From Streptomyces zhaozhouensis (lineage in GTDB: Bacteria > Actinomycetota > Actinomycetes > Streptomycetales > Streptomycetaceae): a stretch of 64,000 bases of DNA. The DNA lies in contig NZ_OCNE01000001.1 of NCBI RefSeq assembly GCF_900230195.1, positions 186,001-250,000 on the forward strand, given 5' to 3'. Below the pieces are notes generated by a model. That model did not search any database. It saw only the letters and a program-made list of their open reading frames with translations, and was not told the origin of the DNA. Below are positions 1 through 64,000 of this stretch, piece after piece. The position numbers were made by a program, and so were the translations under genes. The first letter of the stretch is position 1; every line of letters starts with the position of its first letter.

Positions 1-550
1 CGGTCGCCTCCGCGTCGATCAACGGCCGCAGCGGCTCGGGGACATGGGGCGCGGTGCCGATGCCGACCGCCAGGCTCCGCGCGTGCACCCGGGCGACCGC
101 GGGACTGTTGCCCCCGGCCGCCAGCGGGGTGAGGTCCACGTCGAAGACCTGGTGCTCCGCGTTCCACTTGACGGTGTCCACCCGGTGGTGGAAGTGGAGC
201 GAGGACAACTGCTCGCTGACCCAGCGGCAGTAGTCGTCGTACTCCGCGCGCGGGCAGTGGAAGCGCTCGGAGAGGTAGAAGGGGAAGAGCCGCCCCTGGT
301 GGCGCAGGTAGTTGAGGAACGACCAGGGGTTGGTCGGGTCGGCGAGCGTCACCAGGTCGGCGAGGAAGGGCACCTGGAGCGTGGTGCCCTCGATCAGCAT
401 CCCGGGGTGCCAGCGGAACTCGGGGCGCTGCTCGTACCACGCGGTGCGCAGGTCGGGTTGGTCGTCGGCGAGCGCGGCCAGGGCGAGGTTGGCGGGTCCG
501 ATGCCCACCCCCACGAGGTCGAGGGGGTATCGGGGGTCAGCGGCGGTCAT
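1..550 (-). CDS. desB: Lysine/ornithine N-monooxygenase, siderophore biosynthesis (3' part beyond window)
   Basis: Flavin- and NADPH-dependent N-hydroxylase of the IucD/PvdA/SidA family, which hydroxylates a diamine or its parent amino acid to start hydroxamate siderophore assembly. Only the N-terminal ~183 residues are here. Translation from the ATG at 550 gives an FAD-binding start (DLVGVGIGPANLALAAL), then WHPGMLIEGTTLQVPFLADL and the DPTNPWSFLNYL stretch typical of the family. The start overlaps the end of the decarboxylase gene by 14 bp, so the two are translationally coupled in one operon. Pairing with a DesA-like decarboxylase suggests the DesAB logic of desferrioxamine-type pathways. 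The acyltransferase and synthetase that would prove the product lie outside the window, so the desB name is inference. Confidence 0.85.
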   Translation of the reverse strand, partial: MTAADPRYPLDLVGVGIGPANLALAALADDQPDLRTAWYEQRPEFRWHPGMLIEGTTLQVPFLADLVTLADPTNPWSFLNYLRHQGRLFPFYLSERFHCPRAEYDDYCRWVSEQLSSLHFHHRVDTVKWNAEHQVFDVDLTPLAAGGNSPAVARVHARSLAVGIGTAPHVPEPLRPLIDAEAT

Positions 551-2036
551 CCGGCGGCTTCCTTTGGTCAGGGAGGGAGAGGGGGAGGGAGCGTGGGGCG
601 GGGCGGGCGGGAGCGACCGGCTCGGCGGCCCGCTCCAGCACGAGCTTGAGCAGCGCGGTCAGATCGCTCTCCTGCACCCGGGGGTTGAGCAGCGTGGCCT
701 TCAGCCAGAGCGTGCGCCGGCCTGCGGCGTCCGGGGCCCAGGCGCGCCCCAGCACGGTGCTGCCGTCCGCGAGCAGCCGGCGGCGGATCGCGGCGACGCC
801 GTCGTCGTCGGCCCCGGCGGGGCGGAAGAGCACGGTGCTGAGCGCGGGCGGCGCCTGCAACGTCAACTTCGGCTCCTCGGCGATCCGTCGGGCCAGCAGC
901 CGGGCGGCGGCCAGCACGTCGTCCACCAGCCCCGCGAGTCCCGAGCGCCCGAGGGCGCGCAGGGTGACCGCGATCTTGAGGATGTCGGCGCGGCGCGTCG
1001 TGCGCAGCGAACGCCCCAGCAGATCGGGGAGCCCGGCCTCGGTGTCGTCGTCGGCGTTGAGGTAGTCGGCCCGGTGGGTCAGGGGTAACAGGGCGCCCCG
1101 GTCGGGCACGGTGAGCAGGCCGGCGGCGATCGGCTGCCAGCCCAGCTTGTGCAGGTCGAGGGTGACGCTGTCGGCGCGCTCGACGCCGGCGAGCAGCCCC
1201 CGGTGGCGCGGGCTGAACAGCAACGGACCGCCGTACGCCGCGTCCACGTGCAGGCCGGCCGGGCGGTCGCGGCGCGCGTCGGCCACCACGTCGGCCAGCG
1301 CGGGCAGCGGGTCGACGGCGCCGCTGTCGGTGGTGCCCGCGGTGGCCACCACCAGCACGGGCTCCCCCGGCGGCAGTCCTTCGACGGCGGCCCGCACGGC
1401 CGCCGGGTCGAGCACCCCGCGCGGGGTGGGCAGGGTGAGCGGCGGGGCCAACCCCAGCAGCCAGGCGGCGCGCCGGGTGCTGTGGTGCGCGTTCTCCCCG
1501 CAGACCACGCGCGGCGGGGCCGGGTGGCGCTCGCGGGAGAGCAGCACCCCCAGCATGTTGGACTCGGTGCCGCCGGTGGTGACCAGCGCGTCCGGGGCGG
1601 GCGCCGACGGGTGGACCAGCGCGGCCAGTTCGGCGGTGACCCGGGCTTCGAGCGCGGAGGCGGCGGGCGCCTGGTCCCATGAGTCGAGCGAGGGATTGAG
1701 CGCGCTGGCGGCCAGGTCGGCGGCGGCGGCGACGGCCAGCGGCGGGGTGTGGAGGTGGGCGACGCAGTGCGGGTCGGCCGGGTCGGCCGCGCCGCGCGCC
1801 AGCGCGTGCACCAGGGCGCCCAACGCCTCGTGCGCGCCGGTGCCCCGCTCCGGGAGGACGGTGCCCCCGACATGCGCCTCCGGCGCGTCGGGGCCGCCGG
1901 CCGGCAGCGGCCCGCACCGCTCGGCGGCGCCGTCGGCGAGCGCCGTCAGCACCGTCTCCAGCAGCGGTCGCAACGCGGCGGGCCCCGCGCAGCCGCCGGC
2001 GAGCAGCGTCGGGTCGAGCGGGGTGGGGGCAGACAT
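537..2036 (-). CDS. desA: PLP-dependent amino acid decarboxylase, DesA-like (siderophore diamine supply)
   Basis: Group II PLP decarboxylase, 499 residues, probably making cadaverine or another diamine for hydroxamate siderophore synthesis. Visible family features are NPSLDSWDQAPAASALE, the TTGGTESN phosphate-binding segment, HVDAAYGG with the PLP-pairing Asp, and LDLHKLGWQPIAAG with the Schiff-base Lys. ATG 2036 (MSAPTPLDP) was preferred to an upstream in-frame start because GGAGAG lies about 10 bases before it. Codon 317 is TTA (bases 1086-1088), the rare leucine codon read by bldA tRNA. The 3' end overlaps the monooxygenase gene. Substrate (lysine, ornithine or diaminobutyrate) cannot be read from sequence alone. 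Confidence 0.88.
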   Translation of the reverse strand: MSAPTPLDPTLLAGGCAGPAALRPLLETVLTALADGAAERCGPLPAGGPDAPEAHVGGTVLPERGTGAHEALGALVHALARGAADPADPHCVAHLHTPPLAVAAAADLAASALNPSLDSWDQAPAASALEARVTAELAALVHPSAPAPDALVTTGGTESNMLGVLLSRERHPAPPRVVCGENAHHSTRRAAWLLGLAPPLTLPTPRGVLDPAAVRAAVEGLPPGEPVLVVATAGTTDSGAVDPLPALADVVADARRDRPAGLHVDAAYGGPLLFSPRHRGLLAGVERADSVTLDLHKLGWQPIAAGLLTVPDRGALLPLTHRADYLNADDDTEAGLPDLLGRSLRTTRRADILKIAVTLRALGRSGLAGLVDDVLAAARLLARRIAEEPKLTLQAPPALSTVLFRPAGADDDGVAAIRRRLLADGSTVLGRAWAPDAAGRRTLWLKATLLNPRVQESDLTALLKLVLERAAEPVAPARPAPRSLPLSLPDQRKPPDDRR

Positions 2037-2142
2037 GAGGCGGGCTCTCCAACGACGACGGAGCGTGATCGGGCGGACAGCCAAACGCTATGTGCTACTT
2101 CGTTCCCCACCCGTCACTTCGCCGCGCTTTCCCCCTATAGAG

Positions 2143-2191
2143 CGAAGCGTTTCGGCGCACCACCCCGCCAGGTGGTAAGGGATGCCTTACC
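2143..2191. promoter_or_regulatory. Candidate operator region upstream of the desAB-like operon
   Basis: Two palindromes lie 107-155 bases upstream of the decarboxylase ATG. GGTAAGG-GATG-CCTTACC (2174-2191) is a perfect 7-bp inverted repeat; CGAAGCGTTTCG (2143-2154) is a LacI-like dyad. On the minus strand a TATAGG hexamer (2134-2139) follows. An iron-dependent DmdR/IdeR box would be expected before a siderophore operon, but the arm spacing here does not match the 19-bp iron box, so the regulator is unknown. Confidence 0.35.
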
Positions 2192-2225
2192 GGGACCCGG
2201 CCCGCCGTCGGCGCGCCGGGTCCCG
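2191..2225 (-). terminator. Hairpin terminator after aminopeptidase N
   Basis: Perfect 11-bp stem, CGGGACCCGGC (2191-2201) with GCCGGGTCCCG (2215-2225), 13-base loop, just 12 bases past the pepN stop. There is no clear U-run, as is common in Streptomyces. Confidence 0.65.
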
Positions 2226-2237
2226 TCACTCTCCGCG

Positions 2238-4742
2238 TCAGACCGTCGCGCGGACGCGCAACGCCCTCGCGAGGTCGTCGAGTTCGTCGGCGAGCGCCCT
2301 GCGCAGCGCCGGCGTCGGCGCCCCGGAGGCCAGGCACTCCTCGCCGAGCGCGAGCGTGGCGGCGTCCGTGAACGGGTGCGGGAAGCAGGCGCGCCCCGCG
2401 GCGACCGCCAGCGCGTGGCCCCGGCGTTGGGCGAGCGCGGCGGCCGCCGGGAAGTAGCGCGGGACGTAACCGGCCAGCAGCTCGCGCTGTTCCGCGTGCC
2501 AGAAGCCCTCGGCGGTGGCCGAGAACAGGTAGTTGGACAGCCGGTCCTCGCCGTCGAACATGTCCGCCCAGGCGGCCTCCTTGGCCGCCGCGTCCGGCAG
2601 CGCGGCGCGGCAGCGCGCGGCGCCCTTCTCGCCGGTGGCGCCGGGGTCGGCGGCGGCCTCGGCGTCGATCGTGGCGCGGTCGGTGGCGCCCAGCACCGCC
2701 AGCCGGTGCAGCAGCCGCCAGCGGAGGTCCTGGTCCAACTCGGGCCCGCCGGGCAGCGCGCCGGCACGCCACCACGCCAGCAGGCCGTCCGGCGCGTCGG
2801 CCGCGTCGATCGCGGCGCGCGCCGCGATCAGCAGCCGCGTCGGGTCGCCGCCGCCCCCGGCGCGCAGCCGGTCGGTGATCTCCCGCACCAGCCCGAGCGC
2901 CTCGGCGCGGCGGTCGTCCGGCAGGTAGCGCCCGGCCAGCGCGCCGCCGGCGAAGCCGAGCACGCCGCTGACGATCACGTGGGCGCTCTCCGACGGCAGG
3001 TGGCGGCGGGCCGCCTCCAGGTAGTCGAACGGGGCCAGTTCGCCGTCCCTGACCATGTCGCGCGCGGCCGTCCAGACCACGGTGCGGCTGAGCGGGTCCG
3101 GCAGGCTGGAGAGGGTGCGCAGCGCGGTAGCCCAGGAGCGCTCGTCGAGGCGGACCTTGGCGTAGCTGAGGTCCCCGTCGTTGACGATGAGCAGGTCGGG
3201 GCGGCCGCCGGGGAAGGCGTGCTCGGTGGTGGCGTCGGCCGCCTCCAGCTCCACGTCGTACTGGGCGCGCGGCAGCACCCGTTCCGGCCGGGTCGGGTCG
3301 ATGTCGTAGGCGCCGAGGCGCAGCCGGTGCGGGCGCCCGCCGTGGTGCGACAGTTGGAGCCGCCAGGTGTCGTCGCCGCCCTCGCCGGTGCGCGGCGCCA
3401 GGGTGTCGGGGCCCGAGGTGCGCAGCCAGGCGTCGGCCCAGGCGTGCACGGGACGGTCGGAGGCGCGGGCCATCGCGTCGATGAAGTCGGCGAGCGTCGC
3501 GTTGCCGAAGCGGTGGCGGGCGAAGTGGTCGTTGATCCCGGCGAGGAACGTCTCCTCGCCGAGCCACGCGACGAGTTGGCGCAGCGCCGAGGCGCCCTTG
3601 GCGTAGGAGATGCCGTCGAAGTTGAGCCAGGCGGACGCGGTGTCCGGCACGGCCTCGGGGGCGGGCGCGACCGGGTGGGTGGAGGGCCGCTGGTCCGCGT
3701 CGTAGCCCCAGGACTTGCGGACGACGGCGAACTCGGTCCACGGCGTGTGGTCGGTCGCGTCGTGGAGCACCTGGTAGCCGAGGTACTCGGCGAACGACTC
3801 GTTCAGCCACACGTCGTCCCACCAGCGCAGCGTCACCAGGTCGCCGAACCACATGTGGGCCATCTCGTGCGCGACGACGACACCGCGCACCTCCCGCTCG
3901 GTCTCCGTGACGGCCGACTGGAAGACGTAGCTGTCGCGGAAGGTGACCAGCCCCGGGTTCTCCATCGCGCCGGCGTTGAACTCGGGGACGAACGCCTGGT
4001 CGTAGGAGTCGAACGCGTAGGGCTCGTCGAAGATCTCGTGGAAGCGGTCGAAGCAGCGCCGGGTGAGGTCGAACAGCTCCTCGGCGTCCCTGTCCAGGTG
4101 GGCGGCGAGCGAACGGCGCGTGTGCAGGCCGAAGGGCAGCCCGGCGTGCTCGGTGGTCACCGAGTGGTAGGGGCCGGCGACCACGGCGAGGAGATAGGTG
4201 GAGATCGGCGGGGTCGGCGCGACGTGCCACCGTCCCGGCCGGTCGGCCTCCCGGATGGCGCGGCCGTTGCCGAGGACGGTCCACTCCTCGGGGGCGGTGA
4301 CGGCGACCTCGAAGACCGCCTTGAGGTCCGGCTGGTCGAAGGCGGCGAAGACCTTGGGCGCCTCCGTCATGCAGCACATGGTGTAGAGGTAGGTCAGCCC
4401 GTCGGCCGGATCGGTGAACCGGTGCATCCCCTCACCGGTCCGCGAGTAGGGCATCTCGGCCACCACGGTCAACTCGTGCGCGCCCTCGGCCAGTCCGGTC
4501 AGCGGCAGCCGGCCGTCGGCCAGGCTGCCCGGGTCCAGCTCCCGGCCGTCGAGAAGCGCCGAGCGCAGGGTGGTGGGGCGCAGCTCCACGAAGGTGTCGC
4601 CGGCCTCGCGGACGGTGAACGCGACGGTGGTGGTCGAGCCGAAGACGGTGTCGCCCCGGGTGAGGTCGAGGTCCAGGGTGTAGCGCTCGACGGTGAGCTG
4701 CCGGGCGCGGGCTTCCGCTTCGAGACGGGTCAGTGTTGCCAT
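2238..4742 (-). CDS. pepN: Aminopeptidase N (M1 zinc metallopeptidase)
   Basis: Cytoplasmic M1 aminopeptidase of about 834 residues, close to the usual length for actinobacterial PepN. It removes N-terminal residues from peptides. Key signatures are the exopeptidase motif GAMEN, the zinc site HEMAHMWFGD (HExxH) with the third ligand Glu in NESFAEYLG about 18 residues later, and the ERAP1-like C-terminal helical domain (DLSYAKVRLDERSW onward). The start chosen is ATG 4742 (MATLTRLEAEARARQL), which aligns with the start of PepN homologues; an in-frame start six codons upstream adds nothing conserved. Monocistronic, followed by a strong hairpin. Confidence 0.93.
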   Translation of the reverse strand: MATLTRLEAEARARQLTVERYTLDLDLTRGDTVFGSTTTVAFTVREAGDTFVELRPTTLRSALLDGRELDPGSLADGRLPLTGLAEGAHELTVVAEMPYSRTGEGMHRFTDPADGLTYLYTMCCMTEAPKVFAAFDQPDLKAVFEVAVTAPEEWTVLGNGRAIREADRPGRWHVAPTPPISTYLLAVVAGPYHSVTTEHAGLPFGLHTRRSLAAHLDRDAEELFDLTRRCFDRFHEIFDEPYAFDSYDQAFVPEFNAGAMENPGLVTFRDSYVFQSAVTETEREVRGVVVAHEMAHMWFGDLVTLRWWDDVWLNESFAEYLGYQVLHDATDHTPWTEFAVVRKSWGYDADQRPSTHPVAPAPEAVPDTASAWLNFDGISYAKGASALRQLVAWLGEETFLAGINDHFARHRFGNATLADFIDAMARASDRPVHAWADAWLRTSGPDTLAPRTGEGGDDTWRLQLSHHGGRPHRLRLGAYDIDPTRPERVLPRAQYDVELEAADATTEHAFPGGRPDLLIVNDGDLSYAKVRLDERSWATALRTLSSLPDPLSRTVVWTAARDMVRDGELAPFDYLEAARRHLPSESAHVIVSGVLGFAGGALAGRYLPDDRRAEALGLVREITDRLRAGGGGDPTRLLIAARAAIDAADAPDGLLAWWRAGALPGGPELDQDLRWRLLHRLAVLGATDRATIDAEAAADPGATGEKGAARCRAALPDAAAKEAAWADMFDGEDRLSNYLFSATAEGFWHAEQRELLAGYVPRYFPAAAALAQRRGHALAVAAGRACFPHPFTDAATLALGEECLASGAPTPALRRALADELDDLARALRVRATV

Positions 4743-4869
4743 GGCGCCATGCTGCCCCACGGCGCGCCGGCGGGCCCAGCGGGTTGTCGGCGTCGAGCGG
4801 GACGTCGGCGCCGAACTCCCCCCGCCGCAGGGCTCGTTGGGCTCGGAGCGGTGCCCCGGGCGCGGGGAG

Positions 4870-4891
4870 TGTCAGTGCCCTGGGCTACTGT
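4870..4891 (+). promoter_or_regulatory. DNA-damage type promoter (RecA-NDp/PafBC motif) before the SLOG-like gene
   Basis: TGTCAGTG (4870-4877), exactly 8 bases, then TACTGT (4886-4891). This fits the actinobacterial PafBC-dependent RecA-NDp consensus TGTCRGTG-N8-TAnnnT. The gene start is 115 bases downstream, leaving a leader of roughly 110 bases. Confidence 0.6.
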
Positions 4892-5006
4892 TCCGCGCAC
4901 CGTGGGAACACCGGGGGGACACCGTCCAGGAAGCCGGACGCCGGGGTCGTGCCGCGCCGGGGGGCGCGGGGCCCGGGGCGGCCGGTTCAGCAGGTGAGGG
5001 AGTCAG

Positions 5007-5480
5007 ATGCGCATAGGGATAACCGGCCACCGTGGGCTGTCGGACGCTGTCGCCGTCCAGGTGCGCGAGGGGCTCGCGGCCGAGGTGGCGCGCGCCGCGC
5101 CCGGGTCGCTGGTGGGCGTCTCGTGCGTCGCCGACGGGCCGGACAGCTGGTTCGCGCGGGCGGTGCTGGACGCCGGCGGCCGCCTTGAGGTGGTGCTGCC
5201 GGCCGACGACTACCGGCAGCGGCTCCCGGAGTGGCACCACGCGGAGTACGACGCCCTGCTGGCCGCCGCCGGCACGGTCCACCGCACGGAGCTGGCGGTC
5301 GCGGACGAGCGGGCGTTCATGACGGCGAGCGAGGTGATGATCGGGCAGGTGGACCGGCTGTTGGCGGTCTGGGACGGCGAGCCGGCCCGGGGCTTCGGCG
5401 GCGCGGCGGACGTGGTCGCCTACGCGCAGCGGGTCCACCTGCCCGTGCGGGTCCTCTGGCCGGAGGGCGCCGTGCGGTGA
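5007..5480 (+). CDS. Small SLOG/Rossmann-like protein of unknown function
   Basis: 157 residues. It opens with MRIGITGHRGL, a beta-strand/glycine loop like those of SLOG (LOG/DprA-like) nucleotide-binding folds, followed by alternating predicted strands and helices (VGVSCVADGPDSWFARAVLDAG, LEVVLPADDY, VDRLLAVWDGEPARGFGGAADVVAYAQ). The DGEPARGFGGAADV loop looks like the second ligand-binding loop of the fold. No enzyme activity can be assigned; SLOG proteins bind nucleotides or their derivatives and often act in stress or defence. GAGGGAG about 12-18 bases upstream is the nearest ribosome-binding candidate. The upstream DNA-damage type promoter is the main functional clue. It stands alone, convergent with the chorismate mutase gene. 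Confidence 0.75.
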   Translation: MRIGITGHRGLSDAVAVQVREGLAAEVARAAPGSLVGVSCVADGPDSWFARAVLDAGGRLEVVLPADDYRQRLPEWHHAEYDALLAAAGTVHRTELAVADERAFMTASEVMIGQVDRLLAVWDGEPARGFGGAADVVAYAQRVHLPVRVLWPEGAVR

Positions 5481-5531
5481 CGTGGCGGGCCGCCGCGCCC
5501 GTGCCCGTTCCCCTGCTCGGGCTCGGGCTCG

Positions 5532-5561
5532 TCAGCGCGGCGGGCTCCTCAGCGCGGCGGG
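5532..5561. repeat. Short direct duplication at the 3' end of the chorismate mutase gene
   Basis: TCAGCGCGGCGGG occurs at 5532-5544 and again at 5549-5561. The second copy contains the chorismate mutase stop codon, so the gene's last codons look to have been duplicated in tandem. Confidence 0.6.
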
Positions 5562-5914
5562 TCGGCGGCGTGCTCGCCCGACTGCCGTTCGCCGGCGATG
5601 GTCTCGTGGTGGCGGATCACCTCGGCGATCACGAAGTTGAGCAGCTTCTCGGCGAAGGCGGGGTCGAGCTTGGCGCTTTCCGCCAGTTCGCGCAGCCGCG
5701 CGATCTGCCGCGCCTCGCGGGCGGGATCGGCGGCGGGGAGGTCGTGGTCGGCCTTGAGACGGCCGACCCGCTGGGTGCACTTGAAGCGCTCGGCGAGCAT
5801 GTGCACCACGGCCGCGTCGATGTTGTCGATGCTGTCGCGCAACGCCGCCAGCTCGGCGCGCACGCTCTCGTCCAGACCGGCGGGCGCCCCTGGCCCGTCG
5901 CTGCTCTTCTCCAT
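5549..5914 (-). CDS. Chorismate mutase (AroQ class)
   Basis: About 121 residues; converts chorismate to prephenate for Phe/Tyr synthesis. The all-helical AroQ pattern is clear: ELAALRDSIDNIDAAVVHMLAERFKCTQRVGRLK (helix 1 with catalytic Arg and Lys positions), REARQIARLRELAESAKLDPAFAEKLLNFVIAEVIRHHE (helices 2-3). ATG 5914 has GGGTGG six bases upstream; a GTG at 5923 is an alternative. No signal peptide, so a cytoplasmic enzyme. It is divergent from the kinase gene at 6099. Confidence 0.85.
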   Translation of the reverse strand: MEKSSDGPGAPAGLDESVRAELAALRDSIDNIDAAVVHMLAERFKCTQRVGRLKADHDLPAADPAREARQIARLRELAESAKLDPAFAEKLLNFVIAEVIRHHETIAGERQSGEHAADPPR

Positions 5915-6098
5915 GGTCACCACCCTATGCGGGAGCGTCGCGCGGCCGGGAGGCGGCCGCCCGTGCTCCCGGGCCCGCCGGGCGCGGGGCCACGGCGCGG
6001 AACAACTCCCCGTGCCTTCGCACCCGTTAAGCGCGACGGCCTAGGATGTGGGGGCCCGAGACGGCCCCATCAGCGATCGACGACCCCGAGGCGGAGCG

Positions 6099-8219
6099 AT
6101 GAGACCACTGACCTCCGACGATCCGGCGTCCGTCGGGCCCTACCGGCTGCTGGGGCGGCTCGGCGCCGGCGGAATGGGCGAGGTCTTCCTGGGGCGCGGG
6201 CCCGGGGGAAGGTTGACGGCCGTGAAGCTGATCCACGCCTCGCTGGCCGCCGACCCCGAGTTCCGGCGCCGTTTCCGTCGCGAGGTCGACGCCGCCCGGC
6301 GGGTGAGCGCCGAGTGGACCGCCCCCGTGCTGGAGAGCGACACGGAGTCCCCGGTGCCCTGGGTCGCGACCGGGTACCTGCCGGGTCCCTCGCTGCACCA
6401 GGTGGTCGACGACCGTTTCGGCCCGCTCCCCGAGGAGACGGTCTGGTCGCTGGCGCACGGCCTGGCCAGGGCGCTCACCGACATCCACGCGGCCGGCCTG
6501 GTGCACCGCGACCTCAAGCCGTCGAACGTGCTGGTCACGTTGGACGGCCCGCGGGTCATCGACTTCGGCATCGCCAGGGCGGCGGACGCCAGCATGGTGA
6601 CGCGGACCGGTTCGCTGGTCGGGTCCCCCGGCTACATGCCGCCCGAGCAGATCCGCGACGAGGCGCTCTCGGGCGCGGCCGACGTGTTCGCGCTCGGCGC
6701 CGTGCTGGGCTTCGCCGCCACGGGCGAGGCGCCGTTCTCGGGCGGGCGGGCGCCGGTGCACACCGTGCTCTACCGCGTGGTCCACGAGGAGCCCGCGCTC
6801 GGCCCCGAGGACGGCCCGTTGGCCGGCGCCCTGCGGGAGTTGGTCGCCCGCTGCCTGGCCAAGGACCCGGCGGAGCGGCCCTCGGTGGCCGAGGTCGTCG
6901 AGGCGACGGCCGGGCGGGGCCGGGCGGCCGTGGACGCGGAGAGCGGGCTGTGGCTGCCGGCCACGCTGACCTCCCTGCTGGGCCGCGAGGCGGCGGGGTT
7001 GCTCGCGCTGGACGGTCCCTCGACCACCCGGGTCGACCCGGCGCCCGCGACGCCGCCCCCGCCCGCCGGTCCGCCGGCGGGCCCCCCGGAGCTCCGCCCC
7101 GCGCCGCCGCCCGACGCGCCCGACGCACCCGACGCACCCGACGCACCCACGGTGACGGCGTTCGGCGGCTCGCCGCCCGCCTCCGGCGGGGGACGGAGCA
7201 GGACGACGGTGATCGCGGCGACGGCCGCCGCCGTCGCCGTACTGGCCGCCACGCTGGGCTGGGCGCTCAACCGCTCCTCCGACGACGACACCACCGCCGG
7301 CGGCTCCCCCACCGAGGACCCCGCCGTCTCCGAGCCCGCGCCGGACCCGGACGGGGAGGGAGCGGGCGACGGATCGGGCGACGGGTCGGGCGGCGACGAG
7401 GACGGCGCTCACGGCGGCGCGGGCGATCCGGAGGCGCCGCTGCACCACCTGCTGCCGGCGAGCGTCCGGGAGTCGGGGGTGATCACGGTCCGCACGGGCG
7501 GGGAGTACCCGCCGTTCTTCGCACCCACGGGCGACGACGCGTACGCCGGGATCGAGCCGGACCTGGCGGCGGCGGCCGGCGAACTGCTCGGCGTGGAGTT
7601 CGAGTACCGCACGGTGCGGGGCGACGTGCTCCAGCAGATGTCGAACGAGCTCAGCGGCGGCATGGACGTCGAGGACATCGGCTGGGGCTCGTTCATGGTC
7701 GACCGGGACGCCGAGTCCGCGGTCAACATCGACTTCGTCAGCCATCTGAGGGAGGGGTGGGTGCTGGTCGTCCCCGAGGGCCGCCCCGACACGCTGGGCG
7801 AGCTGTGCGGCGCGACCTTCGCCTCCTGGCACTCCTTCTTCCTGGAGGAGCGGCTGGCCGGATGGTCCGAGGAGGCCGGCTGCGCGTCACCGCCCGACAC
7901 CTCCGGCCAGTACTACGCGGAGGAGACGCTGGACGAGGTCGCCTCCGGCGGGGCGGACGCGGCGCTCATGCTCCAGGGCACCGCGATGGCGCTGGGCGAG
8001 GAGATCGCGGAGGCCGGGCTGACGGTGGGTGAGCCGGTCGAGATGATCGAACGCGGCATCGCGGTCGGCGTGGGGCAGCCGGAGATCCGCGACGCCCTCG
8101 CCGAGGCCCTCTCGATGCTGGTCGAGGACGGGACCTACGCCGGGATCCTCGCCGACTGGGACGCGGAGGAACTGGCCGTCGAGGAGATCACCGTAGACCC
8201 CTTCGTCTACGAGGAGTGA
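6099..8219 (+). CDS. Membrane Ser/Thr protein kinase fused to an extracellular family-3 solute-binding domain
   Basis: 706 residues. Residues ~15-270 form a PknB-type kinase: glycine loop GRLGAGGMGEV, Lys43, HRD at 136-138 with DLKPSN, DFG at 155-157, and an APE-like PPEQ. A Pro/Ala linker with PDA repeats (~305-350) leads to one membrane span (~369-391, TVIAATAAAVAVLAATLGWAL), an acidic Gly/Asp/Ser spacer, then from ~455 a SBP_bac_3 domain (SGVITVRTGGEYPPF, AGIEPDLAAAAGELLGV, QYYAEETLDEVASGGADAALM, GIAVGVGQPEIRDALAEAL). The kinase is cytoplasmic and the binding domain outside, as in a ligand receptor. ATG 6099 has GAGG seven bases upstream. The ligand is unknown; the family binds amino acids and other small polar molecules. 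A TAGGAT -10-like hexamer lies at 6042-6047. Confidence 0.9.
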   Translation: MRPLTSDDPASVGPYRLLGRLGAGGMGEVFLGRGPGGRLTAVKLIHASLAADPEFRRRFRREVDAARRVSAEWTAPVLESDTESPVPWVATGYLPGPSLHQVVDDRFGPLPEETVWSLAHGLARALTDIHAAGLVHRDLKPSNVLVTLDGPRVIDFGIARAADASMVTRTGSLVGSPGYMPPEQIRDEALSGAADVFALGAVLGFAATGEAPFSGGRAPVHTVLYRVVHEEPALGPEDGPLAGALRELVARCLAKDPAERPSVAEVVEATAGRGRAAVDAESGLWLPATLTSLLGREAAGLLALDGPSTTRVDPAPATPPPPAGPPAGPPELRPAPPPDAPDAPDAPDAPTVTAFGGSPPASGGGRSRTTVIAATAAAVAVLAATLGWALNRSSDDDTTAGGSPTEDPAVSEPAPDPDGEGAGDGSGDGSGGDEDGAHGGAGDPEAPLHHLLPASVRESGVITVRTGGEYPPFFAPTGDDAYAGIEPDLAAAAGELLGVEFEYRTVRGDVLQQMSNELSGGMDVEDIGWGSFMVDRDAESAVNIDFVSHLREGWVLVVPEGRPDTLGELCGATFASWHSFFLEERLAGWSEEAGCASPPDTSGQYYAEETLDEVASGGADAALMLQGTAMALGEEIAEAGLTVGEPVEMIERGIAVGVGQPEIRDALAEALSMLVEDGTYAGILADWDAEELAVEEITVDPFVYEE
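7111..7149 (+). repeat. 9-bp tandem repeat encoding PDA units in the kinase linker
   Basis: Four near-identical copies of cgacgc(a/g)cc encode PDAPDAPDAPDAP just before the membrane span. Such repeats can change copy number and so linker length. Confidence 0.6.
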
Positions 8220-8247
8220 CGCCCCGGGGCGCGCTGTCGAGGCCGAG

Positions 8248-8269
8248 TGTCAGTGCCGCCGACTACTCT
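8248..8269 (+). promoter_or_regulatory. DNA-damage type promoter (RecA-NDp/PafBC motif) before the VOC gene
   Basis: TGTCAGTG (8248-8255), 8 bases, TACTCT (8264-8269), the same layout as at 4870-4891. The ATG is at 8276, six bases after the -10, so transcription should begin at or next to the start codon and give a leaderless mRNA. Confidence 0.65.
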
Positions 8270-8275
8270 GCCCGC

Positions 8276-8653
8276 ATGATCGCCTCCCTTCAGTGCCTCG
8301 TCGTCGACTGTCCCGACCCGACCGCCCTCGCCCGCTTCTACGGGGAGATCCTCGGCAGCGAGCCGGACACCTCCCGGCCCGAGTGGGTGACGCTGGCCAC
8401 CCCGGACGGCCTGCGGTTCGCCTTCCAACGCGCGGAGAACCACCGGCCGCCGGCCTGGCCCGACCCGGAGCGCCCCCAGCAGATGCACCTCGACTTCGAC
8501 GTGCCGACCCTCGCCGACCTGCCGGAGGCCGAGGCGAGGGTGCTGGCCCTCGGCGCGACGTTCCTCCACGACAGCGGAGGGGAGACCAGCGGCTTCCGCG
8601 TCTACGCGGACCCCGCGGGCCATCCGTTCTGCCTCTGCTACGGCCAGGGCTGA
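8276..8653 (+). CDS. VOC (glyoxalase/bleomycin-resistance fold) family protein
   Basis: 125 residues with two beta-alpha-beta-beta-beta modules: ASLQCLVVDCPDPTALARFYGEILG in the first and MHLDFDVPTLADLPEAEARVLALGA then YADPAGHPFCLCYG in the second. VOC proteins are metal-dependent dioxygenases, glyoxalases, or drug/metabolite-binding proteins; this single-gene type cannot be assigned further. ATG 8276 is chosen because the alignable fold starts there and a promoter -10 sits immediately before it with no ribosome-binding site; an in-frame start at 8216 would lie upstream of that promoter. It lies between two kinase genes and converges with the second. Confidence 0.85.
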   Translation: MIASLQCLVVDCPDPTALARFYGEILGSEPDTSRPEWVTLATPDGLRFAFQRAENHRPPAWPDPERPQQMHLDFDVPTLADLPEAEARVLALGATFLHDSGGETSGFRVYADPAGHPFCLCYGQG

Positions 8654-8687
8654 GGGCGCCGGCCGGAGGCGGCGCCGCCCGGCGCCC
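8654..8687. terminator. Bidirectional hairpin between VOC and kinase genes
   Basis: GGGCGCCGG (8654-8662) pairs perfectly with CCGGCGCCC (8679-8687); the loop holds a further GGCGGCGCCGCC dyad. It begins right at the VOC stop and ends ten bases from the stop of the convergent kinase gene. Confidence 0.65.
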
Positions 8688-8697
8688 CGGCCGGCCG

Positions 8698-10350
8698 TCA
8701 GGTCCGGCGCCGCCTCGTCATCAGCCGGCCCTCCCCGTCGAGGCGTTCGTCGCTCTTCAGGATGAGGATCCCGTCGACGAACCCCCAGAAGAACGCGCCG
8801 CCGGCGGTGAGGAACTGGAGGAGACCGACGCCCCAGTGCCCGGAGTAGAAGCGGCCGAGCCCGAAGACGCCGAAGAAGACCTGCAGCCAGCCCATGACGG
8901 CCTTCGACTTGGGCGAGAGCTCGGGCCCTCCCCCTCGGCCGCGGTCGTTCCCCGGCGGCGGCGCCGACGGGGTGGCGGGCGACGGGACGTCGGCGGGCGC
9001 CGGGGAGGGCTCGGCGCGGGACGCTGGCTCGGGGTCGGGCGTCGGCGCGCTCGGCGGGGCGGTGTCAGCCGCCGGCGGGGTGGTGTCAGCCGCCGGCGGG
9101 GTGGTGTCAGCCACCACCGGCGGAGCGGTGTCAGCCGCCGGCGGGGTGGCTATCTCCGTGGGAGCGGCGTGCGCCGAGGCGGTGGCGAACTCGGGAACGC
9201 CCCCGCGCGCGACGGGGGTCGAGGGGGCGGCGGGTGGCGGCGGCGTCGCGGGTTCCGCGGGAAGGGGCGCGACCGGAGCGGCGGGGGTGGCCGGTTCCGT
9301 GGGGGCCGCGTGCGCGTCCGAGACCGTGAGCGGCGGGCCGAACGCGCCCTGCGGAGTGGCGTCGCCTGAGGACGCCGGCGCGGTCGGCGTGTACGGCGCG
9401 CCCCCGGCGTCCCACCGGGTCGGGGCGGCGGCGTCCGCGCTGTCGGTGGGCCCGCTGAGGGCGAGCAACCGGGCCGCTTCCTTGCCGAGTTGCGCGGTCA
9501 GGGCGGGGGGCAGCCACACGCCTTCCGCGCCGTCCGGGTCCTGGTGGCGCTCGGCCTCCTTCGCGATCTCCTCGGGGTCGGGCCGGTCGGACGGGTCCTT
9601 GGCCAGGCAGCGTTCCACCAGGTCGCGTATGGGGCCCGAGAGCCCGTCGAGCGTGGGCGGCTCGGCGACGACGCGGTGCATCAGCGAGTGCGCCGCGGAG
9701 TCACGGGTGCCGAACGGCCCCTCGCCGGTGGCGGCGTAGGCGAGTACGGCGCCGAGGCCGAAGACGTCGCTGGCGAAGGTGAGGCGTTCGCCGCGGACCT
9801 GCTCGGGCGACATGTATCCGGGCGAGCCGATCGCCACGCCCGTCCGCGTCGCGACGGCGCCGTCGGTGGCGCGCGCGATGCCGAAGTCGATGACACGCGG
9901 GCCGTCCAGCGTGATCAGCACGTTCGACGGCTTGAGGTCGCGGTGCGTCACCCCGGCGCCGTGGATGGCCATCAGCGCCCTGGCCAGCCCCTCGGCCAGC
10001 CGCCACACGGAGAACTCGGGGAGCGCGCCGTGCAGTTCGTCCACCGCTCGGGTCAGTGCGGGGCCCGGCACGAAGCCGGTGGCCAGCCACGGCACCTCGG
10101 CCTCGGTGTCGGCGCCGAGCACCGGCATGGTCCACTCGCCGGAGACGCGCTGGACGGCGGCGGCCTCCTGGCGGAAACGGCGCCGGAACTCCGGCTCGAA
10201 CGCGAAGTGCGGATGGATCAGCTTCACCGCGACCGTCCGCCCGTCCGGGGCGCGGCCCAGGTAGACCCGGCCCATCCCGCCCGCCCCGAGGCGCGCCAAC
10301 AACCGGTATCCGCCCAACTCACGCGGATCCGCGGGCTCCAACGGTTTCAC
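8698..10350 (-). CDS. Ser/Thr protein kinase with C-terminal TM2 domain
   Basis: About 550 residues. Kinase domain at ~15-275: GRxGxG-type loop LGAGGMGRVYLG, Lys43, HRDLKPSN, DFGIARA, GYMSPEQ. A long Ala/Pro/Thr-rich linker (~300-470) carries repeated TPPAAD units. The C-terminus (~480-545) is a TM2 domain: KSKAVMGWLQVFFGVFGLGRFYSGHWGVGLLQFLTAGGAFFWGFVDGILIL, two membrane spans joined by the conserved Asp turn. The kinase is therefore anchored at its C-terminus with no extracellular sensor. Start GTG 10350 (VKPLEPADPRELGGYRLL) has AGGGAG about nine bases upstream. Its kinase domain resembles that of the gene at 6099, so the two may be paralogues. Confidence 0.9.
   Translation of the reverse strand: MKPLEPADPRELGGYRLLARLGAGGMGRVYLGRAPDGRTVAVKLIHPHFAFEPEFRRRFRQEAAAVQRVSGEWTMPVLGADTEAEVPWLATGFVPGPALTRAVDELHGALPEFSVWRLAEGLARALMAIHGAGVTHRDLKPSNVLITLDGPRVIDFGIARATDGAVATRTGVAIGSPGYMSPEQVRGERLTFASDVFGLGAVLAYAATGEGPFGTRDSAAHSLMHRVVAEPPTLDGLSGPIRDLVERCLAKDPSDRPDPEEIAKEAERHQDPDGAEGVWLPPALTAQLGKEAARLLALSGPTDSADAAAPTRWDAGGAPYTPTAPASSGDATPQGAFGPPLTVSDAHAAPTEPATPAAPVAPLPAEPATPPPPAAPSTPVARGGVPEFATASAHAAPTEIATPPAADTAPPVVADTTPPAADTTPPAADTAPPSAPTPDPEPASRAEPSPAPADVPSPATPSAPPPGNDRGRGGGPELSPKSKAVMGWLQVFFGVFGLGRFYSGHWGVGLLQFLTAGGAFFWGFVDGILILKSDERLDGEGRLMTRRRRT
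9057..9150 (-). repeat. 21-24 bp imperfect tandem repeat in the kinase linker
   Basis: Four copies of a unit close to ggcggggtggtgtcagccgcc encode the ADTTPPA/ADTAPP segments of the Pro/Thr linker. Copies differ by a few bases, consistent with slippage and drift. Confidence 0.65.
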
Positions 10351-10680
10351 GCCCTGCTCCCTGTCCCCCGTGACGTCAGGAAAACCACTGCTCTCGCTAC
10401 CCTCTCGATGCACTCGGAATGGGCCAACCCGGCCGCCGGAGACGGCCGTTGCCACTTCCCACGACCGGAACACTCTCGCACGCGGACGGGTCGGCGGCGC
10501 GCCCCGCCGTCCCCTCCGGCCCGGGACGGAACGACCGTCGACGGCCACAGCCGTGCGGGCAAGCCGAACGGTACCGTTCCCACCGCCCCCCGTGCGCCTC
10601 GCCCCCGGGGACGGGCTGGCGCCCCGTGCGCGGGGCGACGGCCCGTCAGCGGCGGCGTCCGCCGACCGGCTGGCGCCGCG
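10351..10680. other. 330-bp intergenic region: kinase promoter side and terminator of the ABC operon
   Basis: No credible gene. The left part is the upstream region of the TM2 kinase and carries the perfect dyad TGACGTCA (10371-10378), of unknown meaning. The right part holds the hairpin listed separately. Confidence 0.5.
10610..10647 (-). terminator. Terminator of the sugar ABC operon
   Basis: Two nested stems: GACGGGC (10610-10616) with GCCCGTC (10641-10647), and CGCCCCG (10620-10626) with CGGGGCG (10631-10637). It lies 33 bases after the last permease stop. Confidence 0.7.
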
Positions 10681-11505
10681 TCACCGGAGGGCGCCCGCCG
10701 CCAGCCCCGCGGAGAGCCGTCGTTGCACGGCCACGAAGAAGAGCAGGACGGGCAGCGTGATCAGTGTGGAACCGGCCATCACCGCCCCCCAGTCGGTGCT
10801 GTACTGGCCGAAGAAGCGGTGCAGGCCGACCGCCGCCGTGTACTTGCCGTCGTCCTGGAGGAACACGAACGCGAAGACGAACTCGTTCCACGCCACGATG
10901 AACGCGAAGACGCTCGTGGCGACCAACCCCGGCGCGACCAGCGGGAGCAGCACGGAACGGAACATCCGCCACCAGCCGCAGCCGTCCAGGTAGGCCGCCT
11001 CCTCCAGTTCGCGCGGGACGGCGGCGACGAAGCCGCGCAGCGTCCAGATGGCGAAGGGCAGCGAGAAGGCCAGGTAGACGACGGTCAGCCCGAGCAGGCT
11101 GTTGAGCATCCGCAGGTCGCGCATCTGCAGGAAGAGCGGGATGACCAGCGCCTCCAGCGGCACCATCTGCACGATCAGGACCATCACCAGGACCTTGGTC
11201 CGCATCCGGAAGCGGAACCGCGCGACCGCGACGGCCGCGAAGAGGGCCAGCAGCCCGGCGAGCAGCACCGTGCCGAGGCCGACCAGTGCCGAGTTGACCA
11301 GGTAGCGGCCGAAGTCGCCCTCGTCCAGCACATGGCGGAAGTGGTCGAGCGTCACCCCCTCGGGCAGCACCGCGGCGCCCCGGTGGTCGGCGCCGGGGTC
11401 GAAGGCGGAGGAGACCATCCAGTAGACGGGGAAGAGGGTGAACGCCAGCAGCGCCGCCACCGCCGTCCCGAGCCCGAGCCGCCGCCACGGTCCCGTTCGG
11501 TTCAC
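10681..11505 (-). CDS. Sugar ABC transporter permease (MalG-like)
   Basis: 274 residues with six predicted spans. It starts with FTLFPVYWMVSSAF and carries the ATPase-docking EAA loop ELEEAAYLDGCGWWRMFRSVLLPLVAP, placing it in the CUT1 MalG family. GTG 11505 overlaps the upstream permease stop as GTGA, so the pair is translationally coupled. It should form the membrane channel with the product of 11502-12476. No ATPase gene follows; Streptomyces CUT1 importers normally share the MsiK ATPase. Confidence 0.9.
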   Translation of the reverse strand: MNRTGPWRRLGLGTAVAALLAFTLFPVYWMVSSAFDPGADHRGAAVLPEGVTLDHFRHVLDEGDFGRYLVNSALVGLGTVLLAGLLALFAAVAVARFRFRMRTKVLVMVLIVQMVPLEALVIPLFLQMRDLRMLNSLLGLTVVYLAFSLPFAIWTLRGFVAAVPRELEEAAYLDGCGWWRMFRSVLLPLVAPGLVATSVFAFIVAWNEFVFAFVFLQDDGKYTAAVGLHRFFGQYSTDWGAVMAGSTLITLPVLLFFVAVQRRLSAGLAAGALR

Positions 11506-12476
11506 GGCTCCTCCCCCTCCCCGGCCAGCGCCTTCACATAGCCGACGGTGAGGGCCAGCAGCAGCAGCGTCAGCAGCACCGCGATCGCCGACCCCATCCC
11601 GTACTCGTTGCGGCTGAACGACTGGATGTAGGACCAGACGCCCAGGTTGAGCACCTCCGGGTTGGCGCCCGAGCCGCCCGGCATCAGATAGACCTGGGCG
11701 AACACCTTGAAGTCCCAGATGGTGGAGAGGATGGTCACCACCGCGAAGACCGGTCTGATGGTCGGCACGGTGATCCGCCAGAACCGCTGCCACGCGTTGG
11801 CGCCGTCCATGAGCGCCGCCTCCGGCAGCTCGCGCGGGATGGTCAGCAGCGCCGCGTAGAGGGTGACGGCCACGAACGGGAAGCCGTGGTGGACGACGTT
11901 GAGCGTGGCGATGGCGTAGAACGACCAGCGGTCGGTGAACCAGTTGGTCTCCCGGGGCTCGATGGCCCCGGCCGCGTCCAGACCGCCGCTGACCACCCCG
12001 TTCAGCGGGTCGAAGATCCAGATCCAGACATAGGTGCCGGTCACCGCCGGCATCGCCCAGGCCATCATGATCACCGTGGAGCAGACCACCCGCCAGGTCC
12101 GCCCCAGCCTGGCCAGCAGCAGCGCCACCAGGGTGCCGACGAGCAACGTGAGGAACACGCAGGCGGCGGCGAAGAACACCGTGTTGGGCAGCACCGTCTT
12201 CCAGAGGAACGGGTCGCCCAGGATCTCCCGGTAGTTGTCCAGACCGGTGTAGTCGCTCTCGCCGGTGTTGATCTGCCGCAGCCCGTGGTTCTGGAACGAC
12301 AGCAGCACCACCCGCACCAGCGGCCACAGCAGCAGCACCGCGAGGACCGCGAGCGCCGGCGCCAGCAGCAACCAGGGGCGCGCCGCCCGCGTCCAGGCCG
12401 CGCGGCGCGCCCCCCGGGCGTGCGCGAGAGCCGGCGCGCCCCCCTGGCCGGAGGACGCGCTCGCCTCAGCCGGCAA
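11502..12476 (-). CDS. Sugar ABC transporter permease (MalF-like)
   Basis: 324 residues, six predicted spans after a basic N-terminus (ARGARRAAWTRAARPWLLLAPALAVLAVLLLWPLV). The EAA loop is PRELPEAALMDGANAWQRFWRITVPTIRPV. The only sensible start is TTG 12476, which lies inside the 3' end of the binding-protein gene (11-bp overlap); no ATG or GTG exists before the first span, so the start is less certain than the gene. Operon: binding protein, MalF-like, MalG-like. Confidence 0.87.
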   Translation of the reverse strand: MPAEASASSGQGGAPALAHARGARRAAWTRAARPWLLLAPALAVLAVLLLWPLVRVVLLSFQNHGLRQINTGESDYTGLDNYREILGDPFLWKTVLPNTVFFAAACVFLTLLVGTLVALLLARLGRTWRVVCSTVIMMAWAMPAVTGTYVWIWIFDPLNGVVSGGLDAAGAIEPRETNWFTDRWSFYAIATLNVVHHGFPFVAVTLYAALLTIPRELPEAALMDGANAWQRFWRITVPTIRPVFAVVTILSTIWDFKVFAQVYLMPGGSGANPEVLNLGVWSYIQSFSRNEYGMGSAIAVLLTLLLLALTVGYVKALAGEGEEP

Positions 12477-13764
12477 AGGTCTCGTCCATCGCGGCGGCGG
12501 CCTCGTCGGCGGCCTCCCGCACGGTGGCCTCGCCGGAGAGGATCGACTGGAGCATCCGGGGCAGCAACTGCTCGCCCTGGATCGTTCCGTACCGGTCGGT
12601 GACCGGAAGGCTCGCGCCGGCCTCCAGCATCTGCCGGGCGAACGGCGCGACCAGCGGCTCCCCCGCCGCCCGCACCTCCTCCACCAGGCTCTGCCGGCCG
12701 GGGAAGTAGCCGGAGGACTCGGCCCAGCGCCCGGCGAACTCGCCCTGGGTCATCAGGGAGATCAGCTCCCAGGCCAGGTCCGGGTCGGCGCTCTGGAAGT
12801 CGCCCAGCAGCGAGCCGCCCACGAACGACGGGCTCAGCCCGCCCTCCGGGCCCGGGATCGGGACGACGCCTATCCGCTCCGCCCACCCCGGGTCGGACTC
12901 CACCAGGGTGGTGACGGTCCAGTTGCCGTTGATCACCATGGCGGCCTCGCCGTTCTGGAAGCTCTCCAACTGGTCGGTCTCCAGCCAGGTCTCCGCGGCG
13001 GCCACGGACAGCCCGTGCTCGGTGGCGAGCGAGGTGTAGAACGCGATGCCCTCGACGGCCTCCGGCTCGTTCACCGTCGCACGCCAGCCGCCGTCCCCGT
13101 CCGGCTCGGCGATCTCCCCGCCCGCGCCCCAGATGAACGGGTCCAGGCCGTACTCGCTGCCGCCCGCGACCGGGAACGGGATCATCTCCGGCTCCGCCTC
13201 CCGCAGCGCGAGCCCGACCTCGCGCAGCTCCTCCCAGGTGGTGGGCGGTCGCAGGTCGTGCTCGGCGAAGACGTCCGCCCGGTAGAGCAACGCGCGCACC
13301 CCGGCGTACCACGGCATCCCGTAGGTCGCGCCGTCCACCGTGCCCGCGTCGTACAGGCCGGGGAGCAGGTCCTCGCCCAGCCCGTCGGCCTCGATGCGCG
13401 GCGCCAGGTCGGCCAGGGCCCCGGCGGCGCCGAACTCCGGCGCCCAGGTGGTGCCGATCTCCGCCACGTCGGGCAGCTCGCCACCGGCCATGGCGGTGGT
13501 GATCCGGTCGTGGGCGTCCGCCCACTGGATGAACTGGACGTCCAGTCCGACCCCGGTGCGCTCCTCGAACGCCGCGCCCAACTCCGCCGCGTAGGAGGCC
13601 GCGTCCGGGTTGGTGCCCTCCATGATCCACAGCGACAGGGTGTCGGGGTCTCCCCCGCCGTCCCCGCCGCAGGCCGTCACCGCGCCGAGCGCCAGCACCG
13701 CCGAGGCCGCCACCAGCCGTCGGCCCGCAGGCGGGACGCCGCCTCTTCCGGAAGAACGCGCCAT
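12466..13764 (-). CDS. Sugar-binding lipoprotein of ABC importer (family 1)
   Basis: 432 residues, extracellular solute-binding protein family 1. The signal peptide ends in a lipobox (LGAVTAC, Cys at ~32), then CGGDGGGD linker and the typical start TLSLWIMEG. Later family features: ITTAMAGGELPDVAEIG, GMPWYAGVRALLYRADVFAEHDLRPPTTWEEL, GEAAMVINGNWTV, GRWAESSGYFPGRQSLVEE. ATG 13764 has GGAGGGGAG upstream. It feeds the two permeases that follow. The sugar cannot be inferred; no glycosidase is adjacent. Confidence 0.92.
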   Translation of the reverse strand: MARSSGRGGVPPAGRRLVAASAVLALGAVTACGGDGGGDPDTLSLWIMEGTNPDAASYAAELGAAFEERTGVGLDVQFIQWADAHDRITTAMAGGELPDVAEIGTTWAPEFGAAGALADLAPRIEADGLGEDLLPGLYDAGTVDGATYGMPWYAGVRALLYRADVFAEHDLRPPTTWEELREVGLALREAEPEMIPFPVAGGSEYGLDPFIWGAGGEIAEPDGDGGWRATVNEPEAVEGIAFYTSLATEHGLSVAAAETWLETDQLESFQNGEAAMVINGNWTVTTLVESDPGWAERIGVVPIPGPEGGLSPSFVGGSLLGDFQSADPDLAWELISLMTQGEFAGRWAESSGYFPGRQSLVEEVRAAGEPLVAPFARQMLEAGASLPVTDRYGTIQGEQLLPRMLQSILSGEATVREAADEAAAAMDETFAG

Positions 13765-13816
13765 CGCCGTCTCCCCTCCTCACCGTGGTGATCAGGTCAC
13801 GCGGATGCGTTGCTGA

Positions 13817-13830
13817 GGACAGCGTTGTCC
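13817..13830. promoter_or_regulatory. LacI-type palindrome upstream of sugar ABC operon
   Basis: GGACAGCGTTGTCC, a CG-centred dyad with 6 of 7 pairs matching, 53 bases before the binding-protein ATG. Central-CG palindromes of this size are typical LacI/GalR operators. No LacI gene is adjacent. Confidence 0.45.
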
Positions 13831-13958
13831 AGCCGGGACCGGGTCCACACCCCCGGCGGCGAACCGTCTGTGGGCCGACCTTTGGCGGTCGAGGACGAGA
13901 AACGGAACCTGATCGGTCCCTGTCACGTCAGAACGGGACACGCAAAGGGAGGTACGTC

Positions 13959-14585
13959 GTGCGAAACAAGATGATCGTGCCCACTGTCGCGGTCGCCGGC
14001 CTGCTGCTGGTCGGCTGTGGTTCCGACTCGGACGACTCCGACGAGAGCCAGCCGAACGACCCGTCGCGGAGCGCGCCCGACGAGTCGGGCGACGACGCGG
14101 GCTCCCCGCCCGAGGACGGGGACGGGGGACAGGACGACGAGGACGCGGACGCCGGCTCCACCGAGGGCGGCGGCGAGGACGGCGCGGACACGGGCGGCGA
14201 CGCCGGGGAGGCGGACGCCGCGGCCTTCGACGCCAGAGCGCGGGAGGTCGCCGAGAGCTGGCCCGAGCCCCTGCCCCCGGCCGAGCCCGCCGAACAGCTC
14301 GCCTCGGTGACCGGCATGTTGCCGGCCGAGTCGACGAACGAGGAGCTGACGGTCGAGATCGGCCACGGCCAGTGCGACGCCGACTTCGGCGCCTGGGTGG
14401 CGGAGACCGACGAGCTGGTGATCGTGGGCGGTTGGGCCGAGCCCGACCCGTCCGTCGACATGTGCGCCGAGGTCATGGTGATGGACGAGGCGCCCGTCGA
14501 GCTGGAGGCCGAGCTGGGCGACCGGACCGTCGTCGACGCGGCCACCGGCGAGGAGCTGACCGTCGTGGAGCAGGACGCCGGCTGA
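13959..14585 (+). CDS. Acidic lipoprotein of unknown function
   Basis: 208 residues. GTG 13959 has GGGAGG six bases upstream. A short signal peptide ends in lipobox LLLVGC (Cys20), so it should be lipid-anchored outside the membrane. Residues ~22-85 are a low-complexity Asp/Ser/Gly/Glu spacer; the rest (ASVTGMLPAESTNEELTVEIGHGQCDADFGAWVAETDELVIVGGW...) is a compact beta-rich domain with two Cys that may pair. I recognise no family. It is divergent from the sugar ABC operon and convergent with gltD. Confidence 0.75.
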   Translation: MRNKMIVPTVAVAGLLLVGCGSDSDDSDESQPNDPSRSAPDESGDDAGSPPEDGDGGQDDEDADAGSTEGGGEDGADTGGDAGEADAAAFDARAREVAESWPEPLPPAEPAEQLASVTGMLPAESTNEELTVEIGHGQCDADFGAWVAETDELVIVGGWAEPDPSVDMCAEVMVMDEAPVELEAELGDRTVVDAATGEELTVVEQDAG

Positions 14586-14620
14586 CGGAACGGCCGGCGC
14601 CGCGCGCACCGCACATGACG

Positions 14621-14652
14621 GCGCCCGCCCTCGGTCGGGGAGGGGCGGGCGC
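14621..14652. terminator. Bidirectional terminator between lipoprotein and gltD
   Basis: Perfect 10-bp stem GCGCCCGCCC (14621-14630) / GGGCGGGCGC (14643-14652) with a 12-base loop, between convergent genes. Confidence 0.75.
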
Positions 14653-14727
14653 CGGCTGTGTCCGTACCCCGTTGTACGGCACGCTCGCGCCGAACGGCCG
14701 CCGGGCCGTTCGGACGGTGGGGACGGC

Positions 14728-16180
14728 TCAGACCGCCAACGCGCGGTCGGTCGGCCGGACCGGGTAGGGCAGCGTGGACTGGCCGGTCAGATACCGGTCG
14801 ACGCCGCGCGCCGCCGCGCGGCCCTCGGCGATCGCCCAGACGATCAGCGACTGGCCGCGCCCGGCGTCACCGGCGACGAAGACGCCGTCGACACCGGTCG
14901 CGTAGCTGGCGTCGCGGACGATGTTGCCCCGGCCGTCCAGTTCGAGGCCGAACTGCCGCACCAGGCCGTTCTCCTGGTCGGTGCCGGTGAAGCCCATGGC
15001 CAGGGTCACCAGCTGGGCGGGGATGCGCCGCTCGGTGCCGGCCTTCTGCTCCAGCCTGCCGTCCACGAACTCCACCTCGATCAGGTGGAGCCACTGGACG
15101 TTGCCCTCCTCGTCGCCCTCGAAGCGGGTCGTGGAGACCGAGTAGACCCGCTCGCCGCCCTCCTCGTGCGCGGAGGTGACCTTGTAGAGCATCGGGAACG
15201 TCGGCCACGGCTGGTGCGGCTGCCGGTCCTCGGACGGGCGCGGCATGATCTCCAGCTGGGTGACGGAGGCGGCGCCCTGCCGGTGCGCGGTGCCGACGCA
15301 GTCGGCGCCGGTGTCGCCGCCGCCGATGACCACCACGTGCTTGCCCTCGGCGGAGATCGGGGCCCGGGTGAGGTCGCCCTCCTGCACCTTGTTGGCCAGC
15401 GGCAGGTACTCCATCGCCTGGTGCACGCCGTTGAGCTCCCGCCCGGGGACGGGCAGGTCGCGCGCGGCCGTCGCGCCGGCGGCGATCACCACGGCGTCGT
15501 AGCGGCGGCGGAGCTTGGCCGCGTCCACGTCGCGGCCGATCTCCACCTCGGTGCGGAACTTGGTGCCCTCGGCGCGCATCTGCTCGACGCGGCGGTTGAG
15601 GTGCCGCTTCTCCATCTTGAACTCGGGGATGCCGTACCGCAGCAGGCCCCCGATCCGGTCGGCGCGCTCGTAGACGGCGACCGTGTGCCCGGCGCGGGTC
15701 AGCTGCTGCGCCGCGGCGAGCCCCGCCGGGCCCGAGCCGATCACGGCGACGGTCTTGCCGGAGAGCCGCTCGGGCGGCTGCGGGGTGACGTCCCCCGCCT
15801 CCCACGCCTTGTCGACGATGGTGACCTCGACGTTCTTGATGGTGACCGCCGGGCGGTTGATGCCCAGCACACACGCCGACTCGCAGGGCGCGGGGCACAG
15901 CCGCCCGGTGAACTCCGGGAAGTTGTTGGTCGCGTGCAGCCGCTCGCTGGCCGCCGCCCAGTCCCCCCGGTAGGCGTAGTCGTTCCACTCGGGGATCAGG
16001 TTGCCCAGCGGACAGCCGCTGTGGCAGAACGGCACGCCGCAGTCCATGCAGCGGCCGGCCTGCTTGCTGATGACCGGCAGCAGCGAGCCGGGGACGTAGA
16101 CCTCGTTCCAGTCCCTGACGCGCTCGTCGACCGGGCGGGTCTCGGCGACCTCGCGGCCGGTGGTGAGAAAGCCCTTCGGG

Positions 16181-16188
<8 letters not shown>
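14728..16188 (-). CDS. gltD: Glutamate synthase small subunit
   Basis: 486 residues. Supplies electrons from NADPH to the large subunit, which makes glutamate from glutamine and 2-oxoglutarate. The N-terminus has the Fe-S cysteines [24 protein letters not shown] and CPAPCESAC; then an FAD-binding [16 protein letters not shown]-binding [11 protein letters not shown], and the C-terminal [28 protein letters not shown]. The ATG at 16188 overlaps the gltB stop by 8 bp (ATGGCTGA), so the subunits are coupled for 1:1 synthesis. Length and motifs are standard. Confidence 0.97.
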
Positions 16189-20737
<4,549 letters not shown>

Positions 20738-20816
20738 CGGCTCTCCCGTCGTCGTCTTGGTCTCTGTGGACTTACGAGGGACGACGTTGGCCCTGGCGTT
20801 CGTTAAATTTTCGTGC

Positions 20817-20873
20817 AGATTACACGATGACCCGATTCCCGGGAAGCGGATAGCACAGTCCACGATACGGACT
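20817..20873 (-). promoter_or_regulatory. Candidate gltBD promoter with upstream dyad
   Basis: On the minus strand, TTCCCG (20840-20845), 17-base spacer, TAATCT (20817-20822); expected start about 75 bases before gltB. The inverted repeat AGTCC-N7-GGACT (20857-20873) lies about 50-65 bases upstream of that start, a place typical for an activator. Confidence 0.45.
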
Positions 20874-21031
20874 TCTGCGCGTGTGGTCGCGACGGTATGG
20901 GCCGTTTTGGGCCTCGTGGTCGCTGGGAGCCGAGGACGCCGATGTCCTGAGGGCGTACTGGCACATGCCCGCCGTCGACGGAGCGAAACCCACGGGAAAC
21001 AAGTCCGCCCCCGAAAAGCCCGAACAGGCCA

Positions 21032-21058
21032 ACGCCGCCCGGTGGTGCCGGGCGGCGT
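21032..21058 (-). terminator. Terminator after lgt
   Basis: Perfect 11-bp stem ACGCCGCCCGG (21032-21042) / CCGGGCGGCGT (21048-21058), five-base loop, 31 bases past the lgt stop. On the minus strand a T-containing stretch (GTTCGGGCTTTTCG) follows. Confidence 0.8.
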
Positions 21059-21088
21059 CGGCGGGGTGCGGCGGAGCGGGAGAAGGGC

Positions 21089-22198
21089 CTACTTCTCGGT
21101 GCTGGCCTTGACGCTCTTCTCGTCGGCGTCGGCGTCGGCGTCAGCCGCCTCGGCGTCCGTGGCCGTGGCCGTGGCCGTGTCCTTGGCGAGGCCGTCGCCC
21201 CGGCCGGCGCCCTCCGGCTCGTCCGCCTTCTCGGTCTTCGCCGCCTTCTCGGGCGCCGCACCGGCGGACTCGCTGTCCTTCGGCTCGACGTCCTTCGCGG
21301 TGGCGTCCTTCGCGGTGGCGTCCTTCGGCTCGGCGGACTCGGCGCTCTCCGGGGCCGTCGGGTCGTCCGGCGACGGCTCGACGGCCTCCTCGCGGCCGGG
21401 GTGGCGGCGGGCGGAGACCACCAGGTAGGCGACGGCGCCGAGGAAGACGACGATCGACGTCCAGTTGTTGAGCCGCAGCCCGAGGAACTCGTGGGCCTCG
21501 TCGATCCGCAGGTACTCGATCCAGAACCGGCCCACCGTGTACGCCGCGACATAGAGCGCGAACGATCGCCCGTGGCCGAGCCGGAAGCGGCGGTCGGCCC
21601 AGATCACCAGCACGCCGACGCCCACGCACCACAGGGACTCGTAGAGGAAGGTCGGGTGGAACGTGTCATAAACACCCCGAAACTCTGGGGAAATGTTCTC
21701 CTCGTCGATATGAAGAGCCCAGGGCACATCGGTTGGACGACCGTAGAGCTCCTGGTTGAACCAGTTGCCCCAGCGGCCGATGGCCTGCGCGAACGCGATC
21801 CCCGGCGCGATCGCGTCCGCCATCGGCGGCAGCGCGATCCCCCGGCGGCGGCAGGCGACCCACGCGCCCAGCGCGCCACCGGCGATCGCGCCCCAGATGC
21901 CGATGCCGCCGTCCCAGATCTTGAACGCGTCGACGGGGTCGCGGCCCTCGTCGAAGTACAGCTGGTGGTCGGTGACGACGTGGTAGATCCGCGCGCCGAT
22001 CAGGCCGAACGGCACCGCCCAGACGGCGATGTCCGCGACCGTTCCCGGCTGCCCGCCGCGCTGCGTCCACCGCCGGCCGCCCAGCCAGATGGCCAGGAAG
22101 ACGCCGATGATGATGCATACCGCGTAGCCACGCAGCGGCAGCGGCCCCAGCTCGATCTCGCTGGTGCCCGGACTGGGGATTGAGGCAAGGATCTCCAT
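21089..22198 (-). CDS. lgt: Prolipoprotein diacylglyceryl transferase with long charged tail
   Basis: 369 residues; transfers diacylglyceryl to the lipobox Cys of prolipoproteins, so it matures the lipoproteins seen in this window. Seven membrane spans; conserved active-site segments GARIYHVVTD and IGRWGNWFNQELYGRP, and later HPTFLYESLW. Residues ~275-369 are an extra cytoplasmic Ala/Lys/Glu/Asp tail built of repeats (DATAKDATAKD; TATATATDAEAADADADAD). Tails of this kind are seen in some actinobacterial Lgt proteins and are not needed for catalysis as far as I know. ATG 22198. Confidence 0.95.
   Translation of the reverse strand: MEILASIPSPGTSEIELGPLPLRGYAVCIIIGVFLAIWLGGRRWTQRGGQPGTVADIAVWAVPFGLIGARIYHVVTDHQLYFDEGRDPVDAFKIWDGGIGIWGAIAGGALGAWVACRRRGIALPPMADAIAPGIAFAQAIGRWGNWFNQELYGRPTDVPWALHIDEENISPEFRGVYDTFHPTFLYESLWCVGVGVLVIWADRRFRLGHGRSFALYVAAYTVGRFWIEYLRIDEAHEFLGLRLNNWTSIVVFLGAVAYLVVSARRHPGREEAVEPSPDDPTAPESAESAEPKDATAKDATAKDVEPKDSESAGAAPEKAAKTEKADEPEGAGRGDGLAKDTATATATDAEAADADADADEKSVKASTEK
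21112..21330 (-). repeat. Short tandem repeats encoding the Lgt tail
   Basis: Runs of gtcggc (about 21120-21140), gtggcc (about 21159-21178) and a 15-bp unit gcggtggcgtccttc (about 21297-21327) make the charged tail. These are candidate length-variable tracts. Confidence 0.6.
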
Positions 22199-22304
22199 GG
22201 TGCAGCCGACGCTACCACCGGGCCGCGCGCGAGGGCTGAACTAGGCCGCCCCACCGGCCGATCGTGGACCCTGGCGCCCCGACCGACACCGCCGCCGGGG
22301 CGGC

Positions 22305-23045
22305 TCAGCCGGCCAGCTCCGCGACGCTGTCGCGGAGGAACTCCGGCGTCAGGGGGTCACCGCCCTGGCCCATCCGCTCGCCGTTGAGCAGCACCGTCGG
22401 GGTCGCGTTGAAGTCGCCGTCCAGGAAGTCCGCGTTGGAACGGCTGGCCCAGTCGTCGTGCGTGCCGTCCTGGACGCAGGAGCGGAACGCGTCGTTGTCC
22501 AGCGCGTCGACGTCCCTGGCCAGGTCGATCAGCCGGGACTTGTCGGCGAAGGCGTCGTCCGTCTCGGCCGGCTGGTTCTGGAAGAGGAGGTCGTGGTATT
22601 CCGGGAAGGCCCCCTGGTCGCGGGCGCAGGCCGCCGCGTTGGCCGCGTAGCGGGAGCCGTTGCCCCGCATGTTGCCGTCGATGATGGTGACCAGGTGGTA
22701 GTCGACACGGAGCTGGCCGGACTCGGTCAGCTCGTTGATCGTCGACCGGAAGGCGTTCTCGAACTGCGCGCAGGCGGGGCAGCGGAAGTCCTCGTAGATC
22801 GTCAGCACCGCCGGCGCCTCGCGCTCCCCGACGGTGATGGGCTCGGCCGCCGGGCCCGCGTTGTCGTCGTCGCTGCCGTCGCCGGCCGCCAGGAAGCCGG
22901 CTCCGGCGGCGATGGCCAGGACCAGCGCGGCGATGCCGCCGATCTTCACCAGCCGCAGCCGCCGCTCCCCGGCGCGCTGCCGTTCGCGTTCCTCCCGCAG
23001 TCGCTCCCTGGCGCTGCGCTGTGCCTCTCGATTCCGTGCGCTCAC
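22305..23045 (-). CDS. Membrane-anchored DsbA-like thioredoxin-fold protein
   Basis: About 246 residues. A very basic, Glu/Arg-rich cytoplasmic start (REAQRSARERLREERERQRAGERRLR) precedes one membrane span (VKIGGIAALVLAIAAGAGFLA) and an extracellular thioredoxin-fold domain: PAVLTIYEDFRCPACAQFENAF with the CPAC active site, a helical insert, and TPTVLLNGERM with the cis-Pro. Likely a thiol-disulfide oxidoreductase of exported proteins. GTG 23045 has only a weak ribosome-binding site. Downstream of it on the same strand is lgt. Confidence 0.88.
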   Translation of the reverse strand: MSARNREAQRSARERLREERERQRAGERRLRLVKIGGIAALVLAIAAGAGFLAAGDGSDDDNAGPAAEPITVGEREAPAVLTIYEDFRCPACAQFENAFRSTINELTESGQLRVDYHLVTIIDGNMRGNGSRYAANAAACARDQGAFPEYHDLLFQNQPAETDDAFADKSRLIDLARDVDALDNDAFRSCVQDGTHDDWASRSNADFLDGDFNATPTVLLNGERMGQGGDPLTPEFLRDSVAELAG

Positions 23046-23147
23046 GCCTGGCCAAACGACACCGGGGCGGCCAGGACACGCCCCGGAACGGGCGCGTCCG
23101 GCCGGGCGACCCGGTGACGCGGCACGGTTCGTCTCGTTTGTCCCGGT

Positions 23148-24617
23148 GTGAGATCTCCGAGCGTTGAGCCAGCGGGCGTGCGACAGCCGCCCAGAGAACA
23201 GGTCGGTACCCGGGTGGAGGCGGTGGAGCCGCCGGTGCCCGATCCGCCGGACGCGGGATGGCGCGGGGAGTGGGTGGCGGCGGCCGTCGCCGCCGTGCTC
23301 TTCGCCGCGTCGGCGGTGATCGGCACGGCCCTCAACGACGGCGACCGGCTGCGCCTCCAGTCGCCGCCGCTGCTGGCGAGCTGGGCGCCGCACGTGGGTC
23401 CCGGCACCGTGCCGGCACTGCTGCTGGCGGGGCTCGGGGTGCTCTACGGGCCGGCGCTGGCGCGACGGCTGCCGTGGCGCTGGCTGCTGGCGGCGAGCTG
23501 GGCGGGGTCGACGGGGTGGCTGCTCACGCTGGCCTGGATCGACGGCTGGCACCGGGGGGTGGTCAACAACCTGGAGACCAAGCACGAGTATCTGCGCTCG
23601 GTCGGCGAGGTCAACGCGATGCCGGGGTGGGGGCACTTCCTCGAGGGGTTCGTCGACCGCATCCCGATCGACGCGGTGGACAACTGGCCGGCGCACGTGG
23701 CGGGGCATCCGCCGGGCGCCACGCTGACGTTCGCGCTGCTGGACCGGATCGGGCTGCACGGCGGGATCTGGGCGTCGCTGTTCTGCGTGGTGTGGGCGGC
23801 GACCATCCCGGCCGCCGTGCTGCTCACCGTGCGGCTGCTCTCCGGGGAGCGGCTGGCGCGGCGGGCGGCGCCGTTCCTGGTGCTGGCGCCCGCGGCGGTG
23901 TGGCTCGGGGTCTCGGCGGACGCGTACTTCGCCGCGGTCGCCGCGTGGGCGGTGGCGCTGCTGGCGCTGGCGGGGCGCGGCGCGCGGCGCGGGCCGGGGT
24001 GGCGTTGGCGCGGGGCGGCCCTCGGCTCCGGGGTGCTCTTCGGGCTGCTGTGCTACCTGTCCTACGGGCTGACGCTGATGGCGCTGGTCGGCGTCGCGGT
24101 GCTGGCGCTGACCAGGACGTGGCGGCCGTTGCCCTATGTGCTGCTGGGGGTGGCGGCCTGGGTGGCGGTCTTCACCGCGGGCGGCTTCTGGTGGTACGAG
24201 GGGTACCAGGTGCTGGTGGACCGCTACTTCGCGGGCGCCGGCGGGCAACGCCCCTACGGTTACTTCGTCTGGGCGAATCTCGCGGCCCAGGTGTTGACGG
24301 TGGGGCTGGCGACGGCGGCGGCGCTGTGGCAGTGGGGGCCCCGACTCGCCGGCGCGCTGCGGGAGTTGGCGCCGGGGCGCCCGGTGGTGCGCGGGTACCG
24401 GGCGCTGGTGGTGCTGTCGGGTTCGGCGCTGGGCGCGCTGCTGGTGGCCGACCTGTCGGGGATGAGCAAGGCGGAGACGGAACGGATCTGGCTGCCGTTC
24501 GTGATGTGGCTGCTGCCGCTGACGGCGCTGCTGCCGCCGCGGCGGGCGCGGTGGTGGCTGGTCGCGCAGGTGGTGATGGCGCTACTGGTCAACCACCTCT
24601 ACCGGACCACCTGGTAG
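23148..24617 (+). CDS. Polytopic membrane protein, possible lipid-linked glycosyltransferase
   Basis: 489 residues with about ten or more hydrophobic spans and large loops. After span 2-4 there is an extracytoplasmic segment (NNLETKHEYLRSVGEVNAMPGWGHFLEGF, WPAHVAGHPPGATLTFALLDRIG) whose His-Pro-Pro-Gly and acidic residues recall GT-C fold membrane glycosyltransferases. No firm family match can be made by eye. The end KAETERIWLPFVMWLLPLTALLPPRRARWW is also typical of such proteins. GTG 23148. It diverges from the DsbA-like gene and converges with a gene cluster carrying two glycosyltransferases, which supports a role in surface glycoconjugate assembly. Confidence 0.75.
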   Translation: MRSPSVEPAGVRQPPREQVGTRVEAVEPPVPDPPDAGWRGEWVAAAVAAVLFAASAVIGTALNDGDRLRLQSPPLLASWAPHVGPGTVPALLLAGLGVLYGPALARRLPWRWLLAASWAGSTGWLLTLAWIDGWHRGVVNNLETKHEYLRSVGEVNAMPGWGHFLEGFVDRIPIDAVDNWPAHVAGHPPGATLTFALLDRIGLHGGIWASLFCVVWAATIPAAVLLTVRLLSGERLARRAAPFLVLAPAAVWLGVSADAYFAAVAAWAVALLALAGRGARRGPGWRWRGAALGSGVLFGLLCYLSYGLTLMALVGVAVLALTRTWRPLPYVLLGVAAWVAVFTAGGFWWYEGYQVLVDRYFAGAGGQRPYGYFVWANLAAQVLTVGLATAAALWQWGPRLAGALRELAPGRPVVRGYRALVVLSGSALGALLVADLSGMSKAETERIWLPFVMWLLPLTALLPPRRARWWLVAQVVMALLVNHLYRTTW

Positions 24618-24671
24618 CCCCTCGCGGGGGCGGGTTCGTCCCCGGCCCGCCAGGGGCGGACCGGGGGTGGG

Positions 24672-25328
24672 TCAGCCCCGGCGCAGCGCCAGGAACGCGC
24701 GGGACCCGGCCGTCCAGTGGGCGACCGGGTCCCAGCCGGCCGCCTCCGCGTGGGAGCAGAGCGCCCGGGCGCCGACCCGGGCCCAGGGGAACGCGGGGCT
24801 GGTACCGCCCCGGCCGTCGTCGAGCCAGGCCAGAAACCGCTCGTCCACCTCGGTGTCCGCCGCCTCCACCAGCAGCAGCCCGCCGGGCGTCGCCAGTTGG
24901 CCCAGACGGCGCAGGAGCGTCGGCGGGTCACCGCCGATGCCGACGTTGCCGTCCATCAGCAGCAGGCTGTCCCAGCCGCCCTCGTCGGGGAGCGCGTCGA
25001 AGACTGAGGCGTGCAGCGCGACCCCGCCGTGGTCGCGGGTGTGCCGCACGGCCGCCCAGGCGGTGTCGATGCCGAGCGCTCTGGCGGCCCGCCCGGCCAG
25101 CGCCGCCACCATGCGGCCCGGTCCGCAGCCCACGTCGAGCACGGTGCCCACGCAGCGGTCGAGCACGGTGCGGTCGGCGGCGTCGGGGCGGGCGCACCAG
25201 CGTTCGACCTCCAGGCGCAGCCGGTGGCCGTCGGAACGGCGCAGGAAGAGCGGGCCCCGGCCGGCGCGCAGCGCCAGCGTGTAGGGGTCGGTCGACCAGG
25301 CGGTCGTGGTCGCGGCCGTCGTCGTCAT
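24672..25328 (-). CDS. SAM-dependent class I methyltransferase
   Basis: 218 residues. Motif I is TVLDVGCGPGRMVAALAGR, followed by ALGIDTAWAAVRHTRD and DSLLLMDGNVGIGGDPPTLLRRLGQLATPGGLLLVEA. The ATG at 25328 overlaps the stop of the preceding transferase gene (ATGA), so it is the last gene of a three-gene operon: family-2 glycosyltransferase, DUF2064 protein, methyltransferase. Substrate unknown; the operon suggests a glycosylated or lipid-linked product. Confidence 0.87.
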   Translation of the reverse strand: MTTTAATTTAWSTDPYTLALRAGRGPLFLRRSDGHRLRLEVERWCARPDAADRTVLDRCVGTVLDVGCGPGRMVAALAGRAARALGIDTAWAAVRHTRDHGGVALHASVFDALPDEGGWDSLLLMDGNVGIGGDPPTLLRRLGQLATPGGLLLVEAADTEVDERFLAWLDDGRGGTSPAFPWARVGARALCSHAEAAGWDPVAHWTAGSRAFLALRRG

Positions 25329-25990
25329 CGGTTCCGGCCCCCCGCCACGGGCCCGGGCGCCAGCCGCGCGTGGGCGGCGGCGAACCGTCCACCGGGTCGC
25401 GCGGCGGCGACCTCGGCCGCGTCGGCGGCCGTGTCCACGTCGCGCAGCGGCGGCAGGGCGCGCACGTCGAGACCGGCCTCGCGGAGCCGCAGCCGCTGGA
25501 GGCGGCCGGTGTCGGGTGTCGACATCGGCACGCCGAGCACCAGGTCGGGGCGCGGCTCGGCGAGGCCGAGGGCCCAGAAGCCGCCGTCCTCGGCGGGACC
25601 GAACCAGGCGCGCCCCGGCGGCCAGCTGTCGGGCCCGGTGGCCGGGGCCAGCAGCTGGGGGGTCAGTTGCGGGGTGTCCATGCCCACCAGCAGGGTGGGC
25701 CCGGTACACCCGGCGAACGCGGCCGCGATCCGCCGGTCGAGGCCGCCGCCGCACTGCGGCACCACGGCGTAGCCGGGCGGCAGCCACGGCCCGGGGCGGC
25801 CCTGGAGCACCAGCACCCGCCGGGGCGCGGGGACCCGCAGCAGCGTGGCGAGGGTGTCGGCGAGCGCCGCCTCGGCGAGCGCGGCCGCCTCCTCCGGGGT
25901 GAACGGCGGCGTCAACCGCGTCTTGACCCGCCCGGGGACGGGCTCCTTGGCGATGACCAGCAGCGTGGGGCCGGCCGGCGAAGTGCTCAC
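25325..25990 (-). CDS. TIGR04282/DUF2064 glycosyltransferase-like protein
   Basis: 221 residues of the GT-A/nucleotidyltransferase-like DUF2064 family: LLVIAKEPVPGRVKTRLTPPFTPEEAAALAEAALADT, then LLVGMDTPQLTPQLL and the AWFGPAEDGGFWALGLAEP signature. The family is named after arsenosugar clusters but occurs widely without arsenic genes, and none are seen here. GTG 25990 overlaps the glycosyltransferase stop (GTGA). Likely handles a nucleotide sugar; exact reaction unknown. Confidence 0.85.
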   Translation of the reverse strand: MSTSPAGPTLLVIAKEPVPGRVKTRLTPPFTPEEAAALAEAALADTLATLLRVPAPRRVLVLQGRPGPWLPPGYAVVPQCGGGLDRRIAAAFAGCTGPTLLVGMDTPQLTPQLLAPATGPDSWPPGRAWFGPAEDGGFWALGLAEPRPDLVLGVPMSTPDTGRLQRLRLREAGLDVRALPPLRDVDTAADAAEVAAARPGGRFAAAHARLAPGPVAGGRNR

Positions 25991-26652
25991 TTCAGTACCT
26001 CCCGCATGTCGTGCACGGCGTGCCAGGTCCCGCGCCAGGTGCCGGTCACCTTGGAGGCGCCGACGCGGGTCCGGTAGGGCACCTCGGTCTCCACCACCCG
26101 CCAGCCGGCGTCGACGGCGCCCACCACCATCTGGAGCGGGTAGCCGCTGCGCCGGTCGGTCAGGTCCAGGGCCAGCAGGGCCTGTCTGCGGGCCACCCGC
26201 ATCGGCCCGAGATCGCGCAGGCGCAGCCCGGTGCGGCGGCGCACCAGCCGGGAGAGCGCCTGGTTGCCGACCCTGGCGTGCAGCGGCCAGGCGCCCCGGT
26301 CGGTCGGGCGGCGGCGGGCCAGCACCAGGTCGGCCTCGCCGCGCGCCACCGGGGCCGCGACCCGCGGCAGTTCGCCCGGGTCGAGGGTCGCGTCGCAGTC
26401 GCAGAACGCCACCAGCTCGGCGGTGGCGGCCAGCAGCCCGGCGTGGCAGGCGGCGCCGAAGCCGCGGCGCGGCTCGAACACCACGTGGGCGCCCAGCCGT
26501 TCGGCGATCCGGGCGGAGCCGTCGGTCGAGCCGTTGTCCACCACGACGGCCCGCCAGCCCTCGGGGACCCGGTCGAGGACCCACGGCAGCGCCTCGGCCT
26601 CGTTCAGGCAGGGCAGCACCAGGTCGCCCTGCGGGGATGAATGGTTGGTCAC
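25987..26652 (-). CDS. Family 2 glycosyltransferase
   Basis: 221 residues. GT-A fold features: DLVLPCLNEAEALPWVLDRVP, VVDNGSTDGSARIAERLGA, GFGAACHAGLLAATAELVAFCDCDATLDPGEL (the DxD-like DCDAT), and DLVLARRRPTDRGAWPLHARVGNQALSRLVRRRTGLRLRDLGPMRVARR, which resembles dolichyl-phosphate-sugar synthases. No C-terminal membrane domain. GTG 26652 is chosen (AGGG about 11 bases upstream); GTG 26661 is an alternative. First gene of the three-gene operon. Confidence 0.87.
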   Translation of the reverse strand: MTNHSSPQGDLVLPCLNEAEALPWVLDRVPEGWRAVVVDNGSTDGSARIAERLGAHVVFEPRRGFGAACHAGLLAATAELVAFCDCDATLDPGELPRVAAPVARGEADLVLARRRPTDRGAWPLHARVGNQALSRLVRRRTGLRLRDLGPMRVARRQALLALDLTDRRSGYPLQMVVGAVDAGWRVVETEVPYRTRVGASKVTGTWRGTWHAVHDMREVLK

Positions 26653-27003
26653 CCCGCACACCCTACGAAGACATTCGCCGTATACCTGGACAACACCGCT
26701 GATAAAACCCGGCGTTCGATTCCTCGCGTCGCGGCCGGCGCCCGGGGCGCGCGACGGGCGCAGGTGTGCCGGGGAGTGTGTCCCGCCGCCGGGGGCGGGT
26801 GGGGGACGCGCGGGCCAACGCGCCGGCCATGCCACTCGAAGCGGTGGTTTTCCTCCCCCGGAACGACGCCCGCATCGGTGAACCGGCGGGCGGCCGAGGA
26901 AAGACCGGCGGAGGAACGGCGAAGGCCCCGCGAAGGACCGGCGGGAAAATCCCACCCCCGCCGGGCGGTTCGCGGCCGGCGTGGGCAGGCGGGGAGCGGG
27001 GGC
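26653..27003. other. 351-bp intergenic region between glycosyltransferase operon and epimerase
   Basis: No credible gene. Near the operon start the minus strand has TTATCA, 15 bases, TATACG (about 26674-26700), a possible promoter in an AT-richer patch. The far end holds the epimerase terminator; the middle is GC-rich and featureless. Confidence 0.45.
26951..26985 (-). terminator. Terminator after the epimerase gene
   Basis: CCCA (26951-26954) and CGCCGG (26959-26964) pair with CCGGCG (26976-26981) and TGGG (26982-26985) around an 11-base loop; on the minus strand GATTTTCCC follows directly, giving a short U-run. Confidence 0.6.
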
Positions 27004-28053
27004 TCAGACGGCGCGCAGCGGGGCGTTCGCGAAGCGGGTCACGCCCTCCTCGAACCCGACGCGGGGCGACCAGTTCAGCTCCTTGTGGAGCCGGGCCGAC
27101 GAGGCGGTGATGTGCCGCACGTCGCCGAGCCGGTACGCGCCGGTGACCTCGGGCGCGGGGCCGCCGCGCGCCGCCGACAGGGCCGCGGCCAGCTCCCCGA
27201 CGGTGTGCGGCTGCCCGCTGCCGGTGTTGTAGGCCCGCACGCTGCCGGCGCGCCGGTCGGCGAGGGCGGCCAGCGCCACCGCGTTGGCCCTGGCGACGTC
27301 CGTGACATGGACGAAGTCCCGCCGCTGCGCGCCGTCTTCGAAGACCCGCGGCGGCTGGCCCGCCTCCAGCGACGAGCGGAAGAACGCCGCGACCCCCGCG
27401 TAGGGCGTGTCGCGCGGCATCCGGTCGCCGTAGACGTTGTGGTAGCGCAGCACGGTCGCCCGCCCTCCGACGTCCCGCGCCCAGGCCGAGGCCAGGTTCT
27501 CCTGGGCCAGCTTGGTGGCGGCGTAGACGCTGCGCGGGTCGACGGGCTCGTCCTCCTCGACCAGCCCGGGGACCAGCGGCGCGCCGCACTCCGGGCACGG
27601 GGGCTCGAAGCGCCCCACGTCCAGGTCGGCCACCCGGCGCGGACCCGGCCTGACCTGACCGTGCCGCAGGCAGTCGTAACGGCCCTCGCCGTAGACCACC
27701 ATCGAGCCGGCCAGCAGCAGGTCGCGCACCCCGGCGTCGACCATCGCGGCCAGCAGCCCGGCCGTGCCCAGGTCGTTGACGGCGACATACTCGGGCGCGT
27801 CCGAGAAGTCCTTGCCGAGGCCGACCATGGCGGCCTGGTGGCAGACCGCGTCCATCCCCGGCAGCGCGCGGGCCAGCGCCTGCGGGTCGCGGATGTCCGC
27901 GCGGACCCAGGGGACTTGTGCGAAGGGCTCGCCCGGCACGGGCGGGCGGATATCGAGCACCGTCGGCTCGTGGCCGGCGGTCAGCAACTCTTCCACGATG
28001 TGCGAGCCGATGAAACCGGCTCCTCCGGTGACCAGTACACGCATAACGGTCAC
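27004..28053 (-). CDS. NAD-dependent sugar epimerase, dTDP-L-rhamnose 4-epimerase-like
   Basis: 349 residues, extended short-chain dehydrogenase fold: RVLVTGGAGFIGSHIVEELL (NAD loop), GSMVVYGEG with the active Ser region, and SVYAATKLAQE (YxxxK). Between them lies an inserted Cys-containing segment (RYDCLRHGQVRPGPR, FEPPCPECGAPLVP), a feature I associate with dTDP-L-rhamnose 4-epimerases. GTG 28053 has AGGG six bases upstream; ATG 28044 is an alternative. Single gene with its own terminator, next to the glycosyltransferase operon, so it may supply a nucleotide sugar to it. Substrate assignment is inference. Confidence 0.85.
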   Translation of the reverse strand: MTVMRVLVTGGAGFIGSHIVEELLTAGHEPTVLDIRPPVPGEPFAQVPWVRADIRDPQALARALPGMDAVCHQAAMVGLGKDFSDAPEYVAVNDLGTAGLLAAMVDAGVRDLLLAGSMVVYGEGRYDCLRHGQVRPGPRRVADLDVGRFEPPCPECGAPLVPGLVEEDEPVDPRSVYAATKLAQENLASAWARDVGGRATVLRYHNVYGDRMPRDTPYAGVAAFFRSSLEAGQPPRVFEDGAQRRDFVHVTDVARANAVALAALADRRAGSVRAYNTGSGQPHTVGELAAALSAARGGPAPEVTGAYRLGDVRHITASSARLHKELNWSPRVGFEEGVTRFANAPLRAV

Positions 28054-28105
28054 GCTAGGCCCTTGTCGGGCGATACCGGCGGATTACCGCGCGCCGCGCC
28101 CGAGT

Positions 28106-28143
28106 CGCCCGCCGGCCGGGCGAACTCCCCGGCGCGGCCGGGG
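28106..28143 (-). terminator. Tandem hairpins after the DUF1266 gene
   Basis: CGCCCG (28106-28111) / CGGGCG (28117-28122), and CCCCGGC (28127-28133) / GCCGGGG (28137-28143). Both lie within 50 bases of the stop of the gene at 28153. Confidence 0.55.
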
Positions 28144-28152
28144 CGTCCGCGC

Positions 28153-29370
28153 TCAGCGCTCGGTCAGGTCGACCGCCGGCTGCTCCCAGGGGACGCTCAG
28201 CCAGGGGCTCTCCGGGTCGGTCGTCAGGATGCGGAAGACGTCGACCATCTCCGTGTACCAGTCGCCGAACTCCTCGCTGTCGAAGTGCAGACAGCGCCCC
28301 AGCACATAGCCGGCGGCGAACTCGCCCCACGAGTCGTAGACCTGGCGCGCCCCCTCGCCGGCCCGCAGCACCGCCTGCTCGGTCTCGTGCGGCTCGGCGA
28401 AGCGCGCGCCCAGGCCCCAACGCGCCATGCAGGAGGCCCGCCCCATGTCCCAGGCGAGGACGGAACGCACGCAGCCGTCGTCGGTCAGCAGCCCGTCGGC
28501 GCGGAACCGGGACTCGTACCGCAGCACCTGGCCGATCAGCTCGTGGGCCAGCGCGATGTCGGCGTCCAGGTCGAACTCGGGCGGCCGGCCCGTGCGGTCC
28601 ACCACCTCGGCGGTGCGGGAGAGCAGCACCCGCTCGGCCGCCTCCCGCCAGGCCACCGGGTTCGGGGTCGCCCCGTACTCCCGGACCATCGCCTGCCGCA
28701 CCCGCAGCACGAACTCCCAGGCGGGCGAGATGACCTGACCGCCCAGCAGCCGGCGCAGTATCTCCTGCCACTGCGCCCGGTTCCCCACGCCCCACCAGGA
28801 GCGCAGCAGCTCCTTCTCCTCGGTGTAGCCGCCGCTCTGCCAGCCCATGTGGTTCCAGATGGCCGCGTTGTTCACCATCAGCAGGGCGCCGCAGGCCAGA
28901 CCGTGCGCCATGGGGCCGCCGCGGTGCCCCGTCCAGAGCGTCTTCAGCTGGCGCTCCTCGGCGCCGTGCTTCGCCTGCCGCTTCCACTTGCGCGGCTCGG
29001 CCGGCAGCAGCGTCTCCACCGGGGTGCCCGGGTTGACCGCGAGCCAACGCGCCGGCCGGGGCCAGTACTTCGCGAGGTCGGCCAGCGAGGAACGCTCGAA
29101 GACCCCGTCGTCGACGGGCGGCGGCAGCATCCCCCGGGTGTAGACGGGCAAACACAGCCCCTTGACCTCGGGGTGGTGGAACGGGCTGAACCGCAGCCGT
29201 CCCGGCACCGCGTCCGCCAGATCACGCGACGTGGGCAGAAAGAGGTCGGTGCCCGCCACGACCTCGAAGTACGCCGGCCAGTCCGCCTGGAGCCCCGCCT
29301 GGTAGAGCCGCTCCTCCACGGTGGTCGGCGGCTGCCAGGCTATGTCCTCCGCGGTCCCCTCGATCCCCAT
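28153..29370 (-). CDS. DUF1266-containing protein
   Basis: 405 residues. The C-terminal ~200 residues fit DUF1266: LLRSWWGVGNRAQWQEILRRLLGG, LAWDMGRASCMARWGLGARFAEPHETEQAVL and ARQVYDSWGEFAAGYVLGRCLHF. The N-terminal half (YQAGLQADWPAYFEVVAGTDLFLPTSRD, VKGLCLPVYTRGMLPPPVDDG) resembles SseB-like domains. Function unknown; DUF1266 is common in actinobacteria and sometimes linked to stress or secretion systems. ATG 29370 has no good ribosome-binding site, but TACAGT lies six bases upstream, so the mRNA may be leaderless. The start at 29418 is less likely. Confidence 0.8.
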   Translation of the reverse strand: MGIEGTAEDIAWQPPTTVEERLYQAGLQADWPAYFEVVAGTDLFLPTSRDLADAVPGRLRFSPFHHPEVKGLCLPVYTRGMLPPPVDDGVFERSSLADLAKYWPRPARWLAVNPGTPVETLLPAEPRKWKRQAKHGAEERQLKTLWTGHRGGPMAHGLACGALLMVNNAAIWNHMGWQSGGYTEEKELLRSWWGVGNRAQWQEILRRLLGGQVISPAWEFVLRVRQAMVREYGATPNPVAWREAAERVLLSRTAEVVDRTGRPPEFDLDADIALAHELIGQVLRYESRFRADGLLTDDGCVRSVLAWDMGRASCMARWGLGARFAEPHETEQAVLRAGEGARQVYDSWGEFAAGYVLGRCLHFDSEEFGDWYTEMVDVFRILTTDPESPWLSVPWEQPAVDLTER

Positions 29371-29459
29371 GGACCGACTGTACCGGTCGGGTCCGGGGGC
29401 CGGGGCGCGGGCGCTCACGGCACCGCGCCCCGGCTGGGCGTTTCACGCCATCGCGCGCC

Positions 29460-30292
29460 TCAGCGCCCGGAGCGCACGCCCCGCGCCAACTCGCCGGCCA
29501 GGGAGCGCAGTCGCGCCAGGGCGCCGGGCTCGTCGCCCTCGTGTTCGAGCACCACCTTCACGAAGGCGGAGCCCACGATCACCCCGTCCGCGAACCCGGC
29601 GACCTGCGCCGCCTGCGCCTCGTTGGAGACACCGAGGCCGACGCAGACGGGCAGTTCGGTGGTGGCCCTGGTCCGTTCGACCAGGGTGGCCGCCTGGGCG
29701 CTGACGGCGGCCCGACCGCCGGTGACGCCCATCAGCGAGGCCGCGTAGACGAAGCCGCTGCCGGCCGCCGTGATGGTGGCCAGCCGCTCGTCCCTGCTGC
29801 TCGGCGCGACCACGAACACCGTGGCGAGGGAGTGCTGTTCGGCCGCCTTGCGCCAGGCGTCGGACTCCTCGACGGGCAGGTCGGGCAGGATGCACCCGGC
29901 GCCTCCCGCCTCGGCCAGCTCCGCGGCGAAACGCTCGGGGCCGTAGCGGTCCACCGGGTTCCAGTAGGTCATCACCAGCACCGGGACGCCCGTCGCCGCG
30001 TGCACCTCGCGCACGGTGCGCAGCACGTCCGCGATCCGCACCCCGCCGCGCAGCGCGATGTCGTCGGCGGTCTGGATCACCGGGCCGTCCAGCACCGGGT
30101 CGCTGTGCGGCAGCCCGATCTCCACGATGTCGCAGCCGCCCTCCACCATGGCGGTCGCGGCGCGCACCGCGCCGTCCACGGTGGGGAAGCCGGCCGGGTA
30201 GTAGCCGACGAGCGCGGCGCGGCCGGCCGCGGCCGTGTCGGCCAGTGTGGCGCTCAGCAGGTCGAGTCGTCCGCCTGCCGTCTGCTGCTCGC

Positions 30293-30296
<4 letters not shown>
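29460..30296 (-). CDS. trpA: Tryptophan synthase alpha subunit
   Basis: 278 residues; cleaves indole-3-glycerol phosphate to indole and passes it to TrpB. Catalytic Glu and Asp sit in [26 protein letters not shown] and the phosphate-binding LGVSNEAQA and VIVGSAFVK complete the TIM barrel. GTG 30296 overlaps the trpB stop (GTGA), coupling the subunits. Confidence 0.96.
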
Positions 30297-31534
<1,238 letters not shown>

Positions 31535-31586
31535 GGGTGACTGCTGCCTTCCGGGACGGCGCGCGACTCGGGAGGCGCGCGGAGCG

Positions 31587-31606
31587 AAGCGGTACGAAGC
31601 GGTACG
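31587..31606 (-). repeat. 10-bp tandem duplication upstream of trpB
   Basis: Two abutting copies of gaagcggtac at 31587-31606 in the trpM-trpB spacer. No Trp-codon leader peptide is visible there. Confidence 0.5.
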
Positions 31607-31745
31607 AAAGCGACGGGAAACGCTTGGAACGCGCCGGGGCGCCCGGCGGGACGCCGGGGCGCGCGGTGGCGCGTGAGGGGGTGCGGGGGCGGCGCGGCGC
31701 CGTGCGACGGGGCCGCGCGTCGCGTCCCCTGGGGACGGGGGCCGG

Positions 31746-31964
31746 TCAGGCCCGGGGGGCGGCCGGCCATCGGCGACCGCTGATCTGACCGGGCTCGCAG
31801 CCGATGTGATACCGCACCCGACGGCCGAGCACCCGGCGCGCGGGCGCGCGGGGGCCGCGCGGGCGTGCGCCCCTGGCGCCGCGCACCGCTATCCGCCCGA
31901 CCGCGCGGTCGCGGCGGTCTCGGGGCGGCGCGGGGGCGCGCTCGGCGGAGGGGGCGGCGGGCAT
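31746..31964 (-). CDS. trpM: Tryptophan biosynthesis modulator TrpM
   Basis: 72 residues, strongly basic (many Arg). The C-terminal block [25 protein letters not shown] matches what I remember as the signature of the small streptomycete TrpM protein, which sits between trpC and trpB and modulates Trp synthesis. ATG 31964 is 6 bases past the trpC stop. Function beyond modulation is not established here. Confidence 0.8.
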
Positions 31965-31970
31965 GACGGC

Positions 31971-32777
31971 TCAGCGCCCCTGCCGCAGGGCGGGGTGGGC
32001 GCCGGCGGCGACCAGGTCGGCGACGGCCGTGCGCGGGTCACGGCCGGTCACCAGGGACTCGCCGACTAGCACGGCGTCGGCGCCCTCGTTGGCGTAGGCG
32101 ATCAGGTCGTGCGGGCCGCGCACCCCGGACTCGGCGACCCGGACGATCCCCTCCGGGATCTCGGGCGCCACCCGCTCGAAGGTGGACCGGTCGACCTGGA
32201 GCGTGCGCAGGTCCCGGGCGTTCACCCCGATGATCCGGGCGCCGGCGTCCACCGCGCGCTCCACCTCGTCCTCGTCGTGCACCTCGACCAGGGGCGTCAG
32301 GCCGATCGACTCGGCGCGCTCCACGAGCGAGACCAGCGCCGGCTGGTCCAGCGCCGCGACGATCAGCAGCACCAGGTCCGCGCCGTGCGCGCGGGCCTCC
32401 CACAGCTGGTAGGAGGTGACGACGAAGTCCTTGCGCAGCACCGGGACGTCCACCCGGGCGCGCACCTCGGAGAGGTCCGCGAGCGAGCCGCCGAAGCGGC
32501 GGCGCTCGGTCAGCACGGAGATGGCGGCGGCGCCGCCCGCCTCGTAGTCGGCGGCGAGACCGGCCGGGTCGGCGATCGCGGCCAGCGCGCCCTTGGACGG
32601 GCTGGAGCGCTTGACCTCGCAGATGACGGTGACGCTGTCCCCCTTGAGGGCGGCCACCCCGTCCTTCGCCGGGGGGGCCGCGGCGGCGCGCTCCTTGAGC
32701 TGGTCAAGAGAGACCCGCGCCTGCCGCTCTGCGAGGTCGGCGCGGACTCCCTCGATGATCTCGTCGAGCACACTCAC
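31971..32777 (-). CDS. trpC: Indole-3-glycerol phosphate synthase
   Basis: 268 residues. Conserved barrel segments: [104 protein letters not shown] 32777 has AGGAAGGGG about ten bases upstream. First gene of the trpC-trpM-trpB-trpA run; a promoter-like TACTAT lies upstream. No TrpF is encoded nearby; PriA at 58151 should supply that step. Confidence 0.95.
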
Positions 32778-32800
32778 GCGACCGGCCCCTTCCTGTCGGT

Positions 32801-32828
32801 GTGGGGAGAGCAATCCCCACCGATAGTA
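32801..32828 (-). promoter_or_regulatory. -10 element and 5' hairpin before trpC
   Basis: On the minus strand TACTAT (32823-32828) is followed by a perfect 7-bp stem GTGGGGA (32801-32807) / TCCCCAC (32814-32820). The hairpin overlaps the predicted transcript start, so it may be an operator dyad or a 5' stabilising stem. Confidence 0.45.
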
Positions 32829-33011
32829 TCCGCCGCCCGCCGCCCCCTCACCACCCGCCCACGCAGAACGCAGGGACCTGCACCCACCCCGCGAAACCCC
32901 TGGTCAGCGCGGTATCGACCCGCTCAAGAGCCGCGCTCGGCCCACCGCCCCACCCCGCACCGGGGCGCGGGCGGCCACCCGCCCCACCGGGCGGGACCGC
33001 CGTCGTCGCCC

Positions 33012-33425
33012 CTACCCCCCGGGCGCGAGGAACGCGCCGGGCGGCACGTTGCGCAGCAGCGTGAACGCCGTCGCGCCGGCCAGCGCCGTCCACCCGGCCC
33101 AGGCCGGCGGAGTCACCCGCCACGAGACGCCGGCCAGGGCCGCGGCCAGCCACGCCAGCAGCCCCAGCCCGACGAGCACCCCGCCGACGACCACCAACGC
33201 GTTCGCGTGCCACGCCGCCGACCACTCCCCGTGCGCCAGGGCGTGCACGGCCCGCAACCCGCCGCACCCCGGGCAGTGCACGCCCCACCCGGTCAGCAGC
33301 GGACAGGGCGGGAAGCTCCCGGCCCGCGTCGGGTCCCTGACCACGACGCAACCGACCGCCGCGCCCCCCAGGGCGACGGCGGCCAGTGGTGCTCCCGCGT
33401 CGAGAAGTCGCTGTCGTTGCCGCAT
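33012..33425 (-). CDS. DUF2752 membrane protein
   Basis: 137 residues with three predicted spans. The DUF2752 hallmark HCPGCGGLRAVHALAHGEWSAAWHANAL (CPxCGxxR) is present. Function unknown. ATG 33425. It lies in the trp region between the HGxxPAAW gene and trpC, where the same kind of gene occurs in other streptomycetes. Confidence 0.88.
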   Translation of the reverse strand: MRQRQRLLDAGAPLAAVALGGAAVGCVVVRDPTRAGSFPPCPLLTGWGVHCPGCGGLRAVHALAHGEWSAAWHANALVVVGGVLVGLGLLAWLAAALAGVSWRVTPPAWAGWTALAGATAFTLLRNVPPGAFLAPGG

Positions 33426-33488
33426 GTGACCAGTCTCACCACCGCCGCGGCACCGCGCGTGCGGAAGTGGGCCGGTCGGCGGCCCCCG

Positions 33489-33767
33489 TCAGCCGGCGGC
33501 GGCCGGCGTCGCCGGCTCGACGACCGGCGCGGGCTCGGCCGCGACGGCCGGCTTCGCGGCCCGCGCCGGGGCCGGCTGCTGGCCGAGGCCCATCGCCCGC
33601 ATCACGAGACCGACCACGCCGGCCAGCACCAGCACCACACCGCTGGCCGCGACGCCCCACGGCTGCGCGACGACGGTGAAGTAGCTGCCGAGGCAGAACC
33701 CGATGAAGGCGATGGTCACCGCCGTCCAGGCGGCAGGGGTGTGTCCGTGGTCGTGCTGGCCCGCCAT
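33489..33767 (-). CDS. HGxxPAAW family small membrane protein
   Basis: 92 residues. It starts with MAGQHDHGHTPAAWTAV, the defining HGxxPAAW motif, followed by two spans (IAFIGFCLGSYFTVVA; ASGVVLVLAGVVGLVMRAM) and an Ala/Pro-rich tail. ATG 33767 has GAGGAG five bases upstream. Unknown function; found beside trp genes in actinobacteria. Confidence 0.88.
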   Translation of the reverse strand: MAGQHDHGHTPAAWTAVTIAFIGFCLGSYFTVVAQPWGVAASGVVLVLAGVVGLVMRAMGLGQQPAPARAAKPAVAAEPAPVVEPATPAAAG

Positions 33768-33898
33768 GTGCGCTCCTCTGGGAAAGAAAAGGTGCCGGGC
33801 GCTCACGTCCCGCGCCCCCCTCCATTGTGGCAGGCCGTTCACGGCGTGACGGGTGGGGTGCGTCACCACGCGCCCCGGGGCGGCACGGGGCCGGCCGG

Positions 33899-34516
33899 TC
33901 AGGTGGGGTCCTCGCCCCGGTCCAGCGCGCGCCAGATGTCCTCGGGCCGCTCGGGGTCGCCCGCGCCGCCGCGACCGCCCCGCCGGCCGCGCGCCTCGCG
34001 GCCGCCGCGCTCGTAACGGCTGGACATGGCCGGCCACTGCCGGCCGTAGCTCAGCGCCAACAGGCCGGCGCACAGCAGCAACAGCCCGCCCAACGCGGAG
34101 AACCAGGGCCAGCCGGTGTGGCTCACCGAGGTCACCGCCACGTCCGAGATGCCCATCGCCTCGGCCGCCGCGCGGTCCAGCGCCTCCGTGTCGCCGTAGC
34201 CCAGCAGCGCGGCGCCGATCGAGCCGGCGCCGCTGAGCGCCAGCACCGAGGCCACCACGAACCGGCCGGTGCCGCGCACCGCGAAGACCGCGACCAGCGC
34301 GGCGAGGCCGACCAGCGCCAACGCGCTCGGCAGCCCGGAGACCGCGCTCCCGCTGGCCGTCACCGGCAGCTCGCCGCCGCCGCCCTGGGCATCCCCCTCG
34401 CCCCAGGTCTGACCGGCCGAGACCAGCACGACGGCTGCCCCGGCCGCGCCGCTCAGCAGCGCCGCGCCGAGTGCACGGCGCGACACCCTGGCACTGTCGG
34501 ACGGGTTTCGGCTCAC
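33899..34516 (-). CDS. Trp-operon associated membrane protein (TIGR02234 family)
   Basis: 205 residues with four predicted spans, an SAGQTWG stretch in the first outer loop, and a Gly/Arg/Glu-rich cytoplasmic tail. GTG 34516 overlaps the trpE stop (GTGA), so it is translationally coupled to trpE; this position is characteristic of the family. Role unknown. Confidence 0.88.
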   Translation of the reverse strand: MSRNPSDSARVSRRALGAALLSGAAGAAVVLVSAGQTWGEGDAQGGGGELPVTASGSAVSGLPSALALVGLAALVAVFAVRGTGRFVVASVLALSGAGSIGAALLGYGDTEALDRAAAEAMGISDVAVTSVSHTGWPWFSALGGLLLLCAGLLALSYGRQWPAMSSRYERGGREARGRRGGRGGAGDPERPEDIWRALDRGEDPT

Positions 34517-36039
34517 GCTTCCACGCTACCGCGCAACCTCCCGGCCGTGGCCACCGCCCTGAGCACGGCCGCCGCCTTGTTGGCGCACTCGGTGTCCTCG
34601 GCGACCGGATCGGAGTCCGCGACCACCCCCGCGCCGGCCTGCACATGGGCCACGCCGTCCCGCAGCACGGCGGTGCGGATGGCGATCGCGGTGTCCGCGT
34701 CGCCCGCGAAGTCGAGGTAGCCGACGCAGCCCCCGTAGACCCCCCGCCGGGTCGGCTCCAGCTCTTCGATGATCTCCATGGCGCGCGGCTTCGGCGCGCC
34801 CGAGAGCGTGCCGGCCGGGAAGCAGGCGGTGAGCGCGTCGAACGCGGTGCGGCCCTCGGCCAACTGCCCCGTGACCGTGGAGACGATGTGCATCACGTGG
34901 CTGTACCGCTCGACCGACATGAAGTCGACGACCTCGACGGTGCCGGGCACCGAGACCCGCCCGAGGTCGTTGCGGCCGAGGTCGACGAGCATCAGGTGCT
35001 CGGCGCGCTCCTTGGGGTCGGCCAGCAGCTCGGCGCCGAGCGCCGCGTCCTCGCCCGGGGTCGCCCCGCGCGGCCTGGTGCCCGCGATGGGGTGCAGCAT
35101 GGCGCGGCCCTCCGTCACCTTGACCAGGGCCTCGGGGCTGGAGCCGACCACGTCGAAGCCGCTCTCCCCCGCCTCGCCCGCGAACCGGAAGAGATACATG
35201 TAGGGGCTCGGGTTGGTGGTGCGCAGCACCCGGTAGACGTCCAGCGCGCCGGCGGCGCACGGCGTCTCGAACCGCTGGGAGGGCACCACCTGGAACGCGT
35301 CGCCCGCCCGCACGTACTCCTTCACCGCCTCCACGGCGCTCCGGTACCGCTCCCCGCCGAACCTCGCGGTGAAGGGCGGCAGTTCGCTGGGCGGCAGCGC
35401 GACGGCGCTCATCGCGACCGGACGCGTCAGGTCGGCGGCCATGGCGTCCAGCCGCGCCACCGCGTCGGCGTGCACCTCGGCGAGCCGCTCCTCGTCCTCG
35501 CCGAGCGGCAGGTCGCTGAAGGCGTTGGCGATCAGCAGCACCGTGCCGTCGCGGTGGTCGAGCACCGCGAGATCGGAGGCGAGGAGCATCGTCAGCTCGG
35601 GCAGCCGCAGGTCGTCCACCGTGTCCTCGCCGATGGACTCCAGCCGGCGCACCACGTCGTAGCCGAGATAGCCGACGAGCCCCCCGGTGAACGGCGGCAG
35701 CTCCGGGTCGCGCGGCGTGTGCAGCACCCGCAGCGTCTCCCGCAGCACGGTCAACGGGTCCCCCTCCACCGGCACCCCGACCGGCGGCCTGCCGACCCAG
35801 TGCGCCTGCCCGTCACGCACGGTGAGCGTGGCCGCGCTGCGCACGCCGACGAAGGAGTAACGGGACCAGGTGCGGCCGTTCTCCGCGGACTCCAGCAGGA
35901 ACGTGCCGGGCCGGCCGGCGGCCAGCTTGCGGTACAGGCCGACCGGGGTGTCGCCGTCGGCGAGGAGGCGACGGGTCACCGGGATGACCCGGCGTTCCTT
36001 GGCGAGCACCCGGAAACGGTCGATGTCCTCAGTGGTCAT
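34513..36039 (-). CDS. trpE: Anthranilate synthase component I
   Basis: 508 residues; makes anthranilate from chorismate with a glutamine amidotransferase partner (trpG, not in the window). LLES at 48-51 is the Trp feedback-binding motif. Catalytic-domain segments include YVRAGDAFQVVPSQRFE, GSSPEALVKV, HPIAGTRPRG, LVDLGRNDLGRVS and AFPAGT-like CFPAGTLSGAPKPRAMEII. ATG 36039. 72 bases separate it from hisI on the same strand, so the two may share a transcript. No Trp leader peptide was seen. Confidence 0.96.
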   Translation of the reverse strand: MTTEDIDRFRVLAKERRVIPVTRRLLADGDTPVGLYRKLAAGRPGTFLLESAENGRTWSRYSFVGVRSAATLTVRDGQAHWVGRPPVGVPVEGDPLTVLRETLRVLHTPRDPELPPFTGGLVGYLGYDVVRRLESIGEDTVDDLRLPELTMLLASDLAVLDHRDGTVLLIANAFSDLPLGEDEERLAEVHADAVARLDAMAADLTRPVAMSAVALPPSELPPFTARFGGERYRSAVEAVKEYVRAGDAFQVVPSQRFETPCAAGALDVYRVLRTTNPSPYMYLFRFAGEAGESGFDVVGSSPEALVKVTEGRAMLHPIAGTRPRGATPGEDAALGAELLADPKERAEHLMLVDLGRNDLGRVSVPGTVEVVDFMSVERYSHVMHIVSTVTGQLAEGRTAFDALTACFPAGTLSGAPKPRAMEIIEELEPTRRGVYGGCVGYLDFAGDADTAIAIRTAVLRDGVAHVQAGAGVVADSDPVAEDTECANKAAAVLRAVATAGRLRGSVEA

Positions 36040-36111
36040 GGCCGTTGAGCCTAGGCGACACCGCTGACAGCGGGCGACCCTCCGGGCCGCCGGGAACGCT
36101 CCGCGCGCCGG

Positions 36112-36489
36112 TCAGGCGGTCTCCGCGCCCCCGCCGAGCGGCAGTTCGTCGGCGTCGAAGCAGGTGCGGTCACCGGTGTGGCAGGCCGCGCCGACCTGGT
36201 CGACCCTGACCAGCACGGTGTCCCCGTCGCAGTCCAGCGCGACCGACTTGACGTGCTGCACGTGGCCCGAGGTGTCGCCCTTGGCCCAGTACTCCCGGCG
36301 GCTGCGGCTGTAGTACGTGCAACGGCCGGTGACCAGCGTGCGGCGCAGGGCCTCGTCGTCCATCCAGCCGAGCATCAGCACCTCTCCGGTGTCGTGCTGC
36401 TGGGCGATCGCGGGGAAGAGGCCGTCGGCGTTCCGCTTGAGGCGCGCGGCGATCTCGGGGGCGAGCCGAGGGGGCGGGGTGCGGGACAT
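36112..36489 (-). CDS. hisI: Phosphoribosyl-AMP cyclohydrolase
   Basis: 125 residues, third step of histidine synthesis. Metal-binding and active-site segments are [60 protein letters not shown] 36489 has no clear ribosome-binding site and AGAATG lies about seven bases upstream, so a leaderless mRNA is possible. Separate from the main his operon at 56986-62750. Confidence 0.94.
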
Positions 36490-36548
36490 GGCCCCATTCT
36501 GCCTCGCGCCGGGGCCCGTGACGGGCGCGTCCGCGCGGTTACGCTGCG

Positions 36549-36571
36549 TTGTCAGCGGGAGGTCATACCCT
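36549..36571 (+). promoter_or_regulatory. DNA-damage type promoter (one mismatch) before the TIGR03085 gene
   Basis: TTGTCAGCG (36549-36557), 8 bases, TACCCT (36566-36571). It differs from TTGTCRGTG-N8-TAnnnT only at the eighth base (C for T). The ATG is at 36578, six bases after the -10, the same geometry as the VOC gene, implying a leaderless mRNA. Confidence 0.5.
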
Positions 36572-36577
36572 GGGGTC

Positions 36578-37213
36578 ATGTCTACCCATGCCAAGCGTGA
36601 ACGCCTGTTGCTCGCCGATCTGTTGGAGTCCGCCGGGCCGGAGGCCCCCACCCTGTGCGAGGGGTGGACCACCCGGGATCTGGCCGCCCACCTCGTGGTC
36701 CGGGAGCGCCGGGCCGACGCGGCCGGCGGGCTGGTGATCAAGCCGCTGGCCGCCAGGGGCGAGCGGGTGCGGGGCGAGTTCGCGGCCCGCCCGTACGACG
36801 AGTTGGTCCAGATGTTCAGGTCCGGTCCCTCGAAGGTCTCGCCGTTCTCGCTGAAGCAGGTCGACGAGGCGGCGAACACGGTGGAGTTCTTCGTGCACGG
36901 CGAGGACGTCCGCAGGACCGGGCTGGAGTGGAAGCCCCGCTCGCTCGACCCGGTCTTCGCCGACGCGCTGTGGCGCCGGCTGGAGTCCTCGGGCCGGATG
37001 CTGGGCCGCCGCAGTCCGGTCGGCCTGGTGCTGCGCCGGCCCAACGGGCAGACGGTCGTGGCGCACAAGGGCACCCCGGTCGTGACGGTGACCGGCGAGC
37101 CGAGCGAGCTGCTGCTGTTCGCCTTCGGCCGGCAGCGGGTGGCGAAGGTCGAGTTCGACGGCGAGGAGGAGGCGGTCGCGCGGGCCAGGGAGGCGAAGCT
37201 CGGCCTCGCCTGA
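36578..37213 (+). CDS. TIGR03085 family DinB-like metal-binding protein
   Basis: 211 residues. The N-terminal four-helix part has [24 protein letters not shown] with the metal-binding His of the DinB/maleylpyruvate isomerase superfamily, and [14 protein letters not shown] with a second His; the C-terminus ([30 protein letters not shown]) is the usual add-on domain. Members of the superfamily act in mycothiol-linked chemistry, but this subgroup has no known substrate. ATG 36578 lies directly after a promoter -10. Confidence 0.85.
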
Positions 37214-37225
37214 GCGCGCGGCGGT

Positions 37226-37251
37226 CGCCGGTGCGCCCGGGCGCACCGGCG
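37226..37251. terminator. Perfect 26-bp palindrome, bidirectional terminator
   Basis: The 26 bases read the same on both strands, starting CGCCGGTGCGCCC. It sits 13 bases after the TIGR03085 stop and 39 bases before the convergent secreted-protein stop. Confidence 0.75.
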
Positions 37252-37289
37252 CCGCCCCCGCGACGGTGGCGGTAGGGCCGGTCGGGCCG

Positions 37290-37823
37290 TCAGGCGCCGA
37301 CCCGCGCGCAGAGGTCGTCGACCCCGCCCGCGGCCTGGGTGACGGTGCGGTAGCCGTCGGCGTCTATCTCCAGGGTGAACAGGCCGTCGACGGTGTAGAG
37401 GCCGCGGCCCAGGTTGCCGCCGTGCTCCGCGACGCCGACCAGCACCGGCCCGGCCACCGACCAGTGCTCGGAGCCGTCGGTCCCGTAGCGCACCAGCGCG
37501 GTCCCGCCGATGTCCGTGTCGTGGGTGGCGCCGGTGTCGTCGTTGGTCACGCGCACCACCAGCGGCCCCCGGTAGAGCACCGTGGCCGGCGTCCCGTCCG
37601 CGTGGGCGGCCAGCACCAGCCGCTCGACCTCGTCCACCACCGGCACGCCGCTGACCGGCGCGTCGCAGCGCTCCCCCGCCGGCATCTCCCACGGCGCGGA
37701 GGGCGCCGGCTCCCAGCCCCCGCCGTCCGTCCCGGTGGTGGCCCCGGCCGGGGCGGTCGCCCCCAGCAGCAGGGCGGCGACGGCCGCCGTCAGCAAGGGG
37801 GCCCGCCTGTTCCTCAGTCGCAT
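37290..37823 (-). CDS. Secreted protein of unknown function
   Basis: 177 residues. A Sec signal peptide ([30 protein letters not shown]) likely cleaved near residue 29. The mature part has two Cys ([11 protein letters not shown] near its start and DDLCARVGA at its end) that may form a disulfide, and beta-rich segments ([53 protein letters not shown]). No family recognised. ATG 37823 has GGGAG seven bases upstream. Confidence 0.8.
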
Positions 37824-37990
37824 CCGTCTCTCCCGTTCGGTGTGCCCGACGCGGCGCGCTCCGGCGCGCACGCCCCTCGCGCCCCGCGTCCCGCGCGGGC
37901 GCCGGCGCCCGGTTGACGCCCGGATGAACAGCCGTCGACGGCTCACCCACCTTGCCCACGCCCCGTCAACCTAGGTCATACGTTTGCCGG

Positions 37991-39538
37991 GTGGACATCC
38001 TTCGGTGGGACGTCTTCCTCACCGTCCTCGGTGTGGTGGTCCCCATCCTCGCCGCGCTCTACGAGTTCGTCTTCGTCGGCCGCAAGCGCCTCGGCTACCG
38101 CGTGCAGATGGACACCATCGCCAGCGACGAGGTGCACTCGGCGTACGCCGGCGCGCTGCAACGGCTGGAACGGGACGGCGGCACGCCGTTGCTCGACCCC
38201 TCGTTCGTGCTGCTGCGCTTCGAGAACAACGGCGCCACCCACATCGACGAGTCCGACTACGCGGTCCTGGACGACGACCGCGTCGGCATCCGCGTCGTCT
38301 TCCCCGACCGACGGGTGGCCGGACTGGTCGTCACCGAGCTGAGCCACCCCTATCTGCGGCCGTCGTTCGAGGGCGACTCGGGGCTGCATGTCAGGAACGG
38401 GGTCATCCAGTTGCCCCGGGTCCCGATGAACAGGGGCACCCACTACAAGGTGTTGGCCGCGTTGGAGCGCGAGCCGGGCGCGACCCGGGCGGCGGGCGCC
38501 GAGTTCGCGCCCCCCAAGGTGATCGGCGGGATCAAGGGCGGCGTCGGCTCGGGCGACATCCCGGAGACACGGAGCCGCACCGGCACCTCGGTGCCGGCCA
38601 TCTCGTTGGTCTGCTTCCTGATGGTCATCATCGTCACGCAGTCGCTCCTCTCGCTCCGCGACGAGAACGCGCCGCTGGACTGCGCCTCGGGTGAGCTGGC
38701 CCTGACCGGTTCCACGGCGTTCGCGCCGGTGCTGGAGGAGGCGGCGACCGCCTACGAGGACACCTGCCCCGGCTCCCGCATCACCGTCACCGCCGACGGC
38801 AGCGCCAACGGTCTGAACGCGCTGGAATCCGCCGGCCGGGAGCACGAGCGGGGCGAGCCGTCCATGCTGGCGTTCTCCGACGGCCCGAAGGGCGACGGCC
38901 ACCCCCGGCTGCTGCCGCGCCCCGTCGCGCTCTCCCTCTTCACTCTGGTGATCAACGAGGAGGCGGGCGTCCTGGACCTCACCCCCGAGCAGGTCAGGGC
39001 GATCTTCGAGGGACGCCTGACCAACTGGGGCGAGCTGGGCGGCGAGGACGTGCCGATCCGCCTGGTCGGCCGGGACGACAAGTCCGGCACCCGGCGGGTC
39101 CTCCAGCAGCGGGTGCTCGACGGCTTCCGCGAGCCAGGCAGCACCTCGGACAACTGCCGCGACCGCGATCCGGGCGCACGCGACCGGCTGACCCGCTGCG
39201 AACGCGACGCGACGCCCGAGGTGTTGGACACGGTGGCCGAGACGCCGGGCGCGCTCGGCTACGCCGAGCTGGGCGCGGCCCAGGAACGCGAGAACCTGCC
39301 CCGCGTCAGGCTCTCCGGCCACGAGGCGTCGACGGAGGCCGCCGACTACGGGGCCTACCCGTTCTGGGAGACCGAGTACGCCTACACCTACGGCGAGTTG
39401 CCGGCGAAGTCGCTGGCCGCGAGCTTTCTGCGCTATCTGACCGACGAGGTCGGCCGCGACCTCGTCCGCGCCCACGGCCACCGCCCCTGCACGGAGCTCC
39501 AGAACCCGGTCCTGTGCCGGCCGGTCGCCCAGGGGTGA
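37991..39538 (+). CDS. Two-TM membrane protein with extracellular PstS-like binding domain
   Basis: 515 residues. Span 1 (~8-28, FLTVLGVVVPILAALYEFVFV), then a ~170-residue cytoplasmic domain of unrecognised type (RLGYRVQMDTIASDEVHSAYAGAL, SFVLLRFENNGATHIDESDY), span 2 (~204-222, VPAISLVCFLMVIIVTQSLLSL), then a phosphate-binding-like domain: LALTGSTAFAPVLEEAA, ADGSANGLNAL, LTPEQVRAIFEGRLTNWGELGG, DDKSGTRRVLQQ, AETPGALGYAELG. Unlike transporter PstS proteins it is membrane-tethered with an inner domain and has no permease neighbours, suggesting a sensor or regulator. GTG 37991 has no ribosome-binding site; CATACGT lies about ten bases upstream. The two middle Cys may form a disulfide. Confidence 0.85.
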   Translation: MDILRWDVFLTVLGVVVPILAALYEFVFVGRKRLGYRVQMDTIASDEVHSAYAGALQRLERDGGTPLLDPSFVLLRFENNGATHIDESDYAVLDDDRVGIRVVFPDRRVAGLVVTELSHPYLRPSFEGDSGLHVRNGVIQLPRVPMNRGTHYKVLAALEREPGATRAAGAEFAPPKVIGGIKGGVGSGDIPETRSRTGTSVPAISLVCFLMVIIVTQSLLSLRDENAPLDCASGELALTGSTAFAPVLEEAATAYEDTCPGSRITVTADGSANGLNALESAGREHERGEPSMLAFSDGPKGDGHPRLLPRPVALSLFTLVINEEAGVLDLTPEQVRAIFEGRLTNWGELGGEDVPIRLVGRDDKSGTRRVLQQRVLDGFREPGSTSDNCRDRDPGARDRLTRCERDATPEVLDTVAETPGALGYAELGAAQERENLPRVRLSGHEASTEAADYGAYPFWETEYAYTYGELPAKSLAASFLRYLTDEVGRDLVRAHGHRPCTELQNPVLCRPVAQG

Positions 39539-39576
39539 GGCACCGTCCCGCGATACCCGGATCGGAGGGCGTTCAA

Positions 39577-39588
39577 TGAAGCGTTTCA
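39577..39588. promoter_or_regulatory. LacI-type palindrome, distal copy
   Basis: TGAAGCGTTTCA, CG-centred, 5 of 6 pairs matching. Shares the TGAAnCGnTTCA pattern with the proximal copy. Confidence 0.5.
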
Positions 39589-39816
39589 CGCCCATGGCCC
39601 GCCCCGGGGAGCCGGCTGCGCCGCGCCTCGTTCGACACTGCGGACGCGCGGCGCGGCACACGGCGGGCGGGGTGCCGTGCGGCCTGCACACCCCTTGACG
39701 GGGACGAGTTGGCGTTGCCAGACTCCGGGGACCCGAGCGCTCGCCGATCACCCAGGGGGGCGGGTGCTGGGGCCCCCTTCCCGATCGCTGAGCCGCGCCG
39801 TTTTCCGGCCATTAAA

Positions 39817-39828
39817 TGAATCGATTCA
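39817..39828. promoter_or_regulatory. LacI-type palindrome, proximal copy
   Basis: TGAATCGATTCA, a perfect 12-bp palindrome 45 bases before the binding-protein ATG, in an AT-rich patch. Two copies could allow looping repression. Confidence 0.55.
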
Positions 39829-39873
39829 CGGCGGGCCGTTCCCGTTTTGTTCACCGAGCAAGGAGGCGCTTCG

Positions 39874-41181
39874 ATGCCCAACAGGAAGACCGCGCTGAGA
39901 GGGCTCGCCGTGGCCCTGGCCGGCGTGCTGACGCTGGCCGCCTGCGGCGGCGACGGCGGGGGCGACGACGACGGAACGGTGACCCTCCGGTTCACCTGGT
40001 GGGGCACCGAGGGGCGGGCCGACCGCTACCAGGAGGCCGTCGACCTCTTCGAGGAGCAGAACCCCGGCATCACCGTGCAGACCAGCTTCGCCGAGTTCAA
40101 CGACTACTGGACCCAGCGCAGCACGGACGGCACCTCGGGCGAGCTGCCCGACGTGATGCAGATGGACCTCTCCCGGCTGCTGGAGTACGGCAACGGCGGA
40201 CTCCTCTACGATCTCGGCGAGTTCGAGGGCGGCGTGCTGGACACCTCCGGCATCGAGGAGGAGCTGCTGGCCTCCGGGCGGGCCAACGAGCAGCTGGTCG
40301 CCGTGCCCACCGGCACCAACACCTTCGCGCTCTTCTACAACCCGGACCTGATCGAGGAGCTGGGCGTCGAGCTGCCCGACTGGGACTACGACTGGGACGA
40401 CTACCGGGAGTTCATGAGGACCACCAGCGAGGCCGGTGCGGGGATGGACCCGCAGGTCTACGGCGGCAACGACTACACGATGGTCTGGTGGCTGTTCATG
40501 ATCCACCTGGTGCAGCAGGGGGTCGAGCCGTTCGCCGAGAACGGCGAGATGAACTTCTCCGAGGACGACATGCGGGAGTTCATCACCGAGGCCGACCCGC
40601 TGCGGGAGCCGGAGAACCTCACCTTCCCCACGGCCCGCACCGAGCAGCTGCTGCCGAAGAGCGGCTTCACCTCGGCGGAGACCCCCGTCGAGTTCAACTG
40701 GGACAACATGCTCAGCCAGGCGTCCCAGGACGCCGGCAGCGACAACCTCCAGCTGATGCCGCCCCCCTCGGGCCCCGACGGCGAGAAGCACCTGTTCCTG
40801 AAGCCGACCATGCAGCTGGCGGTCGGCGCGAACAGCGCGCACCCGGAGGAGTCGGCGATGCTGATCGACTTCCTGGTCAACTCCCCCGAGGCCGGCGAGA
40901 TCATCGGCACCGAGCTGGGCATCCCGGCCGCCCAGGAACGCCTCGACTCGCTCCAGGTGGAGCCCGGCAGCCCCGACGAGCGGGTCGTGGAGTACGAGCA
41001 GCGGGTGCGGGACGAGGGGTATGTCACCGAGTCGGCCCCGTTCCACCCGGAGGGCTTCGGCGCCGCCGAGCAGGAGTACGTGCAGGTGCTGGGGAACGAG
41101 TTCGGCTACGGGGACATGAGCGTCGACGACTTCGTCGAGCGCTGGTTCTCCGAGGCGCAGAACCTGCTGATCACCTACTGA
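39874..41181 (+). CDS. Sugar-binding lipoprotein of ABC importer (family 1)
   Basis: 435 residues. Signal peptide with lipobox LTLAAC (Cys ~24), CGGDGGGDDD linker, then VTLRFTWWGTEGRADRYQEAVDLFEEQNPGITVQTSF, typical of CUT1 binding proteins. Later AVPTGTNTFALFYNPDLIEELGVELP and DFLVNSPEAGEIIGTELGIPA. ATG 39874 with AGGAGG seven bases upstream. First gene of an operon with two permeases and a small membrane protein. Sugar unknown; no glycosidase adjoins it. Confidence 0.93.
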   Translation: MPNRKTALRGLAVALAGVLTLAACGGDGGGDDDGTVTLRFTWWGTEGRADRYQEAVDLFEEQNPGITVQTSFAEFNDYWTQRSTDGTSGELPDVMQMDLSRLLEYGNGGLLYDLGEFEGGVLDTSGIEEELLASGRANEQLVAVPTGTNTFALFYNPDLIEELGVELPDWDYDWDDYREFMRTTSEAGAGMDPQVYGGNDYTMVWWLFMIHLVQQGVEPFAENGEMNFSEDDMREFITEADPLREPENLTFPTARTEQLLPKSGFTSAETPVEFNWDNMLSQASQDAGSDNLQLMPPPSGPDGEKHLFLKPTMQLAVGANSAHPEESAMLIDFLVNSPEAGEIIGTELGIPAAQERLDSLQVEPGSPDERVVEYEQRVRDEGYVTESAPFHPEGFGAAEQEYVQVLGNEFGYGDMSVDDFVERWFSEAQNLLITY

Positions 41182-41214
41182 TCGCCCACCGCGCACCGCG
41201 CGGCCCCCGACCAC

Positions 41215-41258
41215 CGCGCGGGCGGCCGGCGCCCCCACCGGCACCGGCCGCCCGCGCG
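41215..41258 (+). terminator. Strong hairpin between binding-protein and permease genes
   Basis: Perfect 15-bp GC-only stem (41215-41229 with 41244-41258), 14-base loop, 33 bases past the binding-protein stop and 79 before the permease start. It can act as a partial terminator or an RNA-stabilising end that makes binding protein outnumber permease. Confidence 0.7.
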
Positions 41259-41337
41259 CGTCAGGGGAACCCGCGCCCTCTCCCCGCCTCCTGAACCCCC
41301 CTCGACCTCCCGGAACCTCCCCGAACGGAAAACGCCC

Positions 41338-42288
41338 ATGTCGCTGTCCCCGCAGGCGTCCCGGGCCGCGCCCAAGCGCCGGCCAGGACCGCCCCCCTCC
41401 CGGCGGCGCACCGCCGAGACGCGGGCCGGTTACGCCTTTCTCGCGCCCTGGCTGCTGGGCTTCATCGCCCTGACGGCGGGGCCGATGATCGCCTCCCTCT
41501 ATCTCGCCTTCACCGACTACCACCCGATCAGGGGCGGCAGTTGGATCGGCCTCGACAACTTCGACCGGCTCCTCGACGACCCGCGCTTCCTGGACTCCGT
41601 CGAGGTGACGGCGACCTACGCCGTGGTCGGCACGCCGATCAAGCTGGCGGCCGCGCTGGGCGTGGCGATGCTGCTCAACTCCCGGCGCCGGGGGCAGGGC
41701 ACCTACCGCTCGCTCTTCTACGCGCCGTCGCTGATCGGGGCGAGCGTCTCCGTGGCCATCGTCTGGAAGGCGATGTTCAACGACCAGGGCATCGTCGACG
41801 ACATCGGCCAGTTCTTCGGGATGTCGGCCGGCGGCTGGGTCGGCAACCCGGACCTGACGCTGCCGATGATGATCCTGCTGGCGGTCTGGCAGTTCGGCGC
41901 GCCGATGGTGATCTTCCTGGCCGGGCTCAAGCAGATCCCCCACGAGCTGTACGAGGCGGCGCAGGTGGACGGCGCGGGCCCGGCGCGGCGGTTCTTCCGG
42001 ATCACGCTGCCGATGCTCTCGCCGGTGCTCTTCTTCAACCTGGTGCTGGAGACGATCAACTCGTTCCAGATCTTCGCCTCGGCGTTCATCATCTCGGGCG
42101 GTCAGGGCGGCCCCGCCAACTCCACGCTCTTCTACACCCTCTACCTCTACCAGCGCGGTTTCGGCCAGGGGCAGCTCGGCTACGCCGCCGCGATGGCCTG
42201 GCTGCTGGTGATCGTGGTCGGCATCATCACCCTGGTCTTCTTCAGGACCTCCAGGTACTGGGTCCACTACTCGGGAGACGGCCGATGA
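41338..42288 (+). CDS. Sugar ABC transporter permease (MalF-like)
   Basis: 316 residues, six spans after a basic Pro/Arg-rich start; YAFLAPWLLGFIALTAGPMIASLYLAFTDY, and the EAA loop PHELYEAAQVDGAGPARRFFRITLPMLSPV. It overlaps the next permease by ATGA. Works with the MalG-like partner and an external ATPase, presumably MsiK. Confidence 0.92.
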   Translation: MSLSPQASRAAPKRRPGPPPSRRRTAETRAGYAFLAPWLLGFIALTAGPMIASLYLAFTDYHPIRGGSWIGLDNFDRLLDDPRFLDSVEVTATYAVVGTPIKLAAALGVAMLLNSRRRGQGTYRSLFYAPSLIGASVSVAIVWKAMFNDQGIVDDIGQFFGMSAGGWVGNPDLTLPMMILLAVWQFGAPMVIFLAGLKQIPHELYEAAQVDGAGPARRFFRITLPMLSPVLFFNLVLETINSFQIFASAFIISGGQGGPANSTLFYTLYLYQRGFGQGQLGYAAAMAWLLVIVVGIITLVFFRTSRYWVHYSGDGR

Positions 42289-43229
42289 GCACTCCACTTC
42301 AGACGGAACCCCGACCGGAGCCACCGGCGGACGGCGCCGCCCCGGCGAGCGAGCGCGCGCGGGCGCACGGCGCGCTCTCCCGGCGCGCGGCGGGCCGCAG
42401 GCGCGGGCGGACGCTCGGCTTCCACCTCGCGGCGTGGGCGCTGGCGCTGGTGGTGCTCTACCCGGGCGTGTGGATGCTGCTCTCCGCGTTCCGGCCGAGC
42501 AACGAGATCATCGGCCAGACGGGGCTGATCCCCGACGAGACCACCCTGGACAACTTCCGCAAGGCGTTCGAGGGCATCGGCGGGATCTCGTTCTGGACCT
42601 TCTTCGGCAACTCGCTCTTCCTGGCCGTCGCCTCGGTGGCCGGCGTCTGCCTGTCCTGCTCGGTCTCCGCCTACGCCTTCGCGCGGATCGAGTTCCCCGG
42701 GCGGAGCGTCTTCTTCGCGCTGATGATCGGGACGCTGCTGCTCCCGTTCCACGTGGTGATCATCCCGCAGTTCATCATGTTCAACGAGATCGGCTGGACC
42801 GACTCCTATCTGCCGCTGCTGGTGGGCAAGTTCCTGGCGACGGACGCGTTCTTCGTCTTCCTGATGGTCCAGTTCATGCGGAACCTGCCGCGTGAACTGG
42901 ACGAGTCGGCCCGGATCGACGGCGCGGGCCATCCGCGGATCTTCGTCTCGATCGTGCTGCCGCTGATGCGGCCGGTGCTGGCGACGGCGTCGATCTTCGC
43001 GTTCATCTGGAGCTGGAACGACTTCCTGGCGCCACTGATCTATCTGCGCTCGCCTGACTCCTATCCGCTGCCGCTGATGCTGCGGCAGTACACGGACCAG
43101 ACGACGACGTCGGACTACGGGGCGCAGATGGCGGCGGCGGTGCTGGCGCTGGTGCCGGTGCTGATCTTCTTCGTGCTCTTCCAGCGGTACATCGTCGACG
43201 GGGTCGCGACCCAGGGTCTGAAGGGCTGA
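42285..43229 (+). CDS. Sugar ABC transporter permease (MalG-like)
   Basis: 314 residues. A ~45-residue charged N-terminal extension precedes WALALVVLYPGVWMLLSAF; EAA loop PRELDESARIDGAGHPRIFVSIVLPLMRPV; C-terminus FQRYIVDGVATQGLKG, usual for this family. ATG 42285 overlaps the MalF-like stop. Confidence 0.92.
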   Translation: MSTPLQTEPRPEPPADGAAPASERARAHGALSRRAAGRRRGRTLGFHLAAWALALVVLYPGVWMLLSAFRPSNEIIGQTGLIPDETTLDNFRKAFEGIGGISFWTFFGNSLFLAVASVAGVCLSCSVSAYAFARIEFPGRSVFFALMIGTLLLPFHVVIIPQFIMFNEIGWTDSYLPLLVGKFLATDAFFVFLMVQFMRNLPRELDESARIDGAGHPRIFVSIVLPLMRPVLATASIFAFIWSWNDFLAPLIYLRSPDSYPLPLMLRQYTDQTTTSDYGAQMAAAVLALVPVLIFFVLFQRYIVDGVATQGLKG

Positions 43230-43234
43230 GGCGG

Positions 43235-43891
43235 ATGGCGGCGAGGCGGCCCCCGGCGCGGGGGCGGGCGGGGACACGTGCCGGCGCGCGACGGGAGCGG
43301 GCCGGTGGGCTCGCGCTCTTCGGCGAGGTGGTGATCGTCGGCGCGGTGGTGGCGCTGCTGGCCGTTCCCCTGGTGACGCTGCTGCCCGCGCTCGCCGCCG
43401 GGGTCGCCCATCTGCGGCGGCAGTTGACCGGGCACAGCGTGCGGATGGCGGACCTGCTGCGGGACTTCGCGGCGGCGTGGCGCGCGCTGTGGCGGCTGTC
43501 GGTGGGAGCGCTGGCGGCCGCGCTGGTCCTGCTCTGGAACGTGTCACTGGCGCAGGCCGGGCTGGTGCCGGGCGCCGGCGGGCTGCGCGTGCTGACGTGG
43601 GCGCTGCTGCTGGCGTGGGCGGTGCTGCTGCTGCGGGTCGCGGCGGGGTGGCGCCCCGGCGCGGAGGGCGGCGCCGGGGCCTCGGCCGCGCTGCTGCGCG
43701 GCGCGGCCGGGGCGGCGGTGCGCGATCCCGGCGGGTCGGCGCTGCTGGCGGCCGGGGTGCTGCTCTGCGGGACCTTCGTGTGGATGCTGCCGCCGTTGCT
43801 GCTGCTGGCCGGGGGGCTGCTGGCCCTGGCGTCGGTCGCCGTCGAGTCCAGGGCCGCGAGGGGGCTCGGCGCGGACGACGACGGTCACTGA
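43235..43891 (+). CDS. Polytopic small membrane protein, DUF624/YesL-like
   Basis: 218 residues, about five spans. ALFGEVVIVGAVVALLAVPLVTLLPALAAGVAHLRRQL followed by a long cytoplasmic loop (MADLLRDFAAAWRALWRLSVGAL) resembles DUF624 proteins, which accompany sugar importer operons. It begins five bases after the permease stop, so it is the fourth gene of the operon. No function known; family assignment moderate. Confidence 0.7.
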   Translation: MAARRPPARGRAGTRAGARRERAGGLALFGEVVIVGAVVALLAVPLVTLLPALAAGVAHLRRQLTGHSVRMADLLRDFAAAWRALWRLSVGALAAALVLLWNVSLAQAGLVPGAGGLRVLTWALLLAWAVLLLRVAAGWRPGAEGGAGASAALLRGAAGAAVRDPGGSALLAAGVLLCGTFVWMLPPLLLLAGGLLALASVAVESRAARGLGADDDGH

Positions 43892-43983
43892 CGGCCGGGT
43901 GCGCGGTCGGGGCGCGGCCCACCGCCCGCGCGGTCCGCCGCGCCTCGACCGCCACCGGCGTGGAAGGCCCACGCGACTCCCGG

Positions 43984-44877
43984 CTAGGAGGCGACCCCGC
44001 TGTGGGTGAGGATGATGCGGCGGAGTTCGCGGGCCGCCCTCGGGGGTGAGACGTCGCCGCGATGGGCCAGGGAGATCGTGCGGTTCAGGCCCGGTGGGAG
44101 GAAGCGGGTCGTCCGCAGCCCCGCGCGCTCGGCGACCATGCGGGGGACCACCGCGAGGCCGAGCCCGGCGCGGACGAAGCTGAGCACCGCGTCCATCTCG
44201 CCGCCCGCGACGCTGAAGCGCGGCTCGAAGCCGGCCGCCTGGCAGGCGGCCAGGGTCAGCTCCCGCAGGTCGTACCCGTGGCGGAACATCACCAGCGGCC
44301 GGTCCCGCAGCTCCTCGATCGCGATCGGCCCGGCCGGCAGCGGCCGTTCGTCCTCGACCGGCGGGGAGATCACCACCAGCTCCTCGCGCGACAGCTCCTC
44401 CGTCGCCAGCGCCGGGGCCTGCCCGGTCAGCGGGGTGATGACCAGCGCCAGGTCCAGCTCGCCGGCGGCGAGCGCGCGGACCAGGTCCTGCGAACCGTCC
44501 TCGTGGACCAGCAGCTCGATGCCGGGGTAGCGGTCGCGGAACTCGCGCAGCACGTCCGGCACCAGGCTGGCGCACAGGCTCGGCGGCGCGCCCAGCCGCA
44601 CCCGGCCGCGCCGCAGCTGGGCGACCTCCTGCACCTCGCGCCGCGCGGTCTCCGTGTCGGCGAGGATGCGGCGGGCCAGCGGCAGCAGCGCGGCGCCCGC
44701 GTCGGTGAGCGAGATGTGGCCGCGCGCCCTGTGGAAGAGCTCCGCGCCCAACTCCCGCTCCAACGCGCGGATCTGCTGGGAGAGGGACGGCTGGGAGACG
44801 TGCTCGCGCTGCGCCGCGCGGGTGAAGTGCCGGGTCTCGGCCACCGCCGTGAAGTATCTGAGCTGCTGCCACTGCAC
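43984..44877 (-). CDS. LysR family transcriptional regulator
   Basis: 297 residues. N-terminal winged helix: LRYFTAVAETRHFTRAAQREHVSQPSLSQQIRALERELGAELFHRARGHISLTDAG. The effector domain follows (VRLGAPPSLCASLVPDVLREFRDRYPGIELLVHEDGS...). GTG 44877 with GGAGG about eight bases upstream. It is divergent from sdhC across 123 bp holding an ATAG-N7-CTAT dyad, so it most likely controls sdhCAB and itself. Effector unknown. Confidence 0.93.
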   Translation of the reverse strand: MQWQQLRYFTAVAETRHFTRAAQREHVSQPSLSQQIRALERELGAELFHRARGHISLTDAGAALLPLARRILADTETARREVQEVAQLRRGRVRLGAPPSLCASLVPDVLREFRDRYPGIELLVHEDGSQDLVRALAAGELDLALVITPLTGQAPALATEELSREELVVISPPVEDERPLPAGPIAIEELRDRPLVMFRHGYDLRELTLAACQAAGFEPRFSVAGGEMDAVLSFVRAGLGLAVVPRMVAERAGLRTTRFLPPGLNRTISLAHRGDVSPPRAARELRRIILTHSGVAS

Positions 44878-44925
44878 CCCGCCGCCTCCTGTCTCGCACC
44901 CCGGTCACCAGCGGTTCATTCCAGC

Positions 44926-44940
44926 ATAGCCAGTGCCTAT
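44926..44940. promoter_or_regulatory. LysR-type binding site ATAG-N7-CTAT
   Basis: ATAG (44926-44929) and CTAT (44937-44940), seven bases apart, give the T-N11-A pattern of LysR operators and also match the half-site of OxyR. It lies between the divergent LysR and sdhC genes. A TTGGAC (44962-44967) / TACGGT (44987-44992) pair lies between it and sdhC. Confidence 0.55.
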
Positions 44941-45000
44941 CGAAATCACTGGATCTATGTCTTGGACCGATGCGGCGGCCGCTCCCTACGGTCGGGTGTC

Positions 45001-45723
45001 ATGGCACTGGCGACGCGCACCGCACGCGGTGGACGGCCCGAACGTCCCCCGCCGACCCCGGTCCGGCTCTGGCGTTCCACCATCGGCAAGAAGACCGTGA
45101 TGGCGGTCAGCGGCGCGCTGATGCTGCTGTACCTGGTCTTCCACATGCTGGGGAACCTCAAGGTGTTCTTCGGCCCCGACGACATGAACGGCTACGCCCA
45201 CTGGCTGCGCACCGTCGGCGAGCCCGTGCTGCACCACGAGTGGTTCCTGTGGCTGGCGCGGGTCGGGCTGCTGGCCGCCGTCGTCGCGCACGGGGTGGCC
45301 GCCTACCAGCTCAGCCGGCGGGACATCGCGGCCCGCCCGGTCGGCTACCGGCACCGGCGGGCCCGCACCAGCTACGCGACCCGCACCATGCGCTGGGGCG
45401 GCGTGATCCTCGCGCTGTTCGTCGTCTGGCATCTGCTGGACCTGACCACCGGCCACGTGAACCCCAACGGCGAGGCGGGCCGCCCGTACGAGAACGTCGT
45501 CGCCACCTTCAGCACCTGGTACGGCAACGCGATCTACGGCGTCGCGATGGTCGCCGTCGGCCTCCATGTCAGGCACGGCTTCTTCAGCGCCGCCCAGACC
45601 CTCGGCGCGGGCTCCGTCGGCCGGGACCGTGCGCTGCGGCTGACGGCCGACGCGCTGGCGCTCGTGCTGACGCTCGGCTTCCTCGCCGTGCCCATCGGCG
45701 TGACCACCGGAATCGTGGAGTGA
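45001..45723 (+). CDS. sdhC: Succinate dehydrogenase cytochrome b subunit
   Basis: 240 residues, the b558-family membrane anchor with five spans. Candidate heme ligands are His in [48 protein letters not shown] and [16 protein letters not shown]. It binds di-heme and quinone and anchors SdhAB. ATG 45001 has no ribosome-binding site and a -10-like TACGGT ends eight bases upstream, so it may be leaderless. First gene of sdhCAB. Confidence 0.92.
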
Positions 45724-45727
45724 GACG

Positions 45728-47712
<1,985 letters not shown>

Positions 47713-47716
<4 letters not shown>

Positions 47717-48453
47717 AGATCACCCTGCGCATCTGGCGCCAGTCGGGCCCCGAGGACCGGGGCGCGATGCGGACCTACGAACTGGACGGCGTCACCCCGG
47801 AGATGTCCTTCCTGGAGATGCTGGACACCCTCAACGAGGAACTGATCGGAAACGGCGAGGAGCCGGTCGCCTTCGATCACGACTGCCGCGAGGGCATCTG
47901 TGGCGCCTGCGGGATGGTGATCAACGGCGAGCCGCACGGCCCCGACCGCACCACCACCTGCCAGCTCCACATGCGGCACTTCGACGACGGCGCGACGGTG
48001 GACGTCGAGCCCTGGCGGGCGGCGGCGTTCCCCGTGGTCAAGGACCTGGTGGTGGACCGTTCCGCGTTCGACCGGGTGATCGGTTCCGGCGGCTACATCA
48101 CCGCGCCGACCGGCTCGGCGCCGGAGGCGCACGCCACCCCGGTGGCGAAGGCGGCGGCCGACACGGCCTTCGAGAACGCCGAGTGCATCGGCTGCGGCGC
48201 GTGCGTGGCGGCCTGCCCCAACGGCTCCGCGATGCTCTTCACCGCGGCGAAGGTGACCCATCTCAACACCCTGCCGCAGGGCGCGCCCGAGCGGGAGAGC
48301 CGGGTGCTGGACATGGTGGAGACGATGGACGCCGAGGGCTTCGGCGGTTGCACCAACACCGGGATGTGCACCTCCGTCTGCCCCAAGGGCATCCCGCTGG
48401 CGTCGATCTCCACCATGAACCGCGAGTACCTCCGCGCCCTGCGCAAGGGCTGA
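47713..48453 (+). CDS. sdhB: Succinate dehydrogenase/fumarate reductase iron-sulfur subunit
   Basis: 246 residues. 2Fe-2S ligands in [15 protein letters not shown] and CQLHM; 4Fe-4S/3Fe-4S ligands in [14 protein letters not shown] and [15 protein letters not shown]. Passes electrons from SdhA to the quinone site. GTG 47713 overlaps the sdhA stop (GTGA), so the subunits are coupled. Confidence 0.95.
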
Positions 48454-48586
48454 ACGGCGGCCGGCCTCAGCCCGGCGGCGGAGGCGGGGGCGGCCGAGCC
48501 GGTCGCCGGGGCGTGCGCGCGGGCGGCGTCCCCGGTCGCCGGGCGGTGGGGAGCGGTCGCCGGACGCTATCCGGCGCCGGGCCCGT

Positions 48587-49477
48587 TCACCCCTTGACGG
48601 CACCGGTGGCCAGTCCGGCGACGTAGAAGCGCTGCAGCGCGACATAGAGCACCACGCAGGGCACCATCGCGACCACCGCGCCGGCCGCCAGCAGGCCGAA
48701 GTCGACCTGGCCGTAGGTGCCCTGCTGGAGGTTGGCCAGCGTCACCGGCAGGGTGTACAGGTCCTGGTCGGTGAGGAAGGTCAGCGCGCCGAGGAACTCG
48801 GTCCAGGAGACCAGGAACGCGTACAGCGCCACCGTGGCCGCGCCCGGGGTGACCAGCGGGCGCAGCACGGAGGTCAGCATCCGGAGCGTGCCCGCGCCGT
48901 CCACGTGCGCGGAGTCCTCCAACTCGCCGGGCACGGCCGCGAACGCGTTGCGCATCACGAAGACGCCGAACGGCAGGTTGACCGTCGAGTAGAAGAGGAC
49001 GAGTCCGAGCAGCGAGTCCGTCAGCCGCATCGTGTTCATCTGGAGGTAGAGCGGGGTGAGGATCGCCTGGAACGGCACCATCATGGTCAGCACCAGCACG
49101 CTGAAGAGCCCGCCCCTGCCGCGGAAGGAGAAGCGCGCGAAGCCGTAGCCGGCGAGGGTGGCCAGCAGCGCGGTGAGCGCGGCGGTGGCCAGCGAGACCA
49201 GCAGGCTGTTGAGGATGGGGCGGGCCAGCGCGCCCTGCTCGAACAGGGTGGTGAAGTTCGTCGCCGACCAGTCGAAGAAGGTGTCCGGGGTGGGGCGTTC
49301 GACGATGACCGCGTTCGACTGGAGCGAGCGGGCCAGCGCGAAGGCGAGCGGCAGCAGGAAGACGAGCGCGGCCCCGCCCCCGCCCAGCAGGTAGAGGGTG
49401 CGCCGCAGCCGGGGTTCGGTGTCGCGGCCGGTCGCGCGGCGGGAGGCCGTCGCGCGGCGGGAGGCTTCGGTGGTCAT
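48587..49477 (-). CDS. Sugar ABC transporter permease (MalG-like)
   Basis: 296 residues. After a duplicated basic start (RRATASRRATG, from a direct DNA repeat) come six spans; EAA loop PGELEDSAHVDGAGTLRMLTSVLRPLVTP; end FYVAGLATGAVKG. ATG 49477 is six bases past the stop of the preceding permease. Third gene of the importer operon beside the GH127 locus. Confidence 0.9.
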   Translation of the reverse strand: MTTEASRRATASRRATGRDTEPRLRRTLYLLGGGGAALVFLLPLAFALARSLQSNAVIVERPTPDTFFDWSATNFTTLFEQGALARPILNSLLVSLATAALTALLATLAGYGFARFSFRGRGGLFSVLVLTMMVPFQAILTPLYLQMNTMRLTDSLLGLVLFYSTVNLPFGVFVMRNAFAAVPGELEDSAHVDGAGTLRMLTSVLRPLVTPGAATVALYAFLVSWTEFLGALTFLTDQDLYTLPVTLANLQQGTYGQVDFGLLAAGAVVAMVPCVVLYVALQRFYVAGLATGAVKG

Positions 49478-49483
49478 GGGCTC

Positions 49484-50398
49484 TCAGTCCCTCTCGCGGA
49501 ACAGCCAGAACTGCACGGCCGTGATGACGGCGATGATCGCCACGAGGATCAGCGACATCGCGGCGGAGGCGCCCAGTTGGAGGTCGATGAACGCGCGCCG
49601 GTAGATGGACATCACCACGGTGGTGGTCTCCGAGCCGGGTCCGCCCTGGGTGAGGATGTAGAACTGGCCGAACGCCAGAAAGCTGCCGATCACCGAGATC
49701 ACCGTGGCCAGCACCAGCGAACGGCGCACCATCGGCAGCGTGATGTCGCGTTCGGTGCGCCACCAGCCGGCGCCGTCCAGCTCGGCCGACTCGTAGACCT
49801 CCCGCGGGATGCCCTGCATGGCCGACATCAGCAGCACCATGGTCAGCCCCGAGGTGCCCCAGACGACCAGCACCACGATCAGTCCGGTGGCCATCGGCCC
49901 GTCCGCCAGCCAGGCGGTGGAGCCGTCGGTGAGGCCGAGCGCCTTGAGCAGCACGTTGACGCCGCCGCTGTGCGGCTGGGCCTCCAGCAGCATCACGAAG
50001 CTGATGGTGGTGATGCCGATGATGTACGGCAGGAAGAAGACGGTGCGCAGCAGCCTCGCCCCACGCCGGTGGGAGCGCACCAGCACGGCCAGCGCGTAGC
50101 CGAGCAGCAGGATGGGACCGGTGACGATCGCCGTGTACAGCAGCGTGTACAGGATCGACCGGCCGAAGACCGGGTCGGACCAGGCGAGTGCGTAGTTGCG
50201 CAGTCCGATGAACTCGTAGTCGCCGATCAGCGGGAAGTCCGTCAGCGAGATGTAGACGGCGACCAGCAGCGGGGTGAAGACGAACACGACGACGAACAGC
50301 ACGGCGGGCAGCACCAGCGCGAGCCCCGTGCGCGCCGGGTGGGTGAGGGAGCCCGCACGCCGGCGCGGCGCCCGGCTCCTGGTGTGGTGGGTGGTCAC
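49484..50398 (-). CDS. Sugar ABC transporter permease (MalF-like)
   Basis: 304 residues, six spans: LALVLPAVLFVVVFVFTPLLVAVYISLTDF and EAA loop PREVYESAELDGAGWWRTERDITLPMVRRS. GTG 50398 overlaps the binding-protein stop (GTGA). Confidence 0.9.
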   Translation of the reverse strand: MTTHHTRSRAPRRRAGSLTHPARTGLALVLPAVLFVVVFVFTPLLVAVYISLTDFPLIGDYEFIGLRNYALAWSDPVFGRSILYTLLYTAIVTGPILLLGYALAVLVRSHRRGARLLRTVFFLPYIIGITTISFVMLLEAQPHSGGVNVLLKALGLTDGSTAWLADGPMATGLIVVLVVWGTSGLTMVLLMSAMQGIPREVYESAELDGAGWWRTERDITLPMVRRSLVLATVISVIGSFLAFGQFYILTQGGPGSETTTVVMSIYRRAFIDLQLGASAAMSLILVAIIAVITAVQFWLFRERD

Positions 50399-51723
50399 GC
50401 GTCCCCCTGTCGCAGGATCTCGTCGAAGCGGGGCTGGGCGGCCCGCAGGGCGCGCTCCACGCCGCCGCCGAAGACCGCCTCGCGGATCATGGCGAGCCAG
50501 GGGCCGTCGTTCTGGTTGTAGATGCGGGCGTAGGCGAGGGAGAGCGGGGCGTGGCCGGCGTCGAGTTCCAGCAGCGGGGGCGCCGCCAGCGGCCACCTCG
50601 CGCGGAACGCGTCGGTCGCGGCGTCGGAGCGGACCGGGATGTAGCCGGTCTCCGGCAGCGAGGTCTGCTGTTCCAGGTCCAGACAGAAGGTGACGAACTC
50701 CCAGGCGGCGGCCGGGTTGTCGGAGCCGTTGGGCAGGCAGAGGTTGGTGCCGCCGTCGAAGAAGGAGCGGCCGCCCTCCGGCCCGGCCAGCAGCCGCACC
50801 TCGCACTCGGCGAGCAGTTCCTCGCTGGCGTCGGTGGTGACGATGCCGAAGCCGCAGGGCATCATCCCGACGCGCCCGGCCTGGAACCGGGAGGCCCAGC
50901 GGGACCCGTCGTCGGAGTCGATCGCGGGCGGGGTCAGCCCCTCGGTCCACAGGGCGCGCAGGAACTCCAGGGTGGCGCGCAGCGGTTCGTTGCCCAGGAT
51001 GTGGGCGCGCTGGGCGCCGACCTCCCCGGTGATGAGGTCGGCGCCGCCGGCCCAGACGTGCGGCTGGACGGTGAAGGCGAGCGCGCCGGCGGCGTTGCCG
51101 GGGAAGAACCAGCCGTGGGTGTCCTCGCCGAGCCCGGCGATGGCGCGCGCCGCCTCCAGACAGCCGGCGAGGGAGCCGGTGGTCTCGTCGACGTCGACGC
51201 CGGCCCGCGCGAACAGCGAGGCGTTGCACCAGAGCGTGGAGTTGTCGGCGAGCGAGGGCGCGCCGAACCAGCGGCCGTCGCGGGCGCTGAGCGCGAGGTG
51301 TCCGGGGCTGAGCCGGTCGCGGTAGGGCAGCGCGTCGATCAGCGGGGTGAGGTCGGCGAAGACGCCGCGGTGCACGAAGAGCGCGGAGTTGATGTCGTCG
51401 ATGTCCACCAGGTCGGGCACCCGGCCGCCGCGGATGGCGGTGGCCAGCTTGGTGACGTACTGGCCGTCGGGCACCGGGGTGAGGTCGACGCGGATCCGGT
51501 CCTGCGCGGCGTGGAAGCGGTCGACGAGCCGCTGGGTGGTGGGTTGGAGCCCGCCCCGGCACCAGAGCCTGACCGTGCCGGAGGGCTCGGCGTCGGTGAA
51601 CTCCGGCGCGGTGACGTCGATCGGCGGCGGCGAGCTGGCGCAGCCGCCGAGCAGCGCGCCGGCGGCACCGGCCCCCACGAGTCTGAGGAACTGTCCCCTG
51701 GTGAGTCCCATCCGCGCCCCCAT
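50395..51723 (-). CDS. Sugar-binding lipoprotein of ABC importer (family 1)
   Basis: About 442 residues. Signal peptide RGQFLRLVGAGAAGALLGGC with lipobox LLGGC; then TVRLWCRGGLQPTTQRLVDRFHAAQDRIRVDLTPV, GRVPDLVDIDDINSALF, DGRWFGAPSLADNSTLWCNASLFARAGVDVD and YNQNDGPWLAMIREAVFGGGVERAL. Start taken as ATG 51723; ATG 51711 is equally possible. Divergent from LacI; with the adjacent GH127 it likely imports arabinose-containing sugars (inference). Confidence 0.9.
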   Translation of the reverse strand: MGARMGLTRGQFLRLVGAGAAGALLGGCASSPPPIDVTAPEFTDAEPSGTVRLWCRGGLQPTTQRLVDRFHAAQDRIRVDLTPVPDGQYVTKLATAIRGGRVPDLVDIDDINSALFVHRGVFADLTPLIDALPYRDRLSPGHLALSARDGRWFGAPSLADNSTLWCNASLFARAGVDVDETTGSLAGCLEAARAIAGLGEDTHGWFFPGNAAGALAFTVQPHVWAGGADLITGEVGAQRAHILGNEPLRATLEFLRALWTEGLTPPAIDSDDGSRWASRFQAGRVGMMPCGFGIVTTDASEELLAECEVRLLAGPEGGRSFFDGGTNLCLPNGSDNPAAAWEFVTFCLDLEQQTSLPETGYIPVRSDAATDAFRARWPLAAPPLLELDAGHAPLSLAYARIYNQNDGPWLAMIREAVFGGGVERALRAAQPRFDEILRQGDA

Positions 51724-51763
51724 CTCCCGTCCCCGGACTCGCGTTCCGGCCATCGTGTCGGCG

Positions 51764-51775
51764 GTTTTCGGAAAC
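51764..51775. promoter_or_regulatory. LacI-type palindrome between importer and LacI gene
   Basis: GTTTTCGGAAAC, CG-centred, 5 of 6 pairs matching, 41 bases before the binding-protein start. It is nested in a larger CGGTTT (51762-51767) / AAACCG (51781-51786) repeat. The divergent LacI at 51927 is its probable binder. Confidence 0.5.
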
Positions 51776-51926
51776 GAAGGAAACCGATGTCCGGGACCCT
51801 AGAAAGCCACCCCCGAGCGCGTCAACCCTCTGTGAGCAGGGGAAAATAGAGACGTCAGGCGCCCTGGACAGCTCCCGTTCCCTCACTGCTACGGTGCGTG
51901 GGAACGAGCGGAAACTCGGAGGAATC

Positions 51927-52991
51927 ATGAAGCGCGACGCCAGCCACGGGGCCGGGCGCGATGTCAGGACCGTGCGGATCACCGACGTGGCCCGCGCCGC
52001 CGGCGTCTCCCCCAGCACGGTGTCGAAGGCGCTCAACGGCTCGGGCTCGCTGCGCGAGGCCACCCGCGAACGCGTGCGCGCCGCAGCCGAGCAGCTCGGC
52101 TTCGTGTCGGACGCCGGCGCGCGCGCCCTGTCGACGCGCCGCACGTTCATCGTGGGCCTGCTCTCCACGGACAACGTGGGCCGGTTCAGCCTCCCCGTGA
52201 TGCTCGGCGCGGAGAACGCGCTCAGCGTCGGCGAGATCTCCACCCTGGTGGCGACGGCCCGGCGCGGCTCGGTGCAGGAGCAGCACCATCTGCGGACCCT
52301 GGTCGCGCGCCGGGTGGACGGCATCATCGTCACCGGCAAGGCCACCGACCCGAGGGAGCCGATAGCGGTCCCGGTGCCCGTGGTCTACGCGTTGGCGCCC
52401 TCGACCGACCCCGACGACATGTCGGTGGTCCCCGACGACGCGGCCGGGATGCGGCTGGTCGTCGACCATCTGCGGACCCTCGGCCACCGCCGGGTCGCGC
52501 ACGTCGGCGGCCGTCCCGAGCACCGCACCTCCCAGGTGCGGCTCGCCTCGCTGCGCGCGTCGCTGGCCGAGGCCGGGATGGAGCTGGTCGGCGAGCCGCT
52601 GCTGGGCGAGTGGAGCGAGCCCTGGGGGCGGCAGGCCGTCGACCTGCTGCTCCGCCGCGGCGGCGACGCCGCGGAGCGGCCCCCCATGACGGCCGTGGTC
52701 TGCGCCTCGGACCAGCTGGCCCGCGCGGTCGGCGACCGGCTGCGCGAGCGGGGCGTCCGGGTGCCGCACGAGGTGGCCGTCACCGGCTACGACAACTGGC
52801 AGGTCATGTGGGAGGCCAGCCGACCGCCGCTGACCACCGTGGACATGGACCTGGAACGACTGGGCCGCCGCGCGGCGGAGCGGCTGCTCGCCGCGATCAC
52901 CGCCGAGCCCGACGGCGGGTTCGCCGACTCCGGCACCGAGCTGGTCCCGCCCCGGCTGGTGGTGCGCGGCTCCTCCATGGCGGACGACTGA
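51927..52991 (+). CDS. LacI family transcriptional regulator
   Basis: 354 residues. Helix-turn-helix TVRITDVARAAGVSPSTVSKALNGSGSLREATRERVRAAAEQLGF with hinge DAGARALSTRRT; then the periplasmic-binding-protein-like sugar domain (GLLSTDNVGRFSLPVMLGAENAL, DGIIVTGKA, GHRRVAHVGG, AVTGYDNWQVMWEASRPPLTTVDMD). ATG 51927 with CGGAGGAA upstream. It is divergent from the ABC importer and followed by GH127, so it probably represses both until the sugar is present. Confidence 0.93.
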   Translation: MKRDASHGAGRDVRTVRITDVARAAGVSPSTVSKALNGSGSLREATRERVRAAAEQLGFVSDAGARALSTRRTFIVGLLSTDNVGRFSLPVMLGAENALSVGEISTLVATARRGSVQEQHHLRTLVARRVDGIIVTGKATDPREPIAVPVPVVYALAPSTDPDDMSVVPDDAAGMRLVVDHLRTLGHRRVAHVGGRPEHRTSQVRLASLRASLAEAGMELVGEPLLGEWSEPWGRQAVDLLLRRGGDAAERPPMTAVVCASDQLARAVGDRLRERGVRVPHEVAVTGYDNWQVMWEASRPPLTTVDMDLERLGRRAAERLLAAITAEPDGGFADSGTELVPPRLVVRGSSMADD

Positions 52992-53054
52992 CACCGGCGG
53001 ACGACCGGCACGGGCCGTCCGTCCGGCGCACCGACGAGAGGGAGCGAAACGCAC

Positions 53055-54923
53055 ATGGGTATCCGTCACACACCGCTCGCCCTGGGCGAGATCCGGCCCG
53101 CCGGCTGGCTCGGCCGCCAACTCCGCCTCCAGGCCGAGGGGCTGACCGGCCGGGTCGAGGAGATATGGCCCGACCTCGGCCCGGACTCCGGCTGGCTCGG
53201 CGGCCCCGGCGAGGACTGGGAGCGCGGCCCCTACTACCTGGACGGACTCCTCCCGCTGGCGCATGTGCTGGACGACGCGGCGCTGCGCGAGAAGGCCGCC
53301 AAGTGGATCGAGTGGATGCTGGCCAGCCAGCGCCCGGACGGCCGGTTCGGCCCGGAGACCAACGACGACTGGTGGCCGCGGATGGTCGCCCTCAAGGTCC
53401 TGGTCCAGCACGCCGAGGCCACCGGCGACGCGCGCGTGCCCGGCTTCCTCGCCCGTTACTTCGCCTACCAGTTGGCGCACCTGCCCGAACGCCCGCTCAC
53501 CGAGTGGGGCGCGGTGCGCGCCACGGAGAACGTGCTGGCCGCGCTCTGGCTGCACGCCCGCGACCCCGACCCGCGCTGGCTGGCCCTCTCCGAGCTGCTG
53601 CTGGAGCAGAACGCCGACTGGGTCGGCTACCTCACCGGCGAGGAGCTGATCACCGGTCCCGCCACCGTCTTCGAGCACCGCACCCACGGGCCGAACGTCG
53701 CCATGGGCCTGAAGGTCCCCGCCGTCCGCGCGCTGCTCGACGAGGCGTCCGGCCGGGAGGCCGGGGTCGAGGACGGCTACGGCCGGCTCACCGCCTGCCT
53801 GGCCGCGTTGGACCGCTGGCACGGCCAGGTGCACGGCATGTTCTCCGGGGACGAGTGGCTGGCCGGCCGGGAGGCGCACCACGGCATCGAGACCTGCCAG
53901 GTGATGGAGTACCTGTTCACCCTGGAACAGTCGGCGCTCGCCTTCGGCGAGGGAACGCTCGGCGACCTGGCAGAACTGGTCGCGTTCAATCACCTCCCCG
54001 CCGCCTTCGACCCCGAGATGCGCGCCCACCAGTACCACCAGCAGGCCAACCAGATCTCCGCCACGGTCGCCGAGCGCCGCTGGACGCTCAGCTCCGACGA
54101 CGCCAACATCTTCGGCCTGGAACCGCACTTCGGCTGCTGTCTGGCCAACATGCACCAGGGCTGGCCCAAGTTCGTCGCCTCGCTGTGGATGCGGTCGGCC
54201 GACGGCGGGCTGACCGCCTTCGCCTACGCGCCCAGCACGGTGCGCACCCGGGTCGGCGGGAGCGAGGTGACCGTCGAGCAGACCACCGACTACCCGTTCG
54301 AGGAGACCGTCCGCCTCGACGTGGCCGTCTCCGCGCCGGTCCGCTTCCCGCTGCGGCTGCGCGTTCCCGGCTGGTGCCGGGAGGGCGCCACCCTGACCGT
54401 CGACGGCGAGCCGCACCCGCTCGCCCCCGGCACGGACGGCTACGCCGTGCTGGACCGCACCTGGAAGGGCGGCGAGCGCCTGGCGCTCACCCTCCCCATG
54501 CGGCTGCGCCGGGAACGCCGCGAGCGCGGCGCGCTCGGCCTGCGCCTCGGCCCGCTGGTGCTGGTCGCGGCCGTGCCCGAGTCCTGGCGCCCGCTGCCGG
54601 ACGCGCGCGGGCTCGGCGAGTGGGAGGTGACGCCGCTGGGCTCCTGGAACCACGGGCTCTACCTCGGCGACGGACTGGAGAACTGGCCGATCCGGCGCAC
54701 CCCCGTCCCCGACGTCCCCTTCGCCGCCGCGACCGCGCCGGTCACCGTGCGCGGCCGGGGCGCCCGGGTCTACTCGTGGCGCGTCGAGGACAACTCGGCC
54801 GCCGTCCCACCCGACAGCCCGGTGCCCGTCGGCTCCCCCCTCGGCGACCTCCGGCTCGTCCCCTACGGCTGCGCCCGCCTCCGCCTCGCCGAGCTCCCCA
54901 CCGTCCTCCCGGCCCGCCGCTGA
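53055..54923 (+). CDS. GH127-like beta-L-arabinofuranosidase (DUF1680)
   Basis: 622 residues, cytoplasmic (no signal peptide). An (alpha/alpha)6-barrel with beta domains. The zinc and nucleophile set known from HypBA1 appears conserved: Glu279 and Cys281 (GIETCQVMEY) and the pair Cys361-Cys362 (FGCCLANMHQGWPKF); the 80-residue spacing is close to that of HypBA1. Start MGIRHTPLALGEIRPAGWLGRQL. GAGGGAG about nine bases upstream of ATG 53055, 63 bases after lacI, so probably co-transcribed. Predicted to cleave arabinofuranosides imported by the adjacent ABC system; GH146 or another DUF1680 activity is possible. Confidence 0.87.
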   Translation: MGIRHTPLALGEIRPAGWLGRQLRLQAEGLTGRVEEIWPDLGPDSGWLGGPGEDWERGPYYLDGLLPLAHVLDDAALREKAAKWIEWMLASQRPDGRFGPETNDDWWPRMVALKVLVQHAEATGDARVPGFLARYFAYQLAHLPERPLTEWGAVRATENVLAALWLHARDPDPRWLALSELLLEQNADWVGYLTGEELITGPATVFEHRTHGPNVAMGLKVPAVRALLDEASGREAGVEDGYGRLTACLAALDRWHGQVHGMFSGDEWLAGREAHHGIETCQVMEYLFTLEQSALAFGEGTLGDLAELVAFNHLPAAFDPEMRAHQYHQQANQISATVAERRWTLSSDDANIFGLEPHFGCCLANMHQGWPKFVASLWMRSADGGLTAFAYAPSTVRTRVGGSEVTVEQTTDYPFEETVRLDVAVSAPVRFPLRLRVPGWCREGATLTVDGEPHPLAPGTDGYAVLDRTWKGGERLALTLPMRLRRERRERGALGLRLGPLVLVAAVPESWRPLPDARGLGEWEVTPLGSWNHGLYLGDGLENWPIRRTPVPDVPFAAATAPVTVRGRGARVYSWRVEDNSAAVPPDSPVPVGSPLGDLRLVPYGCARLRLAELPTVLPARR

Positions 54924-54975
54924 CCCCGGCCGCCGGCCCCCGCCCGCGCCGCTTGGCGGCGCGGGCGCCCCGGGC

Positions 54976-55803
54976 TCAGGACCACGTGCCCTTCGCCGCC
55001 TCCTCCTTCGCGAAGGTCTCGAACGCGATCGGCTCACGCCCCAGCACCCGGCGCACGCCGTCCGCGGGCTCGGCCAGACGGCCGGCGCGCAGCACCTCGA
55101 ACGTGACGACGAGTTCCGCGAGTTCCCCGCCCGCGACGCCCTCGGCCCGCAGCTCGGCCACGTACTCCTCCGGGCTCAGGTCGACGAAGTCGATCCGGCG
55201 GCCCGCCGCTGCGGCGACCAGCCGGACGGCCTCCGCGAAGGTCAGCGCGCGCGGGCCTGACACGTCGTACGCCCGCCCGTCGAGGCCGTCCCGGGTCAGC
55301 AGCGCGGCGGCGACCTCGGCGATGTCGCGGGTGTCGACGAACGGCTCCGCCACCCCCGCCGTCGGCAGCGCCAGCCGCCCGGCCCGCAGGGGCTCCTGCC
55401 AGTAGTCCTGCGAGAAGTTCTGGTGGAAGTTGTTGGCCCGGATGATCGCCCACTCCACGCCCGACTCCCGCACGGCCGCCTCGGCCTCGGTCATCGCGGG
55501 GAACATGTCGGGCGTGCAGTGCTCCATCCCGCGCCCCGACAGGGCGACCAGCCGTCGCACCCCCGCCTCGACCGCCCGCGCGGCGAGGAGCGTGTTCAGC
55601 CCGGCCGGCCCGGCGACCAGGTAGAGGGCGCGCGCCCCCTCCAGCACGGCGGGCCAGCTCGACTGGTCCGCCCAGTCGAACCGCGTCTCGCCGGAGCGGG
55701 ACGCCGGACGCACCCGGTGCCCCGCCTCCCGCAGCGTGCGCGTCACCAGCCGCCCGGTCTTGCCCGTGCCGCCGAGGACCACGATCTCTTCGTTGTTCGT
55801 CAT
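54976..55803 (-). CDS. NmrA-type NAD(P)-binding oxidoreductase
   Basis: 275 residues, atypical short-chain dehydrogenase: IVVLGGTGKTGRLVTRTLREAGHRVRPASRS, then ALYLVAGPAG, VALSGRGMEH, WAIIRANNFHQNF and PFVDTRDIAEVAAALL. No catalytic Tyr-Lys pair, as usual for NmrA/azoreductase-like members. ATG 55803 with TGAGGGC upstream. Divergent from the AraC gene, which may regulate it. Confidence 0.9.
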   Translation of the reverse strand: MTNNEEIVVLGGTGKTGRLVTRTLREAGHRVRPASRSGETRFDWADQSSWPAVLEGARALYLVAGPAGLNTLLAARAVEAGVRRLVALSGRGMEHCTPDMFPAMTEAEAAVRESGVEWAIIRANNFHQNFSQDYWQEPLRAGRLALPTAGVAEPFVDTRDIAEVAAALLTRDGLDGRAYDVSGPRALTFAEAVRLVAAAAGRRIDFVDLSPEEYVAELRAEGVAGGELAELVVTFEVLRAGRLAEPADGVRRVLGREPIAFETFAKEEAAKGTWS

Positions 55804-55890
55804 GCCCTCAGTCAACGCCCGCCGCCGCGCGCGGGACATGGCCGACGGTACGCGGAACATGTGCGGCCGTCCGGCCGTTGGACCTCGTCG

Positions 55891-56793
55891 ATGGACCCCT
55901 ACGACGAGCTGCTCCGCGGAGTCCGGACGGACGAGGTCCGCTTCCGGCGCGTCGAGCTGTCGCCACCGTGGACGCTGCCGCTGCGCCCGGCCGCCGACTC
56001 CCTGACGCTGGTCGCGCCGCTGCGCGGCGGCGGCTGGTGCGAGGGCGGGCCGGACGAGGAGGGCGCGCGCCCCCGGCGCTTCGGCGCGCACGACGCGGTG
56101 ATCCTCCGGGGACCGGGCCGCGGCCGGCTGACCGACCGCCCGAGGGACGGCGCGCCGGCGGACGCGCCGGAGCGCACCGTGCTGCTGGTCGGGACGTACC
56201 GGGTGACCGGCGAGCTCTCGCGGCGACTGCTCGGCCTGCTGCCGCCGACGCTGCTGGTGGACGGCGAGGAGGACGACTGCGCCCCGCTGATGGACTTCCT
56301 CGACGCGCAGGTCGCGGGCTCCCCGCCCGAACAGCAGGCCGTGCTGGACCGGCTCTTCGACTGGCTGCTGGTCTGCACCCTGCGCAGCTGGTTCGACGGC
56401 CAGGAGGCCGCCGCCGCGCCCGGGCTGCCCGCCGCGCTGGGCGACCCCGTGGTGGGCCCGGCGCTGCGGGCGCTGCACGCGGCGCCGGAGCGCCCGTGGA
56501 CGCTGGCCGCCCTCGCGCGGGAGGCGGGCGTGTCGCGGACGACCCTGGCGGGCCGGTTCACCCGGCTCGTGGGAGAACCGCCGCTGGCCTACCTCACCGA
56601 GTGGCGCATGTCGCTCGCCGCCGACCTGCTGACCGACTCGACGGCGCCGCTGGCCTCGGTGGCCCGACGCGTGGGCTACGCGGACGCGTTCGGCTTCAGC
56701 ACCGCGTTCAAACGCGTCCACGGCACCAGCCCCAGCACCTACCGCGGGAGCCACCGGACGCCGGCACCCCACCCCGACCCCACACGGGGGTAG
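55891..56793 (+). CDS. AraC family transcriptional regulator with cupin domain
   Basis: 300 residues. The N-terminal half is a cupin-type sensor of the AraC_binding_2/cupin_6 kind (VRFRRVELSPPWTLPLRPAADSLTLVAPLRGGGW, HDAVILRGPGRG). The C-terminal half is a double helix-turn-helix: PWTLAALAREAGVSRTTLAGRFTRLVGEPPLAYLTEWRMSLAADLL then ASVARRVGYADAFGFSTAFKRVHGTSPSTYR. ATG 55891; no strong ribosome-binding site. Divergent from the NmrA gene across 87 bp, a common regulator-target layout. Confidence 0.92.
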   Translation: MDPYDELLRGVRTDEVRFRRVELSPPWTLPLRPAADSLTLVAPLRGGGWCEGGPDEEGARPRRFGAHDAVILRGPGRGRLTDRPRDGAPADAPERTVLLVGTYRVTGELSRRLLGLLPPTLLVDGEEDDCAPLMDFLDAQVAGSPPEQQAVLDRLFDWLLVCTLRSWFDGQEAAAAPGLPAALGDPVVGPALRALHAAPERPWTLAALAREAGVSRTTLAGRFTRLVGEPPLAYLTEWRMSLAADLLTDSTAPLASVARRVGYADAFGFSTAFKRVHGTSPSTYRGSHRTPAPHPDPTRG

Positions 56794-56796
56794 TCA

Positions 56797-56906
56797 CGCG
56801 CGGTTCCCCGCGCCCCGACGGAGGCGTCACCGACCGCGGGCGAACCCGCGCCTGACCCACCGCGCCCACCGAGCCCACCGCGACAAGGGGCGCGGGAAAC
56901 CGCGCG
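56797..56906. repeat. Long inverted repeat element between AraC and hisF
   Basis: A 20-base arm at 56797-56816 and its inverted copy at 56887-56906 match at 19 of 20 positions. The core GCGCGGTTCCCCGCGCCCC is, from memory, a motif seen often between Streptomyces genes. A perfect hairpin CGCGGG-CGAA-CCCGCG (56835-56850) lies inside, giving a stem with an internal hairpin. Confidence 0.65.
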
Positions 56907-56941
56907 AGCAACCACCGCCAAGCCGAGGACGACAACCCACC

Positions 56942-56965
56942 GCGACCACGAAGCTCCCTGGTCGC
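56942..56965 (-). terminator. Terminator of the his operon
   Basis: GCGACCA (56942-56948) pairs with TGGTCGC (56959-56965) around a ten-base loop, 20 bases past the hisF stop. Confidence 0.65.
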
Positions 56966-56985
56966 CCCCCGTGCGGCCCAGCGGG

Positions 56986-57756
56986 CTAGCGGACCGCGTG
57001 GCCCGCCTTCCGCAGCGTGGACTTCACCTCGCCGACGCGCAGCTCGCCGAAGTGGAAGACGGAGGCCGCGAGCACCGCGTCCGCGCCCGCCTCCACGGCC
57101 GGCGGGAAGTCGGCGAGGCTGCCCGCTCCGCCCGAGGCGATGACGGGGATCACGACCCGCGCCCGCACCGCCGCCGTCAGCTCCGTGTCGTAGCCGTCCC
57201 TCGTGCCGTCCGCGTCCATCGAGTTCAGCAGGATCTCCCCCGCGCCCAGCCCGGCCGCGCGCTCCGCCCACTCCACCGCGTCGATCCCGGTGCCGCGCCG
57301 CCCGCCGTGGGTGGTGACCTCGAAGCCGGACGCCGTCGCCGTGCCCGGCGGGCAGCGGCGGGCGTCGACGGAGAGCACCAGCACCTGGCGGCCGAAGCGT
57401 TCCGCGATCTCCCGGATCAGCTCGGGCCGCGCGATGGCCGCCGTGTTGACCCCGACCTTGTCGGCGCCGGCCCGCAGCAGCCGGTCCACGTCCTCGGTGG
57501 TGCGGACGCCGCCGCCCACGGTCAACGGGATGAAGACCTGCTCGGCGGTGCGGCGCACCACGTCGTAGGTGGTCTCCCGGTTCCCCGAGGAGGCGGTGAT
57601 GTCGAGGAAGGTCAACTCGTCGGCGCCCTCCGCGTCGTAGACCTTCGCCATCTCCACCGGGTCGCCGGCGTCCCGCAGGTTCTGGAAGTTGACGCCCTTG
57701 ACCACCCGGCCGGCGTCCACGTCCAGGCACGGGATCACCCGCACCGCCACGCCCAT
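56986..57756 (-). CDS. hisF: Imidazole glycerol phosphate synthase cyclase subunit
   Basis: 256 residues. [24 protein letters not shown] carries the catalytic Asp near the start; [31 protein letters not shown] and [12 protein letters not shown] complete the barrel. Works with HisH. ATG 57756 overlaps the RidA stop by one base (TGATG). Last gene of the operon. Confidence 0.96.
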
Positions 57757-58154
57757 CAGGAACCGCCTCCCCGGTACGCCTCCAGCTCGACCTGCACCAG
57801 CACCCGGGAGTCGGGGAAGCCCACCACCAGCACCGTGCACACCGGCCGCACCTCGCCGAACAGCTCGCGGTGCGCCAGCGTCGCGTCCTCCGCGTCCCGG
57901 CCGTGCGCCAGATAGAGGCGGGTGCGCACCACGTCGGCCGCGCCCAGCCCGAACGGCTCCAGCGCCGCGACCGCGTCGGCCAGCGCGGAACGCGTCTGCT
58001 CGTAGGGGTCGCCCAGCGCCGCCGCCCCGGCCGCCGGCGGCAGCGTGCCGCCGACCAGCACCAGCGGGCCGGCCGCCACCGCCGTCGAGGCGCCCACCGT
58101 CCGCTCCCACTCGGCGTCCCCGCCCTCGCGGCGCACCGCCGTCGGCCCGGTCAC
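57756..58154 (-). CDS. RidA (YjgF/UK114) family protein
   Basis: 132 residues. [51 protein letters not shown] and [26 protein letters not shown] are typical; the Arg of VRTRLY is the usual imine-binding position. RidA proteins hydrolyse reactive enamine/imine intermediates. GTG 58154 overlaps the priA stop. Its place in the his operon suggests a housekeeping role, inference only. Confidence 0.9.
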
Positions 58155-58909
58155 GCGGCGGCCACCGTCGCCAGCGCCTCCTCCAGGCTGAACGCCCTGG
58201 CGTAGAGGGCCTTCCCGACGATCGCGCCCTCCACGCCGAGCGGTACGAGGCCGGCGATGGCCCGGAGGTCCTCCAGCGAGGAGACCCCGCCGGAGGCGAC
58301 GACCGGGCGGTCGGTCGCGGCGCAGACGTTCCGCAGCAGGTCGAGGTTGGGGCCCTGGAGGGTGCCGTCCTTGTTGATGTCGGTCACCACATAGCGGGCG
58401 CAGCCCTCCGCGTCGAGCCGCTCCAGCGTCTCGTAGAGGTCACCGCCGTCCCGCGTCCAGCCGCGCCCGCGCAGCGTGGTGCCGCGCACGTCCAGGCCGA
58501 CGGCGATCCGGTCGCCGTGCTCGGCGATGGCCCGGGCGACCCACTCGGGGGTCTCCAGCGCGGCGGTGCCCAGGTTGACCCGGGTGCAGCCGGTGGCGAG
58601 CGCGGCGGCCAGGGTCTCGTCGTCCCTGATGCCGCCGGACAGCTCGACCTTGATCTCCATGGCGGCGGTCACCTCGGCGATCCGCGCGCGGTTGTCCCCG
58701 GTGCCGAACGCGGCGTCGAGGTCCACCAGGTGCAGCCACTCGGCGCCGGCGCGCTGCCAGGCGAGCGCGGCGGCCAGCGGGTCCCCGTAGGAGGTCTCGC
58801 TGCCGGACTCGCCGTGCACCAGGCGGACCGCCTGGCCGTCGCGCACGTCGACGGCCGGCAGCAGCTCCAGCGTGCGGGAGGCGGGGGTGGTGTCGGTCTG
58901 GGTCGTCAC
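58151..58909 (-). CDS. priA: Bifunctional HisA/TrpF isomerase PriA
   Basis: 252 residues. [15 protein letters not shown] holds the catalytic Asp (residue 21); [37 protein letters not shown] with the second Asp, and [12 protein letters not shown] follow. In actinobacteria this enzyme does both the HisA and TrpF reactions; no separate trpF is seen in the trp region here, in line with that. GTG 58909 overlaps the hisH stop. Confidence 0.94.
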
Positions 58910-59553
58910 AGGGTCTCAATCCAGTTGGTGAGGAGGTGGGCTCCGGCGTCGCCGGACTTCTCCGGGTGGAACTGGGTGGCCCACAGCGGGCCGTTCTCCA
59001 CGGCGGCGACGAAGGGCCGGCCGTGCGTGGACCAGCTGACCTTCGGCGGCACGACGGCGGCACTCCCGGAGGGCGGCAGGGTGAAGTCGTGGACGGCGTA
59101 GGAGTGGACGAAGTAGTACCGCTCCTCGGCCCCGAGGCCGGCGAAGAGGCGCGATCCCTCGGCGGCGTCCACCGTGTTCCACCCCATGTGGGGCACGACC
59201 TCGGCCTCCAGCGGGCCGACGGTGCCCGGCCACTCGGCCAGGCCCTCGGACTCCACGCCGTGCTCGACGCCCCGGGCGAAGAGAATCTGCATCCCCACGC
59301 AGATCCCCAACACCGGCCGCCCGCCGGCCAGTCGGCGCTCGACGGCCCAGTCGCCCCGGGCCGCGCGCAGCCCCGCCATGCAGGCGGCGAACGCGCCGAC
59401 TCCGGGGACCAGCAGCCCGTCGGCCGCCAGCGCGGTCTCCAGGTCGCGGGTGATCCGCACCGAGGCGCCGGCGCGCGCGACCGCGCGCTCGGCGGACCGG
59501 ACGTTGCCGAAGCCGTAGTCGAAGACGACCACGGACTTCTTCGGGGCGCTCAC
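58906..59553 (-). CDS. hisH: Imidazole glycerol phosphate synthase glutamine amidotransferase subunit
   Basis: 215 residues. Class I amidotransferase triad: Cys in [12 protein letters not shown], His and Glu in [12 protein letters not shown]. Start [31 protein letters not shown] 59553 overlaps the stop of the small membrane protein gene. Produces ammonia for HisF. Confidence 0.95.
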
Positions 59554-59711
59554 CAGACGTCCAACCGCAGCACGCCGGCCACCAGGCACATCGCGCTGGC
59601 GATGGCCAGCAGCACGATGACGCCCTTGGGCAGGCCCTGCTTGGCGAACGAGTACACGCCGGTGCCGAGGAAGAGCCCGGCGGCGATCAGCAGCGTGGAC
59701 GTGCCGTTCAC
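59550..59711 (-). CDS. Small membrane protein inside the his operon
   Basis: 53 residues with two hydrophobic segments ([20 protein letters not shown] and [21 protein letters not shown]) and a KQGLPK loop between. GTG 59711 overlaps the hisB stop and its stop overlaps the hisH start (GTGA at both ends), so it must be translated as part of the operon. Function unknown. Confidence 0.8.
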
Positions 59712-60298
59712 AGGGCGCCCTTGGTGGAGGGCACGCCCGTCTGCCGCGGGTCGATCTCGCTGGCGTACCGCAGCGCCCTGGCCAGCGCCTTGAACTGGCA
59801 CTCGACGATGTGGTGCGCGTTCCGCCCGTAGGGGACGTCGACGTGCAGCGCGACCTGCGCCTGGGCGACGAAGGACTCCAGGATGTGGCGGGTCATCGTG
59901 GTGTCGTAGGAGCCGATCATCGGCGCCATGCCCGCCGGCTCCGAGTGCACCAGGTAGGGCCGCCCGGAGAGGTCGACGGTGACCCGGGCCAGGGACTCGT
60001 CGAGCGGGACCGAGGCGTCGGCGAAGCGCGTGATGCCGCGCTTGTCGCCGAGCGCCTGTCGGAACGCGGCGCCCAGCGCCAACGCGGTGTCCTCGATGGT
60101 GTGGTGACTGTCGATGTGCAGGTCACCTTCGGTCTTGACGGACAGGTCGAAGAGACCGTGCCGCCCGAGTTGGTCCAGCATGTGGTCGAAGAAGCCCACT
60201 CCGGTGGACACCTCGACCGCCCCCGTGCCGTCCAGATCGATCTGGACGGTGACGGAGGTCTCCTTGGTGGTGCGCTCCACCCGACCCACGCGGCTCAT
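59708..60298 (-). CDS. hisB: Imidazoleglycerol-phosphate dehydratase
   Basis: 196 residues, the monofunctional type. Mn-binding His motifs: [30 protein letters not shown], and [21 protein letters not shown] 60298 overlaps the hisC stop (ATGA). Confidence 0.96.
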
Positions 60299-61419
60299 TC
60301 GTCGCTCTCCTTCGTCACTGCGCGTACCGCGTCCAGAAACGCGTCGTTCTCCGCCCGGGTGCCGGTGGTGACCCGCAGCCGCCCCGGCACGCCGTTGTCC
60401 CGCACCAGCACCCCGTGGTCCAGCAGCCGCCGCCAGACGGCGCCGGCGTCGGCGAACCGGCCGAACTGCACGAAGTTGGCGTCCGAGACGGTGACGTCGA
60501 GGCCGAGGGCCCGCAGCTCCTCGACCACCCGGTCCCGCTCGGCCTTCAGCTCCTCGACGAAGCCGAGCAGCGTGTCGGCGAACTCCAGCGCGGCGCTCGC
60601 CGTGGCCTGGGTGACCGCCGACAGATGGTAGGGCAGCCGCACCAGCTGGACGGCGTCCACCACCGCGGGGTCGGCCGCCAGATACCCCAGCCGCAGCCCG
60701 GCGGCGCCGAACGCCTTGGACATGGTGCGGGTGTGGACCAGGGTGGGCCGGCCCTCGATCAGCGGCAGCGTGGAGGGGCGGTGGCTGAACTCCGCGTACG
60801 CCTCGTCCACCACCACCAGCGCCCCGCGCCCGTCCACCGCGCGCCTGGCGTCCTGCGCGGCCTCGTACAGCGCCAGGATCGTCTCCGCCGGCAGGGCGGT
60901 GCCGGTCGGGTTGTTCGGCGAGCAGAGGAAGACCACCTCGGGACGGTGCGCGCGGATGACGGCCTCGGCCGCCGCCACGTCGACGCCGAACTCCTCGGTG
61001 CGCGGCCCGGAGATCCAGCCGGTGCCGGTGCCCCTGGCGATCAGGGAGTGCATCGAGTACGACGGGTCGAAGCCCAGCGCGGTGCGGCCGGGGCCGCCGA
61101 ACGCCTGGAGCAACTGCTGGAGCACCTCGTTGGAGCCGTTGGCCGCCCAGACCTGGGCGGGGTCGAGCGGATGCCCGGTGGTCGCGGTCAGATAGGCCGC
61201 GAGCTGGGCGCGGAGCGCGACCGCGTCCCGGTCCGGGTAGCGGTTGAGCGTGCGGGCGGCCTCGGCGACCCGCTCGGCGATCCGCCGCACCAGCGCCTCG
61301 GGCAGCGGGTGCGGGCTCTCGTTCGTGTTCAGCTGGACGGGGACGTGCAGCTGCGGGGCGCCGTACGGCGACTTGCCGCGCAGCTCGTCCCGCAGCGGAA
61401 GCTGGTCGATGCCGGTCAC
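60295..61419 (-). CDS. hisC: Histidinol-phosphate aminotransferase
   Basis: 374 residues, PLP fold type [51 protein letters not shown], and [15 protein letters not shown] with the PLP Lys. GTG 61419 overlaps the hisD stop (GTGA). Confidence 0.96.
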
Positions 61420-62750
61420 GTGCGGGGAGGTACCTTCCACTCGAACCTGGCCCGGACCGCCGAGCCGTGCGCCGGCAGGTCCTCGGCCTCGGCCAGCGTC
61501 ACCACCTCGGACGCGACCCCGGCCAGCGCCTCGCGGTCGTAGGCGACGACCTGCACGCCGCGCAGGAAGGAGCGCACCGAGAGGCCGGAGGAGTGGCAGG
61601 CGCAACCGCCCGTCGGCAGGACGTGGTTGGAGCCGGCGCAGTAGTCGCCGAGCGAGACGGGGGCGTGCGGCCCGACGAAGATCGCGCCCGCGTTGGTCAC
61701 CCGGGCGGCGACCCCGGCCGCGTCCTCGGTCTGGATCTCCAGGTGCTCGGCGGCGTAGGCGTCGACGACGGCCAAGCCCTGGTCGAGGTCGGCGACCAGC
61801 ACCGTGTACGACTGGCGCCCGCCGAGGGCGGCGGTGATCCGCTCGCGGTGGCGGGCGGCCGCGACCTGGGTGGCCAGCTCGGCGTCGACCGCGTCGGCCA
61901 GCGCCTCGGACGGGGTGACCAGCACGGCGGCGGCCAGCTCGTCGTGCTCGGCCTGGCTGATCAGGTCGGCGGCGACCAGCACCGGGTCGGCCGAGCCGTC
62001 GGCGAGCACCGCGATCTCGGTGGGGCCGGCCTCGGCGTCGATGCCGACGATGCCCTTGAGCAGGCGCTTCGCGGCGGCCACATACACGTTCCCCGGGCCG
62101 GTCACCAGCCGGACCGGGCGGCACTCCTCCGTGCCGTGGGCGAACATCGCCACCGCCTGGGCGCCGCCCGCCGCGTGCACCTCGTCGACGCCGAGCAGCG
62201 CGCAGGCCGCCAGGATCGTCGGGTGCGGCAGGCCGTCGCTCCACTCGACGCCGGGGGTGCGCTGCGGCGGGGAGGTGACCGCGAGGGAGCGGACGCCCGC
62301 CTCCTGGGCCGGCACCACGTTCATCACGACGGAGGACGGGTAGACCGCCTGGCCGCCGGGGACGTAGAGGCCGACGCGCTCGACCGGCACCCACCGCTCG
62401 GTGACCGTGCCGCCGGGGACGACGGTGACCGTGTGGTCCTCGCCGCGCTGCGCCGCGTGGACCGTGCGCGCCCGGCGGATCGACTCCTCCAGGGCGGCGC
62501 GGACCCCGGGATCCAGCTCCTCCAGGGCGCGTGCCAGCGCCTCGGCCGGCACCCGGGTGCGGGTGAGGGTGACGCCGTCGAACCGCAGCGCGTAGTCGAC
62601 CAGCGCCGCGGTGCCACGATGGCGCACGTCCTCGCAGATGGGCCGCACCTTCTCCAGGGCGGCCTCGACGTCGAGTTCGGCGCGGGGCAGCAACGCGCGG
62701 TCGACGGCCTCGGAGGCCGGGTCGTCCCGCAGATCGATTCGCTTCAGCAC
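61416..62750 (-). CDS. hisD: Histidinol dehydrogenase
   Basis: 444 residues, last two oxidation steps. Conserved: [64 protein letters not shown], and [28 protein letters not shown] 62750 has no ribosome-binding site. First gene of the his operon hisD-C-B-smp-H-priA-ridA-F. Confidence 0.96.
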
Positions 62751-62843
62751 GTGTCACAGTCTCGCAGACGGGTACGACAGCGCCGCGGCACGTTTCACGA
62801 TGCGGTCCCGGCGTTCCGGCTCGTACGGATAGGCTGGCCGGTT

Positions 62844-63626
62844 GTGACGACCACCCGCCTGCCTCTGTTCCCCCTCAACACCGTGCTGTTCCCTGGGCTC
62901 GTCCTGCCGCTCAACGTCTTCGAGGCCCGCTACCGCGCCCTGCTCCGCGACCTGCTGGAGCTGCCGGAGAGCGAGCCGCGGCCCTTCGGGGTCGTCGCCA
63001 TCAGGGACGGACAGCTGGCGGTGCCGCGCGGCACCGGGCTGCCGGACGAGAGCGAGGAGTCCCCGCCCGACCCGACGGCCGGCTTCGGCGCCGACCCGAT
63101 GCGGAGCTTCTACGAGGTGGGCTGCGTCGCCGACGCCTCCACGATCCGCCCGCGCCAGGTCGCGGGCGAGGGCGAGGAGCCGGCGGAGGGGGGCGGGGGG
63201 CCCGCGAGCTACGAGGTGCTGGCCACCGGCACCAGCCGCTTCCGGCTGCTGTCGGTGGACGCCTCGGGCCCCTACCTCGTGGGCGAGGTGGAGCCGCTGG
63301 AGGAGGTCGCCGGGGAGGGCGCCGGCGCGCTCGCCTCCGGGGTGCTGCTCGCTTTCCGCCGCTACCAGAAGGCACTGGCCGGCGCGAACGAGCGGACGCT
63401 CGGCCCGGCGCAGGAGGCGCCCGACGACCCGGTGGTGGTCTCCTACCTGGTGGCGGCGGCGACGGTGCTGCACACCGCCGACAAGCAGCGGCTGCTCCAG
63501 GCGCCCGACACGGCCACCAGGCTGGCGGACGAGCTGCGGATGCTGCGGCAGGAGGCATCGTTGATCAGCAAGCTGCCCTCGGTGCCGGGCGCGGAGTACA
63601 CCGTCCGCCCGACCAGTCTGAACTGA
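62844..63626 (+). CDS. LON peptidase substrate-binding domain protein
   Basis: 260 residues: [35 protein letters not shown] is the LON N-terminal domain signature, followed by [28 protein letters not shown] and a helical end ([15 protein letters not shown]). There is no ATPase or protease part, so it is a stand-alone LON domain protein of unknown partner. GTG 62844; TAGGCT (62830-62835) ends eight bases upstream, suggesting a leaderless mRNA. Confidence 0.92.
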
Positions 63627-63652
63627 GACCGGCGGGGCCCGGTCGCCGGCCG

Positions 63653-63702
63653 GGCGGGACGGGACGGGACGTACGAGACAGGACGAGACGGGAGCGGACG
63701 GG
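63653..63702. repeat. Purine-rich GACGG-type short repeats
   Basis: Tandem and near-tandem ggac/gacgg units (gggacgggacgggacg, gacaggacgagacggg) fill the gap between the LON and YbaK genes. Confidence 0.5.
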
Positions 63703-63703
63703 C

Positions 63704-64000
63704 ATGGCTGGTGGGCGCGGCGGCGGCGGTACTCCGGCGACGGTGGCGGCGAGCCGGGCCGGGGTGGCGTTCCGCACGCACGCGTACCGGCACGATCCTT
63801 CGGCCGACGGCTACGGCGCCGAGGCGGCCCGGGCGCTGGGCCGGGAGCCGGCGCGGGTCTTCAAGACGCTGGTGGCGGAGGTGGACGGGGCGCTGACGGT
63901 GGCACTGGTCCCGGTCTCCGCCTCGCTGTCGCTGAAGGCGCTGGCCGCGGCGGTCGGCGGGAAGCGGGCGGCGATGGCCGACCCGGCGGTGGCGGAGCGG
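63704..64000 (+). CDS. YbaK/EbsC family protein, probable Cys-tRNA(Pro) deacylase (C-terminus beyond window)
   Basis: First 99 codons of a YbaK-type editing protein. FRTHAYRHDPSADGYGAEAARALGREPARVFKTLVAEVDGALTVALVPVSASLSLKALAAAVGGKRAAMADP matches the family start, with the conserved Lys of VFKTL. Removes cysteine mis-attached to tRNA-Pro in studied members. ATG 63704 with GGGAG about 12 bases upstream. Open at the right edge. Confidence 0.88.
   Translation, partial: MAGGRGGGGTPATVAASRAGVAFRTHAYRHDPSADGYGAEAARALGREPARVFKTLVAEVDGALTVALVPVSASLSLKALAAAVGGKRAAMADPAVAER

Follow-up and report, generated by a model that had tools for sequence, protein, structure and literature searches.

A YpsA-like SLOG protein gene behind a PafBC-type promoter: a candidate lineage-specific member of the DNA-damage regulon in a small Streptomyces clade

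Does the gene of a small, stand-alone SLOG protein belong to the DNA-damage regulon of its Streptomyces host and, if so, what might such a protein contribute to the damage response? The question is posed by a site in the gap between this gene and a divergent aminopeptidase gene (pepN), where a sequence-only reading of the window (the entire 64-kb stretch of DNA analyzed here) had claimed an exact copy of the PafBC/RecA-NDp motif, followed at N8 spacing by TACTGT. That claim is borne out: the string at 4870-4891 on the plus strand, consisting of TGTCAGTG, an 8-nt spacer and TACTGT, fits the consensus TGTCRGTG-N8-TAnnnT exactly. The gap extends over 264 bp, from the likely pepN start (4742, minus strand) to the ATG at 5007 (Table 1), and the chance expectation of an exact motif within it, from base composition alone, is 1e-5. 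The complete window contains two exact matches (at 4870 and 8248, both on the plus strand) and two with one mismatch; in the shuffled window, the mean number of matches with at most one mismatch is 0.32, and none of the 100 shuffles reaches four. The further claim that this is the only promoter-like element in the gap agrees with a sigma-70-type consensus scan of 4700-5060, which finds no other promoter.

Table 1. Features of the SLOG locus, with positions in the window
Feature	Position	Strand	Basis
-26 element TGTCAGTG, PafBC/RecA-NDp-type promoter	4870..4877	+	exact match; conserved in two relatives
-10 element TACTGT	4886..4891	+	exact TAnnnT at N8 spacing
Predicted transcription start	4897..4899	+	inferred, ~7 nt past the -10 element
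Ribosome-binding site AGGTGAGGGAG	4992..5002	+	read by eye; block largely conserved in S. sedi and S. triticirhizae
Stand-alone SLOG (YpsA-like) protein gene, 157 aa	5007..5480	+	ORF; AF2 model; YpsA fold match
Divergent aminopeptidase N type (M1 peptidase) gene, outside the unit	2238..4742	-	PF01433, E 9e-53
Convergent chorismate mutase gene	5549..5923	-	PF01817, E 1.8e-22

Other interpretations of the site and its surroundings fare poorly. A LexA/SOS box as the damage element is ruled out, since two patterns were searched and neither occurs in the gap: GAAC-N4-GTTC is absent from 4002-5306, and the looser CGAAC-N4-GNNCG from 4144-5301, with up to one mismatch allowed in each case. As a promoter of pepN, the site is in the wrong orientation, and this reading is also contradicted by S. 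triticirhizae, where the site is present and tblastn finds no pepN match in the contig stretch covering 1.5 kb upstream of the promoter. A possible leaderless upstream ORF of 31 codons (4902-4997), whose start lies 10 nt past the -10 element and whose stop leaves 9 nt to the SLOG start codon, was rejected upon comparison by eye with S. sedi, in which its GTG is replaced by GTA. The chorismate mutase gene that follows is on the opposite strand, so that the SLOG gene appears to be monocistronic. Further along the window, reading by eye discerns a serine/threonine kinase apparently fused to a solute-binding-type domain (6099-8219) and, on the other strand, a second, similar kinase (8698-10548). 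Judging from the sequence, the promoter at 4870-4891 is very probably genuine and of the PafBC type; what holds our confidence back is the long leader, with 115 nt between the -10 element and the SLOG start codon.

The same motif is abundant across the host genome (6.53 Mb), which contains 62 exact copies versus none for the reversed pattern and about 0.6 predicted from base composition alone. These copies are strongly associated with the starts of genes: 38 of the 62 have a plausible start codon -2 to 12 nt past the -10 element, compared to 176 of 2000 positions drawn at random from these loci (Fisher P 2e-23), and at 27 sites, the -10 element precedes the nearest plausible start by 6-9 nt, which is the pattern of leaderless promoters and makes the 115-nt distance at the SLOG gene atypical for the genome. 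Ten of the 62 downstream proteins, picked for their repair-like look, were scanned against Pfam and nine matched, eight of these belonging to named repair or helicase families (RecA, UvrC, UvrB, UvrD-helicase, MgsA-type AAA, RuvC, UDG and exonuclease VII) and the ninth being a KaiC/AAA ATPase with a zinc ribbon that we read as RadA; L002, DinG by eye, has no Pfam match at E up to 1e-8. Further downstream genes, named by eye from the sequence, include thyX, ogt, dnaX and dnaG among others. On a single contig (G000:C22), two adjacent WYL hits (185683 and 186671) and two Pup_ligase hits (189071 and 195906) together span less than 12 kb. The Pup-ligase locus is the known neighborhood of pafB and pafC, and the WYL pair is probably pafB/pafC-like. 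The resemblance to the PafBC/RecA-NDp regulon of mycobacteria, and to the recA and SCO6735 promoters of S. coelicolor, thus encompasses the -26 and -10 elements, the spacing between them, the putative pafB/pafC-like pair near the Pup locus, and the repair genes behind the motif; the window site differs in that its target is a SLOG protein, its leader is long, and its distribution is limited to one small clade.

Beyond this genome, the motif is found 20-76 times in each of the 61 same-genus genomes (the host included), compared to 0-3 occurrences of the reversed pattern. These counts, along with reports of RecA-NDp promoters in portions of two articles (PMC5087735, PMC8223512), speak for a genus-wide occurrence of the motif. 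They are hard to square with a remark in a 2022 study of S. venezuelae (PMC9380542), in passages of which an initial search is said to have suggested that the M. smegmatis PafBC motif was not conserved in that species, and a LexA-independent response in Streptomyces is described as yet to be shown. The second exact PafBC-type site in the window (8248-8269), which is also present in S. sedi (L061:9417), is followed after 6 nt by the ATG of a VOC/glyoxalase-family gene (8276-8653; PF18029) that is leaderless and possibly damage-induced.

The promoter of the SLOG gene is shared with two relatives, in both of which all 11 specified letters are retained. In S. sedi, a close relative of the host in which the orthologous protein is 96% identical, the motif likewise lies 115 nt before the start codon, and the -10 element is TACTGT; in S. 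triticirhizae, the distance is 79 nt, and the -10 element is TACTCT. Between the window and S. triticirhizae, the specified letters agree at all 11 positions, the spacer at 4 of 8 and the rest of the noncoding alignment at 77 of 150 columns, with gaps scored as mismatches, an excess of conservation that is significant by Fisher's test (P 0.001). Downstream, S. triticirhizae has the same chorismate mutase and kinase genes as the window (90% and 89% identity), whereas upstream, in place of pepN, it has a same-strand open frame that ends 149 nt before the motif. The flank, therefore, breaks upstream of the motif, and the promoter travels with the SLOG gene.

This association does not extend to the rest of the family. 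Among the 100 homologue entries with at least 300 bp of upstream sequence, the exact motif is found in four, which represent the same three genes (one of them entered twice, as L062 and L122), and is absent from the 300 bp searched before the 96 others; it is also absent within 400 bp of 40 further homologues at 38-47% identity. The survey left out L128 and L140, whose orientation could not be established, and L105 because it has 94 bp upstream, and its 100 entries may contain duplicates; a motif string with one mismatch is located upstream of L080. A promoter common to the whole SLOG family can thus be rejected, and damage response is not a trait of the family at large. In a tree of 97 of the 101 homologues (L122, L105, L110, and L071, which has a stop in the stretch as read, were left out), the three promoter-bearing proteins group together with support of 99/91, and the damage promoter is likely to be a lineage-specific recruitment in one small Streptomyces clade. 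The sequence-only reading had suggested an undescribed response, a notion that has to be scaled down: with the promoter limited to this clade, what stands is at most an offshoot of the known PafBC response that is particular to this lineage. In 56 of the 101 distinct homologue entries, the SLOG gene is the second of a recurrent two-gene unit, a short distance behind an XRE-type regulator gene; these entries include a paralogue in the host genome (L179, G000:C45:9540-10010) and the next most similar homologue (G261, 70%); the three-species clade has the damage promoter and lacks the XRE regulator. The paralogue is 61% identical, has no exact motif before the gene, belongs to another branch of the tree and is accompanied by an XRE regulator; a recent duplication within the genome is accordingly rejected. 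At E up to 1e-5, SLOG homologues were detected in 37 plasmid records (24 from Streptomyces); none of the 50,697 phage records contains one at E 1e-5.

That the product is a SLOG protein is practically certain. The AlphaFold2 model (39-sequence alignment; pLDDT 94.5, pTM 0.90) confidently predicts a SLOG Rossmannoid fold that spans the whole chain, as the sequence-only reading had surmised in describing a Rossmann/SLOG-like protein. Among solved structures, Foldseek ranks B. subtilis YpsA first (E 4.8e-8), ahead of DprA, ShosA, a Moco carrier and LOG proteins. VIA-align, applied as a re-examination of the Foldseek hits only, yields a Z score of 18.5 for YpsA (rmsd 2.6 over 153 residues, 18% identity), 16.0 for DprA (146 residues), about 12 for LOG proteins and 8-9 for the SLOG domain of ThsA. 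A profile search, which the earlier reading had proposed along with the structure prediction, gave a more equivocal outcome: YpsA and DprA were retrieved from the PDB, but with weak E values (0.05 and 0.07) and behind two unrelated cell-wall surface proteins (0.04). A single-sequence search of the PDB produced two weak matches (E 0.07 and 0.2), both to unrelated proteins, so that for the fold, sequence evidence by itself is weak. The Pfam YpsA profile (PF06908) scores 12.7, below its 27.7-bit cut-off; 5 of the 39 aligned members match this profile at E up to 0.1, the best at 4e-4. NCBIfam has no family for the window protein, and PADLOC returns nothing for it.

The putative ligand site can be located by comparison with YpsA. 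In the profile alignment, GPD at residues 44-46 (G44-P45-D46) corresponds to G-V-E of YpsA, which we take as the GxD/E signature with G53 and E55, described in passages of PMC6459960 as the predicted site of ligand binding. All but one of the 101 distinct homologue entries retain GxD. Another loop reads GFGGAAD in the window (GFGGAADVV) and mostly GYGGTAD in the homologues; the window protein, that of S. sedi and L138 have GGA instead of the GGT found in the other 97 readable homologues, five of which were scored by eye, and ligand handling may therefore be altered. The likeness to YpsA, accordingly, includes both the fold and the GxD/E motif; the differences are the low sequence identity, the sub-threshold Pfam score and a different gene context.

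The nature of the ligand is suggested by more distant members of the family. In five homologues outside actinobacteria (L112-L115 and L117, from Rhizobium, Bacteroidota, Planctomycetota and Acidobacteria; 33-40% identity, with L113 and L114 nearly the same), a caspase-like gene directly precedes the SLOG gene and overlaps it by 1-4 bases; four of these five genes, the four scanned by Pfam, match Peptidase_C14. All five scanned TIR/ThsB-like neighbors of L112 and L113 match TIR_2 or ThsB_TIR in Pfam, and clustering adds TIR/ThsB-type genes in L114 and L115, for four of the five loci in all. Another distant homologue, the sixth (L116, 27-28%), lacks a caspase-like neighbor at position -1 and has one nearby gene with weak TIR/ThsB-type matches. 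The compact SLOG-caspase(-TIR/ThsB) gene sets, such as L112:4633-6983 and L113:61-2919, are possibly multi-part defense systems with a separate SLOG gene. Unlike these Thoeris-like operons, the SLOG gene of the window stands alone between pepN and the chorismate mutase gene, both on the other strand, and its operon includes no TIR/ThsB or caspase gene. In passages of PMC9503650, SLOG domains of the YpsA-like kind are placed with proteins that sense cADPR-type signals and are linked to cADPR/NAD. It is on account of this placement, together with the caspase and TIR neighbors of the relatives, that an NAD+/ADP-ribose-type compound becomes the best guess for the ligand; this assignment is tentative.

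Damage control of ADP-ribose-related genes has a precedent in S. coelicolor, where SCO6735, which encodes an ADP-ribosyl hydrolase, is under a RecA-NDp promoter and, according to passages of PMC5087735, is induced 5-fold by UV. The same passages report no significant sensitivity of the SCO6735 mutant to UV or MMS, which calls for caution in phenotype tests. SCO6735 resembles the SLOG gene as an ADP-ribose-related gene outside classical repair that is under RecA-NDp in Streptomyces (portions of PMC5087735 and PMC9411070), a likeness that, on the SLOG side, depends on the tentative ligand; the two differ in that SCO6735 is a macrodomain protein. The one Macro hit in the host genome (L232) has no exact motif in its 3.4-kb locus.

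In our view, the best explanation, to which we assign a probability of about 0.6, is that the SLOG gene has joined the PafBC (LexA-independent) DNA-damage regulon as a lineage-specific member and that its product, a YpsA-like SLOG protein standing alone and induced by PafBC, binds a nucleotide or an ADP-ribose-type ligand. The computed observations are the promoter sequence and its conservation across three species, the genome-wide enrichment of its motif, and the fold and signature of the protein; from these, we infer induction, PafBC dependence, the ligand, the loops that contact it and the effect of the protein. In mycobacteria, PafBC is described, in passages of PMC11804915, as being activated by ssDNA and acting by sigma adaptation. 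By the same route, accumulation of ssDNA would lead PafBC to redirect the housekeeping RNA polymerase to 4870-4891, and a monocistronic transcript, with a leader of about 110 nt, would start near 4898 and be translated from the ATG at 5007. The single-domain product would then bind a nucleotide, most likely of the NAD+/ADP-ribose type, with the GITGHR and GGxAD loops and the GPD (GxD) motif as contacts, and during repair, could serve as a sensor, or else as a sink or processor, for this ligand.

Alternatively, the promoter match could be idle, with the SLOG gene driven otherwise or not regulated by damage at all. The unusual 115-nt leader would fit such a view, as would the fact that 5 of the 62 exact sites in the genome have no plausible gene within 400 nt and 16 lie inside a called ORF (the gene caller is crude, and some ORFs are probably called too long), so that an exact copy need not be a working promoter. 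However, the minute chance expectation in the gap, the persistence of the site in S. triticirhizae across an altered flank and the lack of any other sigma-70-type consensus promoter in the gap render an idle match improbable. If the promoter is functional, the product could still act differently, for instance, as a nucleotide-sanitizing phosphoribohydrolase of the LOG kind that, following DNA damage, cleaves damaged or modified nucleotides. LOG proteins are indeed structural neighbors of the SLOG protein, and uracil-DNA glycosylase is among the regulon genes, but the phosphoribohydrolase signature of LOG, PGGxGTxxE, is absent, its place being taken by GFGGAAD or, in most homologues, GYGGTAD; we regard this activity as unlikely.

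The second-best fold match suggests a different role, that of a single-domain DprA-like protein which would bind ssDNA and assist RecA. The profile search aligns the GxD region with DprA, and recA itself has a promoter site of the same type; against this stand the acidic character of the window protein (pI 5.3, no lysine), the lack of any extra domain and the caspase and TIR genes that adjoin its distant relatives, and a DprA-like role appears highly improbable. The closest solved structure, in turn, raises the prospect of a damage-induced division brake, whereby a YpsA-like protein would delay septation until the DNA is repaired. According to passages of PMC6459960, overproduction of YpsA inhibits FtsZ assembly and disrupts the rings, and the G53A and E55Q substitutions abolish filamentation; moreover, in passages of PMC9380542, Streptomyces is said to be without clear homologues of known SOS division inhibitors. 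Yet, the damage promoter is found in three species only, and at 18% identity to YpsA, a common fold does not prove function, so that such a brake is rather unlikely. The most elaborate version, in which PafBC would induce a YpsA-like SLOG protein that reads an ADP-ribose-type damage signal and restrains septation in this clade, is quite improbable.

What is known in this case is the type of regulon and the fold superfamily; what is new is the candidacy of this SLOG gene as a member. Among the literature matches listed, as judged from titles and the openings of abstracts, no paper joins a SLOG protein with a PafBC/RecA-NDp promoter. On the reading preferred here, a response associated chiefly with repair enzymes would gain a candidate nucleotide-sensing protein, and one gene, one promoter and one regulator would make up a compact test case. 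The genus-wide motif counts, for their part, bear on the question of a LexA-independent response in Streptomyces. If true, the scenario of a SLOG protein that restrains septation would connect DNA damage with division in these filamentous bacteria, where such a link is missing, and would mean that a defense-type sensor had been turned into a nucleotide-signal arm of the damage response.
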